Shown: one piece after another, positions 1-64,000 of the stretch
Numbering within the stretch: position 1 is the stretch's first letter
How the letters are laid out: each line of letters starts with the position of its first letter
Assembly: GCF_027497255.1 (NCBI RefSeq)
Contig: NZ_CP114903.1
Coordinates: 2,542,001 to 2,606,000, forward strand
Length of the DNA: 64,000 nucleotides
Source: Micromonospora sp. WMMD882
GTDB taxonomy: Bacteria > Actinomycetota > Actinomycetes > Mycobacteriales > Micromonosporaceae
Reading direction: 5' to 3'
Position numbers and translations under genes: made by a program
The notes under the pieces: model-generated
Databases searched by the model: none
What the model saw: only the letters and a program-made list of their open reading frames with translations
What the model was told of the DNA's origin: nothing

Positions 1-713
1 CGGGGGGTGAGCACGGCGACGTCGAGGTGGCCGTCGTCCGGCTCGGCCTCGGTGAGCAGGGTCAGCCCGCCCTGGAGCCGGCCGACGTTGGCGATCAGCA
101 CCGAGCGGGCGCGGCGGCGCAGCGGCTCGCGGTCGTCGACGCGGATGGTGACCCGCATCGGCCGGTCCCGCAGGTGTCGGGCGGCCCCCATCACGTACGC
201 GGGCCAGCCGATGCGCGCCTTGGTGGTCTCGGAGGTGTCGGCGAGCATCTGGGCGTCGAAGCCCATGCCGGCCATCACCACGAAGTGGTGCTCGTCGACG
301 GCGCCGACGTCCAACCGGCGGCGTCCGCGTTCGATCGCCACCTCCAGCCCGGCGGCGAGGTCGCCGGAGAGGCCGAGGTTGGCGGCGAGCAGGTTGCCGG
401 TGCCCTGCGGGAGCACCGCCAGGGCGACGTCGGTGCCGACCAGCCCGCTCACGCAGGACATCACGGTGCCGTCGCCGCCGCAGGCGAAGACCACGTCGAC
501 GCCCTCGGCGACGGCCTGTTCGGCCTGGCCGCGGCCGGGGTCGTCGAGGGTGGTCTCGTACCAGATCGGCGCCGGCCAGCCGGCGGCGGTGAGGGTTTCG
601 TCGACGGTGCGACGTAACGTGTCGAGATCGGGCACCTTGACCGGGTTGACCACCACGGCGGACCGCAGCCCGTCCGGTCGCGCCGCGCGCCGCGTGTCCT
701 CTCCAGCTTCCAC
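1..713 (-). CDS. Diacylglycerol kinase family lipid kinase (C-terminus cut by window edge)
   Basis: Reading the minus strand from a GTG at 713 gives a frame that stays open to the left edge (237 codons). It contains the hallmark nucleotide-binding stretch FACGGDGTVMSCVSGL, followed by VLPQGTGNLLAANLGL, which are the GGDGT and PxGTGN motifs of the DAGK/YegS/sphingosine-kinase catalytic domain. These enzymes phosphorylate diacylglycerol or related lipids with ATP at the inner membrane face. The usual length is about 290-330 residues, so roughly the last quarter is missing. The start was chosen because the conserved strand (AVVVNPVKV) begins about 19 residues later. No clear Shine-Dalgarno sequence is seen. 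A CACACT hexamer lies 6 bases before the GTG, which would fit a leaderless start. The exact lipid substrate cannot be read from the sequence. Confidence 0.85.
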   Translation of the reverse strand, partial: MEAGEDTRRAARPDGLRSAVVVNPVKVPDLDTLRRTVDETLTAAGWPAPIWYETTLDDPGRGQAEQAVAEGVDVVFACGGDGTVMSCVSGLVGTDVALAVLPQGTGNLLAANLGLSGDLAAGLEVAIERGRRRLDVGAVDEHHFVVMAGMGFDAQMLADTSETTKARIGWPAYVMGAARHLRDRPMRVTIRVDDREPLRRRARSVLIANVGRLQGGLTLLTEAEPDDGHLDVAVLTP

Positions 714-813
714 GGCGCAAGTGTGCAGCACGACCGCCCTGGCAGCGACCCGACGGCGACCGTCGTTGAACAAACCACAAAAAGGTTTCGGCTCGTCCGG
801 CCGCCCGAGAGGG

Positions 814-1380
814 TCAGGCCGCCGCCCGCAGCGCCGTCTCGACCCGGCGGCGCAGGTCGGTCAGGTCGACGCCGGCGTCGTGGAGCGCCCGGGCGGCGAG
901 CCCGTCGCCCTCGTGGAGCAGGCCGAGCAGGACGTGCTCGGTGCCGATGTGCCGGTGACGCAGGCGCAGCGCCTCCCGCAGGGCCAACTCCAGCGCCTTG
1001 CGGGAGCCCGGCGCGAAGGGGCCCCTGCCGCTTCGCCGCCACCAGCCATCCCGGCGCGGCGGCGGCGGTCGGCGTAGCGCGCCCGGCCCGAAGGACTCCT
1101 CGATCCGGGCTTCGATCGCGGCCAGGTCGATACCGATCTGGCGCAGCGCGTCGGCGTCGTCCTCGCCGGGAACCGCCCCTTGATCGAGGCGTCGGCTGAT
1201 CCGGATCCGCAGGTCGTCGCCGGTGACCCCGGCGTCGGCCAGTAGCCGGGTGGCCAGCGCGTCCCGGTCGGCGAGGAGCGCCAGCAGGAGGTGGTGGGTG
1301 CCGACCGGCTCGCGGTCGGCCTCCCGTCGGGCCTGCCGGACCACCTCGCGGGCACGGTCGGTGAACCGTTCGAACATCAC
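814..1380 (-). CDS. Double Clp_N domain protein without ATPase domains
   Basis: The 188-residue protein consists of two Clp_N half-repeats. The first (about residues 2-75) begins FERFTDRAREVVRQAR and contains THHLLLALL. The second (about 80-185) contains GTEHVLLGLLHEGDGLAARAL. Full ClpC/ClpB proteins follow this domain with two AAA+ modules; here the protein ends right after it, so it cannot unfold substrates itself. Proteins of this shape are seen as adaptors, decoys or regulators of the Clp machinery, and that role is inference. Its start overlaps the stop of the upstream HTH gene by 4 bases, so the two are translationally coupled. A basic linker rich in Pro, Arg and Trp (about 105-120) separates the repeats. 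Confidence 0.85.
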   Translation of the reverse strand: MMFERFTDRAREVVRQARREADREPVGTHHLLLALLADRDALATRLLADAGVTGDDLRIRISRRLDQGAVPGEDDADALRQIGIDLAAIEARIEESFGPGALRRPPPPRRDGWWRRSGRGPFAPGSRKALELALREALRLRHRHIGTEHVLLGLLHEGDGLAARALHDAGVDLTDLRRRVETALRAAA

Positions 1381-1613
1381 GCCTCCCAGGAGCGCTCGAC
1401 CGCCGGTCGCCCGGCGTGTTTCTTGTGGACCGCCTGCCGGCTCACCTCGAGCGCGTCGGCGATCTCCTGCCAGGACCAGCCCGCCCGTCGGGCGTTGTCC
1501 ACCTGGACCACCTCCAACCGCTCCAGCAGCCGGCGCAGAGCGAGCACCGCCCGCAGGCCGACCCGGGGGTCGGCGCTGCCGGCCGCTGCCGCGAGTTCCG
1601 TAGCCTGACTCAT
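1377..1613 (-). CDS. Small helix-turn-helix protein, likely autoregulator of the Clp_N operon
   Basis: The 78-residue protein has a C-terminal helix-turn-helix around residues 45-66: GWSWQEIADALEVSRQAVHK has the shape of a sigma-region-4 or resolvase-type HTH. An N-terminal helical part (RAVLALRRLLERLEVVQVD) may dimerise. It is the first gene of a two-gene operon with the double Clp_N protein (ATGA overlap). The ATG at 1613 lies 6 bases after a TAGATT -10 element, and there is no Shine-Dalgarno, so the mRNA is probably leaderless. Two inverted repeats of the form GTCAA-N6-TTGAY cover the promoter and are the obvious binding sites for this protein as a repressor (inference). HTH plus Clp_N pairs are common in actinomycetes. 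Confidence 0.85.
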   Translation of the reverse strand: MSQATELAAAAGSADPRVGLRAVLALRRLLERLEVVQVDNARRAGWSWQEIADALEVSRQAVHKKHAGRPAVERSWEA

Positions 1614-1616
1614 GCC

Positions 1617-1659
1617 GTCAATCTACGTTGATAGCACCCTCTTGTCAATCCTGGTTGAC
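1617..1659 (-). promoter_or_regulatory. Leaderless promoter overlapped by two inverted-repeat operators
   Basis: On the minus strand TTGACA (1648-1643), a 17-base spacer and TAGATT (1625-1620) form a near-consensus housekeeping promoter. The ATG at 1613 begins 6 bases after the -10 box, so transcription should start at or next to the start codon. Two palindromes lie on it: GTCAA-TCTACG-TTGAT (1617-1632), over the -10, and GTCAA-TCCTGG-TTGAC (1644-1659), over the -35. Their centres are 27 bases apart, about 2.5 helical turns. A dimeric repressor bound at both would block RNA polymerase. Confidence 0.8.
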
Positions 1660-1818
1660 GCCCTGGCGGGCCACCCCGGTGATCCGTACCATCGAAGGTC
1701 GTCTTCGAATTTCCGGACGAACGGTCGCGTCCGGTCTCCTCGACGCCGGGACGGCGCCTTCGACGACCGTCCCGTCCCGACCGCCCTGCGAGGCGGCGCC
1801 CAACCTCGTCGAGTGACC

Positions 1819-1857
1819 GCCGGCCCCCTGCCGAACTGTCCACGGCAGGGGGCCGGC
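1819..1857. terminator. Perfect 14-bp GC-rich stem-loop
   Basis: GCCGGCCCCCTGCC at 1819-1832 is exactly complementary to 1844-1857, with an 11-base loop. No upstream gene on either strand ends here, so it may end a small transcript or act in the 5' leader of the stress-protein mRNA. There is no U-tract, which is usual for actinomycete terminators. Confidence 0.4.
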
Positions 1858-1968
1858 GTCCGCCGGCCGACCGCCGCGCCGGCCCGCCAGTTCCGCGGAG
1901 TCACCCCGACGCCGCCGGTCCCGCCACTACTGTCGGCGGTGGTACCGCGACCCGGGAGGTGACCCGCG

Positions 1969-2787
1969 ATGAGCGCAGCCGCCGACGCTCCCGTGGTGGT
2001 CGGGGTCAGCGGTTCCGAGGAGAGCCTCGCCGTGGTCCGGCTGGCCGCCCGGGAGGCGGCGGAGCACGGCCGCCGGCTCTGCGTGCTGCACGCCTTCGAC
2101 TGGGCGTCCGCCCTGGCCGCGCCGAGCGTCGTCGGGCACCGGGCCGAGGCGGAGCAGGCCATCGCGCGGGCCGTGTCGGTCGCCGACCGGGTCGCCCCGA
2201 AACTGCGGGTGGACGCGCAACTCCTGGAAGGTCCGGCGGTGGCCGGGTTGCTGCGCCGATCCGAGTCGGCCTTCCTGGTCGTGGTCGGCGACGGCGGCCT
2301 GACCAGCCGGCAGTGCGCGCCGGCCGACGCGGCGGCCGTGCAGGTGGCCGCCCGCGCCGGCTGTCCGGTGCTGGTGGTCCGGCTGGCGCCCCCGCCGGAC
2401 GGGCCGGTCCTGGTCGCCCTGGACGGCTCGGCGACCTCGCGGGCCGCCCTCGACTTCGCCTTCGACTGCGCCGGCCGGCACGACGGCCGGCTCCGCGCGG
2501 TGCGCGTGGTCGAGCCCGGGGACGACGCCGGCCGCGGCGAGCAGGACCTCGCCGACGTCGTGGACCGGTGCGCCCGTCGCCACCCCACCGTCGTCGCCGA
2601 GCGGGAGGTGCTGCGCGGCGAACCCGGGCCGGTGCTGGTCGAACAGTCCCGCACGGCCCGTCTGGTGGTCGCCGGCACCCGCGGTGACCAGCCCGGACGC
2701 GGCATGCTCGGCGCGGTCAGCCAGTCCCTGCTCTACCACGCGCCGGCCCCGGTGGCCCTGGTGCGCCGGGTCCTCGACGAGCGGTGA
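1969..2787 (+). CDS. Universal stress protein, tandem UspA domains (first copy)
   Basis: The 272-residue protein has two Usp domains, about 8-140 and 143-270. The second keeps the ATP-binding-type loop GTRGDQPGRGMLGAVSQSL followed by the typical C-terminal strand PVALVRR. The first has lost that loop (VVVGDGGLTSRQCAP instead of G-x2-G-x9-G-S/T), so only one half is likely to bind ATP. The start is set by GGGAGGTG 7 bases upstream of the ATG. Tandem-Usp proteins are signature members of hypoxia/dormancy regulons in actinobacteria. The neighbours (phosphoketolase, a second Usp, Acg-like nitroreductases, DevR-like regulator) support such a role. Their biochemical function is generally unknown. 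Confidence 0.9.
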   Translation: MSAAADAPVVVGVSGSEESLAVVRLAAREAAEHGRRLCVLHAFDWASALAAPSVVGHRAEAEQAIARAVSVADRVAPKLRVDAQLLEGPAVAGLLRRSESAFLVVVGDGGLTSRQCAPADAAAVQVAARAGCPVLVVRLAPPPDGPVLVALDGSATSRAALDFAFDCAGRHDGRLRAVRVVEPGDDAGRGEQDLADVVDRCARRHPTVVAEREVLRGEPGPVLVEQSRTARLVVAGTRGDQPGRGMLGAVSQSLLYHAPAPVALVRRVLDER

Positions 2788-2825
2788 CGGCGGGCGCACG
2801 ACGGGTCGGAGCGCCCACCCGTCCC

Positions 2826-2839
2826 GGGACCAATGGCCC
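2826..2839 (+). promoter_or_regulatory. Putative DevR/DosR-type box upstream of phosphoketolase
   Basis: GGGACCAATGGCCC matches the 14-base GGGAC-N4-GGCCC pattern that recurs in front of other genes of this block. It ends 95 bases before the chosen phosphoketolase start. The GGGAC half is the core of known DevR/DosR sites. That DevR binds here is inferred. Confidence 0.5.
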
Positions 2840-2875
2840 TGAACCCGCCTCCGCGCCCGGACGAAGCTGAGGTTG

Positions 2876-2898
2876 CCGGGACGAAAAAGCCGTTCCGG
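2876..2898 (+). promoter_or_regulatory. Imperfect 23-base palindrome upstream of phosphoketolase
   Basis: CCGGGACG-N7-CGTTCCGG has arms matching at 7 of 8 positions, centred 48 bases before the ATG at 2935. Its presence supports this stretch being promoter or leader rather than coding sequence. It is a second possible regulator site. Confidence 0.35.
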
Positions 2899-2934
2899 GT
2901 GCAGAATCCCCCGACCCGCGAGAGGCTTGCCCAG

Positions 2935-5328
2935 ATGGACACCGCCCTGGATGTGACCGGCCCGCTGACCGACGACGAGCTGCGCCGACTGGACGCCTGG
3001 TGGCGGGCGGCGAACTACCTGACCGTCGGACAGATCTACCTGCTGGACAACCCCCTCCTGCGGGAACCGCTCACCGCCGCGCACGTCAAGCCCCGGCTGC
3101 TCGGCCACTGGGGCACCAGTCCCGGGCTGAACCTGCTCTACGCGCACCTGAACCGGGTGATCGTCGACCGGGACCTGAGCGCCATGTTCGTCACCGGCCC
3201 CGGCCACGGCGGCCCGGCCCTGGTGGCGAACACCTGGCTGGAGGGCACCTACAGCGAGCGGTACCACTCGGTCGGCCGGGACGAGGCCGGCATGGCGAAG
3301 CTGTTCCGCCAGTTCTCCTTCCCCGGCGGCATCCCCAGCCACGTGGCCCCGGAGGTGCCGGGCTCCATCCATGAGGGCGGCGAGCTGGGCTACGCGCTCA
3401 GCCACGCCTACGGCGCCGCGTTCGACAACCCGGACCTGCTGGTCGCCTGCGTGATCGGCGACGGCGAGGCGGAGACCGGGCCGCTCGCCGGTAGCTGGCT
3501 GTCCAACGTCTTCCTGAACCCGGCCCGCGACGGGGCGGTGCTGCCGATCCTGCACCTCAACGGCTACAAGATCGCCAACCCGACCGTGCTGGACCGCATC
3601 GGCGTCGAAGACCTGCTGACGATGATGCGCGGCTTCGGCCACCAGCCGTACCTGGTCGAGGGGGACGACCCGGCCGCCGTGCACCAGGCCCTCGCGGCCA
3701 CCCTGGACCGGGTGGTCGACGAGATCGCCGCCATCCAGCGTCGGGCCCGCTCCGGCGGGTCGGTCACCCGCCCCCGCTGGCCGATGATCGTGCTGCGCAC
3801 CCCGAAGGGCTGGACCGGCCCCGACGTGGTCGACGGCAAACAGGTCGAGGGCACGTACCGGGCGCACCAGGTGCCCGTCGACGCTGTCCGCACCAACCCG
3901 GAGCACCTGGCCGAGCTGGAGCGCTGGCTGCGTTCGTACCGGCCGGAGGAACTGTTCGACGCCACCGGCGCGCCGGTGGCCGAGCTGGCCGCGCTGCCGC
4001 CGACCGGGGACCGGCGGATGAGCGCCAACCCGGTCACCAACGGCGGCGTGCTGCTGCGCGAGCTGGCCCTGCCGGACTTCCGGGCGTACGCGGTGGACGT
4101 GCCCGAGCCGGGCGCGACCGTACGGGGCGCGACCGTCGCGTTGGGCCCCTGGATCCGTGACGTGATCACCGCGAACCCGCAGACGTTCCGGCTGTTCGGC
4201 CCGGACGAGGTCGCCTCGAACCGGCTCGGCGCGGCGTTCGAGGTCACCGACCGGGCGTTCGTGGCCGGCACGGTCCCCGGCGACGACCACCTCTCCCCCG
4301 ACGGCCGGGTGATGGAGGTGCTCTCCGAGCACCTGTGCCAGGGCTGGCTGGAGGGGTACCTGCTGACCGGCCGGCACGGCGTCTTCACCAGCTACGAGGC
4401 GTTCATCCACATCGTCGACTCGATGGTCAACCAGCACGCCAAGTGGCTGAAGGTGACCCGGGGCATTCCCTGGCGGCAGCCGGTCGCCTCGCTGAACTAC
4501 CTGCTCTCCAGCCACGTGTGGCGGCAGGACCACAACGGTTTCTCGCACCAGGATCCGGGCTTCATCGACCACGTGGTCAACAAGAAGGCCGAGGTGGTCC
4601 GGGTCTACCTGCCGCCGGACGGCAACACCCTGCTCTCCACCATGGACCACTGCCTGCGCAGCCGGCACTACATCAACGTGGTGGTCGCCGGCAAACAGCC
4701 CGCGCCGAACTGGCTGACCATGGACGAGGCGATCCAGCACTGCCGGCGCGGCCTGGGCATCTGGGACTGGGCCAGCACCGACGACGGCCAGGAGCCGGAC
4801 GTGGTGCTCGCCTGCGCCGGGGACGTGCCGACGCTGGAGACCCTCGCCGCCGCCGACCTGCTCCGCCGACACCTGCCCGACCTGCGGGTCCGGGTGGTCA
4901 ACGTGGTCGACCTGATGCGCCTGCAACCGCCGTCGGAGCACCCGCACGGGCTGCCGGACAACGAGTTCGACACCATCTTCACCCGCGACCGGCCGGTGAT
5001 CTTCGCGTACCACGGGTACCCGTGGCTGATCCACCGGCTCACCTACCGCCGCGCCAACCACGGCAACCTGCACGTGCGCGGCTACAAGGAGGAGGGCACC
5101 ACCACCACGCCCTTCGACATGGTGATGCTCAACGACCTGGACCGCTTCCACCTGGTCATCGACGTGATCGACCGGGTTCCGGGGCTGGCCGCCCGCGCCG
5201 CGCACCTGCGGCAGCGGATGGTCGACGCCCGGCAGGAGTGCCGGGACCACACCCGCCGCTTCGGCGAGGACGACCCCCGGGTGGCCGAGTGGCGCTGGGT
5301 CCGCGAGGCCGACCCGACGAACCGGTGA
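2935..5328 (+). CDS. xfp: Phosphoketolase (xylulose-5-phosphate/fructose-6-phosphate)
   Basis: The 797-residue thiamine-diphosphate enzyme splits xylulose-5-P or fructose-6-P with phosphate into acetyl-P plus glyceraldehyde-3-P or erythrose-4-P. Family signatures are clear: [19 protein letters not shown] near the N-terminus, [19 protein letters not shown], the ThDP/Mg site [14 protein letters not shown] with NGYKIANPT, and a C-terminal GYPWLIHRL region. The start at 2935 (AGAGG 9 bases upstream) gives the usual family length of about 790-800. The frame extends to an ATG at 2833, but that codon sits inside a regulator-box-like motif and adds an atypical 34-residue tail. In a dormancy block the enzyme would give acetyl-P/ATP without oxidative steps (inference). 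A 19-bp hairpin follows the stop. Confidence 0.95.
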
Positions 5329-5331
5329 CGT

Positions 5332-5371
5332 CGGTGGCCGGTGGGCGCGGGGCCGCGCCCACCGGCCACCG
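5332..5371 (+). terminator. Perfect 19-bp stem-loop after phosphoketolase
   Basis: Positions 5332-5350 pair without mismatch with 5353-5371 around a 2-base centre, 3 bases after the phosphoketolase stop and 29 bases before the next ATG. It can act as a terminator or 3' stabiliser that sets unequal expression of phosphoketolase and the Usp gene behind it. No T-run follows. Confidence 0.7.
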
Positions 5372-5400
5372 CCCACCCACGAAACGAGAGGCGGACGGAC

Positions 5401-6261
5401 ATGAGCGACGAGATCCTGGTCGGCTACGACGGCTCCCCCGACGCGTCGACCGCGCTGTCCTGGGCGCTGGACGAGGCCGGCCGGACCGGCCGGCCGGTAC
5501 GGCTGGCGTACGTGTTCGAGTGGCTCACGGTGGCCGGCTGGATCGGCCCCGGCGTCACCCCCGGCGCCTGGCCGGACGAGACGGCCCGCCGGCAGGTGGA
5601 GGAGATGGTCCACCGGGCCGCCACCGACGCCGCCGCCGGCCGCCCCGGGCTGACCGTGACCGCGGAGGTGTTCGACGGGCCGCCCGCCCTGGTGCTGCAG
5701 GAACGCTCCGCCCGGGCGGACCTGCTGGTGCTGGGCAGCCGGGGACACGGCGGCTTCACCGGTCTGCTCGCCGGGTCGACGGCCGTGTCGGTGGCCGCGC
5801 ACGCGCACTGCCCGGTGGTGGTGGTCCGGCCGGACGCCCCGACCGGCGTCGGGAAGCGGATCGTGGTCGGGGTGGACGGGTCGGACCCGTCCCTGGTCGC
5901 CCTCGCCTTCGCGGTGGAACGCGCCGCCCAGCGGGAGGCGCCCCTGCACGTGGTGCGCGCCTGGGCGCCCGCGCAGTGGCGCGCCCAGGGCTTCGACCCG
6001 GACGAGGCCGACGCGGCCGAACGCGCCAGCCTGGACGAGTCGTTGGCCCGGTGGCGCGACACCTTCCCGGACCTGCCGGTGAGCACCCAGGTGGAGTCCG
6101 GGAATCCGGCGTCGGCGCTGGTGGAGGCGAGCCGGGACGCGCAGCTCGTGGTGGTCGGCAGTCGGGGCCGGGGCGGCCTGGCCGGGGCGCTGCTCGGGTC
6201 GGTCAGCCAGCAGGTGCTCCAGCACGCGCACTGCCCGATCGTGGTGGCCCGGGAACGCTGA
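5401..6261 (+). CDS. Universal stress protein, tandem UspA domains (second copy)
   Basis: The 286-residue protein has two complete Usp domains (about 3-142 and 153-285). Both keep the ATP-binding loop G-x2-G-x9-G-S/T: GSRGHGGFTGLLAGSTA and GSRGRGGLAGALLGSVS. Each is followed by the HCPVVVV / HCPIVV strand. It therefore probably binds ATP at both halves, unlike the copy at 1969. The start ATG has GAGAGG about 9 bases upstream. It sits directly behind the phosphoketolase hairpin and may be cotranscribed by read-through. The role as a stress/dormancy protein is inferred from family and context. Confidence 0.92.
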   Translation: MSDEILVGYDGSPDASTALSWALDEAGRTGRPVRLAYVFEWLTVAGWIGPGVTPGAWPDETARRQVEEMVHRAATDAAAGRPGLTVTAEVFDGPPALVLQERSARADLLVLGSRGHGGFTGLLAGSTAVSVAAHAHCPVVVVRPDAPTGVGKRIVVGVDGSDPSLVALAFAVERAAQREAPLHVVRAWAPAQWRAQGFDPDEADAAERASLDESLARWRDTFPDLPVSTQVESGNPASALVEASRDAQLVVVGSRGRGGLAGALLGSVSQQVLQHAHCPIVVARER

Positions 6262-6355
6262 GTCACGTTCACGGGATTCATTCAATCTACAAGCATAAAT
6301 GCAACCGGTTACGCTCCAACTCCCGACGCCACGACCACCGAGAGAGAGCAGCCGC

Positions 6356-6694
6356 ATGCGAAAGGTCATCACCGGTTCGGGCGCCGCCACCCTGGCGACC
6401 CTGGGCCTGATCGTCGCCGTCCCCGGCAGCGCCACCGCCGCCGCCCCCGCCCCCTGGTGCGACAGCGGTGGCTCCAAGTTCGCCTGCGACACCTCCGTGG
6501 GCGGGCCGACCACCTGGACCGTGACCCGCACTGGCACTCCCTACAGCTTCACGGTGAACACCCCCGGTGGGAGCCTGCTGCATGACTGCTCCCCGCAGAG
6601 CTCCCTCACCGTCTCCTACAGCTACGTACAGAACGGGACGACCGTGACCAGCCTGCCCAGGGACGTCTGGTGCAACCCCGGCGAGTGGCCGTGA
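6356..6694 (+). CDS. Small secreted protein, unknown function
   Basis: The protein has 112 residues. A basic start (MRKVITG), a hydrophobic run (AATLATLGLIVAVPGSA) and an Ala-rich AxA region ending about residue 27 form a Sec signal peptide. The mature part (about 85 residues) is rich in Thr, Ser and aromatic residues and has four Cys (WCDSGG, FACD, HDCS, VWCNPGEWP), which could form two disulfides. The start at 6356 is preceded by AGAGAGAG at about 7 bases; an in-frame ATG at 6299 would put 19 extra residues before the signal. No family was recognised. It lies at the end of the stress-protein block, behind an unusually AT-rich stretch (about 6270-6300) that is likely a promoter. Confidence 0.75.
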   Translation: MRKVITGSGAATLATLGLIVAVPGSATAAAPAPWCDSGGSKFACDTSVGGPTTWTVTRTGTPYSFTVNTPGGSLLHDCSPQSSLTVSYSYVQNGTTVTSLPRDVWCNPGEWP

Positions 6695-6722
6695 CCATCG
6701 CCAACCAGCTCCACCGGCCCGG

Positions 6723-8630
6723 CTACCCCTCCCTCGGCCGTCCCTGACCGCGTCGGCCCGCGCCCAGCGCCCGCAACGCGTTGAGGATCACCACCACGTC
6801 GATGCCCTCCTGGAGGAACGCCCCGGCCACCGGCGGCAGCCGACCGGCCGCCGCCACCAGCATCGCCAGCACCGCCAGCCCCATCCCCACGCCGGCGCTC
6901 TGCGCGGCGATCCGCCGGGCCCGGCGGGCGATCTCCACGGCGTCGGCGAGCCGGTCCAGCCGGTCCACGGTGAGCACCGCGTCGGCCACGTCGGCGGAGG
7001 CCCGCGCCCCGGTCGCGCCCATCGCCACCCCGACGTGCGCCTCGGCCAGCGCCGGGGCGTCGTTCACCCCGTCACCGACCATCACGGTCACCGCCCGCCG
7101 CGCCTCCCGGCGGACCCGTTCGACCTTCTCCGCCGGCGGGCACCGCGCCACCACGTCGTCCACGCCGACCGCCCGGGCGACCCGGTCGGCGGTGGTCGAC
7201 CGGTCGCCGGTGACCATCACCAGCCGGGTCAGCCCGGCCCGCCGCAGCCGCTGGACCGTGGCCGGGGCGTCCGGCCGGACGGGGTCCTCCAGCAGGATCA
7301 CGCCGAGCGGCCCGGACCCGTCGTCGACCCAGACCGTGGAGTGGCCGGCCAGGTCGGCCCGCTCACGGGCCCGGCGCGCCCATCGCGGCAGGCCGGACGG
7401 GTCGTCGGCGAGCTGACCGACCCGCAGCTCCCGCCCGTCCACCAGGCCCCGCACCCCACGGCCCGGCTCCTCGGTGACCCCGGTCGGCTCGGTCAGCGCC
7501 AGCCCACGTTCCCGGGCCTGCCCGACCAGCGCGGCGGCCAGCACGTGCGGGGAGAGCTGCTCCACCGACGCGGCCAGCCGCAGCACCTCGTCCGGGTCGC
7601 CGCCGGGCGCGACGACCGTCCCGGCCGCCCGGGGTCGCCCGGCGGTGAGCGTCCCGGTCTTGTCCAGCAGCAGGGTGCGGGCGCGGCCGAGCAGCTCCAG
7701 CGAGCCGCCGTCGCGGACCAGCACCCCACGTCGGGCGGCCCGGGACAGCCCGGAGACGATCGCGATCGGCGTGGCCAGCAGCAGCGGGCAGGGCGTCGCC
7801 ACCACCAGCACCGCCACCGCCCGCAGCAGGTCACCGGCGAGCAGCCCGGCGCCGCCGGCCAGCAGCAGCGTGAACGGGACGAACCCCGCCGCGTACCGGT
7901 CGGCCAACCGCACCATCGGGGCCCTGCGGGCGGTCGCCTCCTCGGCCAGCCGGACGATCCCCGCGTACGTGCTGCCCGCCGCGTCGGCCGTGGCGACCAA
8001 CCCGAACCCGGCCCCGGCGTTGACCACGCCGCTGGGCAGGCGCTCGCCGGCGGCCCGGGACGCCAGCCGGGACTCACCGGTCACCACCGACTCGTCGAGG
8101 GTGGCCGCCTCGGTAAGCGTCCCGTCGACCGGCACCACGTCACCCGGTCCGACCAGCACCCGGTCCCCGGCCCGCACCGCCGCCAACGGCACCTGCTCGA
8201 TCCCGCCGTCCGGGCGACGCCGTCGGGCGGTACGCGGGGCCCGGGCCAGCAGCGCCCGCAGGTCCCGGGTCGCCCGGTGCTGCGCGTACGCCTCCAACGA
8301 CCGGCCCGTCACCAGCATCACCGCCACCACCGCCCCGGCCAGGTACTCGCCCACCGCCAGCGCGCCGGCCAACGCGAGGACCGCCACCACGTCCACGCCG
8401 AACCGGCGACGCCAGAACTGCCGCAGCATCGCCACGGCGGCCGGCAGCAGCGTCGCCGCGGTCACCGCCGCCCACACCCAGCCGGCGGCGGTCCGCGCCC
8501 CGGCCAGCCAGAGCGCCGCGCCGACCAGCACCACCACGAGGAGCCCGGCCAGCGGCAGCCACTCCCGCCACCGCCGCCGGCGCGCCGCGCCGGGCACCGG
8601 CCGCCCCGGAACGCACCCGTTCTCCCCCAC
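6723..8630 (-). CDS. P1B-type metal-transporting ATPase without metal-binding N-domain, atypical HP motif
   Basis: The 635-residue P-type ATPase has two N-terminal TM hairpins (about 25-110) and an actuator domain with TGES at 184-187. The membrane motif TPCPLLLATP follows at about 279-288, then the phosphorylation site DKTGTLT (Asp323), a GDGVNDAPAL hinge and two C-terminal TM helices. There is no HMA metal-binding domain and no His-rich tail. The nucleotide-domain HP dipeptide, normally SxHP, reads SPHVLA, so the proline is replaced. TPC replaces the CPC or SPC of Cu/Zn pumps, so the ion cannot be assigned. It starts with GTG at 8630 and is divergent from the nitroreductase gene. Two GGGAC-N4-GGCCC boxes lie in the shared promoter region. 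Similar pumps accompany DevR regulons in other actinomycetes. Confidence 0.88.
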   Translation of the reverse strand: MGENGCVPGRPVPGAARRRRWREWLPLAGLLVVVLVGAALWLAGARTAAGWVWAAVTAATLLPAAVAMLRQFWRRRFGVDVVAVLALAGALAVGEYLAGAVVAVMLVTGRSLEAYAQHRATRDLRALLARAPRTARRRRPDGGIEQVPLAAVRAGDRVLVGPGDVVPVDGTLTEAATLDESVVTGESRLASRAAGERLPSGVVNAGAGFGLVATADAAGSTYAGIVRLAEEATARRAPMVRLADRYAAGFVPFTLLLAGGAGLLAGDLLRAVAVLVVATPCPLLLATPIAIVSGLSRAARRGVLVRDGGSLELLGRARTLLLDKTGTLTAGRPRAAGTVVAPGGDPDEVLRLAASVEQLSPHVLAAALVGQARERGLALTEPTGVTEEPGRGVRGLVDGRELRVGQLADDPSGLPRWARRARERADLAGHSTVWVDDGSGPLGVILLEDPVRPDAPATVQRLRRAGLTRLVMVTGDRSTTADRVARAVGVDDVVARCPPAEKVERVRREARRAVTVMVGDGVNDAPALAEAHVGVAMGATGARASADVADAVLTVDRLDRLADAVEIARRARRIAAQSAGVGMGLAVLAMLVAAAGRLPPVAGAFLQEGIDVVVILNALRALGAGRRGQGRPREG

Positions 8631-8733
8631 CCGGGGATCGTCCCAGCCGCGCGCGGGCGGCAGACCGGGATCGCCGCATCCGGCCCGCGTCGCGGCCCCG
8701 GCGGCCGGACGCGACCGCAGACCGGAACGACCC

Positions 8734-8747
8734 GGGACCGCCGGCCC
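8734..8747 (+). promoter_or_regulatory. Putative DevR/DosR-type box
   Basis: GGGACCGCCGGCCC is an exact match to GGGAC-N4-GGCCC and sits about 104 bases from the ATPase start. Confidence 0.45.
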
Positions 8748-8791
8748 GCGTCACGGCCCGCTGGCCGGGTACCGCCGGAACCGGAAGACCC

Positions 8792-8805
8792 GGGACCATC
8801 GGCCC
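8792..8805 (+). promoter_or_regulatory. Putative DevR/DosR-type box
   Basis: GGGACCATCGGCCC is an exact match to the pattern, 119 bases before the nitroreductase ATG, with a degenerate copy 21 bases downstream. Confidence 0.45.
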
Positions 8806-8924
8806 GGGCCCCGGGACCGACGGCACTGCCCCGGGGACCACCCCGGCCGCAGGATGGGAGGCAAGCCGGCCCGGAGCGCCACCCGGGTGGGGCACGATGG
8901 GGACGACAGACGAAAGGTCGTGAC

Positions 8925-9926
8925 ATGAGCCACGAGACGCCGGCCCGCTCGCTGACCACCGCGTACGTGGAGGCCGCCACCACCGCCGGCCACGCCCCGT
9001 CGGTGCACAACACCCAGCCCTGGCGGTGGCGGGTGCTGCCCGACGCGCTGGAGCTGCGGGTGGCCGCCGACCGCCGGCTCGCCGCGATCGACCCGGACGG
9101 GCGGCTGCTCACCCTGAGCTGCGGCGCCGCCCTGCACCACGCCCGGGTGGCGCTGGCCGCCGAGGGCTGGACGCCCGCCGTCGAACGGCTGCCCGACCCG
9201 GACGACCCGGAGCTGCTGGCCCGGATCACCGGCGCCCGCCGCGCCGGACCCGACCCGGACGCGATGCGCCTGGTGCAGTGCATGCAGATCCGGCACACCG
9301 ACCGGCGGCCGGTCAGCGACGAGCCGGCGCCCGACGAGTCGCTCCGCGAGATCGCCCGGGCCGCCGGGCTGGCCGGCGCCCACCTGCACCTGCTCGACGC
9401 CGACCAGGTGCTGGAGCTGGCCGCCGCCGCCGGGCACGCCGCCTCCGTGGAGGCCGAGGACCCACAGGCACGCGAGGAGCTGGCGTACTGGACCAGCCGG
9501 GCCGGCGTCGGCGTCGGCCTGCCGGCGGAGGCGCTGCCCGCGCAGCCCCCGCAGACCACCGTCCCGGCCCGGGACTTCGGCCGGCCCGGCAGCCTCCCCA
9601 TCGGCCCCGGCCACGACCGGGCGGCCCGCTACGCGATCCTGTTCGGCGACGCCGACGAGCCGGACGGTTGGCTCGCCGCCGGCGAGGCGCTCTCCGCCGC
9701 CTGGCTGGCCGCCACCCGGCTGTGCGTCTCCGTGGTGCCGCTCAGCGGCGTCGTCGAGGTCGCCGGCACCCGGCAGACGCTGCGCCGGCTGCTGTCCGGG
9801 CTCGGCTTCCCGTACCTGGCGCTGCGGCTGGGCGTCGCCGACCCGGCGAACACCGGGCCCGCGCCCACTCCCCGGCTCGACGCCACGCAGGTCGTCGACA
9901 CCTCGGCGGTACGCGACCAGCGGTGA
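8925..9926 (+). CDS. Acg-like nitroreductase family protein (first copy)
   Basis: The 333-residue protein has the Acg-family N-terminal motif SVHNTQPWRWRV (about residues 25-36), followed by LSCGAALHHARVAL. Further on it has MQIRHTDRRPVSDEP and C-terminal LSGVVEVAGTRQTLRRLLSGLGFPYL-type segments (shown here only in part). Acg proteins are divergent nitroreductase-fold proteins strongly induced with the dormancy regulon in mycobacteria. Some are thought to sequester FMN rather than reduce substrates; that is family knowledge, not shown here. The ATG at 8925 has AAAGG 7 bases upstream. It is divergent from the ATPase and has DevR-type boxes upstream. It is a paralogue of the gene at 12640. Confidence 0.9.
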   Translation: MSHETPARSLTTAYVEAATTAGHAPSVHNTQPWRWRVLPDALELRVAADRRLAAIDPDGRLLTLSCGAALHHARVALAAEGWTPAVERLPDPDDPELLARITGARRAGPDPDAMRLVQCMQIRHTDRRPVSDEPAPDESLREIARAAGLAGAHLHLLDADQVLELAAAAGHAASVEAEDPQAREELAYWTSRAGVGVGLPAEALPAQPPQTTVPARDFGRPGSLPIGPGHDRAARYAILFGDADEPDGWLAAGEALSAAWLAATRLCVSVVPLSGVVEVAGTRQTLRRLLSGLGFPYLALRLGVADPANTGPAPTPRLDATQVVDTSAVRDQR

Positions 9927-9987
9927 CCCGTCGCCGGAAGGTCGGGCCGGCGGGGACGCGGTCTCGTGCCGGACGGTCACCGGGCGG

Positions 9988-11721
<1,734 letters not shown>

Positions 11722-11823
11722 CCCGCCTGGCGGGTCCGGCCCCGGCCGGCCCGGCCCGCAGCGTCCGGCTGCTCGGCCGCCCCTGCCCGGCCCTGGACGG
11801 CCGGCGACGGCGGGCGGGCTCCG

Positions 11824-12462
11824 TCAGTGCCGCTGGCCGAGCAGCCGGGTGGCCAGCACCGCCGCCTGGGTACGCCGTTCCAGACCGAGCTTGGCGAGCA
11901 CGCTGGAGACGTAGTTCTTCACGGTCTTCTCGGCCAGGAACATCTTGCCGGCGATCTCCCGGTTGGTCAGCCCCTCGGCGACGTACTCCAGGATCCGTCG
12001 CTCCTGCTCGGTCAGCGACTTCAGCTCCTGGGGCTGCTCCACGCCGCTGCGGATCCGGTCCAGCACCCGGGTGGTGATCGCCGGGTCCAGCAGCGACTGC
12101 CCGGCCGCCACCCGCCGCACCGCGTCCACCAGATCCGTGCCCCGGATCTGCTTCAACACGTACCCGGCCGCCCCCGCCATGATCGCCGCGAACAGCGCCT
12201 CGTCGTCCTCGTACGAGGTCAGGATCAGGCCCTTGATCGACGAGTCCACCGCCCGCACGTCCCGGCACACGTCGATGCCGTTGCCGTCGGGCAGCCGGGC
12301 GTCGAGGATCGCCACGTCCGGCCGGAGCGCGGGAATACGCCGGGCCGCCTCCGGCGCGGAGCCGGACTCGCCGACCACCTCGATGTCACCGCTGCTGGTG
12401 AGCAGGTCGGCCAGGCCACGACGGACGACCTCGTGGTCGTCGAGAAGGAACACCCGGATCAT
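11824..12462 (-). CDS. devR: DevR/DosR-like response regulator
   Basis: The 212-residue NarL/LuxR-type regulator has a receiver domain (about 1-120; DDHEVVRRGL, phospho-acceptor Asp54 in AILDARLPDG, conserved T/Y switch in LILTSYEDDE, Lys in YVLKQIRG). A C-terminal LuxR HTH (about 148-212) reads LTEQERRILEYVAEGLTNRE and IAGKMFLAEKTVKNYVSSV. The segment MFLAEKTVKNYVS followed by AKLGLERRTQAAV is close to what I recall of mycobacterial DevR. Partner and context (GAF-GAF kinase, Usp, Acg, phosphoketolase) make a hypoxia/redox master regulator likely. A reverse-oriented GGGAC-N4-GGCCC box 36 bases upstream suggests autoregulation. Confidence 0.92.
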   Translation of the reverse strand: MIRVFLLDDHEVVRRGLADLLTSSGDIEVVGESGSAPEAARRIPALRPDVAILDARLPDGNGIDVCRDVRAVDSSIKGLILTSYEDDEALFAAIMAGAAGYVLKQIRGTDLVDAVRRVAAGQSLLDPAITTRVLDRIRSGVEQPQELKSLTEQERRILEYVAEGLTNREIAGKMFLAEKTVKNYVSSVLAKLGLERRTQAAVLATRLLGQRH

Positions 12463-12497
12463 CCCTCGTTTCTACCCCGCCCGACCGCCCCTGGCAC

Positions 12498-12511
12498 GGG
12501 CCGAAGGTCCC
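12498..12511 (-). promoter_or_regulatory. Putative DevR/DosR-type box upstream of devR
   Basis: On the minus strand this reads GGGACCTTCGGCCC, an exact match to the pattern, placed 35 bases before the regulator's start codon. Confidence 0.5.
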
Positions 12512-12551
12512 GAACGTCCCGCCGACCGCGGGTAGCTGGTCCCGGCCGGTG

Positions 12552-12565
12552 GGGACGTCCGGCCC
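12552..12565 (+). promoter_or_regulatory. Putative DevR/DosR-type box upstream of second nitroreductase
   Basis: GGGACGTCCGGCCC matches GGGAC-N4-GGCCC and ends 74 bases before the ATG at 12640. It shares the 177-base divergent control region with the devR box. Confidence 0.45.
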
Positions 12566-12639
12566 TGCCCGACGCCGGTCCGCCGGGCGCACCGTGGAGA
12601 CGCACACACGAGGGCGCCACGCCCGGGAGGAGCGTCACC

Positions 12640-13614
12640 ATGGACATCGGCTACACCGTCGAGCAGCTCCGCGCCGCCGTGGCGGACGCCGTCCGGGCGC
12701 CATCGCTGCACAACACCCAGCCGTGGCGGTTCCGGCTGTGCGACGGCGGCATCGACCTCGCCGTCGACCCCACCCGCCGGCTGCCCGCCACCGACCCGAC
12801 CGGCTGGGGCGCCCGCCTGTCCTGCGGGGCCGCCCTGCACAACCTGCGGCTCGCGCTGGCCGTCGCCGGCGCCCCCGCCACCGTACGGCTGCGCCCCTAC
12901 CCCGGCGAGCCGGACGTGGCGGCCCGGCTGGTCCCGGACCTGCCCCGCCGCGCCACCCCCACCGAGCGGAGCCTGCACGCCGCCGTACCACGCCGGTTCA
13001 GCAACCGCGCCCCGTTCTGGCCCGACCCGGTGCCCGCCGACGTGCGGTGGCGGCTCGGCGAGGCCGCCCGGGTCGAACAGTGCTGGCTGGAGCTGGTGAT
13101 CGGCGCCAGCGCGGTGAGCGCGTTCGCCGAGATCGCCGGCAGCGCGCACCGGGTGCTCGAACGCGACCCCGCCTACCGGGCCGAGCGGACCGCGTGGACC
13201 CGCATCGGACCGGCCACCGACGGGGTGCCCGCCGCGGCGGGCGGCCCCCGGGCCGAACCCCAGGACCTGCTGCCCAGCCGTGGTTTCGGCGCGCTCGACC
13301 GGGCCCCCGGGCGGGACTTCGAACCGGAGCCGCTGGTCGCCGTGCTCATCTCGGCCGGCAACACCGCCACCGACCAGCTCGTCGCCGGGCAGGCGCTGCA
13401 ACGGGTGCTGCTGACCGCCACCGACGCCGGGCTGGGCGCGTCGCTGCTCTCCCAACCCATCGAGGTGCCCGGGGCGCGGGAACGGCTGCGGCGGTCGCTG
13501 GGCCGCTTCGGCACCCCGCAGATGGTGCTGCGGATCGGGTACGGCCAGCCGGGCCGCCCCACCCCGCGCCGCCCGCTCGACGAGGTGCTCGACCTGCCCG
13601 TCACGCGGCCCTGA
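12640..13614 (+). CDS. Acg-like nitroreductase family protein (second copy)
   Basis: The 324-residue paralogue of the gene at 8925 has the same N-terminal signature (SLHNTQPWRFRL, about residues 22-33), then LSCGAALHNLRLALAVAG, VPRRFSNRAPFWPDPVP and a C-terminal part with GAGxSLLSQPIEV-type sequence and LGRFGTPQMVLRIGYG. The ATG is preceded by GGGAGGAG at about 7 bases, a strong ribosome site. It is divergent from devR with box-like motifs between them, so it is probably part of the same hypoxia/dormancy response. Whether it has enzymatic nitroreductase activity is unknown; Acg homologues often lack it. Confidence 0.9.
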   Translation: MDIGYTVEQLRAAVADAVRAPSLHNTQPWRFRLCDGGIDLAVDPTRRLPATDPTGWGARLSCGAALHNLRLALAVAGAPATVRLRPYPGEPDVAARLVPDLPRRATPTERSLHAAVPRRFSNRAPFWPDPVPADVRWRLGEAARVEQCWLELVIGASAVSAFAEIAGSAHRVLERDPAYRAERTAWTRIGPATDGVPAAAGGPRAEPQDLLPSRGFGALDRAPGRDFEPEPLVAVLISAGNTATDQLVAGQALQRVLLTATDAGLGASLLSQPIEVPGARERLRRSLGRFGTPQMVLRIGYGQPGRPTPRRPLDEVLDLPVTRP

Positions 13615-13678
13615 CCCGGCACGGCCACGGCCCTGACCCGGCGCGCCCGGCGCCGGGCCATGACCTGGCACGCCCCGG

Positions 13679-15145
13679 TCAGGTCGCCCGGTTCACGATC
13701 TCGAGCTGCGCCATCATGCCCGCCGAGGAGTGCTCCGGGAAGTGGCAGTGGTAGACGTACCGGCCGGTGAACCCGGAGAACGTGGCCTGCACCCGCACCG
13801 TGGAGCCCGGCGGCACGTGCACGGTGTCCTTCCAGCCCGCCTCGGCCGGCGCGGCCGGCGTCCCGTCCCGGTCGAGCAGCCGGAACTGCACCATGTGCAG
13901 GTGGAAGTCGTGGTCGATCCGGAACTGGGTGTCGGCGTTGGTGACCCGCCAGATCTCCGTGGTCCCGTTGACCACCCGGGCGTCCACCCGGCCCGCGTCG
14001 AAGGTCTGACCGTTGACCGTGAACGCCAGCTTCGACCTGTCGAAGCTCAGCGTCACGTCCCGGGTGACCGTGGCGGTGGGCAACGGCGGCATCGGGACCA
14101 GCCGGTCCGGCACCCGGCTGTCGTCGGGCGCCACGCCCGCGACGTCGAAGGCGAGCACCGGCCCGGAGGTGTCCGCCAGCACCAGCCGGGCCCCGACCGG
14201 CTCGCCCGCGAAGTCGATGACCACCTCGGCCCGCTCACCCGGGGTCAGCCGCACCTCGTCGACCACGACCGGGGCCGGCAGCAGCCCGCCGTCGGTGCCG
14301 ATCTGGACCATCCGCCCCCGCTCCAACCGCAGCCGGAAGATCCGGTGCAGGGCGGCGTTGAGCAGCCGGAACCGGTACCTTCGGGCGGTCACCCGCAGGT
14401 ACGGCTGCGGCTTGCCGTTGGCCAGGACGATCGGGCGGTCACCGCCGTTGGCCGGGTCGAACACCAGCGACCCGTCGGCGCCGACCGCCGCGTCCCGCAG
14501 CAGGACCGGCACGTCGTACCGGCCCGACGGCAGGCCCAACGCCTCCTCCGCCGGATCGGAGATCAGGTAGAACCCGTGCAGCCCCCGGTAGATGTGCTCG
14601 GCCTCCATGTGGTGACTGTGGTCGTGGTACCACAGCGTGGCCGCCTGCTGGAGGTTCGGGTACGCGTACGTACGCGTCGCGCCCGGGTTGATCGCGTCCA
14701 TCGGGTGGCCGTCCTGGGCCGCCGGGGTGAACCCGCCGTGCAGGTGCACGTTCGTCGGGTGGGCGAGCTGGTTGGTCACCTGCAACGCCACCGCCCGCCC
14801 CCGCCGGGCCCGGATGGTGGGGCCGACGAACCGGCCCTGGTACCCGAGGACGGGCGTGGCCACCCCGGGGACGATCTCCGTCGTCCCGGCCCGCACCGGC
14901 AACTGGTACAGGTCCGCGTCGCCGCCCACGTACACCGGGCGCAGCACCGGCGGGATCGGCAGGGCCACGCCGAACGGCTCGACCGCCGCCGCGCCGCCCC
15001 GGCCGGCGTCCGCGCCGCCGTGCCGGTGCTCCCGGTGGGACCGCTCGGTCCGGTCGGCGGCGCCGGCCGCCGCCCCGGCGGACGAGAGAACCGTCGCGCC
15101 CGCGGCGGCCAGCCCACCGAGCGCGACCACGCGTCGTCTGTCCAC
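13679..15145 (-). CDS. Tat-exported multicopper oxidase (laccase-like)
   Basis: The 488-residue three-cupredoxin oxidase starts MDRRRVVALGG followed by an Ala-rich hydrophobic stretch, a Tat-type signal peptide (to about residue 30). All four copper-ligand motifs are present: HLHGGF, WYHDHSHH, DFHLHMVQF and the HCH cluster VYHCHFPEHSSAGMM, which supplies the type 1 and type 3 ligands and an axial Met. Electrons taken from phenols, bilirubin-like substrates or metal ions are passed to O2; the substrate cannot be told. The GTG start at 15145 follows GAGGGGGAG. It is convergent with the nitroreductase, with a GC-rich inverted repeat between. It stands alone, next to tRNA genes. Confidence 0.93.
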   Translation of the reverse strand: MDRRRVVALGGLAAAGATVLSSAGAAAGAADRTERSHREHRHGGADAGRGGAAAVEPFGVALPIPPVLRPVYVGGDADLYQLPVRAGTTEIVPGVATPVLGYQGRFVGPTIRARRGRAVALQVTNQLAHPTNVHLHGGFTPAAQDGHPMDAINPGATRTYAYPNLQQAATLWYHDHSHHMEAEHIYRGLHGFYLISDPAEEALGLPSGRYDVPVLLRDAAVGADGSLVFDPANGGDRPIVLANGKPQPYLRVTARRYRFRLLNAALHRIFRLRLERGRMVQIGTDGGLLPAPVVVDEVRLTPGERAEVVIDFAGEPVGARLVLADTSGPVLAFDVAGVAPDDSRVPDRLVPMPPLPTATVTRDVTLSFDRSKLAFTVNGQTFDAGRVDARVVNGTTEIWRVTNADTQFRIDHDFHLHMVQFRLLDRDGTPAAPAEAGWKDTVHVPPGSTVRVQATFSGFTGRYVYHCHFPEHSSAGMMAQLEIVNRAT

Positions 15146-15285
15146 TGTGCACTCCCCCTCGTCGGTCAGCAGGAGGAGTCAACCCGAGCAGCCTCGAAGG
15201 CCGGTGGAGCCGCGAAGAACACCGGAGAGCAGCAGACGGAAGGCACCGCGAAGGCCGGTGGAGGAGCGCGGCCGGCGGATAGGAG

Positions 15286-15357
15286 TGGGCGATACTGGGT
15301 TTGAACCAGTGACCTCTTCCGTGTCAAGGAAGCGCGCTCCCACTGCGCCAATCGCCC
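15286..15357 (-). tRNA. tRNA-Val(GAC), copy 1
   Basis: On the minus strand the cloverleaf starts GGGCGAT and ends ATCGCCC plus discriminator A (72 nt, CCA not encoded). The anticodon loop TTGACAC gives anticodon GAC, and the T-arm contains GGTTTGAACCC. It is near-identical to the copy at 18243. Confidence 0.95.
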
Positions 15358-15381
15358 CGGGTGTGCCTCAGACGGGCTACG

Positions 15382-15454
15382 AGCGGACGACGGGATTCGA
15401 ACCCGCGACCCTCACCTTGGCAAGGTGATGCGCTACCAGCTGCGCTACGTCCGC
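15382..15454 (-). tRNA. tRNA-Gly(GCC), copy 1
   Basis: The 73-nt cloverleaf has acceptor GCGGACG/CGTCCGC, discriminator U, anticodon loop TGCCAAG (anticodon GCC) and T-arm GGGTTCGAATCCC. CCA is not encoded. It is upstream of, and probably cotranscribed with, tRNA-Val. A TAGAGT hexamer (15491-15486) lies 31 bases upstream. Confidence 0.95.
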
Positions 15455-15546
15455 GTGCCCCCGGGATCACCCGGTGACAGCGTGAACTCTACCCGAGCCA
15501 AGATCAGAGACGAAACCGGGTATCCGTTCCCGCGCCGGCCCCGGGC

Positions 15547-17583
15547 TCACGACCCGCCCGGCCCGGGCGGCGGCTCCGACTGCCGCTGCCGGGGCGGCTG
15601 CGGCCCCGGCTGCGGGGACGGCCGGACCGGCTGCTGCCCCGGCGCCGGCGCGCCCCACCCGGGCAGCAGCCCGGCGGCGGTCTGGTCCGCCGACGCCGGC
15701 TGCGGGGCGATCGGCGCCGGCTGGGAGAGCGTCACCTGGCCCGGCGGCCCGGACGTCGGGTACGCCGCCGCGCCGTCGGACGGCAACGGCGCCAGCGGCA
15801 CCGGATCCATCGTCATGTACGGCAGGGTCACGATCTCCGGATTGCACTCCACCGCCTGCACCACCGAGCCCCGACCCTCCCCCTTCACCAGCAGCAGCGC
15901 GTAGTCGGGCAGATCCTGCAACACTCGGGGCTCCACCGCGTACTCGTACACCCGCTGCGCCTCGGCGGCGTCGTTCCAGGTCGTCCCGGCGGCCACCGAC
16001 CGGGTCTGGCTCCAGTTCCGGCTCCGGCTCCAGGTGCGGCTACGCTGCCGGATCAGCGCCCGGCCCTCGCCCCGGCTGCCCTCGGTGCGGCTGTCGGTCT
16101 CCGAGCCGCCCTGCATGTCGGCCAGGGTGTGCGTCTCGTTCCCGCCCAGCGTCCGGGTCATACCACTGAGCACGAACTTGTGCTGCCGGCCGATGAACTC
16201 GGCGGCCTGCTGCGCCTCCCGGTGATTGCCCAACCGCATGAACGCCACCTCGCCGCCACCGAGGGCGTGCAACGCCTGCTCCCGCAGGTGCGCGTAGAAC
16301 AGCACCAGGCGGATCCCCCGCCGCTCGCAGAGCGTGCCGAGCCGCTCGATCTGCCGGTGGTGCAGCTCGTCCGCGCCGACCAGCACGATCGAGCCGCCGC
16401 TGATCTCCTCCCGGCTGACCCGGCGGATCAGCCACTGCGTCAGCAGGTCCTTCAGCAGCTCGTGCTGGGCGCTGCGGCCGTCCCGGTCGGCGACCAGACA
16501 CGACAGCTCGGCGTCCGGCGGCCCGCCCCCGGTCTGCCCCAACGTCTCCAGCGGACGCAGGAAGCTCTCCAGGCGGCGCAACTGGTGGTGCGCCTGCCGG
16601 CGGGCCTCCTCGGGCAGCAGGCTGATCACCAGCGAGCACTCGATCTCGCTGAGCGCCGGCTGACCGGGCCGGTCGGTCAGCACCCGCAGCCCGGCCACGA
16701 TCCGGGCGATGGTGACCTCGTCGCCGAGCACCTCGCACAGCTCCCCGAGCAGCATCGCGTCCTGGTGCCGTTGGGCGCGGTCACCGCCGTCCGCCGCCCC
16801 GTGCATCGACTCCACCAGCAGGTCGACCAGTTCCCGGGGGGAGAGCCCGGCGAGCAGGTCCAGCTCCCGCAGGCCGGACGGGAACCCGGTGACCCGCACC
16901 GACCGGCGGGTCTGCTCGGCCAGGCTCATCAGCTCGCCGCAGAGCGCCTCGCCGGTGAAGTCCACCAGCGTCATCGGGCCCCGGGTGCTCAGCAGCGACC
17001 CGCCGAGCACGGTCAGCAGCGCCTCCCAGCCGTAGCTGCTGCCCCCGACCACGTCGATCCGGCGGGTGCCCGGCGAGGGGGCCGCCGCGCTCCACTCGTA
17101 CATCTGCTCCAACGCCCGCTGCTGCCCCTGCTCGAACTCGACCCGGCGGGCCTCCCACCCCGCCCGGGCCTGCTCGTACGCGGCGCGGACCTGCTCCTGC
17201 GCGGTGGCCAGGTCCTTCTCGGCCTGCCGTCGCAGCAGCCAGACCACCAGCGCGCCGCCCAGCCCGCCGAACGCGGAGAGGATGGTCAGGAACATGACGA
17301 ACCAGCCGAACGGCTCGGCGAGGCTGCTCGCGAACCGACCACAGCAGCCGAACAGCGCCGCCAGACCGAGCCCCACCCCGAGCGACACGCCGACCCGCCG
17401 CAGCGTCCGCTGCCGGGCCGTGGTGGCCCGGGTGACCAGCTCCGGCGGGACCGTCCCGGGCGTCGGCGGGGGCTCCGGGAACCGCCGCCGGTAGAGGTTG
17501 CGGTCCTGGTAGATCCAGCCGAACCGCTCGCCCGGCACGGCGAGCCGGGGCAGCGGGTCGTCTCGGTGCGCGATCTCGGTCAT
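15547..17583 (-). CDS. VirD4/TraG-like membrane protein with degenerate P-loop
   Basis: The 678-residue protein has two TM helices (about 63-82 and 93-115), a coiled-coil-like stretch (RRQAEKDLATAQEQVRAAYE), a cytosolic ATPase-like core and a Pro/Gln-rich disordered tail (about 605-678). The core resembles the C-terminal part of TraD/TraG coupling proteins: IVLVGADELHHRQIERLGTL takes the Walker B position. NHREAQQAAEFIGRQHKFVL is followed by a Ser/Arg/Trp-rich segment. The expected Walker A lies at VVGGSSYGWEALL and lacks the GKS/T lysine, so ATP hydrolysis is doubtful. No relaxase or other T4SS genes are nearby. It sits between two duplicated tRNA blocks. It may serve in chromosomally encoded secretion or be an element remnant; the function is unknown. 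Confidence 0.6.
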   Translation of the reverse strand: MTEIAHRDDPLPRLAVPGERFGWIYQDRNLYRRRFPEPPPTPGTVPPELVTRATTARQRTLRRVGVSLGVGLGLAALFGCCGRFASSLAEPFGWFVMFLTILSAFGGLGGALVVWLLRRQAEKDLATAQEQVRAAYEQARAGWEARRVEFEQGQQRALEQMYEWSAAAPSPGTRRIDVVGGSSYGWEALLTVLGGSLLSTRGPMTLVDFTGEALCGELMSLAEQTRRSVRVTGFPSGLRELDLLAGLSPRELVDLLVESMHGAADGGDRAQRHQDAMLLGELCEVLGDEVTIARIVAGLRVLTDRPGQPALSEIECSLVISLLPEEARRQAHHQLRRLESFLRPLETLGQTGGGPPDAELSCLVADRDGRSAQHELLKDLLTQWLIRRVSREEISGGSIVLVGADELHHRQIERLGTLCERRGIRLVLFYAHLREQALHALGGGEVAFMRLGNHREAQQAAEFIGRQHKFVLSGMTRTLGGNETHTLADMQGGSETDSRTEGSRGEGRALIRQRSRTWSRSRNWSQTRSVAAGTTWNDAAEAQRVYEYAVEPRVLQDLPDYALLLVKGEGRGSVVQAVECNPEIVTLPYMTMDPVPLAPLPSDGAAAYPTSGPPGQVTLSQPAPIAPQPASADQTAAGLLPGWGAPAPGQQPVRPSPQPGPQPPRQRQSEPPPGPGGS

Positions 17584-17739
17584 GGGGCAGGGCGCCGCCT
17601 TCCACAGTGGCAGGATCCAGGATCGAATTCGCAGTTAACCAGGCACCCGGCGAATCGAGAAGACCACCGTGCGCCATCGGCGCGAGTCGGGCCTAGAGTT
17701 GGCCGGTCCCCCGTCGCCGCCCCCGAGGAGCCAGCCGTC

Positions 17740-18141
17740 ATGGTCGACGTCGCGGTGGCCGTCGTCCTGCTGCTGGCCGCGATCACGGTCGCGGTCGGGT
17801 ACGCCCGGTGGCGGCGGCGACGTGTCGGCGGCCCACCGTCCGGCAACCCGCCCGGACCTCTCGGGGCCGCTCCGGGAACGGCCGGCCGAGGTCGGCGGTT
17901 CCCGGCGCCCCGGCTGTCCGTACGTCGGCTCGTGCCGCCCTGGCGGCGGACGCCGGACCCCTGGCCGGACGCGGGCCGGATCCCGACGGAGGTCACCGTC
18001 CTCTGCCTGGACTGTCGGGGGCGGGGCTGGATCGACCGGAGGGAACGGACCCTCGACTTCACCGGGGCCGGCTTCGCGGACGTGGAGCGCCCGCCCACCA
18101 TGTGCGTGACCTGCTCCGGCTCCGGCCAGGTCACCCGCTGA
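17740..18141 (+). CDS. Small membrane-anchored protein with DnaJ-type zinc ribbon
   Basis: The 133-residue protein has an N-terminal TM helix (VDVAVAVVLLLAAITVAVGY), a long Pro/Arg-rich linker and a C-terminal domain with two CxxCxGxG motifs: CLDCRGRG (about residue 89) and CVTCSGSG (about 122). These are the cysteine repeats of the DnaJ central zinc finger, here a single zinc-binding pair on a membrane anchor. There is no J domain. The ATG at 17740 has GAGGAG about 8 bases upstream. It is divergent from the VirD4-like gene and may work with it, which is speculative. No function was recognised. Confidence 0.75.
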   Translation: MVDVAVAVVLLLAAITVAVGYARWRRRRVGGPPSGNPPGPLGAAPGTAGRGRRFPAPRLSVRRLVPPWRRTPDPWPDAGRIPTEVTVLCLDCRGRGWIDRRERTLDFTGAGFADVERPPTMCVTCSGSGQVTR

Positions 18142-18196
18142 CCACCACCGTGGGACCGGCGGGTCGGACGTGCCGGGGTGGGGCGAGTGGACGGAC

Positions 18197-18235
18197 GACG
18201 GCGGCCCGCCCCGGAATCCGGGACGGGCCGCCGTC
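18197..18235. terminator. Bidirectional hairpin between zinc-ribbon gene and tRNA block
   Basis: GACGGCGGCCCG (18197-18208) pairs with 18224-18235; an inner CCGG/CCGG pairing is also possible. It lies 56 bases after the stop of the plus gene and just downstream of tRNA-Val on the minus strand, so it can end both transcripts. Confidence 0.65.
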
Positions 18236-18242
18236 TCACTGG

Positions 18243-18314
18243 TGGGCGATACTGGGTTTGAACCAGTGACCTCTTCCGTGTCAAGGAAGCGCGCTCCCAC
18301 TGCGCCAATCGCCC
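18243..18314 (-). tRNA. tRNA-Val(GAC), copy 2
   Basis: The 72-nt body appears identical to the copy at 15286 (anticodon GAC). It is the last tRNA of a Gly-Cys-Val array on the minus strand. Confidence 0.95.
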
Positions 18315-18327
18315 TCGCCTATTGCCG

Positions 18328-18398
18328 AGGTGGAGACGGGATTTGAACCCGTGTACACGGCTTTGCAGGCCGTTGCCTCGCCTCTCGGCCACTCCACC
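18328..18398 (-). tRNA. tRNA-Cys(GCA)
   Basis: The 71-nt cloverleaf has acceptor GGTGGAG/CTCCACC, discriminator U, anticodon loop CTGCAAA (GCA) and T-arm GGGTTCAAATCCC. It lies between Gly and Val in this block and is missing from the other block. Confidence 0.95.
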
Positions 18399-18433
18399 GA
18401 GGTTGCCCCCGCATGCGTGGTGGCATCTCGCCG

Positions 18434-18506
18434 AGCGGACGACGGGATTCGAACCCGCGACCCTCACCTTGGCAAGGTGATGCGCTACCAGCTGCGCTAC
18501 GTCCGC
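18434..18506 (-). tRNA. tRNA-Gly(GCC), copy 2
   Basis: The 73-nt sequence is the same as the copy at 15382. It is the first gene of the Gly-Cys-Val array. Confidence 0.95.
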
Positions 18507-18540
18507 ATGCCCCCGGATTCTCACCGGGTGACGGATGAGA

Positions 18541-18570
18541 ACTCTAGCCGAGGCCGGGAACGCTTGCCAA
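18541..18570 (-). promoter_or_regulatory. Promoter of the tRNA Gly-Cys-Val array
   Basis: On the minus strand TTGGCA (18570-18565), an 18-base spacer and TAGAGT (18546-18541) precede the tRNA-Gly 5' end by about 35 bases. The same TAGAGT hexamer precedes the other tRNA block. Confidence 0.6.
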
Positions 18571-18835
18571 ATCGGGTCCGTTTCTGGCGCGTTGCCCCGG
18601 CCGGGCCGACGCGTTGTTCCGGGCGGAGGAGTCGACGGGAGGGGCCGGTGGGCGGGGCCGATGGGTGCGGACCGGCGGCGGGGCGGGGCGGGGTGGTGAC
18701 GTGCCACCGCCCGGGTGCGGCTTCCTAGGAGCCTGGGTGAGTTCGCCGCCGGTTTACGGCCCCCTGCTGTCCGGGTTCCGACTGTCCCGCTCGGCGGGGC
18801 CGGAGCGGTAACTCCTCGTGAGCGCCCTGATGGGC

Positions 18836-18841
18836 TACGGT
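18836..18841 (+). promoter_or_regulatory. -10 box for a leaderless TetR transcript
   Basis: TACGGT ends 6 bases before the GTG at 18848, with no ribosome site. This favours 18848 over the in-frame starts at 18818 and 18830. Confidence 0.5.
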
Positions 18842-18847
18842 AGCCGC

Positions 18848-19450
18848 GTGACAAGACGTGCCGCCGAGATCCGCCTGGATGCCCTGCTGCGCACGGCGTG
18901 TGACGTGATCGTGGAACGCGGCCTGGCGAACACCCGCACCGCCGACGTGGCCCAGGCGGCCGGGGTCAGTCAGGCGCTGGTGTTCTATCACTTCGCCACC
19001 AAGGACCGGCTGCTCGAGCAGGCGTTCACGTACGCCGTCGAGCAGGACCTCGCCCGCCTGGACGCCGTGGTCCGCTCCGCCGCGCCCCCGCTGGCCAAGC
19101 TGAAGAAGATCCTGCGGCTCTACACGCCCGCCGGCCGCTCCACGTCGTGGTCGTTCTGGATCGACGGCTGGGCCGAGTCGCTGCGTACCCCGGAGCTGGA
19201 GAAGGTCTGCCGTCGCCTCGACCTGCGGTGGCGGCAGGACCTCGCCGCGGTGATCTCGGCCGGCGTCCAGGACGGCACCTTCGAGTGCGCCGACCCGGCC
19301 GGCGCGGCGTGGCGGATCCACGCCGTGATGGACGGTCTCGCGGTGCAGCTCGCCGTCCACCACCGGGTGATCACCCGACGACAGTTCGCCGAGTGGATCC
19401 GCCTGCTCACCGCCCGGGAGCTGGGCCTGGACCCGGCCGAGCTCGACTGA
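18848..19450 (+). CDS. TetR-family transcriptional regulator
   Basis: The 200-residue protein has an N-terminal TetR DNA-binding domain (about 5-55): RLDALLRTACDVIVERGLAN is followed by TRTADVAQAAGVSQALVFYHFATKDRLL in successive helices. The C-terminal ligand domain is all-helical (WIDGWAESLRTPELEKV, VMDGLAVQLAVHH) and of the TetR_C type seen with BetI-like regulators. A GTG at 18848, 6 bases after TACGGT, is taken as the start; an upstream GTG at 18818 is possible. It precedes the DinB-like gene by 111 bases on the same strand. Target genes and ligand are unknown. Confidence 0.88.
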   Translation: MTRRAAEIRLDALLRTACDVIVERGLANTRTADVAQAAGVSQALVFYHFATKDRLLEQAFTYAVEQDLARLDAVVRSAAPPLAKLKKILRLYTPAGRSTSWSFWIDGWAESLRTPELEKVCRRLDLRWRQDLAAVISAGVQDGTFECADPAGAAWRIHAVMDGLAVQLAVHHRVITRRQFAEWIRLLTARELGLDPAELD

Positions 19451-19561
19451 GCCGTCGACCGCGGCCCCGACGCCTGTGCACGGCCAGGCTCCCGGGCGAC
19501 GAAACGGCAGGCTCGGCGCAACCCGCTGCGGCCGGCCCGCCCGGCCCGGACAATCGACGGC

Positions 19562-20143
19562 ATGGAGCTGCTGGAGGCGTACCGACGCGGACTCACCGGG
19601 TTCGTCGGGCTGGTCGACCAGGTCGCCCCCGACCAGTGGTCGGCGCCCACCCCGTGCCCCGACTGGGACGTACGGGCGCTGGTCGACCACGTGGTGACCG
19701 AGGAACTCTGGTCGGTGCCGCTGCTCGACGGCGCGACCGTCGAGTCGGTGGGTGACCGCCTCGACGGCGACCAGCTCGGCCCGGACCCGGTCGGCGCCGC
19801 CCGGGACGCCGTCCGGCAGGCCGAGCGGGCCGCCGCCGCCCCCGGCGCGCTGGACCGCGACGTACGGCTCTCGGCCGGCCCGACCCCGGCTCGGGAGTAC
19901 CTGCGCCAGCTCCTCGCCGAGCACCTGGTGCACGGCTGGGACCTGGCGGTGGCGATCGGCGTCGCCCCCCGGCTGGACGGGGCGGCGGTGCGCGAGTGCG
20001 CCCGCTGGTTCACCGAACGCGTCTCCGACTACCAGGCGGGCAGCCTCGTCCGGCCGGCGGTGGAGGTGCCGGCCGACGCGGACGAGCAGGACCGGCTCGT
20101 CGCCGCGTTCGGCCGCGACCCCGCCTGGACCCCCGGCTCCTGA
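19562..20143 (+). CDS. TIGR03086-type DinB-like metal protein (mycothiol-dependent family)
   Basis: The 193-residue four-helix-bundle protein belongs to the DinB/MDMPI superfamily. The N-terminal signature PTPCPDWDVRALVDHVV supplies the first metal His, and the C-terminal LLAEHLVHGWDLAVAIG supplies further ligands. The PCPxWxVrdLvxHv pattern is typical of actinobacterial mycothiol-dependent maleylpyruvate-isomerase-like and TIGR03086 proteins, which are thought to act as thiol-S-transferases; the substrate is unknown. A GACAAT hexamer sits 7 bases before the ATG and there is no Shine-Dalgarno, so the start may be leaderless. The short 3' gap separates it from a convergent exported-protein gene. 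Confidence 0.82.
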   Translation: MELLEAYRRGLTGFVGLVDQVAPDQWSAPTPCPDWDVRALVDHVVTEELWSVPLLDGATVESVGDRLDGDQLGPDPVGAARDAVRQAERAAAAPGALDRDVRLSAGPTPAREYLRQLLAEHLVHGWDLAVAIGVAPRLDGAAVRECARWFTERVSDYQAGSLVRPAVEVPADADEQDRLVAAFGRDPAWTPGS

Positions 20144-20156
20144 CCGGCCGGGGCCG

Positions 20157-21029
20157 CTACCAGCTCCCCACGACCGGCAGACGTCGCCGTCGGCCGGGCT
20201 CGTCGGACGCCCGGCCCAGCACCTGACGCATCCGCAGCAGCAGCCCGATCCCGAGGGAGATCAGCAGTCCGCCGAGGAGGAAGGCGGCCTGTACCAGGCC
20301 GAATCCGCCGCCGGTCGACCCGGTCCGCCGCGCGGCCACCCCGGCCCGGTCACCGCCCGCCCCGGCGTCGCCGTTCGCGCCGTCGCCCGCCCCGACCGGT
20401 CCCGCCGGCTCCCCCGTCGGGTCCTCCGTCGGGTCTTCCGTCGGGTCTTCCGTCGGGTCGTCGGTCGGGTCGTCGTCGGTCGTCCCGGGTCCGTCGGCGT
20501 CGGTCGACCGCTCCGGCCCGGCCGTCGACGCCGCGACCACGCTCCGGGTCGCCGTCTGCCGGGCCAACAGACGCAGATCCGCGTCGTACGCCTCGACGGC
20601 GAGCGACACCCGCCCGCCGGTGACGTCCCCGGTGACCGCCAGCCGGTAGCGGGCGGTCACCGTCCGGCCGGCGCAGAGCGTGCCCGGGTCGAGTCGCCGA
20701 TCGGTCAACCGGGCCACCGTGCCGTCGGCGCGCACCTGCGTCGGGAACGCCCCGTCCTGCTCGACCCGCTCCAGCCGCACCTGGTCCAGCCGCAGGTCAC
20801 GCACGCTGAGCACCAGCGACCAGCGCACCTTCAGGCAGCCGCCGGCGTCGTCCCGGGAGACCACCGCGGCGACCGTCTCGACCCGGCCGGTGACGAGCCG
20901 GTCCGGCAGCCCGGACAGCTCGGTGGTGAAGTCCGCCGCCGCCGGGACCGACCCACCGGGCACCGCCACCGCCAGACAACCCAGGACCGCCCCGACCCGC
21001 GTCGCGTACCGCCGCCACACCCCTGTCAC
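20157..21029 (-). CDS. Exported, membrane-anchored hypothetical protein with Asp-Pro-Thr-Glu repeats
   Basis: The 290-residue protein has an N-terminal signal (RRYATRVGAVLGCLAVAVPGG, cleavage near AAA-DF) and an extracellular beta-rich domain with two Cys (GGCLKVRW, GTLCAGRT). An acidic spacer of about five DPTE/DPTD tetrapeptides follows, then a Gly/Ala linker, a C-terminal TM helix (about LVQAAFLLGGLLISLGIGLL) and a basic tail. This is the layout of a surface protein held by a C-terminal TM. The GTG at 21029 with GGAGG 9 bases upstream is chosen; the frame runs further upstream without a good ribosome site. The repeat is encoded by 12-base DNA repeats (20416-20475), so its length may vary between strains. 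No family was recognised. Confidence 0.7.
   Translation of the reverse strand: MTGVWRRYATRVGAVLGCLAVAVPGGSVPAAADFTTELSGLPDRLVTGRVETVAAVVSRDDAGGCLKVRWSLVLSVRDLRLDQVRLERVEQDGAFPTQVRADGTVARLTDRRLDPGTLCAGRTVTARYRLAVTGDVTGGRVSLAVEAYDADLRLLARQTATRSVVAASTAGPERSTDADGPGTTDDDPTDDPTEDPTEDPTEDPTGEPAGPVGAGDGANGDAGAGGDRAGVAARRTGSTGGGFGLVQAAFLLGGLLISLGIGLLLRMRQVLGRASDEPGRRRRLPVVGSW
20416..20475 (-). repeat. Five 12-bp tandem repeats inside the exported protein gene
   Basis: Units of GTCGGGTCTTCC and close variants (plus strand) encode successive DPTE/DPTD tetrapeptides. In-frame 12-base gain or loss would change only spacer length. Confidence 0.85.
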
Positions 21030-21208
21030 CGTCTGATCCCTCCGGTCACCGCGTCCCTGTCTCGACGCTAGGCGCGACGCCGGGGCCGGACCAGCCGGGC
21101 GGGTTCGCGCCCAGCGCCAACTCCGGTGGGTGATCTCACCACACGTGGTGAACCGGTGACCGTCGACCCGCGACACGCCGAGCGGAACCGCCGGGGCAGA
21201 ATCACCGG

Positions 21209-21880
21209 GTGTCCGAGATCTCCGCCGCCTTCGTCCGGCTGCACGCGCGGCTCGCTCCGGTGGCCTTCGTGCCCGAGGTGCGGCTGCACCAGGCCGACGA
21301 GCCGATCGGGCTGTGGGAGCTGACCGAGGGCGAGTTCCGCAGCGCGCAGCCCCCGCCGTTCTGGGCCTTCGCGTGGGCCGGCGGGCAGGCCCTGGCCCGC
21401 TACGTGCTCGACCATCCGGAGGTCGTCGCCGGTCGGCCAGTGCTCGACCTGGCCGCCGGCTCCGGCCTGGTCGGGATCGCCGCCGCCCGGGCCGGCGCGC
21501 TCACCGTACGCGCGGTGGAGATCGACGAACGGGCCGTCGCGGCCGTCGCGCTCAACGCCGGGGCCAACGGGGTACGCGTCGACGCCGTCCACGCCGACGT
21601 CCTCGACGACGCGGACGCCGGCCCGGCCCGGGTGGTGCTCGCCGGAGACGTCTTCTACAGCGCGGCGATGGCCAACCGGATGCTGCGCTTCCTGCTGCGG
21701 GCCACCCGGGCCGGGGCGCGGGTGCTGGTCGGCGACCCGGGACGCGCCTTCCTGCCCCGGGAGCGGTTCACCGAGCTGGCCGGGTACGACGTCCCGGTGC
21801 CACCTGCGCTGGAGAGCGTCGCGGTCCGGCACGCCACCGTCTGGGAACTCAGGCCCGGCCGTCCCCGCGCCGACGCATGA
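21209..21880 (+). CDS. SAM-dependent methyltransferase (NNMT / ETFB-lysine-methyltransferase type)
   Basis: The 223-residue Rossmann-fold methyltransferase has motif I VLDLAAGSGLVGIAAARAGA (about 77-96), an acidic residue ending motif II (AVEIDERAVAAV), DVLDDADAGPARVVLAGDVFYS as motif IV and a preceding PPPFWAFAWAGGQALARYVL typical of the METTL20/nicotinamide-N-methylase-like group. In this group the substrate may be a protein lysine or a small molecule. The GTG start is 6 bases after CAGAAT (a likely leaderless -10). Its stop overlaps the P450 start (ATGA), so the two are coupled. It is not a BioC-type sequence despite the biotin genes next door. Confidence 0.8.
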   Translation: MSEISAAFVRLHARLAPVAFVPEVRLHQADEPIGLWELTEGEFRSAQPPPFWAFAWAGGQALARYVLDHPEVVAGRPVLDLAAGSGLVGIAAARAGALTVRAVEIDERAVAAVALNAGANGVRVDAVHADVLDDADAGPARVVLAGDVFYSAAMANRMLRFLLRATRAGARVLVGDPGRAFLPRERFTELAGYDVPVPPALESVAVRHATVWELRPGRPRADA

Positions 21881-23049
21881 CCGTTCCACTGTTCCGGGCC
21901 TGGGGCGACCCGCTCGACCTCGACCGGCCCGACACGGTCACCGTCCCCGACCACCGCGGGGTCGCGCACCTGCTGGTCACCCGGCACGCGCTCGTCCGGC
22001 AGGTGCTCGCCGACCCGGTCACCTGGCGACCGGACAACGCGCTCGACGCGGTCACCCCGGTCCCGGTGGCCGCGCTGCGGATCCTCGCCGGGCACCGGTT
22101 CCGCCTGCCGCCCACCCTGGCCAACAACTCCGGCCCGAGCCACCCGGGAATCCGGGCGCTGGTGGCCGAGGCCCTGCACCCGACGCGGGTCGCGGCCCAA
22201 CAGCCCTGGCTGACCGACCTGGTGCGGGCCCGGGTCGGTCGGCTCGCGGCCGGGCTGGCCGCCGGGCAGACCGTGGACCTGCACGCCGGGATCGCCGCCG
22301 ACCTGCCGTTGCGCACGCTGGCCCGGCTGGTCGAGTTGCCGGACGCGCCGGTCGACACGGTCAAGGAGTTCGCCCGCGCCGCCCTGGAGCTGTTCTGGGC
22401 GCCGCTGGACGAGCAACGCCAGCAGGCCCTCGCCGTCGAGGTGGGCCGGTTCCACCGGGTGCTGCGGGAGTTCGCCGCCACCGGCGGTGGCCTGGCCGCC
22501 CGGCTGCGGGCCGCCGGCCACCACCCGGACGTGGTGGTCGGCGCGCTGTTCTTCCTGCTGGTGGCCGGTCAGGAGACCACCAGCCAGTTCCTCACCCTGC
22601 TGCTGCACCGGCTCACCGGGGAGCCGGCGGTGCTGGCCGGGCTGCGCGCCGGCGCCCTGCCGGTGGCCGACGTGGTCGAGGAGGGGCTGCGGCTGGAGCC
22701 GCCGATCGTCACCTGGCGGCGGGTCGCCGCGGTGGACGCCACGCTGGGCGGGACGCCGGTGCGCCGGGGCGCCCCGGTCGTGCTCTGGCTGGCCCGGGCC
22801 GGCCGTGACCCGGCGGTGGTCGCCGAGCCGGCGCGGTTCCGGCCGGGGCAGCGGGGATCCCGCCGGCACCTGGCGTTCGGCGCGGGCGCGCACCGCTGCG
22901 TCGGCGCGCACCTGGCCCGGATGGAGGCGGCCGTGGTGGTGGCCGGCGCGGCGGAGCTGCTCGCCGACGTGACAGTGGTCCGGCCACCCTGGTGCCCGGA
23001 CAATCTCACCTTCCGGATGCCGGACGCCTTCCTGGTCCGCCACGCCTGA
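21877..23049 (+). CDS. Cytochrome P450
   Basis: The 390-residue soluble bacterial P450 has I-helix AGQETTS (oxygen activation), the ExxR motif in VVEEGLRLEPP, and the haem-binding loop FGAGAHRCVG with the axial Cys. The family length is about 400. It is coupled to the upstream methyltransferase (4-base overlap). It is convergent with bioD-bioF, a position that recalls the BioI P450 of Bacillus, which cleaves acyl-ACP to pimeloyl-ACP. No sequence feature here proves that activity, so a specialised hydroxylase is equally possible. Ferredoxin and reductase partners are not in the window. Confidence 0.92.
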   Translation: MTVPLFRAWGDPLDLDRPDTVTVPDHRGVAHLLVTRHALVRQVLADPVTWRPDNALDAVTPVPVAALRILAGHRFRLPPTLANNSGPSHPGIRALVAEALHPTRVAAQQPWLTDLVRARVGRLAAGLAAGQTVDLHAGIAADLPLRTLARLVELPDAPVDTVKEFARAALELFWAPLDEQRQQALAVEVGRFHRVLREFAATGGGLAARLRAAGHHPDVVVGALFFLLVAGQETTSQFLTLLLHRLTGEPAVLAGLRAGALPVADVVEEGLRLEPPIVTWRRVAAVDATLGGTPVRRGAPVVLWLARAGRDPAVVAEPARFRPGQRGSRRHLAFGAGAHRCVGAHLARMEAAVVVAGAAELLADVTVVRPPWCPDNLTFRMPDAFLVRHA

Positions 23050-23097
23050 CCGGCCGGCCGCGCGGCCCGGCGGACCGGCCGGCCGCGCGGCCCGGCG
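23048..23097. repeat. Tandem 25-bp duplication with internal palindromes between convergent genes
   Basis: Two exact copies of a 25-base unit containing CCGGCCGG and GGCCGCGCGGCC lie directly after the P450 stop and before the 3' end of bioD. They can fold as terminators for both sides. Confidence 0.7.
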
Positions 23098-23115
23098 CCG
23101 ACGAAGGTCAGGAGC

Positions 23116-23841
23116 TCAGATCTCCTCGGCCCAGGCCCGCCAGTCGTCGAGCACCCCGTGCAGGGCGGGGGTGAGCCAACCCGGCGCGGACCGGCGGAAC
23201 ACTCCCGGATCCATCGCCCCGGCCCCGGCCGGCAGCGCGCCGAGCAGGTTCGGCACCAGCTCACCGAGGTTCGCCCAGTGCACCAGCTCCGGCTCCGCCG
23301 GCCACGCCCCGAGGACGACGCCGGCCGGCACCGCCCGCCGTTGCAGCGCCTCCAGGGTCAACGCGGTGTGGTTGAGGGTGCCCAGCCCGGCCCGGGCCAC
23401 CACCACGGCGGGCGCGCCGAGCGTCACCGCCAGGTCGGCCACCGTCCACGCCTCCCCGGACGGCCGCAGCCCCATCGGCACCAGCAGCCCACCGGCCCCC
23501 TCGACGAGCACCAGGTCGTGCTTGTCGGCCTCCTCGCGTACGGCGTCGACCACGGGGTCCAGCTCCAGCGGCGTCAGCTCGGCGACCCGGGCCGCGGCCA
23601 GCGGGGCCAGCGGGTCCGGGAAGCTGGCCAGCGTACGGCCGGTCAGCGGGGCCGCCAACCGGGTCACGCTGTCGACGTCCGACGGCTCGCCGGTGGCCGT
23701 GCCGGTCTGGCCCGGCTTGACCACGGCGACCCGCAGGCCCGCGGCCTGGGCGGCGGCGGTCACCGCCGCCGTCACCACCGTCTTGCCGACGCCGGTGTCG
23801 GTGCCGGTGACCAGCACCGCGCCCTGCCATCCACCGCTCAC
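23116..23841 (-). CDS. bioD: Dethiobiotin synthetase
   Basis: The 241-residue ATP-dependent carboxylase closes the ureido ring of 7,8-diaminopelargonic acid to dethiobiotin. The P-loop VTGTDTGVGKTVVTAAV is at about 11-27, KPGQTGT follows, and LVEGAGGLLVPM is the second conserved block. It starts with ATG overlapping the bioF stop (ATGA), so bioF and bioD are coupled. The order bioF-bioD (minus) and bioB-bsaP (plus), divergent, is that of a biotin locus; bioA is not in the window. Confidence 0.95.
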   Translation of the reverse strand: MSGGWQGAVLVTGTDTGVGKTVVTAAVTAAAQAAGLRVAVVKPGQTGTATGEPSDVDSVTRLAAPLTGRTLASFPDPLAPLAAARVAELTPLELDPVVDAVREEADKHDLVLVEGAGGLLVPMGLRPSGEAWTVADLAVTLGAPAVVVARAGLGTLNHTALTLEALQRRAVPAGVVLGAWPAEPELVHWANLGELVPNLLGALPAGAGAMDPGVFRRSAPGWLTPALHGVLDDWRAWAEEI

Positions 23842-25001
23842 CGGGCCACCTCCACCGTGGGCTCACCCGGCGCGCAGTCCACCACCACGTCCAGGGCCCG
23901 CTCGAAGTCGACGCGGGGCACGCCCGCGCTGATGGTCAACCGCAGCCGGGACCGCGGGTCCGGGGTGGCGGGCGGGCGGAAACAGCCGACCGCCACGCCC
24001 CGCTGCCGGCACCGGTCCGCCCACCCGGTGGCGGCTTCCGGGCCGGGGGCGGTCACCGACACCACGGCGGCGTCTGGAGCGGAAACGGTCAGTCCGGCCG
24101 CGCGGAGCCGGCGTACCGCCAGGGCGGCCCGGTCGGCCAGCTCGGCCCGCAGGTCGTCGGCGTGCCGGGCCAGGCCGAGGGCGGCGCCCACCCCGGCGGC
24201 CACCGCCGGCGGGAGCGCGGTGTCGAAGATGAACGTCCGGCCGGTCTCCACCAGGTGGCGGACGAGCGGGGCCGGGCCGGCCACCACGCCGCCCGCCCCG
24301 CCGAGCGCCTTGGAGAGGGTGGCGGTGACCACCACGTCCGGCTCACCGGTCAACCCGGCCGCCACCACCCCACCGGCCCCGCCAGGCCCGATCACCCCGA
24401 GCCCGTGCGCGTCGTCGACCAGCAGCAACGCGCCGAACCGGCGGGCGACGGCGTGCAGCCGGGCGAGCGGGGCGAGGTCACCGTCCACCGAGAACACCGA
24501 CTCGGTGACCACCACGGCCGGTCGTCCCGGGGCGGCGGCCAACGCCGCCTGCACCGCCGCCACGTCACCGTGCGGGGTGACCACCGTCTCCGCGCCGGAG
24601 ATCCGGCAGCCGTCGATCAGCGAGGCGTGGTTGTGCGCGTCCGACACGAGCAGGGTGCGTGGGCGGGTCAGGGCGCGCACCGCGCCCAGGTTGGCCAGGT
24701 AGCCGGAGGAGAAGACCAGGGCCCCTTCCGTACGGAGCCAGTCGGCCAGCCCGTCCTCCAGCGCCCGGTGCGCGTCGGTGGAGCCCCGCACCAGACGGGA
24801 ACCGGTCGCGCCCAGCCCGTACCCGGTGAGGGCGGCGGTCGCGGCGGCGACGACCTCGGGACGCGTGGCGAGACCGAGGTAGTCGTTGCCGGCGAGGTCG
24901 ACCACCACGTCGGCCTCGCCCCGGGGACGCAGCCGCCGGGTCAACCCGGCCCTGGCCCGCAGCTCGGCCCGGCGGTCGAGCGCCGCCAGCCAGTCCGCCA
25001 C
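23838..25001 (-). CDS. bioF: 8-amino-7-oxononanoate synthase
   Basis: The 387-residue PLP enzyme condenses pimeloyl-thioester with L-alanine in the first committed biotin step. Motifs include [12 protein letters not shown] near the N-terminus, [36 protein letters not shown] with the PLP-contacting Asp/His, and [12 protein letters not shown] holding the PLP lysine. The GTG at 25001 is chosen since AGGGGAG lies 5 bases upstream and the protein then begins [11 protein letters not shown], which is typical. Another GTG 6 bases upstream is possible. The open frame continues far upstream, but that part is antisense to bioB. Confidence 0.95.
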
Positions 25002-25215
25002 CGTCACTCCCCTGCTCGCACCGACCTCGGCCGCCGCACGCCGTGCCGCCCTGCCCGGGCGGCGCAACCGACGACCGTTCCGCCGGGCGAAATTACCATC
25101 CGGGCCGACCGGGCCGGCGTGGCGTGGGGACGGGCCTGGGAGTGGCTCGTGGAGCGCCGGAGTCCGGCGACGTCGGGGATTCGTCCGGGGCGGGCGGGCT
25201 TGTAGGGTACGACCC
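25002..25215. promoter_or_regulatory. Divergent bioF / bioB control region
   Basis: The region is 214 bases. The bioB side ends in TAGGGT (25203-25208) 7 bases before the ATG, indicating a leaderless transcript. An AT-rich island (about 25088-25096) may serve bioF. A BioQ/BirA operator could not be identified. Confidence 0.4.
25203..25208 (+). promoter_or_regulatory. -10 box for leaderless bioB
   Basis: TAGGGT is separated from the bioB ATG by 7 bases with no Shine-Dalgarno sequence. Confidence 0.5.
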
Positions 25216-26211
25216 ATGCCAGAGATCCTCGACCAGGCCCGCACCCAGGTGCTGGAGAACGGCGTCGGCCTCGACCAGGCCGGGGTCCTCGCCGTGTTGA
25301 CCCTTCCCGACGAGCACCTGTCCGACACGCTCCAGCTCGCGCACGAGGTACGGATGCGCTGGTGCGGGCCGGAGGTCGAGGTGGAGGGCATCGTCTCGCT
25401 CAAGACCGGCGGCTGCCCGGAGGACTGCCACTTCTGCTCCCAGTCCGGCCTGTTCGCCTCGCCGGTGCGTTCCGTCTGGCTGGACATCCCGTCCCTGGTC
25501 GAGGCGGCGAAGCAGACCGCGGCCACCGGGGCGACCGAGTTCTGCATCGTGGCCGCCGTACGCGGGCCGGACGCGAGGCTGATGCGGCAGATGCGCGAGG
25601 GCGTGGCCGCGATCCGCGCGGCGGTGGACATCCAGGTCGCCGCGTCGTTGGGCATGCTCACCCAGGAGCAGGTCGACGAGCTGGTCGAGATGGGCGTGCA
25701 CCGGTACAACCACAACCTGGAGACCTGCCGCTCGTACTTCCCGAACGTGGTCACCACGCACTCCTGGGAGGAGCGCTGGGAGACGCTGCGGATGGTCCGC
25801 GAATCCGGCATGGAGGTCTGCTGCGGCGGCATCCTCGGGCTCGGCGAGACCGTCGAGCAGCGGGCCGAGTTCGCCGCGCAGCTCGCCGAGCTGGACCCGC
25901 ACGAGGTGCCACTGAACTTCCTCAACCCGCGGCCGGGCACCCCGCTGGGTGACCGTCCGGTGGTCGAGGGCCGGGACGCGCTGCGGGCCATCGCCGCGTT
26001 CCGGCTGGCCATGCCGCGCACCATCCTCCGGTACGCGGGCGGACGCGAGATCACCCTCGGCGACCTCGGCACCCGGGATGGCCTGCTGGGCGGCATCAAC
26101 GCGGTGATCGTCGGCAACTACCTGACCACGTTGGGTCGCCCGGCCACCGAGGACCTGAAACTCCTCGACGACCTGAAGATGCCGGTCAAGTCTCTCTCCG
26201 CGACGCTGTGA
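25216..26211 (+). CDS. bioB: Biotin synthase
   Basis: The 331-residue radical-SAM enzyme inserts sulfur into dethiobiotin. The SAM cluster motif is [14 protein letters not shown] (CxxxCxxC, about residues 64-77). Conserved YNHNLET (about 171), GGILGLGE and [10 protein letters not shown] segments follow, with a C-terminal [10 protein letters not shown] block. The auxiliary [2Fe-2S] ligands are present in typical positions (for example the Cys of the VCCGG segment). Its stop overlaps the GTG of bsaP, implying translational coupling. Actinobacterial BioB depends on BsaP (family knowledge), consistent with this pairing. Confidence 0.96.
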
Positions 26212-26609
26212 CGGGTCGGTCGACGACCCCGGGTCACCCCGCGCCCCCCGGAACCGGAGCCGGCGACAACGGAGCCGGCGGGAGCAAAGTCGGAGCCGGT
26301 GGGAGCGGAGCTCACTGCGGTGGGAGCGGAGCTCACTGCGGTGGGGGCGGAACTGGCGGATACGAAGGCCACGGGACCGAAGGCCACGGGAGCGGAGCCG
26401 GCGAGAGCGGAGCCGGCGGGAGCGGAGCCGGCGGGTGGTGTGACCGGTGTGGCGAGCCGGTCGATGCCGGTGGGCACGTCGCGTGTCGGGCGGCACGCGC
26501 GCTGGAGCCGCCCCGGTTCTGTGTGCGCTGCCGGCGGCGGATGCGGGTGCAGGTGCTGCCGACCGGCTGGCGGGCCACCTGTGTCGAACACGGCGCGACC
26601 GAGGGCTGA
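26208..26609 (+). CDS. bsaP: Biotin synthase auxiliary protein BsaP with repeat-expanded N-terminus
   Basis: The protein has 133 residues. The C-terminal 58 residues are the BsaP core: [31 protein letters not shown] and [15 protein letters not shown], with Cys pairs suited to an Fe-S cluster or zinc. The core matches mycobacterial Rv1590-type proteins needed for biotin synthase turnover. Before it lies an unusual stretch of about 75 residues made of Gly/Ala/Ser/His repeats, encoded by 21- and 15-base DNA repeats. No in-frame ATG or GTG exists between the first codon and the core, so the extension must be translated if the core is made. The GTG overlaps the bioB stop (GTGA). Confidence 0.8.
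26299..26434 (+). repeat. Short tandem repeats in the bsaP 5' half
   Basis: Two 21-base copies of GGTGGGAGCGGAGCTCACTGC plus a diverged third, two 15-base GAAGGCCACGGGA-type units and three 15-base GGAGCGGAGCCGGCG-type units follow one another, all in multiples of three. Confidence 0.8.
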
Positions 26610-26616
26610 CCGAAGC

Positions 26617-26665
26617 AGATCTTGGACAGTTGCCGTCCAGATACGACGGTAACTGTCCAAGATCT
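26617..26665. terminator. Long palindromic hairpin, copy 1 (shared 45-base element)
   Basis: AGATCTTGGACAGTTGCCGT (26617-26636) pairs with 26646-26665 with one G-T wobble and a loop of about 9, starting 8 bases after the bsaP stop. Its inner 45 bases recur at 27974-28018 with a single difference. Confidence 0.75.
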
Positions 26666-26690
26666 GGCGACGAGAGACGAGCGAGCCCCG

Positions 26691-26732
26691 CACCGCAGCA
26701 GGCGCACCGCAGCAGGCGCACCGCAGCAGGCG
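26691..26732. repeat. Three 14-bp tandem repeats
   Basis: CACCGCAGCAGGCG is repeated three times without mismatch. The unit length is not a multiple of three. Confidence 0.9.
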
Positions 26733-26831
26733 CGGGGCAGCAGGGCGCGGGGCAGGGCCAGCGGCGCGAGTCGGGAGACGAGTAAGGCCAGCCGACAGAC
26801 AAGCCGGGCGAGCCAGGCGGGCCAGGCGGGC

Positions 26832-26940
26832 CGGCAGACAAGCCAGGCGAACCGGGCGGGCGGCAGACAAGCCAGGCGAACCGGGCGGGCGGCGGACGAG
26901 CCAGGCGGACCGGGCGGGCGGCGGACGAGCCGGGCGGCGA
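26832..26940. repeat. 29-bp tandem repeat, about 3.7 copies
   Basis: Units begin at 26832, 26861, 26890 and 26919, each starting CGGCRGACRAGCC. The third and fourth show A-to-G changes. There are no spacers, so this is a minisatellite and not a CRISPR. Confidence 0.85.
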
Positions 26941-27004
26941 GTGGCGCGGGCGAAGTGGCGGGTGGGGCAGCGGGGATCGGGCGGGTTCGGCGAGACTCGA
27001 CGGC

Positions 27005-27973
27005 ATGGTTACCGACCGGCCCTCCGCCGACCTGACGGAGCTCGACTGGCTGGCGTTCGAGCAGGGCGGCGTCCTGACCACCGCGCAGGCGACCGGTCTG
27101 CTCACCGAGGGGGTCGTCCGGAGCCGGATCCGTACCGGGCGGTGGCGCTCGGTCTGCCGGGGGATCGTGCTCACCGGCAACGGTCGGCTGACCCGGGACC
27201 AGCAACTCTGGGTGGCGGTGCTGGCGGCGGGGCCGGAGGCGGTCCTGGCCGGCGCGACGGCGGCCACCGAGGCCGGCGTGCGGGGGCTTCCCTGGGAACC
27301 GCTGCACGTGCTCGTGCCGGCCCGGCGGCGGGCCGGCCGTACGGTGCTGCGCCGGTTGCCGCTGGACATGCCGGCGGTTCGGGTGCACCGGACGACGGTG
27401 CTGCCGCCGGAGCATCTTCAGGTCGGCCGGCCGCCCCGCACCACCACCGCCCGGTCGCTGGTCGACGCGGCCGGCTGGGCCCGGGACGAGGCACAGGCGC
27501 AGACCGTGCTGGCCGCCGGTTGCCAGCAGCGCCGGGTGCTTCCCGAGGAGCTACGGCAGGTGCTGGGCGCGCTGCCCCGGGCTCCCCGACGTCTGCTCGT
27601 CCAGCAGACCGTGGCGGACATCGCGGGTGGCGCCGAAGCCCTGTCGGAGATCGACTTCGTCCGGCTGTGCCGCCGGCACGGGCTGCCCCGTCCGGAGTTG
27701 CAGCGGCGGCGTACCGACGCGGCGGGGCGGACCCGGTGGCTGGACGCCCACTGGCGGGCGTACCGGCTCCAGGTGGAGATCGACGGCGCGCACCACATGG
27801 ACGTACGCGAGTGGGCGGCCGACATGCGGCGGCAGAACGACGTCTGGACGGCGGGTGACCGGATCCTGCGTTTCCCGGCCTGGCTGGTGCGTGCCCGCCC
27901 GACGGAGGTCGCCGACGCCCTGCGCCGCGCGCTCACCTCCGCCGGTTGGTCTTCCGACGCCGCCGTCACGTGA
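27005..27973 (+). CDS. AbiEi-antitoxin-like N-domain fused to DUF559/Vsr-like nuclease domain
   Basis: The protein has 322 residues. The N-terminal part (about 12-60: WLAFEQGGVLTTAQATGLL followed by RIRTGRWRSVCRGIVL) is the winged-helix found in AbiEi-type proteins. The C-terminal part (about 215-310: SEIDFVRLCRRHGLPRPELQ, RWLDAHWRAYRLQVEIDGAHH, ILRFPAWLV) matches the DUF559/Vsr endonuclease-like fold, with candidate catalytic Glu/Asp/His in EIDGAHH. These proteins are abundant orphans in actinomycetes; whether they act in defence, repair or regulation is unknown. There is no partner toxin nearby. GAGACT lies 7 bases before the ATG (possible leaderless start). The stop abuts the second palindromic hairpin. 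Confidence 0.75.
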   Translation: MVTDRPSADLTELDWLAFEQGGVLTTAQATGLLTEGVVRSRIRTGRWRSVCRGIVLTGNGRLTRDQQLWVAVLAAGPEAVLAGATAATEAGVRGLPWEPLHVLVPARRRAGRTVLRRLPLDMPAVRVHRTTVLPPEHLQVGRPPRTTTARSLVDAAGWARDEAQAQTVLAAGCQQRRVLPEELRQVLGALPRAPRRLLVQQTVADIAGGAEALSEIDFVRLCRRHGLPRPELQRRRTDAAGRTRWLDAHWRAYRLQVEIDGAHHMDVREWAADMRRQNDVWTAGDRILRFPAWLVRARPTEVADALRRALTSAGWSSDAAVT

Positions 27974-28018
27974 ATCTTGGACAGTTACCGTCCAGATACG
28001 ACGGTAACTGTCCAAGAT
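27974..28018. terminator. Long palindromic hairpin, copy 2 (bidirectional)
   Basis: A perfect 19-bp stem (27974-27992 with 28000-28018) has a 7-base loop, beginning at the base after the DUF559-gene stop and ending 7 bases from the cellulase 3' end. It serves both convergent genes. The sequence equals copy 1 except for one base. Confidence 0.8.
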
Positions 28019-28025
28019 CACTGGG

Positions 28026-31436
<3,411 letters not shown>

Positions 31437-33005
31437 ATGGCTCTACGACTCGCCGACGGTACCGCCTGGGCCGACACCCTGGCCCGCGCCGTCCAGGCCA
31501 CGCCCGAGGCGTTCGACCCGGCCGGCCCGGACGGCACCGTCACCCTGCGCAACCTGATCCAGGGTGACTGGGCCTCGGCGGGCACGCCCACCCCGGTCCG
31601 TACCCCGGTGGACAACACCGTGCTGGTCAACCTCCCCCGGCTGGACGCGGCGACGGCCAGCGCGGCGGTCGCCTTCTCCGCCGCCACCCACCGCGACTGG
31701 GCCGAGACCCCGCTGGCCACCCGCAAGGCCAAGGTCACCGAGGCGGTCGACGCGCTCACCGCGCACCGCGACCTGCTCGCCCTGCTGCTGGTCTGGGAGA
31801 TCGGCAAGCCGTGGCGGCTGGCCTGCGCCGACGTGGACCGGGCCCTGGACGGCGTCCGGTGGTACGTCGAGGAGATCGACCGGATGCTCGCCGACGGGCG
31901 CGAGCCGCTGCCCGGCCCGGTCAGCAACATCGCGAGCTGGAACTACCCGATGAGCGTGCTGGTCCACGCCGAGCTGGTCCAGCTCCTCGCCGGCAACGCG
32001 GTCATCGCGAAGACCCCCTCGCAGGGCGGCGCGGTCTGCCTCACCGTCGCCCACGCGCTGATGCGCCGGGCCGGACTGCCCGCCACCCTCGTCTCCGGCG
32101 GCGGCGAGGAGCTCTCCGAGGTGCTCGTCCGGGCCCCCGAGATCGGGGCGGTCGCCTTCGTCGGCGGGCGCTCCAACGGCGGCAAGGTCGCCGCCGCGCT
32201 GCTCGACTCCGACAAGCGCCACTTCATCGAGCAGGAGGGTCTCAACGCCTGGGGCATCTGGAACTTCTCCCAGTGGGACATGCTCGCCAAGCACCTGAAG
32301 AAGGGCTTCGAGTACGGCAAGCAGCGCTGCACCGCGTACCCGCGCTTCGTCGTCCAGCGGGAGCTGGTCGACGAGTTCCTCGCCATGTACCTGCCGGTGG
32401 TCTCCTCGGTCCGCTTCGGCCACCCGCTCGCCGTGGCCGACGACTGGTCCGCCGGTGACCCGCTGCCCGAGCTGGACTTCGGCCCGCTGATCAGCGGCTC
32501 CAAGGCCGACGAGCTGCGCCGCAAGGTCGACGAGGCGGTCCGCGGCGGCGCGATCCCGATCTACCGCGGCAAGCTGGACGGCGCGCCGTTCCTCGACGGG
32601 CAGGACACCTCGGCGTACGTGGCCCCGTCGGTGCTGCTCGCCCCGCCCGGCCGGTCCCGGCTGATGCACGCCGAGCCGTTCGGCCCGGTCGACACGATCG
32701 TGGTCGTCGACACCACCGACGAGCTGCTCGCCGCGATGAACGCCTCCAACGGCGCGCTGGTCGCCAGCCTGGCCTGCGACGACGAGGACGAGGCCGCGAA
32801 GCTGGCGGTGGACCTCCAGGCGTTCAAGGTCGGCATCAACAAGCCGCGCTCCCGGGGCGACCGGGACGAGCCGTTCGGCGGCCGGGGCGCCTCGTGGAAG
32901 GGCGCGTTCGTCGGTGGTGACCTGCTGGTGCAGGCGGTCACCGTCGGCGGTGAGGGTCGCCTCTACGGCAACTTCCCGGACTACAACAGCTACCCCGCCA
33001 CCTGA
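31437..33005 (+). CDS. NAD(P)-dependent aldehyde dehydrogenase
   Basis: The 522-residue ALDH-fold enzyme has the cofactor-side helix NYPMSVLVHAELVQLLAGNAVIAKTPS (quoted as its parts NYPMSVLV and LLAGNAVIAKTPS), AFVGGRSNGGKVAAALL for the Gly-rich turn, Glu in HFIEQEGLNAWG and the catalytic Cys in GKQRCTAYPRFVV. The C-terminal HAEPFGPVDTIVVVD and FGGRGASWKGAFVGG are typical. It oxidises an aldehyde to the acid; the substrate is unknown. It resembles orphan actinobacterial ALDHs of about 520 residues more than PaaN. The ATG at 31437 has AGGAG 7 bases upstream. It is monocistronic, with a terminator hairpin after the stop. Confidence 0.9.
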   Translation: MALRLADGTAWADTLARAVQATPEAFDPAGPDGTVTLRNLIQGDWASAGTPTPVRTPVDNTVLVNLPRLDAATASAAVAFSAATHRDWAETPLATRKAKVTEAVDALTAHRDLLALLLVWEIGKPWRLACADVDRALDGVRWYVEEIDRMLADGREPLPGPVSNIASWNYPMSVLVHAELVQLLAGNAVIAKTPSQGGAVCLTVAHALMRRAGLPATLVSGGGEELSEVLVRAPEIGAVAFVGGRSNGGKVAAALLDSDKRHFIEQEGLNAWGIWNFSQWDMLAKHLKKGFEYGKQRCTAYPRFVVQRELVDEFLAMYLPVVSSVRFGHPLAVADDWSAGDPLPELDFGPLISGSKADELRRKVDEAVRGGAIPIYRGKLDGAPFLDGQDTSAYVAPSVLLAPPGRSRLMHAEPFGPVDTIVVVDTTDELLAAMNASNGALVASLACDDEDEAAKLAVDLQAFKVGINKPRSRGDRDEPFGGRGASWKGAFVGGDLLVQAVTVGGEGRLYGNFPDYNSYPAT

Positions 33006-33014
33006 CCGTCGCCG

Positions 33015-33052
33015 CCGGGCGGGGCCGGGGCGGACAGCCCCGACCCGCCCGG
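33015..33052 (+). terminator. Hairpin after aldehyde dehydrogenase
   Basis: CCGGGCGGG pairs with CCCGCCCGG, and an inner GGGGC/GCCCC closes a 5-base loop, 9 bases after the stop codon. Confidence 0.75.
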
Positions 33053-33106
33053 CCACGGCCACCGGGCCGTCAGCTCGGTGTCCCGGCACGTCCCCGGCCA
33101 CCCGGG

Positions 33107-33112
33107 TACGGT
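33107..33112 (+). promoter_or_regulatory. -10 box for leaderless VOC gene
   Basis: TACGGT is followed by 6 bases and the ATG at 33119, with no ribosome site. Confidence 0.5.
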
Positions 33113-33118
33113 CAGCGG

Positions 33119-33514
33119 ATGGCCACGATCGCACAGATCTCGCTGGGGGTGTCCGACTGCGAGCGGGCCGGCCGGTTCTGGGCCGCCGCCCTCGGTTACC
33201 GGCGTCGTCCGCCCCGCTACCCCGGCGACGACTGGATCCTGCTGGAGCCCCCGCCGGGGGTGGCCGGCGCGGCGATCGCGATGGACCTCAGCGCCAGCCC
33301 GGTCGAGCGGCTCCCCCGCATCCACCTCGACCTGGCCGCCGGTGAGCGGGGCCTCGACGCCGAGGTGGACCGGCTGGTCGGGCTCGGCGCGCGACGGGTC
33401 GACTGGGCGCACTACCCGGCCGAGCTGGAACCCGGCGCGCCGCCGTACGTCGTGCTCGCCGACCCGGAGGGCAACCGCTTCTGCGTCTGCGGCGAGGCCG
33501 ACCGGCCCGACTGA
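33119..33514 (+). CDS. VOC-family (glyoxalase/bleomycin-resistance fold) protein
   Basis: The 131-residue protein is a single glyoxalase-like module: IAQISLGVSDCERAGRFWAAALGY at the N-terminus, IHLDLAAGERGLDAEVDRLVGLGARRV in the middle, and ADPEGNRFCVCGEA at the end. The metal-ligand pattern (His in IHLDL, Glu near the C-terminus) is of the Glyoxalase_6 type common in actinomycetes. The substrate is unknown. Nothing in the context points to a pathway. Confidence 0.85.
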   Translation: MATIAQISLGVSDCERAGRFWAAALGYRRRPPRYPGDDWILLEPPPGVAGAAIAMDLSASPVERLPRIHLDLAAGERGLDAEVDRLVGLGARRVDWAHYPAELEPGAPPYVVLADPEGNRFCVCGEADRPD

Positions 33515-33566
33515 GCGCCCCGCGCGCCGACCGACCGTCGACAACCCGGCCGGCTGAGCGCCCTGG

Positions 33567-34652
33567 CTAGACGCCCGTCGGGCAGGCGCGGACGGCGAGG
33601 GGAAACGTGACGGTGACCAACGGGCCGTCCCGGTCCAGGGTCAGCGGGCGGCCGAGCCGGTGCAGCATCCGCAGCATCGGCGCGTTCGAGGCGTGCACGT
33701 GCAGGTCCACGGCCGCGTACCCGGCCCCGTCGGCGTGGGCGAGCAGGCGACGCAGCAACGCGCCACCCAGGCCACGGCGCTGCTGGTCGTCGTTGACCAG
33801 CAGCGCCGCCTCGGCCTGGTCCCCCTCGCCGAGCAGGCTCGCCATCGCGACGATCGACTCCCCCGCACCGGAGGAGTCCACGCCGACCGATTCCCCCGTA
33901 CCGGGGGAATCCGCCTCGACGACGACCAGGGTCATCCCACGCGCCGGATCGAGCAGCCGCCGCAACCGGTCGGGAGACGGCCGGCCCGCTTCGCTGAGGT
34001 AGCGACGGTGCAGGGTCCGCGCCGAGCACTGCTCGTGCAGCCGTAGGACGGCTGGGAGATCGTCCGGCCCGGCCGGGCGTACGCCCAGCTCGGCGCCGTC
34101 GGGTAGCACCAGGGTGACCTGTTCCGCGGCCCGGCGCGCGGCGGTGGCGGCCAGCTCGACCAGCGCCTGCGCCCGCGCGTACTCGGCAGGGGTGAAGTCC
34201 GGCGCGGGACGGGACAGCTCGAAGACCCCGCCGACGCCGTCGGCCAGCCGCATCCGGGCCCGGTCGACGCCGACGGCCTCGGCGGAGCGGACCGGCCGCC
34301 AGGTCACCGCGTCCGCGCCGAGCAGCGCGCGCAGCGCCTCGCCTGTCGCGTCCGGGTCACGGACCAGCCGGGTGGCCAGGCCGAGCACCCTGGTGGGCTG
34401 GTCGACCAGGCCCCGCGCCTCGCTGCGGGCGATCCAGCAGTCCCGCCCGCGCCCCCGCTCGACGGCGGCGAGCAGGTCTGCCTCGTCGATCGTGTCGGGG
34501 GCGTCCACCAGGAAGTCGTCCACCGCGCCGGCCTCGGTGGTGTGCACCTGCAGGGCGAGGATGTTCACCCCGCGCAACGCGAGGCTGGCGGTCAGCACGG
34601 AGAGATAGCCGGGACGGTCGTCCACCGTGGCCCGGATCCGCCAGAGTGTCAC
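33567..34652 (-). CDS. ACT-domain plus GNAT acetyltransferase fusion
   Basis: The protein has 361 residues. An ACT-like domain (about 1-75: TLWRIRATVDDRPGYLSVLT, LALRGVNILALQVHT, VDDFLVDAP) is followed by a linker. A GNAT acetyltransferase domain (about 190-350) has LRLHEQCSARTLHRRYLSE, LLVNDDQQRRGLGGALLRRL holding the acetyl-CoA R/QxxGxG/A loop, and HASNAPMLRMLHRLG. ACT domains usually bind amino acids, so this is probably an amino-acid-regulated protein or metabolite acetyltransferase, similar in concept to the mycobacterial and actinomycete ACT-GNAT (PatA-like) lysine acetyltransferases. The GTG start overlaps the stop of the upstream ACT gene. A duplicated SPGTGESVGVDSSGAGES segment sits in a loop. 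Confidence 0.8.
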   Translation of the reverse strand: MTLWRIRATVDDRPGYLSVLTASLALRGVNILALQVHTTEAGAVDDFLVDAPDTIDEADLLAAVERGRGRDCWIARSEARGLVDQPTRVLGLATRLVRDPDATGEALRALLGADAVTWRPVRSAEAVGVDRARMRLADGVGGVFELSRPAPDFTPAEYARAQALVELAATAARRAAEQVTLVLPDGAELGVRPAGPDDLPAVLRLHEQCSARTLHRRYLSEAGRPSPDRLRRLLDPARGMTLVVVEADSPGTGESVGVDSSGAGESIVAMASLLGEGDQAEAALLVNDDQQRRGLGGALLRRLLAHADGAGYAAVDLHVHASNAPMLRMLHRLGRPLTLDRDGPLVTVTFPLAVRACPTGV

Positions 34653-35356
34653 GGTCGCCCCCCGGCGGTCGGGGCCGGGGGCGCGCCCACCAGATCGAGC
34701 CGGTCGCCGAGGATGACCGCGCTGGCCTTGACCAACTGGGTCAGCCGGTCCACCTCGGTGCGGTGGAAGGCGGCCGGCCGCAGGGGCTCGGCGGCGTCCC
34801 GGGCCACCACCAGGACCAGGCCGGCCCGACCGAACGGGACCAGCGCGAAGTGGCCGCCGTCGGGCATCGTCAGCGCCCGCGAGCGCAGCGGGGTGATCTC
34901 CGGCAGCGTCGGCGGGACCGGGGCACGCCAGCTCGCGTACCCGACGGTGGCCGATCCCCCGCCCGAGGAGGCCCAGTCGATCGGCACCACGGCGGCCACC
35001 GCCCAGTCCGCCGCGAGCAGGCCCGGCACCGCGTCGACCAGGGTGGCGCACCCGTCGGCCGGGTTCGCCGCCACCTGGGCGAGCAGCTCGGCGTCCTGCC
35101 CGGTGGCGGTCGGCGCGCCGATCGCCCGCCACACCCCGTCCACCTGGACGCCGGGGATCGCGGCGAGCCCGGCGAGCAGCCGCTCCAGCCGGGAGGCCCC
35201 CGGCCAGACCACGGTGAAGTCGTCCACCGCCCGGCCGCCGAGCCGCTCCAGCACCACCACCTGGACGATGTCGGCGCCGGAGACGCCGAGGGTACGTGCC
35301 ACCTGGCCGAGCGTGCCGGGGCGGTCCGGCAGGGTCACCCGAACTCTCAGCAGCAT
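34649..35356 (-). CDS. ACT-domain protein
   Basis: The 235-residue protein has an N-terminal ACT-like fold (LLRVRVTLPDRPGTLGQVAR, VSGADIVQVVVLE, AVDDFTVVWPG). A second alpha/beta region, possibly GAF-like, carries WAVAAVVPIDWASSGG, HFALVPFGRAGLVLVVARD and a terminal helix. It is first in an operon with the ACT-GNAT gene (GTGA overlap). The two proteins share the N-terminal ACT layout, so they may form heteromeric sensors. The ATG at 35356 with upstream GGGGACAGGA is favoured; an ATG at 35371 is also possible. No enzymatic motif was recognised. Confidence 0.75.
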   Translation of the reverse strand: MLLRVRVTLPDRPGTLGQVARTLGVSGADIVQVVVLERLGGRAVDDFTVVWPGASRLERLLAGLAAIPGVQVDGVWRAIGAPTATGQDAELLAQVAANPADGCATLVDAVPGLLAADWAVAAVVPIDWASSGGGSATVGYASWRAPVPPTLPEITPLRSRALTMPDGGHFALVPFGRAGLVLVVARDAAEPLRPAAFHRTEVDRLTQLVKASAVILGDRLDLVGAPPAPTAGGRP

Positions 35357-35473
35357 GGTCCTGTCCCCCATCGCTCGGCGGGCCGGCTCACACGTCCGGC
35401 AGGCTGGTGCCCAGCGTGCCGGACGAGCGTTTCGCCCCTGTTGCCGCAGGGTGTCCCGGCCGAAAAACAAGTC

Positions 35474-35503
35474 TTGACATCCACTCCCACCGTGCCATCA
35501 ACT
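35474..35503 (+). promoter_or_regulatory. Promoter of the phosphotransferase gene
   Basis: TTGACA (35474-35479), an 18-base spacer and TCAACT (35498-35503) end 6 bases before the ATG at 35510, so a leaderless start is possible. The -10 is weak. Confidence 0.4.
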
Positions 35504-35509
35504 GGGCGG

Positions 35510-36577
35510 ATGACCGATCCGGCCGGCGAGGCGACCCGGCCGGGCCCGACCCCGCGCGGGCTCGACCTCGACCGGCTCGCCGGTCATCTCGCCCGGCACC
35601 GGCCCGACCTGGCCGGCGGGCCGCTGCGGGCCGAGCTGATCGCCGGTGGCCGGTCCAACCTGACCTACCTGGTGACCCTGGGCGACCGGGAGGTGGTGCT
35701 GCGCCGGCCGCCGCTGGGGCACGTGCTGGCCACCGCGCACGACATGGCGCGCGAGCACCGGGTGATCAGCGCCCTCGCCCCGACCGGCGTGCCGGTGCCG
35801 GCCGTCCTGCTGCTCTGCCTCGACCCGGCGGTGCTCGGCGCGCCGTTCTACCTGATGGAGCGGGCGCCCGGGGTGGTCTACCGCAGTCGGACGCAGACCG
35901 ACCGGCTCGACGTCGGGCAGCGGCGCGAGCTGGCCATGACGATGATGGACGTCCTCGCCACCCTGCACTCGCTGCCGCCGGTCGAGGTGGGGCTGGCCGA
36001 CTTCGGCCGCCCGGACGGCTTCCTCGCCCGGCAGGTACGACGCTGGGCCGGTCAGCTCGACCGCTCCCGCAGCCGTCCGCTGCCCGGCGTCGACGCGCTG
36101 CGGGACCGGTTGGCCGCGACGGTCCCCGAGGGGGCGAACGCCGGCCGGATCGTGCACGGCGACTACCGGCTGGACAACCTCCTCGCCACCGTCGACCCGG
36201 TCGCCGTCCGGGCCGTGCTGGACTGGGAGATGGCGACCCTGGGTGACCCGCTGGCCGACCTGGGTCTGCTGCTGACCTACTGGGACGTGCTCGGCGACTC
36301 CGACCTCGCCGCCGGCAACCCGGTCACCGACGCGCTCGGGCCCCGCGCCGGTTTTCCCACCGGTGACGAGCTGATCGAGCGGTACGCCGGCCGGGCGGAC
36401 GTCGACGTGGGGCCGCTACGTTGGCATGTCGCGCTGGGGTGCTTCAAGCTTGCGGTGATCTGCGAGGGGATCCACTACCGGCACGGCCTCGGGCAGACCG
36501 TCGGCGAGGGGTTCGACCGGATCGGCGAGCTGGTGCCGCCGCTGGTCGCCCACGGGCTGGCCGCCGTGGCCGACTGA
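35510..36577 (+). CDS. APH-type phosphotransferase, partner of acyl-CoA dehydrogenase
   Basis: The 355-residue aminoglycoside-phosphotransferase-fold kinase has an N-lobe GGRSNLTYLVTLGDREVVLRRPP (quoted as GGRSNLTYLV and VVLRRPP), the catalytic loop IVHGDYRLDNLL (Asp and Asn) and a metal-binding Asp in AVLDWEMATLGDPLADLG. This subfamily is the N-terminal half of vertebrate ACAD10/ACAD11, where it phosphorylates 4-hydroxyacyl-CoA so that the dehydrogenase half can eliminate phosphate. Here the dehydrogenase is the next gene, 171 bases downstream. The function is therefore probably 4-hydroxy-fatty-acid breakdown (family-based inference). Confidence 0.85.
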   Translation: MTDPAGEATRPGPTPRGLDLDRLAGHLARHRPDLAGGPLRAELIAGGRSNLTYLVTLGDREVVLRRPPLGHVLATAHDMAREHRVISALAPTGVPVPAVLLLCLDPAVLGAPFYLMERAPGVVYRSRTQTDRLDVGQRRELAMTMMDVLATLHSLPPVEVGLADFGRPDGFLARQVRRWAGQLDRSRSRPLPGVDALRDRLAATVPEGANAGRIVHGDYRLDNLLATVDPVAVRAVLDWEMATLGDPLADLGLLLTYWDVLGDSDLAAGNPVTDALGPRAGFPTGDELIERYAGRADVDVGPLRWHVALGCFKLAVICEGIHYRHGLGQTVGEGFDRIGELVPPLVAHGLAAVAD

Positions 36578-36748
36578 GCACGGCGGGCGGATGCCCGGCC
36601 GCCCGGCGGAGCGGGCCGCGCACGCGCACGCGCGGAGCTGTCGGTGACGGCCGGCGTCCGGAGCTGGCCGGGATCGGCCGCGCCGCGCAGGCGCGGAGCT
36701 GTTCGCCGAGGACGACGACGAGGGCGGCGCGGCCGCCGGGGAGAGACG

Positions 36749-37960
36749 ATGGACTTCAGCTTCGACGCCCGGACCGAGGAGTTACGCGGGACGCTGCGGC
36801 GTTTCCTGGCCGAGCGGGTGATCCCGGCCGAGGCGACGTTCGCCGGGCAGGTCGCCGCCGCCGGTGACCCGTGGGCGCGTCCGCCGGTGCTGGCCGAGCT
36901 GAAGGCCGAGGCCCGGGCCCGGGGCCTGTGGAATCTCTTCCTCCCCGACCCGCGCCACGGCGCCGGCCTGACCAACCTCCAGTACGCCCCGCTCGCCGAG
37001 GAGACCGGCCGCAGCCCGCACCTGGCGCCGGAGGCGCTCAACTGCGCCGCCCCGGACACCGGCAACATGGAGCTGCTCGCCGAGTTCGGCACCCCCGAGC
37101 AGCGGGAACGCTGGCTGCTCCCGCTGCTGGCCGGGGAGATCCGGTCGGCGTTCTGCATGACCGAGCCGGCGGTGGCCTCGTCGGACGCCTCGAACATCGC
37201 CACCCGGATCGTGCGGGACGGCGACGAGTACGTGATCGACGGACGCAAGTGGTGGTCGTCCGGGGCGATGGACCCACGCTGCGCGGTCCTGGTCGTGATG
37301 GGGCGGACGGACCCGGACGCCGAACGCCACCGGCGGCAGAGCATGATCCTGGTCCCCCGGGACGCCCCCGGGGTCACCGTCCGCCGGGGCCTGACCGTCT
37401 TCGGGTACACCGACGCCGCGCACGGCGGGCACGCCGAGATCGACTTCACCGGCGTACGGGTGCCGGCGACGAACCTGGTCGGGGTGGAGGGCGGGGGCTT
37501 CGCCATGGCCCAGGCCCGGCTCGGCCCGGGGCGGATCCACCACTGCATGCGGCTGGTCGGGATGGCCGAGCGGGCGCTGGAGGAGATGTGCCGCCGGGTG
37601 GTCGGGCGGGTCGCGTTCGGGCGACCGCTGGCGGAGCAGGGCGTGGTCCAGGAGTGGATCGCCGAGTCCCGGGTCCGGATCGAGCAGGCCCGGCTGCTGG
37701 TGCTCAAGACCGCCTGGCTGATGGACACGGTCGGCAACCGGGGCGCGCACACCGAGATCCAGGCCATCAAGATCGCCGTCCCGGCGATGGCCGAGTGGGT
37801 GGTCGACCGGGCGATCCAGGCGCACGGTGGCGCCGGAGTGAGCCAGGACACCCCGCTCGCCGCGCTCTGGGCGCAGGCCCGTGCCCTGCGCCTGGCGGAC
37901 GGACCCGACGAGGTCCACCGCGCCTCCCTGGCCCGCCGCGAGCTGCGCGCCTACCGCTGA
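36749..37960 (+). CDS. Acyl-CoA dehydrogenase (ACAD10/11-like)
   Basis: The 403-residue FAD flavoprotein has an N-terminal helical domain, then the FAD/substrate strand [40 protein letters not shown] follows in the beta-domain, with a C-terminal bundle carrying [20 protein letters not shown] and the helix [15 protein letters not shown]. The ACAD11-type WWSSG motif and pairing with an APH kinase upstream suggest the same pathway as ACAD10/11. The ATG at 36749 has GGGGAGAG about 7 bases upstream. It is followed by convergent cebR with a repeat-rich gap. Confidence 0.92.
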
Positions 37961-38138
37961 CCCGCCGCCTGGCCGCCGCCGCGCCCGCCGGCGTGGGCAG
38001 CGGGCGTCGCCGCGCCCGCCGGGTGAGGCCCGGGACCGCCGCCGCGCCCGCCGGCGTGGTCTCCCGGGCCGTCGCGCGGAAAGCGCTTGCTGCGACAACG
38101 GCTTCGGGGGCCACGCGGCGGACGCGCAGCGGGGTGGC
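37961..38138. other. Convergent gap with duplicated GC-rich units
   Basis: Two copies of a GCCGCCGCGCCCGCCGGCGTGG-like unit (about 37973-37995 and 38038-38060) and a short palindrome AAGCGCTT (38081-38088) lie between the 3' ends of the dehydrogenase and cebR. They probably have a terminator function. Confidence 0.4.
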
Positions 38139-39185
38139 TCAGGCGGAGGAGCGGGGCACCAGATGGGTGTCCAGCAGGACGTACGGGGCGGGCAGCCCGT
38201 CACCGCGGATCCGGGCCACCAGGAGCCGGGCCATCTGCCGGCCCATCTCCTCCACCGGCTGGAACACCGACGTCAACGGCGGATCCGACTGCCGGGCGAT
38301 CGGCGAGTCCTCGTACCCGACCACCGCCACGTCCTGGGGCACCCGCCGGCCGGCCTCCCGCAGCGCGCGCAGCGCCCCGTACGCCATCAGGTCGCTGGCC
38401 ACGAAGACCGCGTCGAGGTCCGGGCACGACTCGAGCAGCCGACGCATGCACGCCGTGCCGCTGCCCTCGCTGAAGTCCCCGTACGCGATCATCGCGGGGT
38501 TGACCTTGCCCCCGGTGGCCGTGATGGCCTCCCGGTAGCCGGTCAGCCGGGACAGGCCGGCGCCCATGTCCTGCGGGCCGGCGATGGTGGCGATCCGCCG
38601 TCGGCCCTTGCCGATCAGGTACTCCACCGCCTGCCGGGCGCCGCCGGTGTTGTCCACGTCCACGAAGTGGGCCGGCTGCGCGCCGGGGCGCAGCATCCGG
38701 GCCGGCCGACCGCCGAGCACGGTCGGCAGGCCACGTTCCTCCAGCAGGGTGGGCAGCGGGTCGGCGTCGTGCAGGGACAGCAGCAGGACGCCGTCGACGT
38801 GCTGGTTGGTGAGGTGGTGCTCGACCCGCTCCCGCTCCACCGGCGACTGGGCCATGGCCAGCCAGAGCTGCATCGGCGTCTCCAGCAGCCCGGAGCTGAT
38901 GCCCCGGACGATGCCGGCGAAGAAGGGCTCGGTGAAGACCCGCTCCCCCGACTCGGAGACCACCAGGGCCACCGAGTCGGTCCGTTGGGTGACCAGCGCG
39001 CGGGCGGCCCGGTTGGGCACGTACCCGAGTTCGGCGATGGCCTGCTGCACCGCGGCCCGGGCCTCCGGGCTGACCTGGGGCGAGCCGTTGACGACGCGGG
39101 ACACCGTCCCCCGCCCGACACCGGCACGGGCCGCGACCGCGTCGAGGGTCGGGCGCCCGAGCGACCGGGTGCGCTGGGTTGTCAT
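38139..39185 (-). CDS. cebR: LacI-family cellobiose repressor
   Basis: The 348-residue protein has an N-terminal LacI HTH (about 10-60): GRPTLDAVAARAGVGRGTVS, then RVVNGSPQVSPEARAAVQQA, then AIAELGYVPNRAARALVTQR, which closely follows Streptomyces CebR. The periplasmic-binding-protein-like sensor domain (about 65-345) binds cello-oligosaccharides in that family and releases DNA. It sits immediately downstream of cebEFG-bglC. Three CebR-type 14-mers are found in the window, two before cebE and one before the GH9 cellulase. The ATG follows GGAGGAG at about 6 bases. Confidence 0.93.
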   Translation of the reverse strand: MTTQRTRSLGRPTLDAVAARAGVGRGTVSRVVNGSPQVSPEARAAVQQAIAELGYVPNRAARALVTQRTDSVALVVSESGERVFTEPFFAGIVRGISSGLLETPMQLWLAMAQSPVERERVEHHLTNQHVDGVLLLSLHDADPLPTLLEERGLPTVLGGRPARMLRPGAQPAHFVDVDNTGGARQAVEYLIGKGRRRIATIAGPQDMGAGLSRLTGYREAITATGGKVNPAMIAYGDFSEGSGTACMRRLLESCPDLDAVFVASDLMAYGALRALREAGRRVPQDVAVVGYEDSPIARQSDPPLTSVFQPVEEMGRQMARLLVARIRGDGLPAPYVLLDTHLVPRSSA

Positions 39186-39270
39186 GTCTGCTCCTCCGAC
39201 GTCGGGCGCGCCGGCGGGCGCCCCGCATGGGGTGCCCGCCGGAGCCGCCCGTTACTGGCTGGCCCTGGGC

Positions 39271-40704
39271 CTATTGTGCGGCCAGACCGTTGCGTCGGAT
39301 CACCTCGGCGTACCACCTGGCGCTGGACTTCGGGATGCGGAGCTGGCTGTCGTAGTCGACATACACCATGCCGAAGCGCTTGGTGTAGCCCCACGCCCAC
39401 TCGAAATTATCCATCAGTGACCAGGCGAAGTATCCCCGCAGGGGCACGCCCGCGCTTATCGCCTCGTGCGAAGCCCGCAGGTGGGCGTCGAAATACGCCA
39501 ACCTGTCGGTGTCGTCCACCCGGCCGTCGACAACGGTGTCGACGAAAGCCGAGCCATTCTCGGTCACGTAGAGCGGCAGATCGGTGTATTCCTCGTGCAC
39601 CCGACGCAGCGTCTCGAGCAGACCGGGAGCGTCGATCTCCCAGTTCATGTCGGTGACCGGCACGCCCCGGGTGACGAAGCGCACCGACTCGCTGGCCGGC
39701 CAGCAGGAGGGCGCGCGCCAGTACTTCTCCGGCTCGACCCCCTCGACCGGGGCGGCCACCACGTGCCGGCTGTAGTAGTTGACGCCGACCACGTCCAGCG
39801 GGGTGGAGATGACCGCCAGGTCGCCGTCCTGGACGTGCCCGAAGTCACTCACCGGGCTCAGGTCGGCGACCAGGTCGGCCGGGTACTGGCCGCGCAGGAT
39901 CGGGTCGAGGAAGAACCGGTTGGCCAGCCCGTCGATCCGGCGGGCCGCGTCGGCGTCCTCCGGCGAGTCGCTGGCCGGGGTGACCGGGTACAGGTTGAGC
40001 GTCACGCCGATCTCGGCGTCCGCGGCGCCGGCCCGCAGCGCCTGCGTGGCCAGGCCGTGCCCGAGCATCAGGTGGTGTCCGGCCCGGACGGCGTCGCCGC
40101 CGTCGGAGCGGCCGGGGGCGTGCACCCCGGAGCCGTACCCGAGGAACGCCGAGCACCACGGCTCGTTCAGCGTGGTCCAGTACCGGACCCGGTCACCGAG
40201 GGCGTCGTGCGCCAGCTTCGCGTAGTCGGCGAAGCGGCTGGCGGTGTCCCGGGCCGGCCAGCCGCCGGCGTCCTCCAGCTCCTGGGGGAGGTCCCAGTGG
40301 TAGAGGGTCACCCACGGCTCGATGTCGTGGGCGCGCAGCTCGTCGACGAGCCGGCGGTAGAAGTCCAGGCCCTCCTGGTTGGCCGCGCCGGATCCGCCCG
40401 GCTGCACCCGGGGCCAGGAGATCGAGAACCGGTACGACCTCAGGCCGAGCTCCGCCATCAGCTTCACGTCGGCGGGCATCCGGTGGAAGTGGTCGCAGGC
40501 CACGTCCCCGGTGTGTCCGCCGACGGTCCGCCCCTCGGTACGGCTGAAGGTGTCCCAGATCGACGCGGTGCGACCGCCCTCGGCCGCGGCCCCCTCGATC
40601 TGGTACGCGGCGGTGGCCGCGCCCCAGAGGAACCCGGGCGGGAAGATCAGTTCCGGGCCCTGTTCGAGGAGACCCACGGTAGGCGGGGTGGCGGGGTTGC
40701 TCAC
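39271..40704 (-). CDS. bglC: GH1 beta-glucosidase (cellobiose hydrolysis)
   Basis: The 477-residue GH1 (beta/alpha)8 glycosidase begins [19 protein letters not shown]. The acid/base Glu lies in [10 protein letters not shown], the nucleophile Glu in [10 protein letters not shown], and the sugar-binding [20 protein letters not shown] follows. It has no signal peptide, so it is cytosolic and splits imported cellobiose to glucose. The GTG at 40704 overlaps the cebG stop (GTGA), placing it last in the cebE-F-G-bglC operon. The same frame is open further upstream but lacks a suitable start there. Confidence 0.95.
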
Positions 40705-41609
40705 GACTTGACGGCACCTTCCATGATCCCGCCGATGATCTGGCGGCCGAACAGGACGAAAATGACGAACAGCGGCAGGGTGGCGACCAGGGTGCCCGCG
40801 AAGATCTGCGAATTGTCCGCGAAGTAGGCGCTGTTGAGGCTCCGCAGCGAGATCTGCACGGTGGGATTCGACGGGTCGGCCAGCACCACGAACGGCCAGA
40901 AGAACTGGTTCCACTGCTCCATGAAGGTGAGCAGGCCGAGCACCGCCGCCGCCGGCCGCAGCGCCGGGGCGACCACGTGCCAGTAGATCCGCCAGGTGGA
41001 GCAGCCGTCCACCCGGGCCGCCTCGATCAGCTCGTTGGGCACCGCCTGTTCGGCGTACTGGCGCATCATGAAGATGCCGAATCCGCCGATCAGGAACGGC
41101 ACCGTCACCGACGGCATGGTGTTCAGCCACTCCAGCTTCGCCATCAGGATGTACAGCGGCAGGACGCCGAGCTGGATCGGCACCATCATCGAGGCGAGGA
41201 TGATCAGCAGCAGCGCGTTCTTGCCCTTGAAGCGGAGCTTGGCGAAGGCGAAACCGGCCAGCGAGCCGAAGAAGACCGTGGCGATGGTGATCGTCCCGGA
41301 GACCAGGAACGAGTTCATCAGGCCCTTGACGACGTTGGCGTCGGTGTTGGCGAGCACCCGTTGGACGTTCTCGCCGAGGTTCCCGCCGGGCAGGAACGGC
41401 GGCGGCCAGGAGTTCGCCGCGTCGTTGGTGCGCGACGCGATGACGATCATCCAGTAGAAGGGGAAGAGGGACAGGAGCACGCCGAGGACCAGCCCGATCC
41501 AGGTCAGCGGGCTGGCCTTCCAGAGCTGCGCCGCCTTGTGCCCGCGGGAGGACCGGTCGGCCCGGCGCCCGGGCTGACGTACCGGGGGACGGAGTGTCGT
41601 GGTCGTCAT
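40701..41609 (-). CDS. cebG: Cellobiose ABC transporter permease CebG
   Basis: The 302-residue MalG-type permease has six TM helices after a basic N-tail. The ATPase-docking EAA loop reads [22 protein letters not shown]. It ends [28 protein letters not shown], with a terminal KS as in CUT1 permeases. It works with CebF in the membrane. No ATPase gene is present, as in Streptomyces where the shared MsiK ATPase is encoded elsewhere. It starts 10 bases after the end of cebF. Confidence 0.94.
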
Positions 41610-41619
41610 CTGCGTACCC

Positions 41620-42600
41620 TCACTTGTCCGAGCTGATCCGACGGGCCAGCAGGTAGTTCACGACCGACATGAAGGCGATCAGCACGAACAGCACGAGCGC
41701 GACCGCGCCGGCGTACCCCCAGCGGAAGCGGGTGTTCATCACGTCGAGCAGGTACATGGTGATGGTCTGGAACTGCCCCTCCGAGCCGCCGGAGATGCCC
41801 CCGGCGCCGCTGGTGAACAGCAGCGGCTCGGTGAAGAGCTGCAACCCGCCGATGGTGGAGATGATCAGCGTGAAGATGATCGTCGGGCGGAGCTGCGGGA
41901 CGGTGATCGACCAGAACTGCCGCCGCCGGGAGGCGCCGTCCAGCGACGCCGCCTCGTACATGTCCTTCGAGATGGACTGCATCGCGGCCAGGTAGATCAG
42001 GGCGTTGTAGCCGACCCACCGCCAGTCGACCATCGTGGAGATGGCGAACCAGGAGGCGAAGCGGTTGGCGCGCCAGTCGATGGGGTCGATGCCGACCAGG
42101 TCGAGCAGCCAGTTGACCAGGCCGAACTCGCGCGCGTAGACCATCGAGAAGATCAGCGCGACCACGGCGGTCGAGGTGATGATCGGCATGGCGATGGCCA
42201 TCCGGAAGAAGGTCTGCGCCGGCAGCCGCCGGTTGAGCGCGTTGGCCAGCATCAGGGCGATCAGCAGCTGCGGCACGGTCGACATGGCGAACATGCCGAA
42301 CGTGTTGACGACCGCGTTCCAGAACTGCGGGTCGTTGGTGAGCAGCTCGACGAAGTTGTCCACGCCGACGAAGCTGATCGTGGGGTTCAGCGGGGAGCGG
42401 TCGGTGAGCGCGATCCACACCGTGTAGGCGATCGGGTACGCGCCGAAGATGGCGAAGAGAACGAAGAACGGCAGGACGTACAGGTACGGGGAGTACTTCA
42501 GGTCCGCCCGGGTCAACGAGAGGCGACGGCGCGACTCGGCACGGGTGGGGCGGGGCCGGCGGCCGTCGGGCGGCGCGTCGGCGTGCAGGTCGAGGCTCAT
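41620..42600 (-). CDS. cebF: Cellobiose ABC transporter permease CebF
   Basis: The 326-residue MalF-type permease has a long cytosolic N-terminus (about 40 residues), six TM segments beginning YLYVLPFFVLFAIFGAYPIA, and an EAA loop YEAASLDGASRRRQFWSITV. It lies between cebE and cebG in one operon. A 10-bp hairpin separates it from cebE and may lower its expression relative to the binding protein. Confidence 0.94.
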   Translation of the reverse strand: MSLDLHADAPPDGRRPRPTRAESRRRLSLTRADLKYSPYLYVLPFFVLFAIFGAYPIAYTVWIALTDRSPLNPTISFVGVDNFVELLTNDPQFWNAVVNTFGMFAMSTVPQLLIALMLANALNRRLPAQTFFRMAIAMPIITSTAVVALIFSMVYAREFGLVNWLLDLVGIDPIDWRANRFASWFAISTMVDWRWVGYNALIYLAAMQSISKDMYEAASLDGASRRRQFWSITVPQLRPTIIFTLIISTIGGLQLFTEPLLFTSGAGGISGGSEGQFQTITMYLLDVMNTRFRWGYAGAVALVLFVLIAFMSVVNYLLARRISSDK

Positions 42601-42621
42601 CAGTGGTCCTTCACGTCAGGC

Positions 42622-42645
42622 GACGCCGCCGGTGTCGGCGGCGTC
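42622..42645 (-). terminator. Hairpin between cebE and cebF
   Basis: GACGCCGCCG (42622-42631) pairs perfectly with 42636-42645 around GTGT. The position after the binding-protein gene is typical for partial termination or 3' protection, giving more CebE than permease. Confidence 0.65.
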
Positions 42646-42713
42646 GGGAGGCGCCGCGGGGTGGCGCCGCCGCGTTGCCGCGGTCGGCGCCACCTGCGGG
42701 CGGCTCGGCCAGG

Positions 42714-44030
42714 TCACTTACCGGCGGCCTCGCCGTTCTTCAGCGCCGCGTCCCACTGCTCGGCCGCAGACTTGCCCTGCTCGACCGCGCGAAGGGTGTT
42801 CTCCACGGCGGTCCGGACCGCGTTGTTCTTCGGACCCAGGTAGACCGGCTTCAGGTCGCTGGCGCCGGCGGCGAAGATCTTGCCGACCGGAGCGCCGCTG
42901 AAGTACTCGTTGGTGGATTCGGCCACCGCCGGGTCGGCCAGACCCTGCGGGGAGGACGGCAGGTTGCCGACCGCCTTGAACGCCGCGACGTGGCCCTTGG
43001 GGTTGGTCAGGAACTTGACCAGCTTGGCGGCCTCCTCGGCGTGCTTGCTGGACTTCGGCACGGCGAGGAAGGAGCCGCCCCAGTTGCCGCCGGCGCCGGG
43101 GGCCTTGGCGATGTCCCACTTGCCGGCCGCCGCGTCACCGGCCTGGCCCTTGATGACACCGGTCATCCAGGCCGGGCAGGCGGCGGTGGCGAAGGAGGCG
43201 TTCTTGAAACCGGCGTTCCACTCGTTCGAGAACGCCTGGAGGTTGTTCGACAGCTTGGCGTCGACCAGCTTGGTGGTCAGGTCGTACGCCGCCTTGACGT
43301 CCGGGTTGTCCCTGATGACGAGCTTGTTGCTCTTGTCGTAGTAGGTGTAGCCGGTGCCGGCGCCGGCGATCTGCATCAGCACCACGTTGTAGAAGTTGGT
43401 CGCCGAGTCGATGAACTTGTGCTTCGGGTCGGCGGCGGTGAACTTCTTGCCGGCCTCGATGAAGGCGTCCCAGGTCGGCCAGAGCTGCCCGACCTGCTCG
43501 CGGTCGGTGGGCAGCCCGGCGGCCTCGAAGAGGTCCTTGCGGTAGCACAGCGCCATCGAGCCGACGTCGGTGCCGAGGCCGAGCACCTTGCCGTCGGGGG
43601 TGCTGCCCTGCTCCCACTTCCACGGCAGGAAGTTGCCCTTGAGGTCGTTCGCGCCGTGGTCGGCCAGGTTCACGAACTTGTCGGCCTGGGCGTAGAACTG
43701 CACGATCGTGCCCTCTTCGAGGGCGACGACGTCACCGGCGCCGGAGCCGGCGGTGATCTGCTGGGTAAGTCGGGTGTTGTGGTCACCCAGACCGAGGCCC
43801 TTGCCGCGCTCCTGGATCTTCACGTTCGGGTTCTCGGACTCGTACTGCTTGTAGAGCTCTTCGTAGCCGAATCCCTGGTCGCCGAAGACGTCGACGGTGA
43901 GGGTGATCGGACCGTCGGAGCTGCCGCTGTCCGACGAGTCGTCACCGCCACAGGCGGTAGCGGTGGCGATCACCGCGACGGACGCGAGCGCGATCGCCGC
44001 GAACCGCCGACGGTGGAGTGTGAGGCTCAT
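42714..44030 (-). CDS. cebE: Cellobiose/cello-oligosaccharide-binding lipoprotein CebE
   Basis: The 438-residue extracellular solute-binding protein family 1 member has signal peptide RRRFAAIALASVAVIATATA ending in the lipobox TATAC-GGDD, so Cys27 is lipidated and the protein is membrane-tethered. The mature protein has the two-lobed maltose-binding-like fold, with AALKNGEAAGK at the end and aromatic residues for sugar stacking. It is the first gene of cebEFG-bglC. Two CebR boxes lie 50 and 102 bases upstream of the ATG (44030), and AGAGGGG is the ribosome site. Confidence 0.94.
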   Translation of the reverse strand: MSLTLHRRRFAAIALASVAVIATATACGGDDSSDSGSSDGPITLTVDVFGDQGFGYEELYKQYESENPNVKIQERGKGLGLGDHNTRLTQQITAGSGAGDVVALEEGTIVQFYAQADKFVNLADHGANDLKGNFLPWKWEQGSTPDGKVLGLGTDVGSMALCYRKDLFEAAGLPTDREQVGQLWPTWDAFIEAGKKFTAADPKHKFIDSATNFYNVVLMQIAGAGTGYTYYDKSNKLVIRDNPDVKAAYDLTTKLVDAKLSNNLQAFSNEWNAGFKNASFATAACPAWMTGVIKGQAGDAAAGKWDIAKAPGAGGNWGGSFLAVPKSSKHAEEAAKLVKFLTNPKGHVAAFKAVGNLPSSPQGLADPAVAESTNEYFSGAPVGKIFAAGASDLKPVYLGPKNNAVRTAVENTLRAVEQGKSAAEQWDAALKNGEAAGK

Positions 44031-44079
44031 TCCGGACCCCTCTTTTCGGTGGTGAGGCTTTTGTGGTGGGGGCGCTCCT

Positions 44080-44093
44080 CGGGAGCGCTCCCA
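44080..44093 (-). promoter_or_regulatory. CebR operator 1 upstream of cebE
   Basis: CGGGAGCGCTCCCA matches TGGGAGCGCTCCCA at 13 of 14 bases. Confidence 0.9.
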
Positions 44094-44131
44094 TGAGATT
44101 GCCGTCGGGTAACGGGCGTGTCAATAGATCG

Positions 44132-44145
44132 TGGGAGCGTTCCCA
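44132..44145 (-). promoter_or_regulatory. CebR operator 2 upstream of cebE
   Basis: TGGGAGCGTTCCCA matches the consensus at 13 of 14 bases. The centres of the two boxes are 52 bases apart, five helical turns. Confidence 0.9.
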
Positions 44146-44366
44146 TATCGTTACCGCGAAAGCCGTTTCACTCGGCCCGATCGTCCTTTTTCTGCCGTTT
44201 CGTCGCCGCTACCTGATTACGGAGGGGCAACTTGCGGGAAGACCACCCGGCCGACAACCGCACCACGGGAATGCCACGACACGGGAAAGCGACCCGTCGG
44301 GAAGACCAGAAACCGGGAAGCCCACGGCGGCGCGGGGTCGGTTTCCCGGCCGGACCGGGCGCGCCC

Positions 44367-44912
44367 TCAGCAGAGGCGGCGCAGCAGCGTGGAGACGCGC
44401 CGGGGCTCGAAGACCTCCGGGTCGAACGGTCGACCGAGCCAGTCCCGCATCGCCTCGTGCTCCGGGTGGAACGGATCGGCGAGCGCGGCGAGCAGCAGCC
44501 GGTAACCCGCGGGACCGCCGACCTCCTCCGGCGGGCCGGCCCGCTCGCCGTCCAGGCAGCTCGGATAACGCCCCTCCGGATCGGCGGTCAGCACGTCCTC
44601 CACCAGGAGGTCGTGCTCCCACCAGTCGCCGAAGTCGTAGGTGTAGTGGAACCGGCTGCCCTTGCCGACCACGGCGTCGAGCCGGGTGTCCAGCTCGTCG
44701 CGCAGCGGCAGCTCACCCACCGGGTCCGGGACGCCGTACTGCACCCCGTCGATCTCGAACGAGTGCAGGTGGTAATCCTGCCAGCCCACCGCGTACTGCA
44801 CGACGCGGTGCAACCGGTCCAGGGTGTACCCGCCGGGGACCAGCACCCGCCGCCAGACCGACGGACGTACCCCGGCCAGCGAGATCTGCAACTGGAAGAT
44901 CTGGCGCGACAT
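44367..44912 (-). CDS. Plasmid pRiA4b ORF-3-like family protein
   Basis: The 181-residue protein matches the PF07929 pattern: IFQLQISLAGVRPSVWRRVLV at the N-terminus, DRLHRVVQYAVGWQDYHLHS with FEIDG, YTYDFGDWWEHDLLVED in the middle, and YPSCLDGERAGPPEEVGG with a Cys near the end. This small fold is widespread in bacteria and plasmids; its biochemical role is not known. The start MSRQ at 44912 with GGGAGG about 10 bases upstream fits the conserved N-terminus; a longer frame exists upstream without support. It is divergent from the cysteine-rich ORF and RibD-like gene. Confidence 0.88.
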   Translation of the reverse strand: MSRQIFQLQISLAGVRPSVWRRVLVPGGYTLDRLHRVVQYAVGWQDYHLHSFEIDGVQYGVPDPVGELPLRDELDTRLDAVVGKGSRFHYTYDFGDWWEHDLLVEDVLTADPEGRYPSCLDGERAGPPEEVGGPAGYRLLLAALADPFHPEHEAMRDWLGRPFDPEVFEPRRVSTLLRRLC

Positions 44913-44934
44913 GCTGTCCCATCCTCCCGGGGCA

Positions 44935-44940
44935 TAGGCT
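44935..44940 (+). promoter_or_regulatory. -10 box for the leaderless small Cys-rich ORF
   Basis: TAGGCT lies 6 bases before the ATG at 44947. Confidence 0.5.
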
Positions 44941-44946
44941 GCCACC

Positions 44947-45066
44947 ATGATCTGCCGAGCGTGTCGGGCGAAACGGCACGGTGACTGCCCGGGCCGCAAC
45001 TGGTGCGACTGTCAGCACCGTACCCCCGGACCGACCCCTCCGGTCACCGGTCCGGCGAGCGAATGA
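44947..45066 (+). CDS. 39-residue cysteine-rich miniprotein coupled to RibD-like reductase
   Basis: The short frame begins MICRACRAKRHGDCPG and continues RNWCDCQHRTPG, ending TGPASE. The five Cys and a His in a CxxC-x9-C-x5-CxC-x-H pattern look like a tiny zinc- or Fe-S-binding fold. The stop overlaps the ATG of the reductase gene (ATGA), so the frame is very likely translated and coupled. A TAGGCT -10 box 6 bases before its ATG gives it a leaderless start, making it the first gene of the operon. I do not recognise a named family. Confidence 0.7.
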   Translation: MICRACRAKRHGDCPGRNWCDCQHRTPGPTPPVTGPASE

Positions 45067-45809
45067 GCGTCCGCGTCCCGATCCACCGCGCGTGGCCCGG
45101 CCCCGGCGACGGTCCGCTTGACGACGCCGCGCTCACCGCCCTGTACGGCCGCGCCGACCGACCACGCCTGCGGGTCAACTTCGTGACCAGCCTGGACGGC
45201 GCGGTCACCCTGGACGACTACTCCGCCGGCCTCTCCGGCGAGCCGGACAAGCGGGTCTTCGGGCTGCTCCGGATGCTCTGCGACGCGCTGGTGGTGGGCG
45301 CCGGCACCCTGCGGCACGAGGGCTACCGGGCGATCCGCCTCGACCCGGCCCGGCGGGCCTGGCGACGGGAGCACGGGCTCGCCGAGTACCCCACCCTGGT
45401 CGTGGTCTCCGACTCGCTGCGGCTCGACCCGGCGCAGGCCGCCTTCGCCGACGCCCCGGTCCGGCCGGTGGTGCTGACCCGCGACGACGCCGCCGCGCCG
45501 ACCGGCCTGACCGACGTCGCCGACGTGGTACGGACGGGCCCGGACCGGGTCGACCTGGCCGCCGGCCTGGCGGGGCTGCGCCGGCGTGGCCTGACCCAAC
45601 TGCTCTGCGAGGGCGGACCGCGGCTGTTCGGCGCGCTCACCGCCGCCGACCTGGTGGACGAGGTCTGCCTCACCGTCGCGCCCCTGCTCGCCGGCCCCGG
45701 CCCGGGCCGGATCACCACCGGAGCGCCCAGCCCGCCCCGGGGCCTGCCGCTGCGGCACGTGCTGGCCACCGCCGACGGCGTGCTGATGCTGCGCCACGCC
45801 CGGGACTGA
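45063..45809 (+). CDS. Pyrimidine reductase family protein (RibD C-terminal fold)
   Basis: The 248-residue protein has the dihydrofolate-reductase-like fold of the RibD C-terminal domain: LRVNFVTSLDGAVTLDDYSAG at the N-terminal strand, DALVVGAGTLRHEGYRA for NADPH/substrate binding, LLCEGGPRLFGALTAADLVDE and a C-terminal [15 protein letters not shown]. The RibD deaminase domain is absent. It may reduce a deazaflavin- or riboflavin-type pyrimidine intermediate, or act in specialised metabolism. It is translationally coupled to the cysteine-rich miniprotein. Confidence 0.88.
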   Translation: MSVRVPIHRAWPGPGDGPLDDAALTALYGRADRPRLRVNFVTSLDGAVTLDDYSAGLSGEPDKRVFGLLRMLCDALVVGAGTLRHEGYRAIRLDPARRAWRREHGLAEYPTLVVVSDSLRLDPAQAAFADAPVRPVVLTRDDAAAPTGLTDVADVVRTGPDRVDLAAGLAGLRRRGLTQLLCEGGPRLFGALTAADLVDEVCLTVAPLLAGPGPGRITTGAPSPPRGLPLRHVLATADGVLMLRHARD

Positions 45810-46041
45810 CCCGCCACGCCCCGCGCCGGGGCCGGGGTCACCGGGTCCGGCAGACCTGTCCCCGCTCCGGTCCGCCGTCGGCGCCCGCGCGGCGGCGGTG
45901 ACCGTACGCCCCCGCGTCGACCCCGAGGGTCACCGGCGGCGCTCCCCGCGCCGCGTCGCCTGGCGACCTGTCGTACCGCTGAGGCAGGATGCAGCACGTG
46001 TGCCCTGAGCGAGACGAGCGACCACGCAGCGGAGTCCGACG

Positions 46042-47805
46042 ATGACCGACGGCCCGGCGGCCCCCGACGCCCTCGACGTCCCCGGTGAGGAGGTCGGGCG
46101 GGTGCTCGGCACCGCCGACGCCACCCCGCTGACCTTCTGGACCGCGGTCTCCGCCGACAGCTACCTGCAACTCGACGACGTGGTGGTGACCCGCCGCGAC
46201 CTGCCCGACCGGGAGCCGGTGACCATCGCCGGGGTGGTGACCCAGGTGCGCGCCCGGCACGAGGGCGCCCAGTTCGACTCGGACGTGTTCGCCATCGCCG
46301 ACGGCACCCTGCCGGCGATGGTGCAGGAGGCCGCCGAGATCACCACCACCCGGGTCGACCCGGAGCTGTACGTGCCGCCCACCCCCGGCGCGGTGGTGTG
46401 CCGGGCCGAGGGCGACGCCCGGGCCCGGGCGCTGCACTTCGACCGGATGGAACGCCGCATCCCGATGGGCACCGGCCGGGACGGGGTGCCGGTCTACCTC
46501 AACGCCGACTTCCTCGACGGCAGCCGGGGCGCGCACGTGTCGATCTCCGGCATCTCCGGGGTGGCGACCAAGACCAGCTTCGCCACGTTCCTGCTCTACT
46601 CGGTGTTCCGCTCCGGGGTGCTCGGCGGTGACGCGGTCAACGCCAAGGCGCTGATCTTCAACGTCAAGGGCGAGGACCTCCTCTTCCTCGACCACCCCAA
46701 CACCCGTCTCGACGACGCGACCCGGGCCGCGTACGCGAAGCTCGGGCTGGCCGCCGGGGCGTTCCCGGACGTGCGGGTGTACGCCCCGCCGCGGCCCGGT
46801 GACGCCTCCGGCACCCCGGACGTGAGCAGCCGGCTGACCGGCGTGGACAGCTTCTACTGGACGTTGAGCGAGTTCTGCGCCGAGCGGCTGCTGCCGTACG
46901 TGTTCGCCGACGCCGACGACGAACGCCAGCAGTACACGATGGTGGTGCACTCGGTCACCGCCCACCTGGCCCGGTACGCCCAGCCGGCCGACGGCGGGGT
47001 GAGCGTCGACGGGGTGCGGCTCGGCTCGTACGCCGACCTGGTCGACCACGTCGTCGAGCAGCTCAACGACGACGAGACCCGGGGCGACTGGGCGGGCAGC
47101 GCGGTCGGCCTGGGCACGGTCAACGCGTTCGCCCGCCGGCTGATCGGCAGCAAGAAGGACCTGTCCCGGCTGATCCGCGGCGACCTGGCCACCCGCCGCC
47201 CGCACTCGATCAACACGGCGGAGAGCGCCCAGGTCACCGTGGTCGACCTGCACAACCTGCCGGACCGGGCGCAGCGGTTCGTGGTGGGCGTGACGCTGCG
47301 CGGCGAGTTCGAGCGCAAGGAGAAGGCCGGCACCGCCAAGCCGCTGCTCTTCGTCGTCCTCGACGAGCTGAACAAGTACGCCCCCCGGGAGGGCTCGTCC
47401 CCGATCAAGGAGGTCCTGCTGGACATCGCCGAGCGGGGCCGCTCGCTGGGGGTGATCCTGGTCGGCGCGCAGCAGACGGCGAGCGAGGTGGAACGCCGGA
47501 TCGTCACCAACTCGGCGATCCGGGTGGTGGGTCGGCTCGACCCGGCCGAGGCGTCCCGCCCGGAGTACGGCTTCCTCCCGCCCGCCCAGCGGCAGCGGGC
47601 GCTGCTGGCCAAGCCGGGCACCATGTTCGTCAACCAGCCGGACATCCCGGTGCCGCTCTGCCTGGAGTTCCCCTTCCCGGCCTGGGCGACCCGGGTCTCC
47701 GAGGCCGGTCGCGCCCCGTCGGAGACGCTCCGGTCGATCACCCAGGCGGCCGACCCGTTCGCGGTGGTCGGCTCCGGCGGCGCCGACGACGACATCCCGT
47801 TCTAG
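46042..47805 (+). CDS. herA: HerA-like hexameric DNA translocase ATPase
   Basis: The protein has 587 residues. An N-terminal beta-barrel of HAS-barrel type (about 17-125) is followed by a RecA/FtsK-fold ATPase with Walker A GISGVATKTS (170-179, Lys177), Walker B LLFVVLDELNKYAP and an Arg/Gln sensor block GVILVGAQQTASEVERRIV. HerA motors pump DNA to the NurA nuclease in archaea. The C-terminus is DDDIPF, identical to the tip of single-stranded-DNA-binding protein, which recruits repair enzymes. It is first of an operon with sbcD (13-base gap), sbcC and a NurA-like gene. The ATG has CGGAG about 7 bases upstream. Confidence 0.88.
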   Translation: MTDGPAAPDALDVPGEEVGRVLGTADATPLTFWTAVSADSYLQLDDVVVTRRDLPDREPVTIAGVVTQVRARHEGAQFDSDVFAIADGTLPAMVQEAAEITTTRVDPELYVPPTPGAVVCRAEGDARARALHFDRMERRIPMGTGRDGVPVYLNADFLDGSRGAHVSISGISGVATKTSFATFLLYSVFRSGVLGGDAVNAKALIFNVKGEDLLFLDHPNTRLDDATRAAYAKLGLAAGAFPDVRVYAPPRPGDASGTPDVSSRLTGVDSFYWTLSEFCAERLLPYVFADADDERQQYTMVVHSVTAHLARYAQPADGGVSVDGVRLGSYADLVDHVVEQLNDDETRGDWAGSAVGLGTVNAFARRLIGSKKDLSRLIRGDLATRRPHSINTAESAQVTVVDLHNLPDRAQRFVVGVTLRGEFERKEKAGTAKPLLFVVLDELNKYAPREGSSPIKEVLLDIAERGRSLGVILVGAQQTASEVERRIVTNSAIRVVGRLDPAEASRPEYGFLPPAQRQRALLAKPGTMFVNQPDIPVPLCLEFPFPAWATRVSEAGRAPSETLRSITQAADPFAVVGSGGADDDIPF

Positions 47806-47818
47806 GGGGTAACCACCT

Positions 47819-48967
47819 GTGAAGATCCTGCACACCTCCGACTGGCACGTCGGCAAGGTGCTCAAGGGGCGGTCCCGGGCCGAGGAGCACAAGCAGGTCC
47901 TCGCCCAGGTGATCGAGATCGCCCGCCAGGAGCAGCCCGACCTGGTGATCGTCGCCGGTGACCTCTACGACAGCGGGGCGCCCACGCCGGAGGCCACCCG
48001 GCTGGTCACCCGGGCGTTGACCGCGCTGCGACGCACCGGCGCGGACGTGGTCGCCATCGGCGGCAACCACGACAACGGCCCGGCCCTGGACGCGCTGCGC
48101 CCCTGGGCCGAGGCGGCCGGCGTCACCCTGCGCGGCAGCGTCCGGGACTCCCCCGCCGACCTGATCGTCGACGGCGTCACCCGCGACGGCGAGCGCTGGC
48201 AGGTGGCCGCGCTGCCGTTCCTCTCCCAGCGGTACGCGGTCCGCGCGGTGGAGATGTACGAGCTGACCGCCGCCGAGGCCACCCAGACGTACGCCGACCA
48301 CCTGGGCCGGCTGGTCGCCCGGCTCACCGAGGGGTTCACCGAGCCGGACCGGGTGCACCTGGTCACCGCGCACCTGACCGTGACCGGGGCGAGCGTCGGC
48401 GGCGGCGAGCGGGACGCGCACACCGTCCTCGGGTACGCCGTGCCGGCCACCGTCTTCCCGGGCAACGCGCACTACGTGGCGCTCGGGCACCTGCACCGCG
48501 CCCAGCGGGTCGACGGGCCGTGCCCGGTGCGCTACAGCGGCAGCCCGATCGCGGTGGACTTCGGCGAGCAGGAGAACGTCTGCTCGGTGACCCTTGTCGA
48601 GGTGACCGCCACCGCGGCGGCCCGGGTCCGGGAGGTGCCGGTGGCCGGGGCGGTGCCGCTGCGCACCGTACGCGGCACCCTCGCCGAGCTGGCCGAGGCG
48701 ACCCCGCCGGAGGGGTGGCTGCGGGTGTTCGTCCGGGAGCAGCCCCGGGCCGGCCTGCGGGAGGAGGTCCAGGAGCTGCTGCCGGGGGCGCTGGAGATCC
48801 GCGTCGACCCGGAGCTGCTGCCCGCCCCGGGCGGCGGGGCGCGCGCCGCCCAGCGGGCCGGCCGGTCCCCCCGGCAGCTCTTCGCCGACTACCTGGACAG
48901 TCGGGGGCACGCCGACGACGAGGTGCGCGAGCTGTTCGACGAGCTGTTCGAGGAGGTCGACCGCTGA
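47819..48967 (+). CDS. sbcD: Exonuclease subunit SbcD (Mre11-type)
   Basis: The 382-residue metallophosphoesterase nuclease has five phosphoesterase motifs: LHTSDWHVGK, VAGDLYDSG, GGNHDNG, LVTAHLT and LGHLHRAQ, the two-Mn2+ site. A C-terminal capping region follows, ending FDELFEEVDR. With SbcC it forms the Mre11-Rad50-type complex that opens hairpins and processes double-strand ends. The GTG at 47819 has AGGGGGT about 8 bases upstream. Its stop and the sbcC start share one base (TGATG). Confidence 0.95.
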   Translation: MKILHTSDWHVGKVLKGRSRAEEHKQVLAQVIEIARQEQPDLVIVAGDLYDSGAPTPEATRLVTRALTALRRTGADVVAIGGNHDNGPALDALRPWAEAAGVTLRGSVRDSPADLIVDGVTRDGERWQVAALPFLSQRYAVRAVEMYELTAAEATQTYADHLGRLVARLTEGFTEPDRVHLVTAHLTVTGASVGGGERDAHTVLGYAVPATVFPGNAHYVALGHLHRAQRVDGPCPVRYSGSPIAVDFGEQENVCSVTLVEVTATAAARVREVPVAGAVPLRTVRGTLAELAEATPPEGWLRVFVREQPRAGLREEVQELLPGALEIRVDPELLPAPGGGARAAQRAGRSPRQLFADYLDSRGHADDEVRELFDELFEEVDR

Positions 48968-51441
48968 TGCGCCCGATGCGGCTGGACATGGCCGGCTTCA
49001 CCGTCTTCCGCGAGGAGACCGTCGTCGACTTCACCGACGCGGACTTCTTCGCCCTGGTCGGGCCGACCGGCTCGGGCAAGTCGACGGTGCTGGACGCGAT
49101 CTGCTTCGCCCTCTACGGCACGGTGCCCCGGTGGGGCGGCGCGCGGGGGCTGGCCAACGCGCTCGCCCCGTCCGCCGCCGAGGCCCGGGTCCGGCTGGTC
49201 TTCGAGTCCGCCGGTGACCGGTACGTGGCGACCCGGGTGGTGCGCCGGGACGGCCGGGGCAACGTCAAGACCGCCGGCGCCGGGTTGCAGCTCATGCCGG
49301 CCGGTTTCGACGTGACCAAGCTCGACACCGGGCTCAGCCCGGAGGATCTGGGCGAGGTGCTGGCCGGCACCCCGGCCGAGATGGAGCAGGCGGTGCTGGA
49401 GGCGGTCGGGCTGCCGTACGAGCAGTTCACCAGTTGCGTGGTGCTGCCGCAGGGCCAGTTCGCCGACTTCCTGCACGCCCGGCCGGCCACCCGGCAGCAG
49501 ATCCTGGTCAACCTGCTCGGTCTCGGCGTCTACGAGCAGGTGCAGAAGCGGGCCGCCGAACGGGCCGGGCGGGCCGAGGCGGGGCTGGAGGCGGTGGACC
49601 GGGTGCTCGCCGGGCTCACCGACGTCGACGACGCGACGCTGGCGCAGGCGCAGACCGGGGTGGACCGGGCGCGCGAGCTGGCCGCCGCGGTGGCCGCCGC
49701 CGTACCGGAGCGGGACGCGGCGCGGGCGGCGGCCTCGGCGGCCCGGACGGCGCTGGCCGCCCTGGACGCCGACCTGGCCGCCCTGGACGCGGTCCACGGC
49801 CCGGCCGGGGTGGCCGAGGTGGCCGCGGCGGTCACCGCCGCCCGCGCCGGGGTGGACGAGGCGGCGCGGGCGGTGGCGTTGGCCGAGGAGCGGGAGGAGA
49901 AACTGCGCGGCGAGGTGACCGGCGCGGGCGACGAGAGCACGCTGCGGCTGCTGTTGAAGGCGTACGCCGACCGCGGGCGGCTGGCCGTCGAGGCGGCGTC
50001 GGTGGCGGTCGCGGTCGCCGACGCGCAACGCGAGCACGACGCGGCGACCGACGCGCTGGCCCAGGCCCGGGCGGCCGCTGAGCGGGCCGAAACCGAGCTG
50101 GAGGCGGCGTTCCGGGCGCACGAGGAGGCGAAGACCACCGACCAGGCGGTGGCGTTGCGGGCGCACCTGGTCGTCGGGGCGTCCTGCCCGGTGTGCGAGC
50201 AGGTGGTGCCCCGGGCGCCGGCGGTGCCGGCCGGGTCGGCGGTGGCCCGGGCGCTCGCCGCCGGCAGGACGGCCCGCGCGGCCAGCGAGGCCGCGAAGCG
50301 GACCACGCAGGAGCGCGACGCCGCCGCCCGGGGCCTGGAGCGAACGCTGCTGCGGGCCCGCGCCCAGCACGAGCAGCTCACCGGCCGGCTCGCCGAGCTG
50401 GACGACCAGCTCGCCGGGGCGGCCACCGAGGACGCGCTGCGGCACGACCTGGCCGAGCACGCCCGACTGCGGGGCGCCCTCGACGAGGCGGCCGGCGCGG
50501 TCCGGGCGGGGCGGGACGCGGCCCGGCGGGCCCGGGCCGCCCTCGACGCGGCCGAGGAGCGGCTGCGGGCCGCGTGGCGCGAGTTCGACTCGGTCCGTGA
50601 CGGGCTGGCCCGGTTCGGCCCGCCGGTCGCCGACCGGGACGACGTCGCCGCCGCCTGGGCGACGCTGGCCGGCTGGGCCGGCGGCGAGTCGACGCGGCGA
50701 CGCGCCGACCGGGACGGGCTGGTCGGGTCGGTCACCGGGGCCGAGACGGCCGCCGAGGCGGCGCAGCAGCGGATCGGGGAGCTCTTCGCCGCCGCCGGCC
50801 TGCCGGTGGACGACGACCCGGTCCGGGCGGCCACGGTGGCGGTGGAGCGGGCCGAGGCGGCGCGCCGGCGGCTGGTGGAGCGCCGGGAGCAGGCCGCCGG
50901 GCTGCGTGAGCAGCGGGCCGGGCACGAACGCGACGCCCGGGTGGCCCGCGCGCTGGCCGGTCACCTGCGGGCCAACAACTTCGAGCGGTGGCTGCTGGCG
51001 GAGGCGTTGGACCTGCTGGTCGACGGGGCCTCCGGGATCCTGCGGGAGCTCTCCGGCGGGCAGTACGACCTGGTGCACGACAAGGGCGAGTTCTTCGTGG
51101 TCGACCAGTACGACGCCGGGCTGCGGCGCGGGGTGCGGACGCTCTCCGGCGGGGAGACGTTCCAGGCGTCGCTGGCCCTGGCGCTGGCGTTGTCGGAGCA
51201 GTTGGCCGGGTTGTCCACCACGGCGGCCAGCCTGGAGTCGATCGTGCTGGACGAGGGCTTCGGCACGCTCGACGCGACCACCCTGGACACCGTCGCGGCC
51301 ACCCTGGAGAGCCTGGCCGCCCGGGGCGACCGGATGGTCGGGGTGGTCACCCACGTGCCGGCGCTCGCCGAGCGGATCCCGGTCCGCTTCGAGGTCCACA
51401 AGGACGCCCGCAGCGCCCGGGTGGAACGGACCGGCCGGTGA
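48967..51441 (+). CDS. sbcC: Exonuclease subunit SbcC (Rad50-type SMC ATPase)
   Basis: The 824-residue protein has N-terminal Walker A LVGPTGSGKSTVLDAICFAL with the Q-loop segment VLPQGQFADFLHA. Two long Ala/Glu/Arg-rich coiled coils (about 195-395 and 425-640) are separated by a zinc hook CPVCEQ (about 405). The C-terminal ABC signature LSGGETFQASLALAL and Walker B SIVLDEGFGTLD follow. It is shorter than E. coli SbcC (1048), as usual in actinomycetes. The ATG at 48967 overlaps the sbcD stop; a second ATG 9 bases on is possible. Its stop overlaps the NurA-like GTG. Confidence 0.95.
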   Translation: MRPMRLDMAGFTVFREETVVDFTDADFFALVGPTGSGKSTVLDAICFALYGTVPRWGGARGLANALAPSAAEARVRLVFESAGDRYVATRVVRRDGRGNVKTAGAGLQLMPAGFDVTKLDTGLSPEDLGEVLAGTPAEMEQAVLEAVGLPYEQFTSCVVLPQGQFADFLHARPATRQQILVNLLGLGVYEQVQKRAAERAGRAEAGLEAVDRVLAGLTDVDDATLAQAQTGVDRARELAAAVAAAVPERDAARAAASAARTALAALDADLAALDAVHGPAGVAEVAAAVTAARAGVDEAARAVALAEEREEKLRGEVTGAGDESTLRLLLKAYADRGRLAVEAASVAVAVADAQREHDAATDALAQARAAAERAETELEAAFRAHEEAKTTDQAVALRAHLVVGASCPVCEQVVPRAPAVPAGSAVARALAAGRTARAASEAAKRTTQERDAAARGLERTLLRARAQHEQLTGRLAELDDQLAGAATEDALRHDLAEHARLRGALDEAAGAVRAGRDAARRARAALDAAEERLRAAWREFDSVRDGLARFGPPVADRDDVAAAWATLAGWAGGESTRRRADRDGLVGSVTGAETAAEAAQQRIGELFAAAGLPVDDDPVRAATVAVERAEAARRRLVERREQAAGLREQRAGHERDARVARALAGHLRANNFERWLLAEALDLLVDGASGILRELSGGQYDLVHDKGEFFVVDQYDAGLRRGVRTLSGGETFQASLALALALSEQLAGLSTTAASLESIVLDEGFGTLDATTLDTVAATLESLAARGDRMVGVVTHVPALAERIPVRFEVHKDARSARVERTGR

Positions 51442-52403
51442 GCCGGCCCGGGTTCTTCGTCGACGCGTGGGATCCGGCGTACGGGGCGTCGTTCGAGGCG
51501 TCGGCGCTCGGCCCGGCCGCCCCGAGCAGCGGCCAGGTCGACCCGGACGTCGAGCTGCCGGCGGCGGACTGGCGGGCGCTCGGCCCGGCCGTCGGCGTGC
51601 GCTCCCCGGAGGTCGTGCTGCTGGTCGACGGGGTGCGCCGGATCGACGCCAGCGTCTGGACGGCCGAGGCGGACGGCGTGTCGTACCCGGGGATCGCCGC
51701 CTCGTACGCGGCCGGGGTGGTCCGCTGCGACCTGGGTCGGGGCGTGGCGGAGCTGGCCGGGGCGCGGGTGGCCCGGGGGCTGTTCACGGCCAGCCCGTCG
51801 GCCGGGGACGTGGTGGCCGGCTCGGTCCGCTACCCGGTGCGCCGGGTCGGCGGCAGCGGTGAGCTGAGCAAGCTGCCGGCCGCCGTGCAGGGCCCGTTGA
51901 CCGCGCTGGAGGTGGAGGTCTCCGACGCCGCCCGCGTCGACGGCGACCTGCTGGTGGTGGACGGTCCGCTGCGCGCCCGGCGGCAGTTGCCGCGCACCCT
52001 CGGGTACGTCAAGACGCAGCACAGCCAGTACCTCGACGCCCGGTTGGCGGCGGTGGTGACCGGGCTGACGCCGGGGCAGCGCTGCCCGGTGTTCCGGCTG
52101 GGCATCGGCACCGCCTGGGGCAGTTGGTCGTGGTATCTCCGGCTGCCGGTGACCCGGGGCGCGCCGTGGGCCGGCATCGTGCGGGTGGAGTGCTCACCGG
52201 ACCTGACCCCGGCCGAGGCGGTCGCGCTGGCCGACCTGTCCCTGGTCACCCTGCCGCGGTTCGCCTCCACCCCGTACAAGGACCCGCGCGCCCCGCAGAA
52301 CCTGATCCCGATCGCCGGGCTGGAGCGTCGGCTGCGCAGCCTGCTCGGTGACGCCCGGCTGCTGCACCGCGCCCTGTCCGCCTCCGCCCGCCGGGCCCGC
52401 TGA
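51438..52403 (+). CDS. nurA: NurA-like 5'-3' nuclease, last gene of the HerA-SbcDC operon
   Basis: The protein has 321 residues. NurA-type features: an acidic strand EVVLLVDGVRRIDASVW (Asp64), a second strand LLVVDGPLRARRQLP (Asp175), then LGYVKT (Lys192), which correspond to the VDG / DGPL / GxxK blocks of the NurA RNase-H-like nuclease fold. YKDPRAPQNLIPIAGLERRL forms the C-terminal conserved region. Assignment rests on these blocks plus position behind herA-sbcD-sbcC, the same order as archaeal herA-mre11-rad50-nurA operons. The GTG overlaps the sbcC stop by 4 bases. It probably degrades the 5' strand during end resection (inference). Confidence 0.75.
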   Translation: MSRPGFFVDAWDPAYGASFEASALGPAAPSSGQVDPDVELPAADWRALGPAVGVRSPEVVLLVDGVRRIDASVWTAEADGVSYPGIAASYAAGVVRCDLGRGVAELAGARVARGLFTASPSAGDVVAGSVRYPVRRVGGSGELSKLPAAVQGPLTALEVEVSDAARVDGDLLVVDGPLRARRQLPRTLGYVKTQHSQYLDARLAAVVTGLTPGQRCPVFRLGIGTAWGSWSWYLRLPVTRGAPWAGIVRVECSPDLTPAEAVALADLSLVTLPRFASTPYKDPRAPQNLIPIAGLERRLRSLLGDARLLHRALSASARRAR

Positions 52404-52412
52404 CCCGGGCGG

Positions 52413-52418
52413 GATACT
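52413..52418 (+). promoter_or_regulatory. Possible -10 box before spermidine-synthase-like gene
   Basis: GATACT is followed by 6 bases and the ATG at 52425. This would give the gene its own leaderless start although it lies only 21 bases behind the NurA-like gene. Confidence 0.4.
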
Positions 52419-52424
52419 GGGCGG

Positions 52425-53282
52425 ATGGGGCGGCGGCGGGGTGGCGACCGGGTGGTCGAGCGGGTCGACACCGGCGAGGCGGAGCTGACGCCCGACGCCG
52501 ACCGGGCCGGCTCGTGGACGCTGCTGCTGGACGGCACGCCGCAGTCGCACGTCGACCTGACCGACCCGACGCACCTGGAGTTCGAGTACGTGCGCCGGCT
52601 GGCCGCCGCGATCGACCTGGTCGCCCCGGCCGGCGCGCCGCTGCGGGCGCTGCACCTGGGCGGCGGCGCGCTGACCCTGCCCCGGTACGTCGCGGCCACC
52701 CGCCCCGGGTCGACGCAGCGGGTGTCCGAGGTGGACGGCGCGCTGGTGGAGCTGGTCCGTCGGGCGCTGCCCTGGCCGGCGGAGGCCCGGCTGCGGGTGC
52801 GGGTCGCCGACGCCCGCGAGACGCTGACGTCCACCCGGGACGCCGCGTACGACCTGGTGGTCGCCGACGTGTTCGCCGGCGCCCGCACCCCGGCCCACCT
52901 GACCTCGGTGGAGTACGCCGCCGAGGTGGCCCGGGTGCTGCGTCCGGGCGGCTGGTACCTGGCGAACCTGGCCGACGGCCCGCCGCTGCGGTACGCCCGC
53001 GCCCAGGTGGCGACGGTCCGCTCGGTGCTGCCCCGGGCCTGCCTGGTGGGTGACGCCGGGGTGCTGCGTGGTCGCCGGTACGGCAACCTGGTGCTGGTCG
53101 CCGGCCGGGACGAGCCGCCGGTAGCGGCGTTGACCCGGCGGGCCGCCGGGGACTGGTTCCCCGGCCGGGTGCTGGCCGGCGCGGAGCTGGACCGGTTCGT
53201 CGGCGGCGCGGCGGTGGTGCGGGACGCCGACGCCACCCCCTCCACGCCACCCCCGCCCGGAATTTTTTCCGTCCGCCGTTGA
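52425..53282 (+). CDS. Spermidine-synthase-like methyltransferase-fold protein
   Basis: The 285-residue protein has a short N-terminal beta region (SWTLLLDGTPQSHVDLTDPT), as in polyamine synthases. A Rossmann core follows with LRALHLGGGALTLPRYVAAT (motif I), RVSEVDGALVELVRRAL, YDLVVADVFAGARTPAHLTS and VLRPGGWYLANLADG. Such proteins in actinomycetes are annotated as fused spermidine synthases. The canonical decarboxylated-SAM/putrescine residues are not evident, so the activity is open. It is on the same strand as, and 21 bases after, the NurA-like gene. Confidence 0.8.
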   Translation: MGRRRGGDRVVERVDTGEAELTPDADRAGSWTLLLDGTPQSHVDLTDPTHLEFEYVRRLAAAIDLVAPAGAPLRALHLGGGALTLPRYVAATRPGSTQRVSEVDGALVELVRRALPWPAEARLRVRVADARETLTSTRDAAYDLVVADVFAGARTPAHLTSVEYAAEVARVLRPGGWYLANLADGPPLRYARAQVATVRSVLPRACLVGDAGVLRGRRYGNLVLVAGRDEPPVAALTRRAAGDWFPGRVLAGAELDRFVGGAAVVRDADATPSTPPPPGIFSVRR

Positions 53283-53491
53283 TCCTTTCGCCGGGGCGGC
53301 GCGTACCACCCGGCGGCCCGGTCACGGGTCGGCTGATGTCATAGGCACCCCCGGAGGTCTGCATGCACGCGGTGGCGGCCGGCTGGCACGGCGACATGGT
53401 GCGGGCGAAGTGGACGGCCCGCTCCCAGTCCCGGTCCGCCACGTCGACACGCGGGGTCGACGCCCGCCCCGCCGGTCGCCATGATGAGCCG

Positions 53492-54052
53492 GTGACGCCG
53501 CGACCCACCCCCGGGCGGCACCAGGCGCGGTCCACCGAGGCCAGTCACTCCGACCAGTTGATCCGGCTGCTCTACGCCGAGCACGCCGGGCCGTTGCTGA
53601 TGTTCGTGATGCGACTGACCGGTGGGGACCGGCAGCGGGCCGAGGACATCGTGCAGGAGACGCTGCTGCGGGCGTGGCGCAACGCGCACCGGCTCGGCGC
53701 GCAGGGGCAGACGTCGCTGCGCCCGTGGCTGGTGACGGTGGCCCGACGGATCGCCATCGACGAGCATCGCAGCGAGCAGGCCCGGCCGGCGGAGACGTAC
53801 GACCGGGACCTGACCGCGTTCGCCGAGTCGGACAGCACCGACCAGGTGCTGCGGACGATGACCGTGGCGGACGCGCTGCGTACGCTGAGCCAGTCGCACC
53901 GGGAGATCCTGGTGGCGACGTACTTCCGGGGGCGGACGGTGCCGGAGGCGGCGGAGGAGCTGGGGCTGCCGCTGGGCACCGCCAAGTCGCGGGTCTACTA
54001 CGCGTTGCGCGCGCTGCGGACGGCGTTGCAGGAGCGGGGGGTGACAGGGTGA
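53492..54052 (+). CDS. ECF-type RNA polymerase sigma factor
   Basis: The 186-residue protein has region 2 about 28-95 (LIRLLYAEHAGPLLMFVMRL, DRQRAEDIVQETLLRAWRN, RPWLVTVARRIAIDEHRS) and region 4 about 120-180 (DALRTLSQSHREILVATYF, VPEAAEELGLPLGTAKSRVY). It resembles the SigK/SigL-type ECF group that is controlled by zinc-binding anti-sigma factors. A GTG at 53492 is chosen because a CATGAT hexamer ends 6 bases before it and conservation begins soon after; an ATG at 53363 would add 43 unusual residues. The stop overlaps the anti-sigma GTG. Confidence 0.88.
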   Translation: MTPRPTPGRHQARSTEASHSDQLIRLLYAEHAGPLLMFVMRLTGGDRQRAEDIVQETLLRAWRNAHRLGAQGQTSLRPWLVTVARRIAIDEHRSEQARPAETYDRDLTAFAESDSTDQVLRTMTVADALRTLSQSHREILVATYFRGRTVPEAAEELGLPLGTAKSRVYYALRALRTALQERGVTG

Positions 54053-54816
54053 GCCGGGCCGACCACTGGGACGTCGCGGCGTACGCGCTCGGCGTGCTGG
54101 ACCAGGCCGACACCGAACGGTTCGAGGAGCACCTGGCCACCTGCTGGGCGTGCGCCGCCGAGCTGGAGACGATGGTGCCCGTGGTGGGGCTGCTCTCCGG
54201 CATCGACGGGGACACCATGACCGCGGTGGAGCAGACCGCCACCGACCCGGCGCTGCTGGACCGCACCCTGGCGGCGGTGCGGGCCGACCGGCGTCGCGCC
54301 CGGTTCCGCCAGGTGCTGGCCACCGCGGCGGCGGTGGTGGCGTTCAGCGTGCTCACCGGCGTCGGGATCACGGTGGTCGGTGGCGGGGAGCCGGCCGGTC
54401 CGCCGGTGGCGCTGCCGACGACCGCCGTGCCGTCGCAGCCGACCCGGCCGGACCTGGGCGGGTTGGGTGGCCCGGACGAGATCGTCGGCGAGACGGTCTC
54501 CGAGACCGACCAGGCCACCGGGGTACGGGCGGATCTGATCCTGGCCGCCGAGCCGTTCGGCACCCAGGTCGCCTTCCAGTTGTCCCGGCTGCCCGGCCCG
54601 CGCAAGTGCCGGCTGGTGCTGGTCCGGGCCGACGGCGGCACCGAGGTGGTCAGCTCCTGGTCGGTGCCGGCCGGGGGGTACGGCACCAACGCGAACTCGG
54701 TGCCGCTGCGGTTGCAGGCGAACACCGCGACGCCCCGGGACCAGATCAGGCGGGCGCAGGTGCAGTCGGTGGACGCCGCCGGGGTGGCCACCGCGTTGGT
54801 GACCGTCCCGCTCTGA
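54049..54816 (+). CDS. Membrane anti-sigma factor with ZAS/zf-HC2 domain
   Basis: The 255-residue protein has an N-terminal zinc anti-sigma domain (about 1-40): VAAYALGVLDQADTERFEEH followed by HLATCWACAAEL (H-x3-C-x2-C). A helical linker and one TM helix (about 85-108: VLATAAAVVAFSVLTGVGIT) come next. The extracellular C-terminal domain (about 130-255) resembles the anti-sigma-K-factor (RskA-like) C domain. It would hold the sigma factor encoded by the overlapping upstream gene. The release signal is unknown. Confidence 0.87.
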   Translation: MSRADHWDVAAYALGVLDQADTERFEEHLATCWACAAELETMVPVVGLLSGIDGDTMTAVEQTATDPALLDRTLAAVRADRRRARFRQVLATAAAVVAFSVLTGVGITVVGGGEPAGPPVALPTTAVPSQPTRPDLGGLGGPDEIVGETVSETDQATGVRADLILAAEPFGTQVAFQLSRLPGPRKCRLVLVRADGGTEVVSSWSVPAGGYGTNANSVPLRLQANTATPRDQIRRAQVQSVDAAGVATALVTVPL

Positions 54817-55019
54817 CCGACTCCGCACGTCGACTCCGGCATCGGACACATTGTCCGATGCCGATCGGTCGTGTGCGCGGAGAATCGCCTTTCCCCGTTA
54901 CGGACCACTCCGGGGAACGGTTCAACGTAACGCCGTGAAATTGCCCACGCCAGCACGTTCAACCTTGACAGGCGTCGTTTCCGTACTCCCCGGTGAACTG
55001 GCAGAAACGAGGAGGGCAC

Positions 55020-55646
55020 GTGGCACTCATGAAGCGGACGGTCATCGCCGCCGGCACCCTGGTCGCACTCACCGCCTGCGCTCCGGCCGGCTACGGCGGG
55101 CCGGAATCCGACGAGGCGGCGCCGATCCCGGTCGCCGCCGCCGAGCCCAGCGCGACGGGCGGACCGGAGGCCTCGCCCGCGCCCAGGGACGCGCCGAGCG
55201 ACGTCGACCTGACCGAGGAGCTGAACGGCAAGAAGGTCGCCAAGATGGGCGAGGTCGTCACCGACGAGGACGGCTGGATTCTGTACCGCTTCGACAAGGA
55301 CACCGCCGACCCGCCGGCCTCGAACTGCGTGGACAAGTGCGCCGAGATCTGGCCGCCCGCGCTGACCGACGGCGACCCGGCCCTCGACGGCGTCTCCGAC
55401 GACAAGGTCGGCACGATCACCCGGGACGACGGCGCCAAGCAGCTCACCCTGGGCGGCTGGCCGCTGTACCGGTACATCGGCGACAAGAAGCCCGGCCAGT
55501 GGAAGGGTCAGGGCGTCAGCGGCACCTGGTTCGTGGTCCAGCCGGACGGTAAGAAGAACCTGAGCTGCCTGCCGAAGGGCACCCCCGAGCCGGTCGCCCC
55601 GCCCGCCGACGACGACGCCAGCGGCGGCTCCGACTACTCCTACTGA
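55020..55646 (+). CDS. SCO0930-like lipoprotein with secreted repeats
   Basis: The protein has 208 residues. Signal peptide MALMKRTVIAAGTLVAL ends in the lipobox LTAC-AP, so it is an exported lipoprotein. A Pro/Ala-rich spacer precedes two copies of the PF03640 secreted repeat: one around GWILYRFDKDTADPPASNC followed by CAEIWPPAL, the other around GGWPLYRYIGDKKPGQWKGQ followed by GTWFVVQPDG. The function of such repeats is unknown. The GTG at 55020 follows AGGAGG at 4 bases; an ATG at 55029 is the alternative. It lies 203 bases behind the sigma/anti-sigma pair and could be a target of that sigma factor (inference). Confidence 0.85.
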   Translation: MALMKRTVIAAGTLVALTACAPAGYGGPESDEAAPIPVAAAEPSATGGPEASPAPRDAPSDVDLTEELNGKKVAKMGEVVTDEDGWILYRFDKDTADPPASNCVDKCAEIWPPALTDGDPALDGVSDDKVGTITRDDGAKQLTLGGWPLYRYIGDKKPGQWKGQGVSGTWFVVQPDGKKNLSCLPKGTPEPVAPPADDDASGGSDYSY

Positions 55647-55859
55647 CCCCCGGCCGCGGGTGGCGCGGTCCCCACCGCCACCCGTTCCGGGTGGTCGGGC
55701 CGGCGGCGGGGCGCCGGCCCGACCACCCTCCCCGACGGGGACGCGGCGCACCGGCAACGCCGTCGTCCCGGCCGCGGCGTCGACCTCCGGGTCGACGCCG
55801 CGGTCCACCCGTCCGACCAGGGGATCCGCCCGAGGCGGCAGGCGTGGCAGAGTGTCCCG

Positions 55860-56765
55860 GTGACCGCGATCCGGATGCTGCGCCCACCGCCGGAGCACCG
55901 GCTCGCCGACACGCTGCGCGCGCTGACGTTCAGCCGGCACGACCCGTGCGCCCGGATCACCGCCGGCACGTTCTGGTGGGCGGCCCGTACCCCGGCCGGC
56001 CCGGCCACCCTCGCCCTGCGCCGCGACGGCGGCGACCTGCGCGCCGAGGGGTACGGACCGGGGGCCGCCTGGGCGCTCGACCGGGCCGACGCGATCGCCG
56101 GGCTACGCGACGACGTGACCGGCTTCGCCGCGCTGGCCGCGGGTCACCCGGTGGTGGCCCGGCTCGCCGAACGGCACCGGGGACTGCGGATGCCCGCCAC
56201 CGGCCTGGTCTTCCGGCACCTGCTGCGGGCGGTGCTGGAGCAGAAGGTCACCGGCACGGAGGCCTACCGGGGGTACGCGGCGATGGTGCGGCACTTCGCC
56301 GAGCCGGCGCCCGGGCCGACGCCGGCCCTGCTGCTGCCGCCCGACCCGGCGGCGGTGGCCGCCACGCCGTACTGGGTGTTCCACCCGTTCGGCGTCGAGC
56401 AGCGGCGGGCCGAGACGCTGCGCCGGGTCGCCGCGCTCGCCGACCGCCTGGACCGCAGCGCCGACGCCGCCGAGGCGACCCGCCGGATGACCGCCGTACC
56501 CGGCATCGGTCCGTGGACCGCCGCCGAGGTGGTCCGCGCCGCGTACGGCGACCCGGACGCGGTGAGCGTCGGCGACTACCACGTGCCGAACACGGTGGCC
56601 TGGGCCCTCGCGGGTGAGCCACGGGCCGACGACGCCCGGATGCTGGCCCTGCTGGAGCCGTTCCGTGGGCACCGGGGCCGGGTCTGCGTGCTGCTGGCCG
56701 CCAGCGGCGTGCAGGCCCCCCGCCACGGCCCCCGCCTACCCCTGCGCTCCTTCGCCGCCTTCTGA
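55860..56765 (+). CDS. AlkA-like DNA-3-methyladenine glycosylase (HhH-GPD)
   Basis: The 301-residue protein has an N-terminal mixed region (TFSRHDPCARIT), then the HhH-GPD domain: VFRHLLRAVLEQKVTGTEAY, RMTAVPGIGPWTAAEVVRAA (helix-hairpin-helix) and DPDAVSVGDYHVPN, which holds the catalytic Asp. It lacks the C-terminal 4Fe-4S cluster. It removes alkylated purines in base excision repair. The GTG at 55860 lies 6 bases after CAGAGT (a possible leaderless -10). Confidence 0.9.
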   Translation: MTAIRMLRPPPEHRLADTLRALTFSRHDPCARITAGTFWWAARTPAGPATLALRRDGGDLRAEGYGPGAAWALDRADAIAGLRDDVTGFAALAAGHPVVARLAERHRGLRMPATGLVFRHLLRAVLEQKVTGTEAYRGYAAMVRHFAEPAPGPTPALLLPPDPAAVAATPYWVFHPFGVEQRRAETLRRVAALADRLDRSADAAEATRRMTAVPGIGPWTAAEVVRAAYGDPDAVSVGDYHVPNTVAWALAGEPRADDARMLALLEPFRGHRGRVCVLLAASGVQAPRHGPRLPLRSFAAF

Positions 56766-56821
56766 GCCCCGCCCGGTGAGGAGCTTCCGCCGTCGGCGCG
56801 ATCGGCGCCGGAGGCTCCCGC

Positions 56822-57349
56822 TCACCGCGGCGAGGGCGGTGGGGCTGACGGGGCGCGGGCGCAGAGGCGGCGGAGGGTGCGGGCGAGGCGGTGGGCGTAG
56901 GCGTGCTGGAAGAGTCGGGCGGCGGGGCCGGCGGCCCGCATCAGCCAGCGGTCCGGACGGCTGAACGCGCGGACCTCGAACCACACCCGGCCGGCGTCGT
57001 CGCGTTCCACCACGAACGCCTCCTCGCCCCGGGCCGGGTGACCGGGCAGCGTGCCGTACCCGAATCCGGCCCGCCGGTCGTCGTCGACCGCCCAGACCAC
57101 CTCGCAGGGCGCCAGCAGGCGCGCCGGGCCGACGCCGAGCCCGGACGTGACGCGGACGCCGGGAGCGGCCCGGGGCGCGTCGGCGGTGATCCGTACCCCG
57201 GCGGCGCGGTGCAGCCGCCAGGTCAGCACCGCCGCGCCCGCGACGGCGAAACAGCCGTCGGGCAGCCGGACCCGGCGCCGTACGTGCCGCCAGCCGGCCG
57301 GCAGCTCGCCGTCGCGGGTGGCCCCCACGTGCGGGTACGTCAACGACAC
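56822..57349 (-). CDS. DUF1990 family protein
   Basis: The 175-residue protein has an N-terminal SLTYPHVGATRDGELPAGWR, VLTWRLHRAAGVRI, YGTLPGHPARGEEAFVVERD and WFEVRAFSRPDRWLMRAAGP, the conserved blocks of DUF1990, a small beta-barrel-like family with no known activity. The GTG at 57349 has GGGAGG 5 bases upstream. The frame continues upstream through a CGGCA pentamer repeat but has no good start there. Confidence 0.88.
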   Translation of the reverse strand: MSLTYPHVGATRDGELPAGWRHVRRRVRLPDGCFAVAGAAVLTWRLHRAAGVRITADAPRAAPGVRVTSGLGVGPARLLAPCEVVWAVDDDRRAGFGYGTLPGHPARGEEAFVVERDDAGRVWFEVRAFSRPDRWLMRAAGPAARLFQHAYAHRLARTLRRLCARAPSAPPPSPR

Positions 57350-57411
57350 GGCGGCCTCCCGGGATCGGCGCGGACCGGGCAAGCGTACGACCGGAGCCAG
57401 CCGGTCCGGCG

Positions 57412-57446
57412 CGGCACGGCACGGCACGGCACGGCACGGCACGGCA
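57412..57446. repeat. Seven-unit CGGCA pentanucleotide repeat
   Basis: Seven perfect CGGCA units (35 bases) plus a partial CGG lie 63 bases upstream of the DUF1990 start. Slipped-strand gain or loss would change promoter or leader spacing. Confidence 0.9.
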
Positions 57447-57593
57447 CGGACCAGCGTGTCCGGTACGGGTGGCCGGGGCTTCCGGGGCAGCCCACCCTGC
57501 TCCGGGCGGTCAAGCCTGATCCCTGCGCGGGGCGGGCTGCCCCGGAGGCCCGTCGTAGGCGCGGTCCGCCGACCCCTCGCGGGACAGGGACGC

Positions 57594-57806
57594 TCAGCGG
57601 GCCTCGCGCAGGTCGGCCAGGGTGAGCGGGGTGAGTCGGGTCAGCAGGTCGGAGAGCTCGGCCACGGAACCGACCTCGCCGAGCACGTCCTTGCCGCCGC
57701 CGAACTCCGGCCGGTAACGGCGCACGAGCCGGTACCGGTGGCGGCCCCGGATCAGCTCCACGCTGACCCGCCAGCGCCCACAACAGTCGCAGACCCACTC
57801 GCGCAC
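57594..57806 (-). CDS. Small conserved-looking protein with CxCC motif
   Basis: The 70-residue protein starts MREWVCDCCGRWRVSVELIR, then has a basic Arg/Tyr-rich strand (GRHRYRLVRRYRPEF) and an acidic/Leu-rich C-terminal helix (VAELSDLLTRLTPLTLADL). The CDCCG could bind metal. The GTG start lies 6 bases after TACCGT on the minus strand, a leaderless-type promoter that supports the gene being real. No family was recognised. Confidence 0.65.
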   Translation of the reverse strand: MREWVCDCCGRWRVSVELIRGRHRYRLVRRYRPEFGGGKDVLGEVGSVAELSDLLTRLTPLTLADLREAR

Positions 57807-57812
57807 CCGGTG

Positions 57813-57818
57813 ACGGTA
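57813..57818 (-). promoter_or_regulatory. -10 box for leaderless small CxCC gene
   Basis: TACCGT (minus strand) is followed by 6 bases and the GTG at 57806. Confidence 0.5.
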
Positions 57819-57942
57819 GCTCCGACCCGCGGTCCGGCGGACCGGTCACCGGGGACGGGCCGACCCGGGCCGGGGCACCGGGCCCGGAACGCGCCGGGTG
57901 ATGTGCCTCACCGGGTCGGCGCGGTCTGGTTGACTGGTCGCC

Positions 57943-59040
57943 GTGGAGCTGCCGCTGAGTGCCTCGATCGAGCCGATGCTGGCCAGGAGCGTCCCCCGGA
58001 TCCCCACCGGCCCGGGGATGACCTACGAGCCCAAGTGGGACGGCTTCCGCTGCATCGTGCTGCGCGACGGCGACGAGGTCGAGCTGGCCAGCCGGGGCGG
58101 CAAGACGCTGACCCGGTACTTCCCCGAGGTGATCGCCCAGGCCCGCCGCCAGTTGCCGGCGCGGTGCGCGGTCGACGGCGAGCTGGTCGTGATCCGGCGG
58201 GACGGCCCGGACGGGCAGCCGCGCCTCGACTTCGACCTGCTCGCCCAGCGGATCCACCCGGCGGCCTCCCGGGTGAAGCTGCTCGCCGAGACCACCCCGG
58301 CCGACTTCGTGGCCTTCGACCTGCTCGCGCTCGGCGACGAGAGCCTGCTCGACCAGCCGTACCCGCGGCGGCGGGCCCGGCTGGTCGAGGCGCTGGCCGG
58401 GGTCCGGCCACCGGTGCACGTCACCCCGGTCACCACCGACGTGGACACCGCCCGCCGGTGGTTCGACATCTTCGAGGGCGCCGGGCTGGACGGGCTGATC
58501 GCCAAGCCGGCCGACCTGCCGTACGAGCCGGGCAAACGGTTGATGTCCAAGGTCAAGCACGCCCGGACGGCCGACGCCGTGGTGGCCGGCTTCCGCTGGC
58601 ACAAGTCCGGCCCGGTGGTCGGCTCGCTGCTGCTCGGCCTCCACGACGCCGAGGGCACGCTGCACCACGTCGGGGTGTGCGCCTCGTTCACCATGGCCCG
58701 CCGGGCCGAGCTGCTGACCGAGTTGGCGCCGTACCGGGACGTCGGCGGCGAGCATCCCTGGGCGCACGGCGACCACGAGCGCGGCCAGCGCATCCCGGGC
58801 GGGGTGAGCCGGTGGACCGGCGGCAAGAACCTCGAATGGGAGCCGCTGCGCCCGGAGCTGGTGGTCGAGGTCGGCTACGACGCCATGGAGGGCGACCGGT
58901 TCCGGCACACCGCCCAGTTCGTCCGCTGGCGGCCGGACCGGGATCCGCGTTCGTGCGGCTACGACCAGTTGGAGCGGCCGGTCCGCTTCGACGTGGACCA
59001 GGTGCTCCGGGGTGATCCGACGCCGACCGCCGGAGGCTGA
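57943..59040 (+). CDS. ligC: ATP-dependent DNA ligase, LigC type
   Basis: The 365-residue nucleotidyltransferase has motif I YEPKWDGFRCIV (Lys34 adenylated), VELASRGGKTLTRYF (motif Ia/II region), VDGELVVI (motif III), DGLIAKPADLPYEPGKR (motif IV) and MSKVKHARTADAVV (motif V), plus a C-terminal OB-fold. Its length and lack of other domains match actinobacterial LigC, which joins nicks in base-excision or alternative end-joining repair with stand-alone LigD-type polymerases. One such polymerase gene lies about 4 kb away at 62865. The GTG start has no Shine-Dalgarno. Confidence 0.93.
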   Translation: MELPLSASIEPMLARSVPRIPTGPGMTYEPKWDGFRCIVLRDGDEVELASRGGKTLTRYFPEVIAQARRQLPARCAVDGELVVIRRDGPDGQPRLDFDLLAQRIHPAASRVKLLAETTPADFVAFDLLALGDESLLDQPYPRRRARLVEALAGVRPPVHVTPVTTDVDTARRWFDIFEGAGLDGLIAKPADLPYEPGKRLMSKVKHARTADAVVAGFRWHKSGPVVGSLLLGLHDAEGTLHHVGVCASFTMARRAELLTELAPYRDVGGEHPWAHGDHERGQRIPGGVSRWTGGKNLEWEPLRPELVVEVGYDAMEGDRFRHTAQFVRWRPDRDPRSCGYDQLERPVRFDVDQVLRGDPTPTAGG

Positions 59041-59141
59041 CCGCCGCACCCGTCCGACCCGGGGCCGACCGCCCCACCCGTCCGCCGGCACGTCCCTCCG
59101 GGACCGTCGGCCGGGCGGACCGACCGAGACCGGAGGCAGCC

Positions 59142-60815
59142 GTGCGCCGATTTTCTGTCCTGTCCCGACCCGGCCGGCGCGGGCCGGGCCGGTCCGTCGC
59201 GCCCGGCCGGGCCGGGAGTTCGCCGGCCCTGACCCTGAGCTGGCCGGCACTGAGCTGGCCGGCACTGGTCGGGCTGGTCGTGGTGACGCTGGCCGTCGCC
59301 GGTTGCACGTCGCCGGGCGCCACACCCCGGGCGGGCGACGGCGACGCGTCGCCGGCCGCCCCGCCGGGCGGGACCCCGCGGTGGCGGGCCTGCCCGGAGG
59401 CGGCCGAGGAGATCGCCGGGCGGCGCGGGCCGGACATGCGGTACGAGTGCGCGCGGATCTCCGTACCCCGGCGGTGGGGCGACGACGGCCGGGCCGCGAC
59501 GGCCGGCCCAGGCAGCGGCGAGACGTTCGAGATCGCCTTGCTGCGGGCCCGGTCCATGAAGCAGCGCGACCGGATCGGGTCGCTGGTGGTCAATCCGGGC
59601 GGGCCGGGCGGCTCGGGCGTCGACACCGCCGTCCACCTCTCCCTTGGCGCGCAGTTCGGCGGCCTGCCGGCGACCGTCACCGAACGCTTCGACATCGTCG
59701 GCTTCGATCCGCGCGGGGTGTCCCGGTCCAGCCCGGTCGAGTGTGTCTCCGACGCCGAGCTGGACGACAGCTTCGGCTACGACCCCGACCCGGAGTCCGC
59801 CGCCGCCTTCGACGGGCTGGTCGCGCTCAACCAGCGGATCGGCCGCTCCTGCGGCACCAGGTACGGCGACCAGCTCCCGCTCTACGGCACCGAGCAGGCC
59901 GCCCGGGACATGGACGCGGTGCGGGCCGCCGTCGGCGACGAGAAGCTCACCTACCTCGGCTACTCGTACGGCAGCCTGCTCGGCGCGGTCTACGCCCAGC
60001 TCTACCCGCAGCGGGTGCGCGCGTTCGTGTTCGACGGGGCGGTGGACCCCCGGCAGGGGGTGGTGGCCGCCTCGGAGAGCCAGGCGCGGGGCTTCGAACG
60101 GGCCTTCGACAACTTCGTCCGGTGGTGCGCCGACCACGCCGACCGCTGCCCGGTCGCCCCGGACGCGCGGGCCGCGGTGACCTCGGCGATCGACCGGGCA
60201 CGGGTCTCCCCGGTACGGGGCGCGGACGGCCGGGAGGCCACCTCCGGCTGGGTCTTCTACGCGGTCGTCTCGTCGCTCTACACCGAGCAGGGCTGGCAGG
60301 AGCTGGCCCGGGCGGTGGACCGGTTGGCCGACGGCGACCCGGCCGACGTGTTCCGTCTCGCCGACGCGTACACCGGGCGGCGTCCGGACGGCGCCTACTC
60401 GAACCTCTTCGACGCCAACCTGGCGATCAACTGCGCCGACGAGGACGAGAAGCCGAGCCGGCAGCGGGTCCGGGAGTTGCAGTCGCGGTGGCGCGGCACG
60501 TACCCGCTGTTCGGTCCGGCGTTGGCGGTGGGGATGCTGACCTGCGTCGAGTGGCCCGGACGGCCCGACCCGTACCCGACGGGCCGGGCCGACGGCGCGC
60601 CGCCGATCCTGGTCGTGGGCACCACCGGGGACCCGGCCACCCCGTACGAGCAGACCCCGGCGCTGGCCGGGATGCTGGGCGTGGGTCGGGTGCTCACCTG
60701 GGACGGCGAGGGCCACACGGCGTATCCGCAGACCGCCTGCGTCACCGAGGCGGTCGACGCCTACCTGGTCGACCTGACGGTGCCCCGGGAGGGGCTGCGC
60801 TGTCCGGCGCGTTGA
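59142..60815 (+). CDS. Secreted alpha/beta-hydrolase lipoprotein (TAP-like / tripeptidyl aminopeptidase family)
   Basis: The 557-residue protein has a long Arg-rich start and TM-like signal (ALVGLVVVTLAVAGC) with lipobox VAGC, so the mature protein is membrane-tethered outside. The alpha/beta hydrolase core has NPGGPGGSG (oxyanion loop), the nucleophile Ser in YLGYSYGSLLG, Asp in VVGTTGDPATPYE and His in DGEGHTAYP; the last two are in the TAP-like C-terminal domain. It belongs with the Streptomyces SlpD/SlpE-type exported peptidases, which trim N-terminal peptides. The GTG has GGAGG about 6 bases upstream. Confidence 0.9.
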   Translation: MRRFSVLSRPGRRGPGRSVAPGRAGSSPALTLSWPALSWPALVGLVVVTLAVAGCTSPGATPRAGDGDASPAAPPGGTPRWRACPEAAEEIAGRRGPDMRYECARISVPRRWGDDGRAATAGPGSGETFEIALLRARSMKQRDRIGSLVVNPGGPGGSGVDTAVHLSLGAQFGGLPATVTERFDIVGFDPRGVSRSSPVECVSDAELDDSFGYDPDPESAAAFDGLVALNQRIGRSCGTRYGDQLPLYGTEQAARDMDAVRAAVGDEKLTYLGYSYGSLLGAVYAQLYPQRVRAFVFDGAVDPRQGVVAASESQARGFERAFDNFVRWCADHADRCPVAPDARAAVTSAIDRARVSPVRGADGREATSGWVFYAVVSSLYTEQGWQELARAVDRLADGDPADVFRLADAYTGRRPDGAYSNLFDANLAINCADEDEKPSRQRVRELQSRWRGTYPLFGPALAVGMLTCVEWPGRPDPYPTGRADGAPPILVVGTTGDPATPYEQTPALAGMLGVGRVLTWDGEGHTAYPQTACVTEAVDAYLVDLTVPREGLRCPAR

Positions 60816-60820
60816 CGGAC

Positions 60821-60885
60821 GCCACCACCGCGCCGGCCACCGGCAGTCGCGCGCGCCACCACCGCGCCGGCCACCGGCAGTCGCG
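60821..60885. repeat. Two 31-bp direct repeats
   Basis: A 31-base unit beginning GCCACCACCGCGCCGG occurs at 60821-60851 and again at 60855-60885, just after the peptidase stop and before the next promoter. Confidence 0.85.
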
Positions 60886-60927
60886 CCGGCCGCCGACGCG
60901 GCCCTGCCGCGGCGCCCGCCGCTGCAC

Positions 60928-60933
60928 TAGATT
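60928..60933 (+). promoter_or_regulatory. -10 box for leaderless membrane protein gene
   Basis: TAGATT is followed by 6 bases and the ATG at 60940. It is identical to the -10 of the HTH operon at 1620-1625. Confidence 0.55.
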
Positions 60934-60939
60934 CTGCGC

Positions 60940-61893
60940 ATGGCCCGGCGGAGGCGACTGGCACCGGCGGCGTGGACGGCACGTGTTCCGCCGATCGTCT
61001 GGTTGGCGGTCGCCGCCACGCTGGTGGCCGTCGCCTTGTCCACCCGCTGGCGCGCCCTGGGCGGTGACCCGGTGCTCACCGGCAGCATGGAGCAGCAGGT
61101 CGGGGCGGTCGGGCCGGCCGCCGCCGGTTGGCTGACGGGCAGCGCCACGCTGCTGGTGCTCACCCAGGCGGCGGCGTTGGCGGCCGGGCGGGCGCAGCAG
61201 CGGCTCCGGCAGGCCGGCACCGCGTTCGCGGCCGTCCTCACGGTCGCCCTCGGGGCGCTCGCGGTGACGCTGACCGGGACCGTCGAGGGGCCGTTCGACG
61301 ACGAGCGGACGCTGGTCTCCAGCCAACCCGGCCCGGCCCTGCTGGCCGCCGCCGGCGCGCTGCTGGCCTGCCTGGTCGGCATCTGGTCGGCGCCCACCCG
61401 CCCGGCCAGCGGCGACGCCGGCCGGGCCCACACGCTCGGTGGCGGCACGTTCGGTGGCGGGACGCCGGGGCGGTCGGCGCGCTGGCGTCGGCTCGGCGTG
61501 CTCCTGCTGGCCGTCGGCTGGGCGACCGTCGCCGTCGCGGTCCTGCTACCGGCCTGGCGACGTGAGTACCCGAACCGGGTGGAGGTGGACACCAGCCTGG
61601 ACCTGGCCTTCGTGACGGCGCCCGTCGCGCTGGTCGGGGCCCTGCTGGCGGTGCCGTCGCTGCTGCGCGTCGGGTCGGCCCGGCGGCCGTGGCGGGAGGC
61701 GAGCCGGGGCTGGTCGATCGCCACCACGCTGGGCTGCGGCAGCTCGACCCTGGTGGTCTGGTACTTCGTGGCGAACGACCCGTACCGCCAGGAGGACGGC
61801 ATGACCTCGGCCCGGCCGGGCGCGGGCACCGCGCTGGCGCTGCTCGGCTGCGTGCTGGTCGCGGTCGCCGGGGCGCTGCCCGACGACCGCTGA
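60940..61893 (+). CDS. Multi-pass membrane protein, unknown function
   Basis: The 317-residue protein has about seven hydrophobic segments (for example PPIVWLAVAATLVAVAL, AGWLTGSATLLVLTQAAAL, FAAVLTVALGALAVTL, LLAAAGALLACLVGIW, LGVLLLAVGWATVAVAVLL, FVTAPVALVGALLAVPSLL and a C-terminal one). A Gly/Thr-rich loop (about 160-180) and an extracytoplasmic-looking segment with acidic residues (EYPNRVEVDTSLD) lie between them. No family motif was recognised. It appears monocistronic with its own leaderless promoter. Confidence 0.75.
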   Translation: MARRRRLAPAAWTARVPPIVWLAVAATLVAVALSTRWRALGGDPVLTGSMEQQVGAVGPAAAGWLTGSATLLVLTQAAALAAGRAQQRLRQAGTAFAAVLTVALGALAVTLTGTVEGPFDDERTLVSSQPGPALLAAAGALLACLVGIWSAPTRPASGDAGRAHTLGGGTFGGGTPGRSARWRRLGVLLLAVGWATVAVAVLLPAWRREYPNRVEVDTSLDLAFVTAPVALVGALLAVPSLLRVGSARRPWREASRGWSIATTLGCGSSTLVVWYFVANDPYRQEDGMTSARPGAGTALALLGCVLVAVAGALPDDR

Positions 61894-61979
61894 CGTCGAC
61901 CGGTCCGGCCGGACACAGGTCGGGAGGCCCGACCGGCCGCGGGTCGGAAGGGCTGACCGGGTTCGCGGGACAGGGTCGG

Positions 61980-62783
61980 TCAGGCGCGGCAGAGGATCTC
62001 GCCGTGCAGGATGGCGAACCAGCCGTCGTCGGCGGCGGCCCACTCGCGCCAGCCGTCGGAGAGCCGGGCCAGGTCCGCCGGGGTGGCCAGGCCGGTGGCC
62101 AGCGCCTGGTCGGCCAGCGCCGAGCGGCGGATCCGGTCGGCCCACATGCCGCCCCACCACTGCCGGTCCTGCCCGGTGGCGAAGCACCAGGTGCTCGCGG
62201 TCGCGGTGACCTCGGTGAAACCGGCGGCCCGGGCCCAGGACAGCAGCCGCCGGCCGGCGTCGGGCTCACCGCCGTTGGCGCGGGCGGCCCGCTGGTAGAG
62301 GGCGAGCCAGTCGTCCAGCGCCGGCACCCGGGGGTACCAGGTGAACGCGGCGTAGTCGCTGTCCCGGGCGGCGACGACCCCGCCGGGCCGGCACACCCGG
62401 CGCATCTCGCCCAACGCCCGGACCGGGTCGGCGACGTGCTGGAGCACCTGATGGGCGTGGACCACGTCGTACGTGGCGTCGGGCAGGTCGAGCGCGTGCA
62501 CGTCGGCGACCCGGAACTCGATGTCGTCCCGTCCCCGGGAACGGGCCTCGGCGCGGGCCAGGCCGAGCGCCTCCCCGGTCACCTCGACGGCGGTGACCCG
62601 GGCGACCCGGGCGGCCAGGTCGGCCGTGATGGTGCCGGGTCCGCAGCCGACGTCGAGCAGTGCCGACTCCGGGGTGAGGTACGGCAGGAGGTAGCCGGCC
62701 GAGTTCTCCGCGGTACGCCAGCGGTGCGAGCGCAGCACCGTCTCGTGGTGCCCGTGGGTGTAGACGTTGCGGGTGACGGCCAT
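61980..62783 (-). CDS. Class I SAM-dependent methyltransferase (type 11)
   Basis: The 267-residue UbiE/Methyltransf_11-type enzyme has motif I ALLDVGCGPGTITADLAARV, motif II VTAVEVTGEAL, VADVHALDLPDATYDVVHAH (motif IV) and MRRVCRPGGVVAARDSDYA. The N-terminus YTHGHHETVLRSHRWRTAENSAGYL is shared by a group of actinomycete methyltransferases of unknown substrate. The ATG follows GAGGAGG at about 8 bases. It is not linked to an obvious pathway. Confidence 0.88.
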   Translation of the reverse strand: MAVTRNVYTHGHHETVLRSHRWRTAENSAGYLLPYLTPESALLDVGCGPGTITADLAARVARVTAVEVTGEALGLARAEARSRGRDDIEFRVADVHALDLPDATYDVVHAHQVLQHVADPVRALGEMRRVCRPGGVVAARDSDYAAFTWYPRVPALDDWLALYQRAARANGGEPDAGRRLLSWARAAGFTEVTATASTWCFATGQDRQWWGGMWADRIRRSALADQALATGLATPADLARLSDGWREWAAADDGWFAILHGEILCRA

Positions 62784-62864
62784 CGCGGGACCTCCTCGTT
62801 CCGGGTGCCCCGACGGTAGCCGCCGCGTCCCTCGATGCGGGACGATTTTCCCGACAGGTGGACT

Positions 62865-63887
62865 TCAGGCGTTCTCCGGGCGGGCCCGGGACGGCTGCAC
62901 CCGCTTCGGTTCGCCGGGCATCTTCGGATGGTCCGGCGGGTACGGCAGGTCACCCGAGCCGGCGGCGTCGTCCCGGTCGGCCCAGTCCAGCAGGGGGGTG
63001 ATGTCCCACGGGTCGTCGTCGATGCCGGCGTGCGGGTCGCCGCGCTCGGCCAGCCGGGCCGGCACGCTGCCCAGGTGGAGGTCGTCCGGGTCGACGTCGG
63101 GCAGCTCGTCCCACTCCACCGGGGTGGAGACGGTGGCCCGCGCGTTGGCCCGCAGCGAGTACGCGCAGGCGATCGTCCGGTCCCGGGCCATCTGGTTGTA
63201 GTCGACGAAGACGTGCGCCCCGCGCTGCTCCTTCCACCACGCTGTGGTGATCAGGTCGGGGCGGCGACGCTCCAGCTCCCGGGCCAGCGCGATGGTCGCC
63301 CGACGCACCTCGGTGAACGTCCAGCGCGGGGCGATGCGCAGATAGACGTGCACCCCCCGGCCGCCGGAGGTCTTCGGCCAGCCGGTGACGCCCAACTCGT
63401 CGAGGAGGGCACGCAGCTCACCGGCGGCGGTCACCGCGTCGGCGAAGTCGGTGCCCGGCTGCGGATCCAGGTCGATCCGCAGCTCGTCGGGGCGGTCCAC
63501 GTCGGCGGAGCGCACCGGCCACGGGTGGAACACGATCGTCCCCATCTGGGCGGCCCACGCCACGTGCGCCAGGTCGGCCGGGCAGAGCTCGTCGGCGCCA
63601 CGCCCGCTGGGGAACTCGATCCGGGCGGTCTCGACCCAGGGCGGGACGCCCCGGGACGGCACCCGCTTCTGGAAGAACATCTCCCCCTCGACGCCGTCGG
63701 GGAAGCGTTGCAGCGTCGTCGGGCGACGCCGCAACGCCCGCATGATGCCGTCGCCGACCGCGAGGTAGTAGTGGAAGACGTCCGCCTTGGTGAACCCGGG
63801 GCCCGGATAGATCACCCGGTCCGGGCTGCTCAACCGGACCGCGCGCCCGGCGACCTCGACCTCGACGGCCTTGCTGGTGCCACCCAT
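62865..63887 (-). CDS. Stand-alone LigD-type polymerase/primase (archaeo-eukaryotic primase fold)
   Basis: The 340-residue protein has an N-terminal block SSPDRVIYPGPGFTKADVFHYYL. The Mg2+-binding DxD lies in LRIDLDPQPGTDF, GWPKTSGGRGVHVYLRI is the nucleotide-binding SGGRG, and VFVDYNQMARDRTIACAYSL is a conserved basic patch. There is no ligase or phosphoesterase domain. Such proteins (PolD/LigD-Pol) add ribonucleotides and fill gaps in end-joining or excision repair, and pair with LigC. Ku is not in the window. A TATGGT -10 box 6 bases before the ATG indicates a leaderless transcript divergent from msrB. Confidence 0.92.
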   Translation of the reverse strand: MGGTSKAVEVEVAGRAVRLSSPDRVIYPGPGFTKADVFHYYLAVGDGIMRALRRRPTTLQRFPDGVEGEMFFQKRVPSRGVPPWVETARIEFPSGRGADELCPADLAHVAWAAQMGTIVFHPWPVRSADVDRPDELRIDLDPQPGTDFADAVTAAGELRALLDELGVTGWPKTSGGRGVHVYLRIAPRWTFTEVRRATIALARELERRRPDLITTAWWKEQRGAHVFVDYNQMARDRTIACAYSLRANARATVSTPVEWDELPDVDPDDLHLGSVPARLAERGDPHAGIDDDPWDITPLLDWADRDDAAGSGDLPYPPDHPKMPGEPKRVQPSRARPENA

Positions 63888-63893
63888 TCCGCG

Positions 63894-63899
63894 ACCATA
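63894..63899 (-). promoter_or_regulatory. -10 box for leaderless LigD-type polymerase gene
   Basis: TATGGT (minus strand) is followed by 6 bases and the ATG at 63887. Confidence 0.55.
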
Positions 63900-63922
63900 T
63901 GCCAGCCGGGTGACACCCGGCG

Positions 63923-63928
63923 TACCGT
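63923..63928 (+). promoter_or_regulatory. -10 box for leaderless msrB
   Basis: TACCGT is followed by 6 bases and the GTG at 63935. The two divergent -10 boxes are only 23 bases apart, so polymerases starting at either would overlap. Confidence 0.5.
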
Positions 63929-63934
63929 TGACGG

Positions 63935-64000
63935 GTGAGTCTTTCCGACAACGAACTGCCCCGCACCGAGGACGAGTGGCGGGTCCGGCTGACCCCGGAG
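63935..64000 (+). CDS. msrB: Peptide-methionine (R)-S-oxide reductase, N-terminus only
   Basis: The 22 codons before the right edge read MSLSDNELPRTEDEWRVRLT followed by PE. The ExEWRxxLTPE pattern is the conserved N-terminal helix of MsrB, which reduces methionine-R-sulfoxide in proteins with a selenol or thiol mechanism. The catalytic and zinc-binding cysteines lie beyond the window, so the call rests on this short match alone. The GTG start is supported by the leaderless -10 box. Confidence 0.7.
   Translation, partial: MSLSDNELPRTEDEWRVRLTPE

Follow-up and report, generated by a model that had tools for sequence, protein, structure and literature searches.

In Sulfolobus and other archaea, the HerA, Mre11, Rad50 and NurA protein families are encoded in one gene cluster; the four Sulfolobus genes are described as co-transcribed (PMC2288612) and as each essential (PMC4351679). 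In bacteria, HerA and NurA have been described as confined to few lineages, for example Deinococcus-Thermus, that lack RecBCD/AddAB, and the Deinococcus HerA-NurA complex as resecting the 5′ strand while translocating (PMC9960219); for Deinococcus, the available text of the papers concerned mentions no linked sbcCD and gives the host as being without RecBCD/AddAB (PMC9960219; PMC4663267). As far as the available text extends, what is already in print is the archaeal operon and, in one species of a phylum other than the one studied here, a bacterial herA followed by sbcD and sbcC: in Oceanithermus profundus the herA homologue hepA has this position, and the authors liken the arrangement to the archaeal system (PMC5448004). 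The anti-phage systems SIR2-HerA, DUF4297-HerA and TdpAB likewise combine a HerA-family ATPase with a partner nuclease. To our knowledge, ordinary bacterial SbcCD normally occurs without HerA-NurA. Among the literature matches listed, titles and abstract openings revealed no paper describing HerA-NurA, or a herA-sbcD-sbcC-nurA operon, in actinomycetes.

The window analysed here, a stretch of 64,000 nucleotides (bases 2542001-2606000 of the 6.37-Mb single-contig genome of Micromonospora sp. WMMD882), contains herA, sbcD, sbcC and nurA as four adjacent genes on the same strand, with all reading frames open (Table 1). The original prediction had proposed a HerA-Mre11-Rad50-NurA-type operon in an actinomycete, giving its order as that of archaeal herA-mre11-rad50-nurA operons, and this proposal is supported by the four protein identities, the conserved gene order and the co-occurrence of HerA and NurA. 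The junctions it had described agree with the frame coordinates: a 13-bp gap between herA and sbcD, a 1-base overlap between sbcD and sbcC, and a 4-base overlap between sbcC and nurA. Given these overlaps and one upstream promoter-like block, the four genes would form a single transcript. A methyltransferase-like gene that begins 21 bp downstream of nurA is probably not part of the machine. The locus differs from the archaeal operon in that its SbcC, SbcD, HerA and NurA each resemble bacterial chains most, that AdnAB is encoded in the same host, and that an actinobacterial type of promoter block precedes the genes.

Table 1. Features of the four-gene locus (positions within the window)
Feature	Position	Strand	Remarks
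RecA-NDp-like (PafBC-type) promoter block, TGTCG-N11-CAGGAT	45969..45990	+	51 bp before herA
herA	46042..47805	+	ATG start, 587 aa; predicted bacterial-type HerA DNA translocase
sbcD	47819..48967	+	GTG start, 382 aa; Mre11-family nuclease
sbcC	48967..51441	+	ATG start, 824 aa; Rad50-family ATPase with zinc hook
nurA	51438..52403	+	GTG start, 321 aa; predicted bacterial-type NurA nuclease
Methyltransferase / spermidine-synthase-like gene	52425..53282	+	PF01564 E = 1.6e-4, below cut-off

The SbcD and SbcC assignments hold on family models, PDB chains and motifs alike, and the two proteins share the families and motifs of ordinary bacterial SbcCD. SbcD, the only one encoded in the genome, matches TIGR00619 (E = 5.8e-52; 177 bits, above the cut-off of 77.65), has the SbcD chain 4lty_C as its best solved-structure match (E = 5.4e-37), and retains the phosphoesterase motifs DWH, GDLYD, GNHD and GHLH. 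SbcC matches TIGR00618 with E = 1.3e-76 and 258 bits, below the model cut-off of 478, and matches Pfam AAA_23 and SbcC_Walker_B above both cut-offs; it carries the ABC-ATPase and hook motifs GPTGSGKS, CPVC, LSGGE and IVLDE, with one CxxC zinc hook. Its best solved-structure match is the SbcC chain 6s6v_C (E = 1.1e-41), compared with which it is short (824 versus 1048 aa).

The window HerA alone was not recognised as HerA by Pfam, but it was clearly recognised once a profile of relatives was used. This profile (A2, 30 members) matches Deinococcus HerA (7f6d_B) over almost its full length (E = 2.1e-196), and its sole other PDB match at E up to 0.001 is 8xau_A (E = 6.4e-5), which presumably comes from a defence system. 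By hand count on the alignment, K177/T178, D212, D441/E442, R449 and R506 correspond to Deinococcus K175/T176, D220, D487/E488, R495 and R552, so that the Walker A lysine and threonine, the ASCE acid, Walker B and the two arginines that have been named for DNA translocation in Deinococcus HerA (PMC9960219) are retained; within A2, R449 is nearly invariant and the others are invariant. Of the NurA-binding acids of Deinococcus HerA (D78, E80 and D81), D78 alone has an acidic counterpart in the window protein (D81, also by hand count), and these residues have been described as aligning poorly in other bacteria (PMC9960219). The window protein is a predicted bacterial-type HerA, of the Deinococcus kind.

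The assignment of the last gene to NurA had been made by eye, with a search against PF09376 and an examination of the fold proposed as checks. The first of these gave nothing: the window NurA alone has no match in Pfam, NCBIfam or PADLOC, and PF09376 has no match anywhere in its own genome; NurA would thus have been overlooked with nothing but family models. PF09376 matches 18 of 34 NurA relatives with E no higher than 0.1, the best being 2.1e-6, and the model looks insensitive for this branch. The fold, however, came through with a profile of relatives, from which NurA is clearly recognised, with Deinococcus NurA (PDB 7F6D) as the closest solved relative (E = 2e-51); the 321-aa protein has the RNase-H-like NurA fold. 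Residues D64, K192 and R284, invariant in the 34-row alignment, align with D53, K201 and R309 of Deinococcus NurA, each described as required for nuclease activity (PMC9960219). The by-eye assignment is thereby borne out, and the last gene encodes a predicted bacterial-type NurA nuclease with intact catalytic residues. The Deinococcus radiodurans HerA-NurA structure thus provides the closest solved relatives of both proteins, with the same Walker, translocation and catalytic residues.

Within the family of the window, Micromonosporaceae, NurA was found in 197 of 200 genomes, and the three misses are explained by contig ends, into which herA, sbcD and sbcC run in these genomes. Gene order was counted in the named loci, the best 80 of 117 found: conservation across the family, another check that had been proposed, was seen in all 66 testable loci (those with more than 5.6 kb upstream), each of which keeps the order herA-sbcD-sbcC-nurA, and the 14 left out have less than 5.6 kb upstream (one of them, L041, does show herA). 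Divergent genera of the family gave nine long-contig regions (L190-L198), of which eight also have all four genes; for L192 the stretch taken includes nurA only in part, and in the ninth region nurA lies outside it. The four-gene set is core in its mesophilic family. Around it, the methyltransferase-like gene recurs in 76 of the 78 named loci with enough downstream DNA, always within 504 bp of nurA; it is present in one of the nine divergent-genus regions and absent from all 40 of the loci L141-L180. A RibD-like gene is present in 60 of 64 testable named loci, always upstream and 0.1-4.5 kb away; only 33 of 61 have it within 1.5 kb, which weakens the argument for a constant neighbourhood.

In a survey of 396 Actinomycetota genomes (NurA at E up to 1e-3, HerA at E up to 1e-40), NurA and HerA were each found in 76: 74 genomes have both, two HerA only, two NurA only and 318 neither, a distribution for which the Fisher test of co-occurrence ignores the relatedness of the genomes. 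In the two HerA-only genomes the contig ends after sbcD or sbcC, and the two NurA-only matches are weak (E about 4e-4). Of the 74 genomes with both, 69 have nurA and herA on the same strand and no more than 20 kb apart, 45 of them nurA-first (9-331 bp between matches) and 24 herA-first (3.5-18 kb between matches). The remaining five (G097, G353, G183, G200 and G258) have nurA and herA on different contigs; in G183 nurA follows sbcC close to a contig end, and in G097 and G353 there is no herA, sbcD or sbcC in the ~7 kb upstream of nurA. Linkage of herA and nurA is therefore strong but not universal. Together with the order conserved in 66 of 66 loci, the co-occurrence of HerA and NurA across the phylum indicates that the four-gene grouping is not due to chance.

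Strong HerA matches occur in 17 of 296 genomes of the class, the other 279 having none, and all four genes are present in each of the 14 strong-HerA class members from other families; the seven nurA-first loci taken all show nurA, herA, sbcD and sbcC. A single change of gene order is enough to account for the arrangements on a HerA tree of 32 rows (support 88/96), although deep placement is uncertain because of two long branches. Record names of NurA relatives include Nonomuraea, Herbidospora, Frankia, Pseudonocardia, Geodermatophilus and some Streptomyces, among which linkage was examined in one Nonomuraea record (L188). In several genomes herA and sbcD are separated by 0.6 to about 11 kb of extra DNA, in which RNase II-type, oxidoreductase and phosphoesterase genes are among those present. 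An RNase II-type gene (74% identical) recurs in the inserts of L192 and L196, and a gene without a Pfam match (59% identical) in those of L202 and L203. A fifth partner encoded between herA and sbcD was considered and rejected: the inserts differ, and no gene is common to all those examined.

The block upstream of herA reads TGTCGTACCGCTGAGGCAGGAT. The mycobacterial RecA-independent damage promoter has been given the consensus tTGTCRgtg-8nt-TannnT (PMC5656591), and the herA block fits its spacing, with C instead of T as the first base of the -10 element. Alignment of the upstream regions of 65 loci with that of the window shows the block to be conserved; TGTCG-N11-CAGGAT was found in 52 of 66 upstream regions versus 39 of 3250 random control windows from the same loci, and the full consensus (TGTCR-N11-TAnnnT) in none of the 66 Micromonosporaceae herA upstream regions. 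A full-consensus copy lies just upstream of recA in the same genome. TGTCGN10GCAGGAT occurs there six times exactly and 116 times with up to one mismatch (reversed control 24). Five of the sites listed were examined: four exact ones sharing TGTCGTACCN5GGCAGGAT, which precede herA, a DUF899 gene, an Lhr-type helicase and a glyoxalase-like gene (the DUF899 and glyoxalase-like genes having no known repair role), and one mismatched site, picked afterwards for its place next to an already-noticed nuclease of the PD-(D/E)XK type, which it precedes.

Outside Micromonosporaceae, 10 of 30 loci have the full consensus ahead of their first operon gene, versus 90 of 9000 random control windows, which may overlap real promoters, and the other 20 loci lack it there; the ten positives include two near-identical sites (L167 and L171), and of the 40 loci taken, nine without a called first gene and L158, which is too short, were left out. 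The same consensus was found before sbcD in 5 of 37 and before sbcC in 0 of 35. No LexA box (TCGAACN4GTTCGA, up to two mismatches) was found between RibD and herA; in the window as a whole this pattern has eight matches versus a shuffle mean of 1.73. The genome encodes homologues of PafB and PafC, beside a Pup-ligase-family gene. Judging from its promoter block, the operon is probably switched on by DNA damage. Two adjacent helicase-nucleases of the genome match two chains of 6ppj/6ppu (E = 2e-178 and 2e-235), which we take to be mycobacterial AdnA and AdnB. The printed confinement of HerA-NurA to few bacteria without RecBCD does not hold here. Neither the combination of a damage-type promoter with an AdnAB background nor a wide occurrence in actinomycetes has, in the literature we saw, been described for such an operon.

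We read the locus, with a probability of roughly 0.7, as a chromosomal operon that is inducible by DNA damage and whose products process broken DNA ends, working beside AdnAB. What was computed for it comprises the four identities, the intact catalytic residues, linkage, co-occurrence, the conserved promoter-like block and the presence of AdnAB and PafBC; repair is favoured because of the core status of the set and its damage-type promoter. Also counted in its favour were the single order change on the HerA tree and the copies of the herA-type block ahead of the Lhr helicase and, with one mismatch, the PD-(D/E)XK nuclease. In the mechanism that we infer, with a physical complex, induction by damage, a defined resection polarity and a division of labour with AdnAB, SbcD-SbcC would bind and open blocked, hairpin or protein-capped ends; a HerA hexamer would then take the end and pump the duplex into a docked NurA dimer; NurA would degrade the DNA and leave a 3′ single-stranded tail for RecA; and the machine would work beside AdnAB, perhaps on ends that AdnAB cannot enter. 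Thermococcus kodakarensis HerA-NurA has been described as degrading both strands, its authors doubting resection and suggesting an antiviral role (PMC12977600), and deletions of nurA or herA in Deinococcus or Thermus as giving modest or improved damage resistance (PMC9960219). We counted this both-strand degradation and these deletion phenotypes against the repair-operon reading, as we did the C at -10 with its lack of any full consensus in the 66 family loci, the 20 of 30 other loci lacking the consensus, the exact block copies ahead of the DUF899 and glyoxalase-like genes, the 279 of 296 class genomes in which HerA has no strong match, the five of 74 genomes in which herA and nurA are unlinked, the single acidic NurA-binding residue, and genomes G097 and G353.

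It is unlikely that the four proteins serve innate defence, degrading foreign DNA (phage or plasmid) with repair as a secondary function. HerA matches were found in six plasmid and two phage records, the phage matches being distant (26% and 24% identity). On a 452-kb Streptomyces plasmid, where NurA is annotated as a hypothetical protein and HerA as an ATP-binding protein, herA-sbcD-sbcC-nurA adjoins genes matching Wadjet JetA2-JetD2, and this copy keeps a defence role open; a cyanobacterial plasmid, typed as conjugative, has herA, sbcD, sbcC and a nurA-like gene whose Pfam NurA match (E = 0.0015) falls below the cut-off. A TdpAB chain also shares the NurA-like fold. However, the window HerA resembles Deinococcus HerA (E = 2e-196) much more closely than it does 8xau (E = 6e-5), the operon is core in its family (NurA in 197 of 200 genomes) and stands behind a damage-type promoter block, and the neighbours of the named loci recur (methyltransferase-like gene in 76 of 78; RibD-like gene in 60 of 64 within ~4.5 kb, and in 33 of 61 within 1.5 kb). 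Pfam revealed no SIR2 or DUF4297 domain in the four operon genes and two neighbours. Seven of ten flanking window proteins have Pfam matches (transport, sigma and anti-sigma factor, PRiA4_ORF3 and ATP-dependent ligase), none of them to a recognisable defence family.

We regard as very unlikely a division into two independent modules that share only a promoter and never act on the same end, with SbcCD trimming hairpins and blocked ends and HerA-NurA doing another job, such as chromosome segregation or clearing stalled forks. Such a division would accommodate the Thermus arrangement, described as nurA-hepA followed by glycine-metabolism genes rather than sbcDC (PMC5448004), as well as the intervening DNA (0.6 to about 11 kb) that separates herA from sbcD in several genomes and the separation of nurA from the other three genes in G097 and G353; against it stand the linkage lasting across many families in two different orders, the tight overlaps in the window, and the described binding of HerA by Sulfolobus Mre11 (PMC2288612). 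That the last gene encodes some RNase-H-like protein other than NurA, such as a relative of endonuclease V, which would reduce the set to ordinary SbcCD plus an ATPase, is in practice refuted.

The preferred reading, an operon for processing broken ends, would give a predicted function to many proteins labelled hypothetical protein (NurA) or ATP-binding protein (HerA); some databases already label relatives 'NurA domain-containing protein' or 'DNA double-strand break repair nuclease NurA'. Whether HerA-NurA carries out resection or the destruction of foreign DNA is described as disputed (PMC12977600), and the reported essentiality of all four genes in Sulfolobus hampers such tests (PMC4351679); a mesophile with AdnAB as back-up could permit clean deletions, epistasis and phage tests. 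In this mesophilic family HerA-NurA is core, linked to SbcCD and placed behind a damage-type promoter block, with AdnAB in the genome. A bolder proposal, which we hold tentatively as a possibility, is that the operon encodes a second machine for break ends, induced by damage, which much of Actinomycetota has inherited as a unit; within one supercomplex, SbcCD would pass cleaned ends directly to HerA-NurA, parallel to AdnAB, while plasmid copies would double as a shredder of foreign DNA. If this is true, HerA-NurA would be a mainstream bacterial resection factor, and not one that only a few thermophiles and deinococci imported from archaea.

The operon was also found on plasmids. On a 452-kb Streptomyces plasmid, herA-sbcD-sbcC-nurA is flanked by JetA2-D2-like Wadjet genes, an ImmA/IrrE-family protease gene and a helicase gene, and a cyanobacterial plasmid carries herA, sbcD and sbcC together with a nurA-like gene, its HerA sharing 46% identity with that of the window. 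Among the actinomycetotal genomes, G146 encodes a second, divergent HerA (E=8e-78), adjoined by a weak NurA match, in addition to a standard HerA-NurA pair. In two other genomes (G353, locus L153; G097, locus L154), no herA, sbcD or sbcC was identified in the ~7 kb upstream of nurA, and herA sits on a different contig from nurA. Inserts of ~3–11 kb separate sbcD from herA at four further loci: those of L192 and L196 have an RNase II-type gene in common, and those of L202 and L203 a gene without a Pfam match.

Further copies of the RecA-NDp-like promoter block of herA in the Micromonospora sp. WMMD882 genome precede genes for a DUF899 protein, an Lhr-type helicase, a glyoxalase-like protein and a PD-(D/E)XK nuclease (the last copy with one mismatch); these genes may form a small regulon. 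In the recA gene of this genome, the Pfam RecA match is split into two parts (1–198 and 193–262) that lie ~1.1 kb apart within a single 730-codon frame, a pattern resembling interruption by an insert (an intein, for example) that keeps the reading frame.

Coordinates of the features described
Feature	Sequence	Position
Promoter block, further copies	WMMD882 C1	2356055, 2714642, 2978738, 3659610
recA (L242)	WMMD882 C1	2695000-2698300
Divergent herA region	G146 C15	14606-16809
Operon neighbourhood	Streptomyces plasmid (L187)	1004-11337, 11902-21848
nurA-like gene, herA, sbcD, sbcC	Cyanobacterial plasmid (L189)	7955-14955
ATP-dependent DNA ligase	Window	57943-59040 (+)
LigD-type primase-polymerase	Window	62865-63887 (-)

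Two genes located ~5–11 kb downstream of the operon in the window, one encoding an ATP-dependent DNA ligase and the other a LigD-type primase-polymerase, suggest that non-homologous end-joining factors are encoded close to herA-sbcD-sbcC-nurA.
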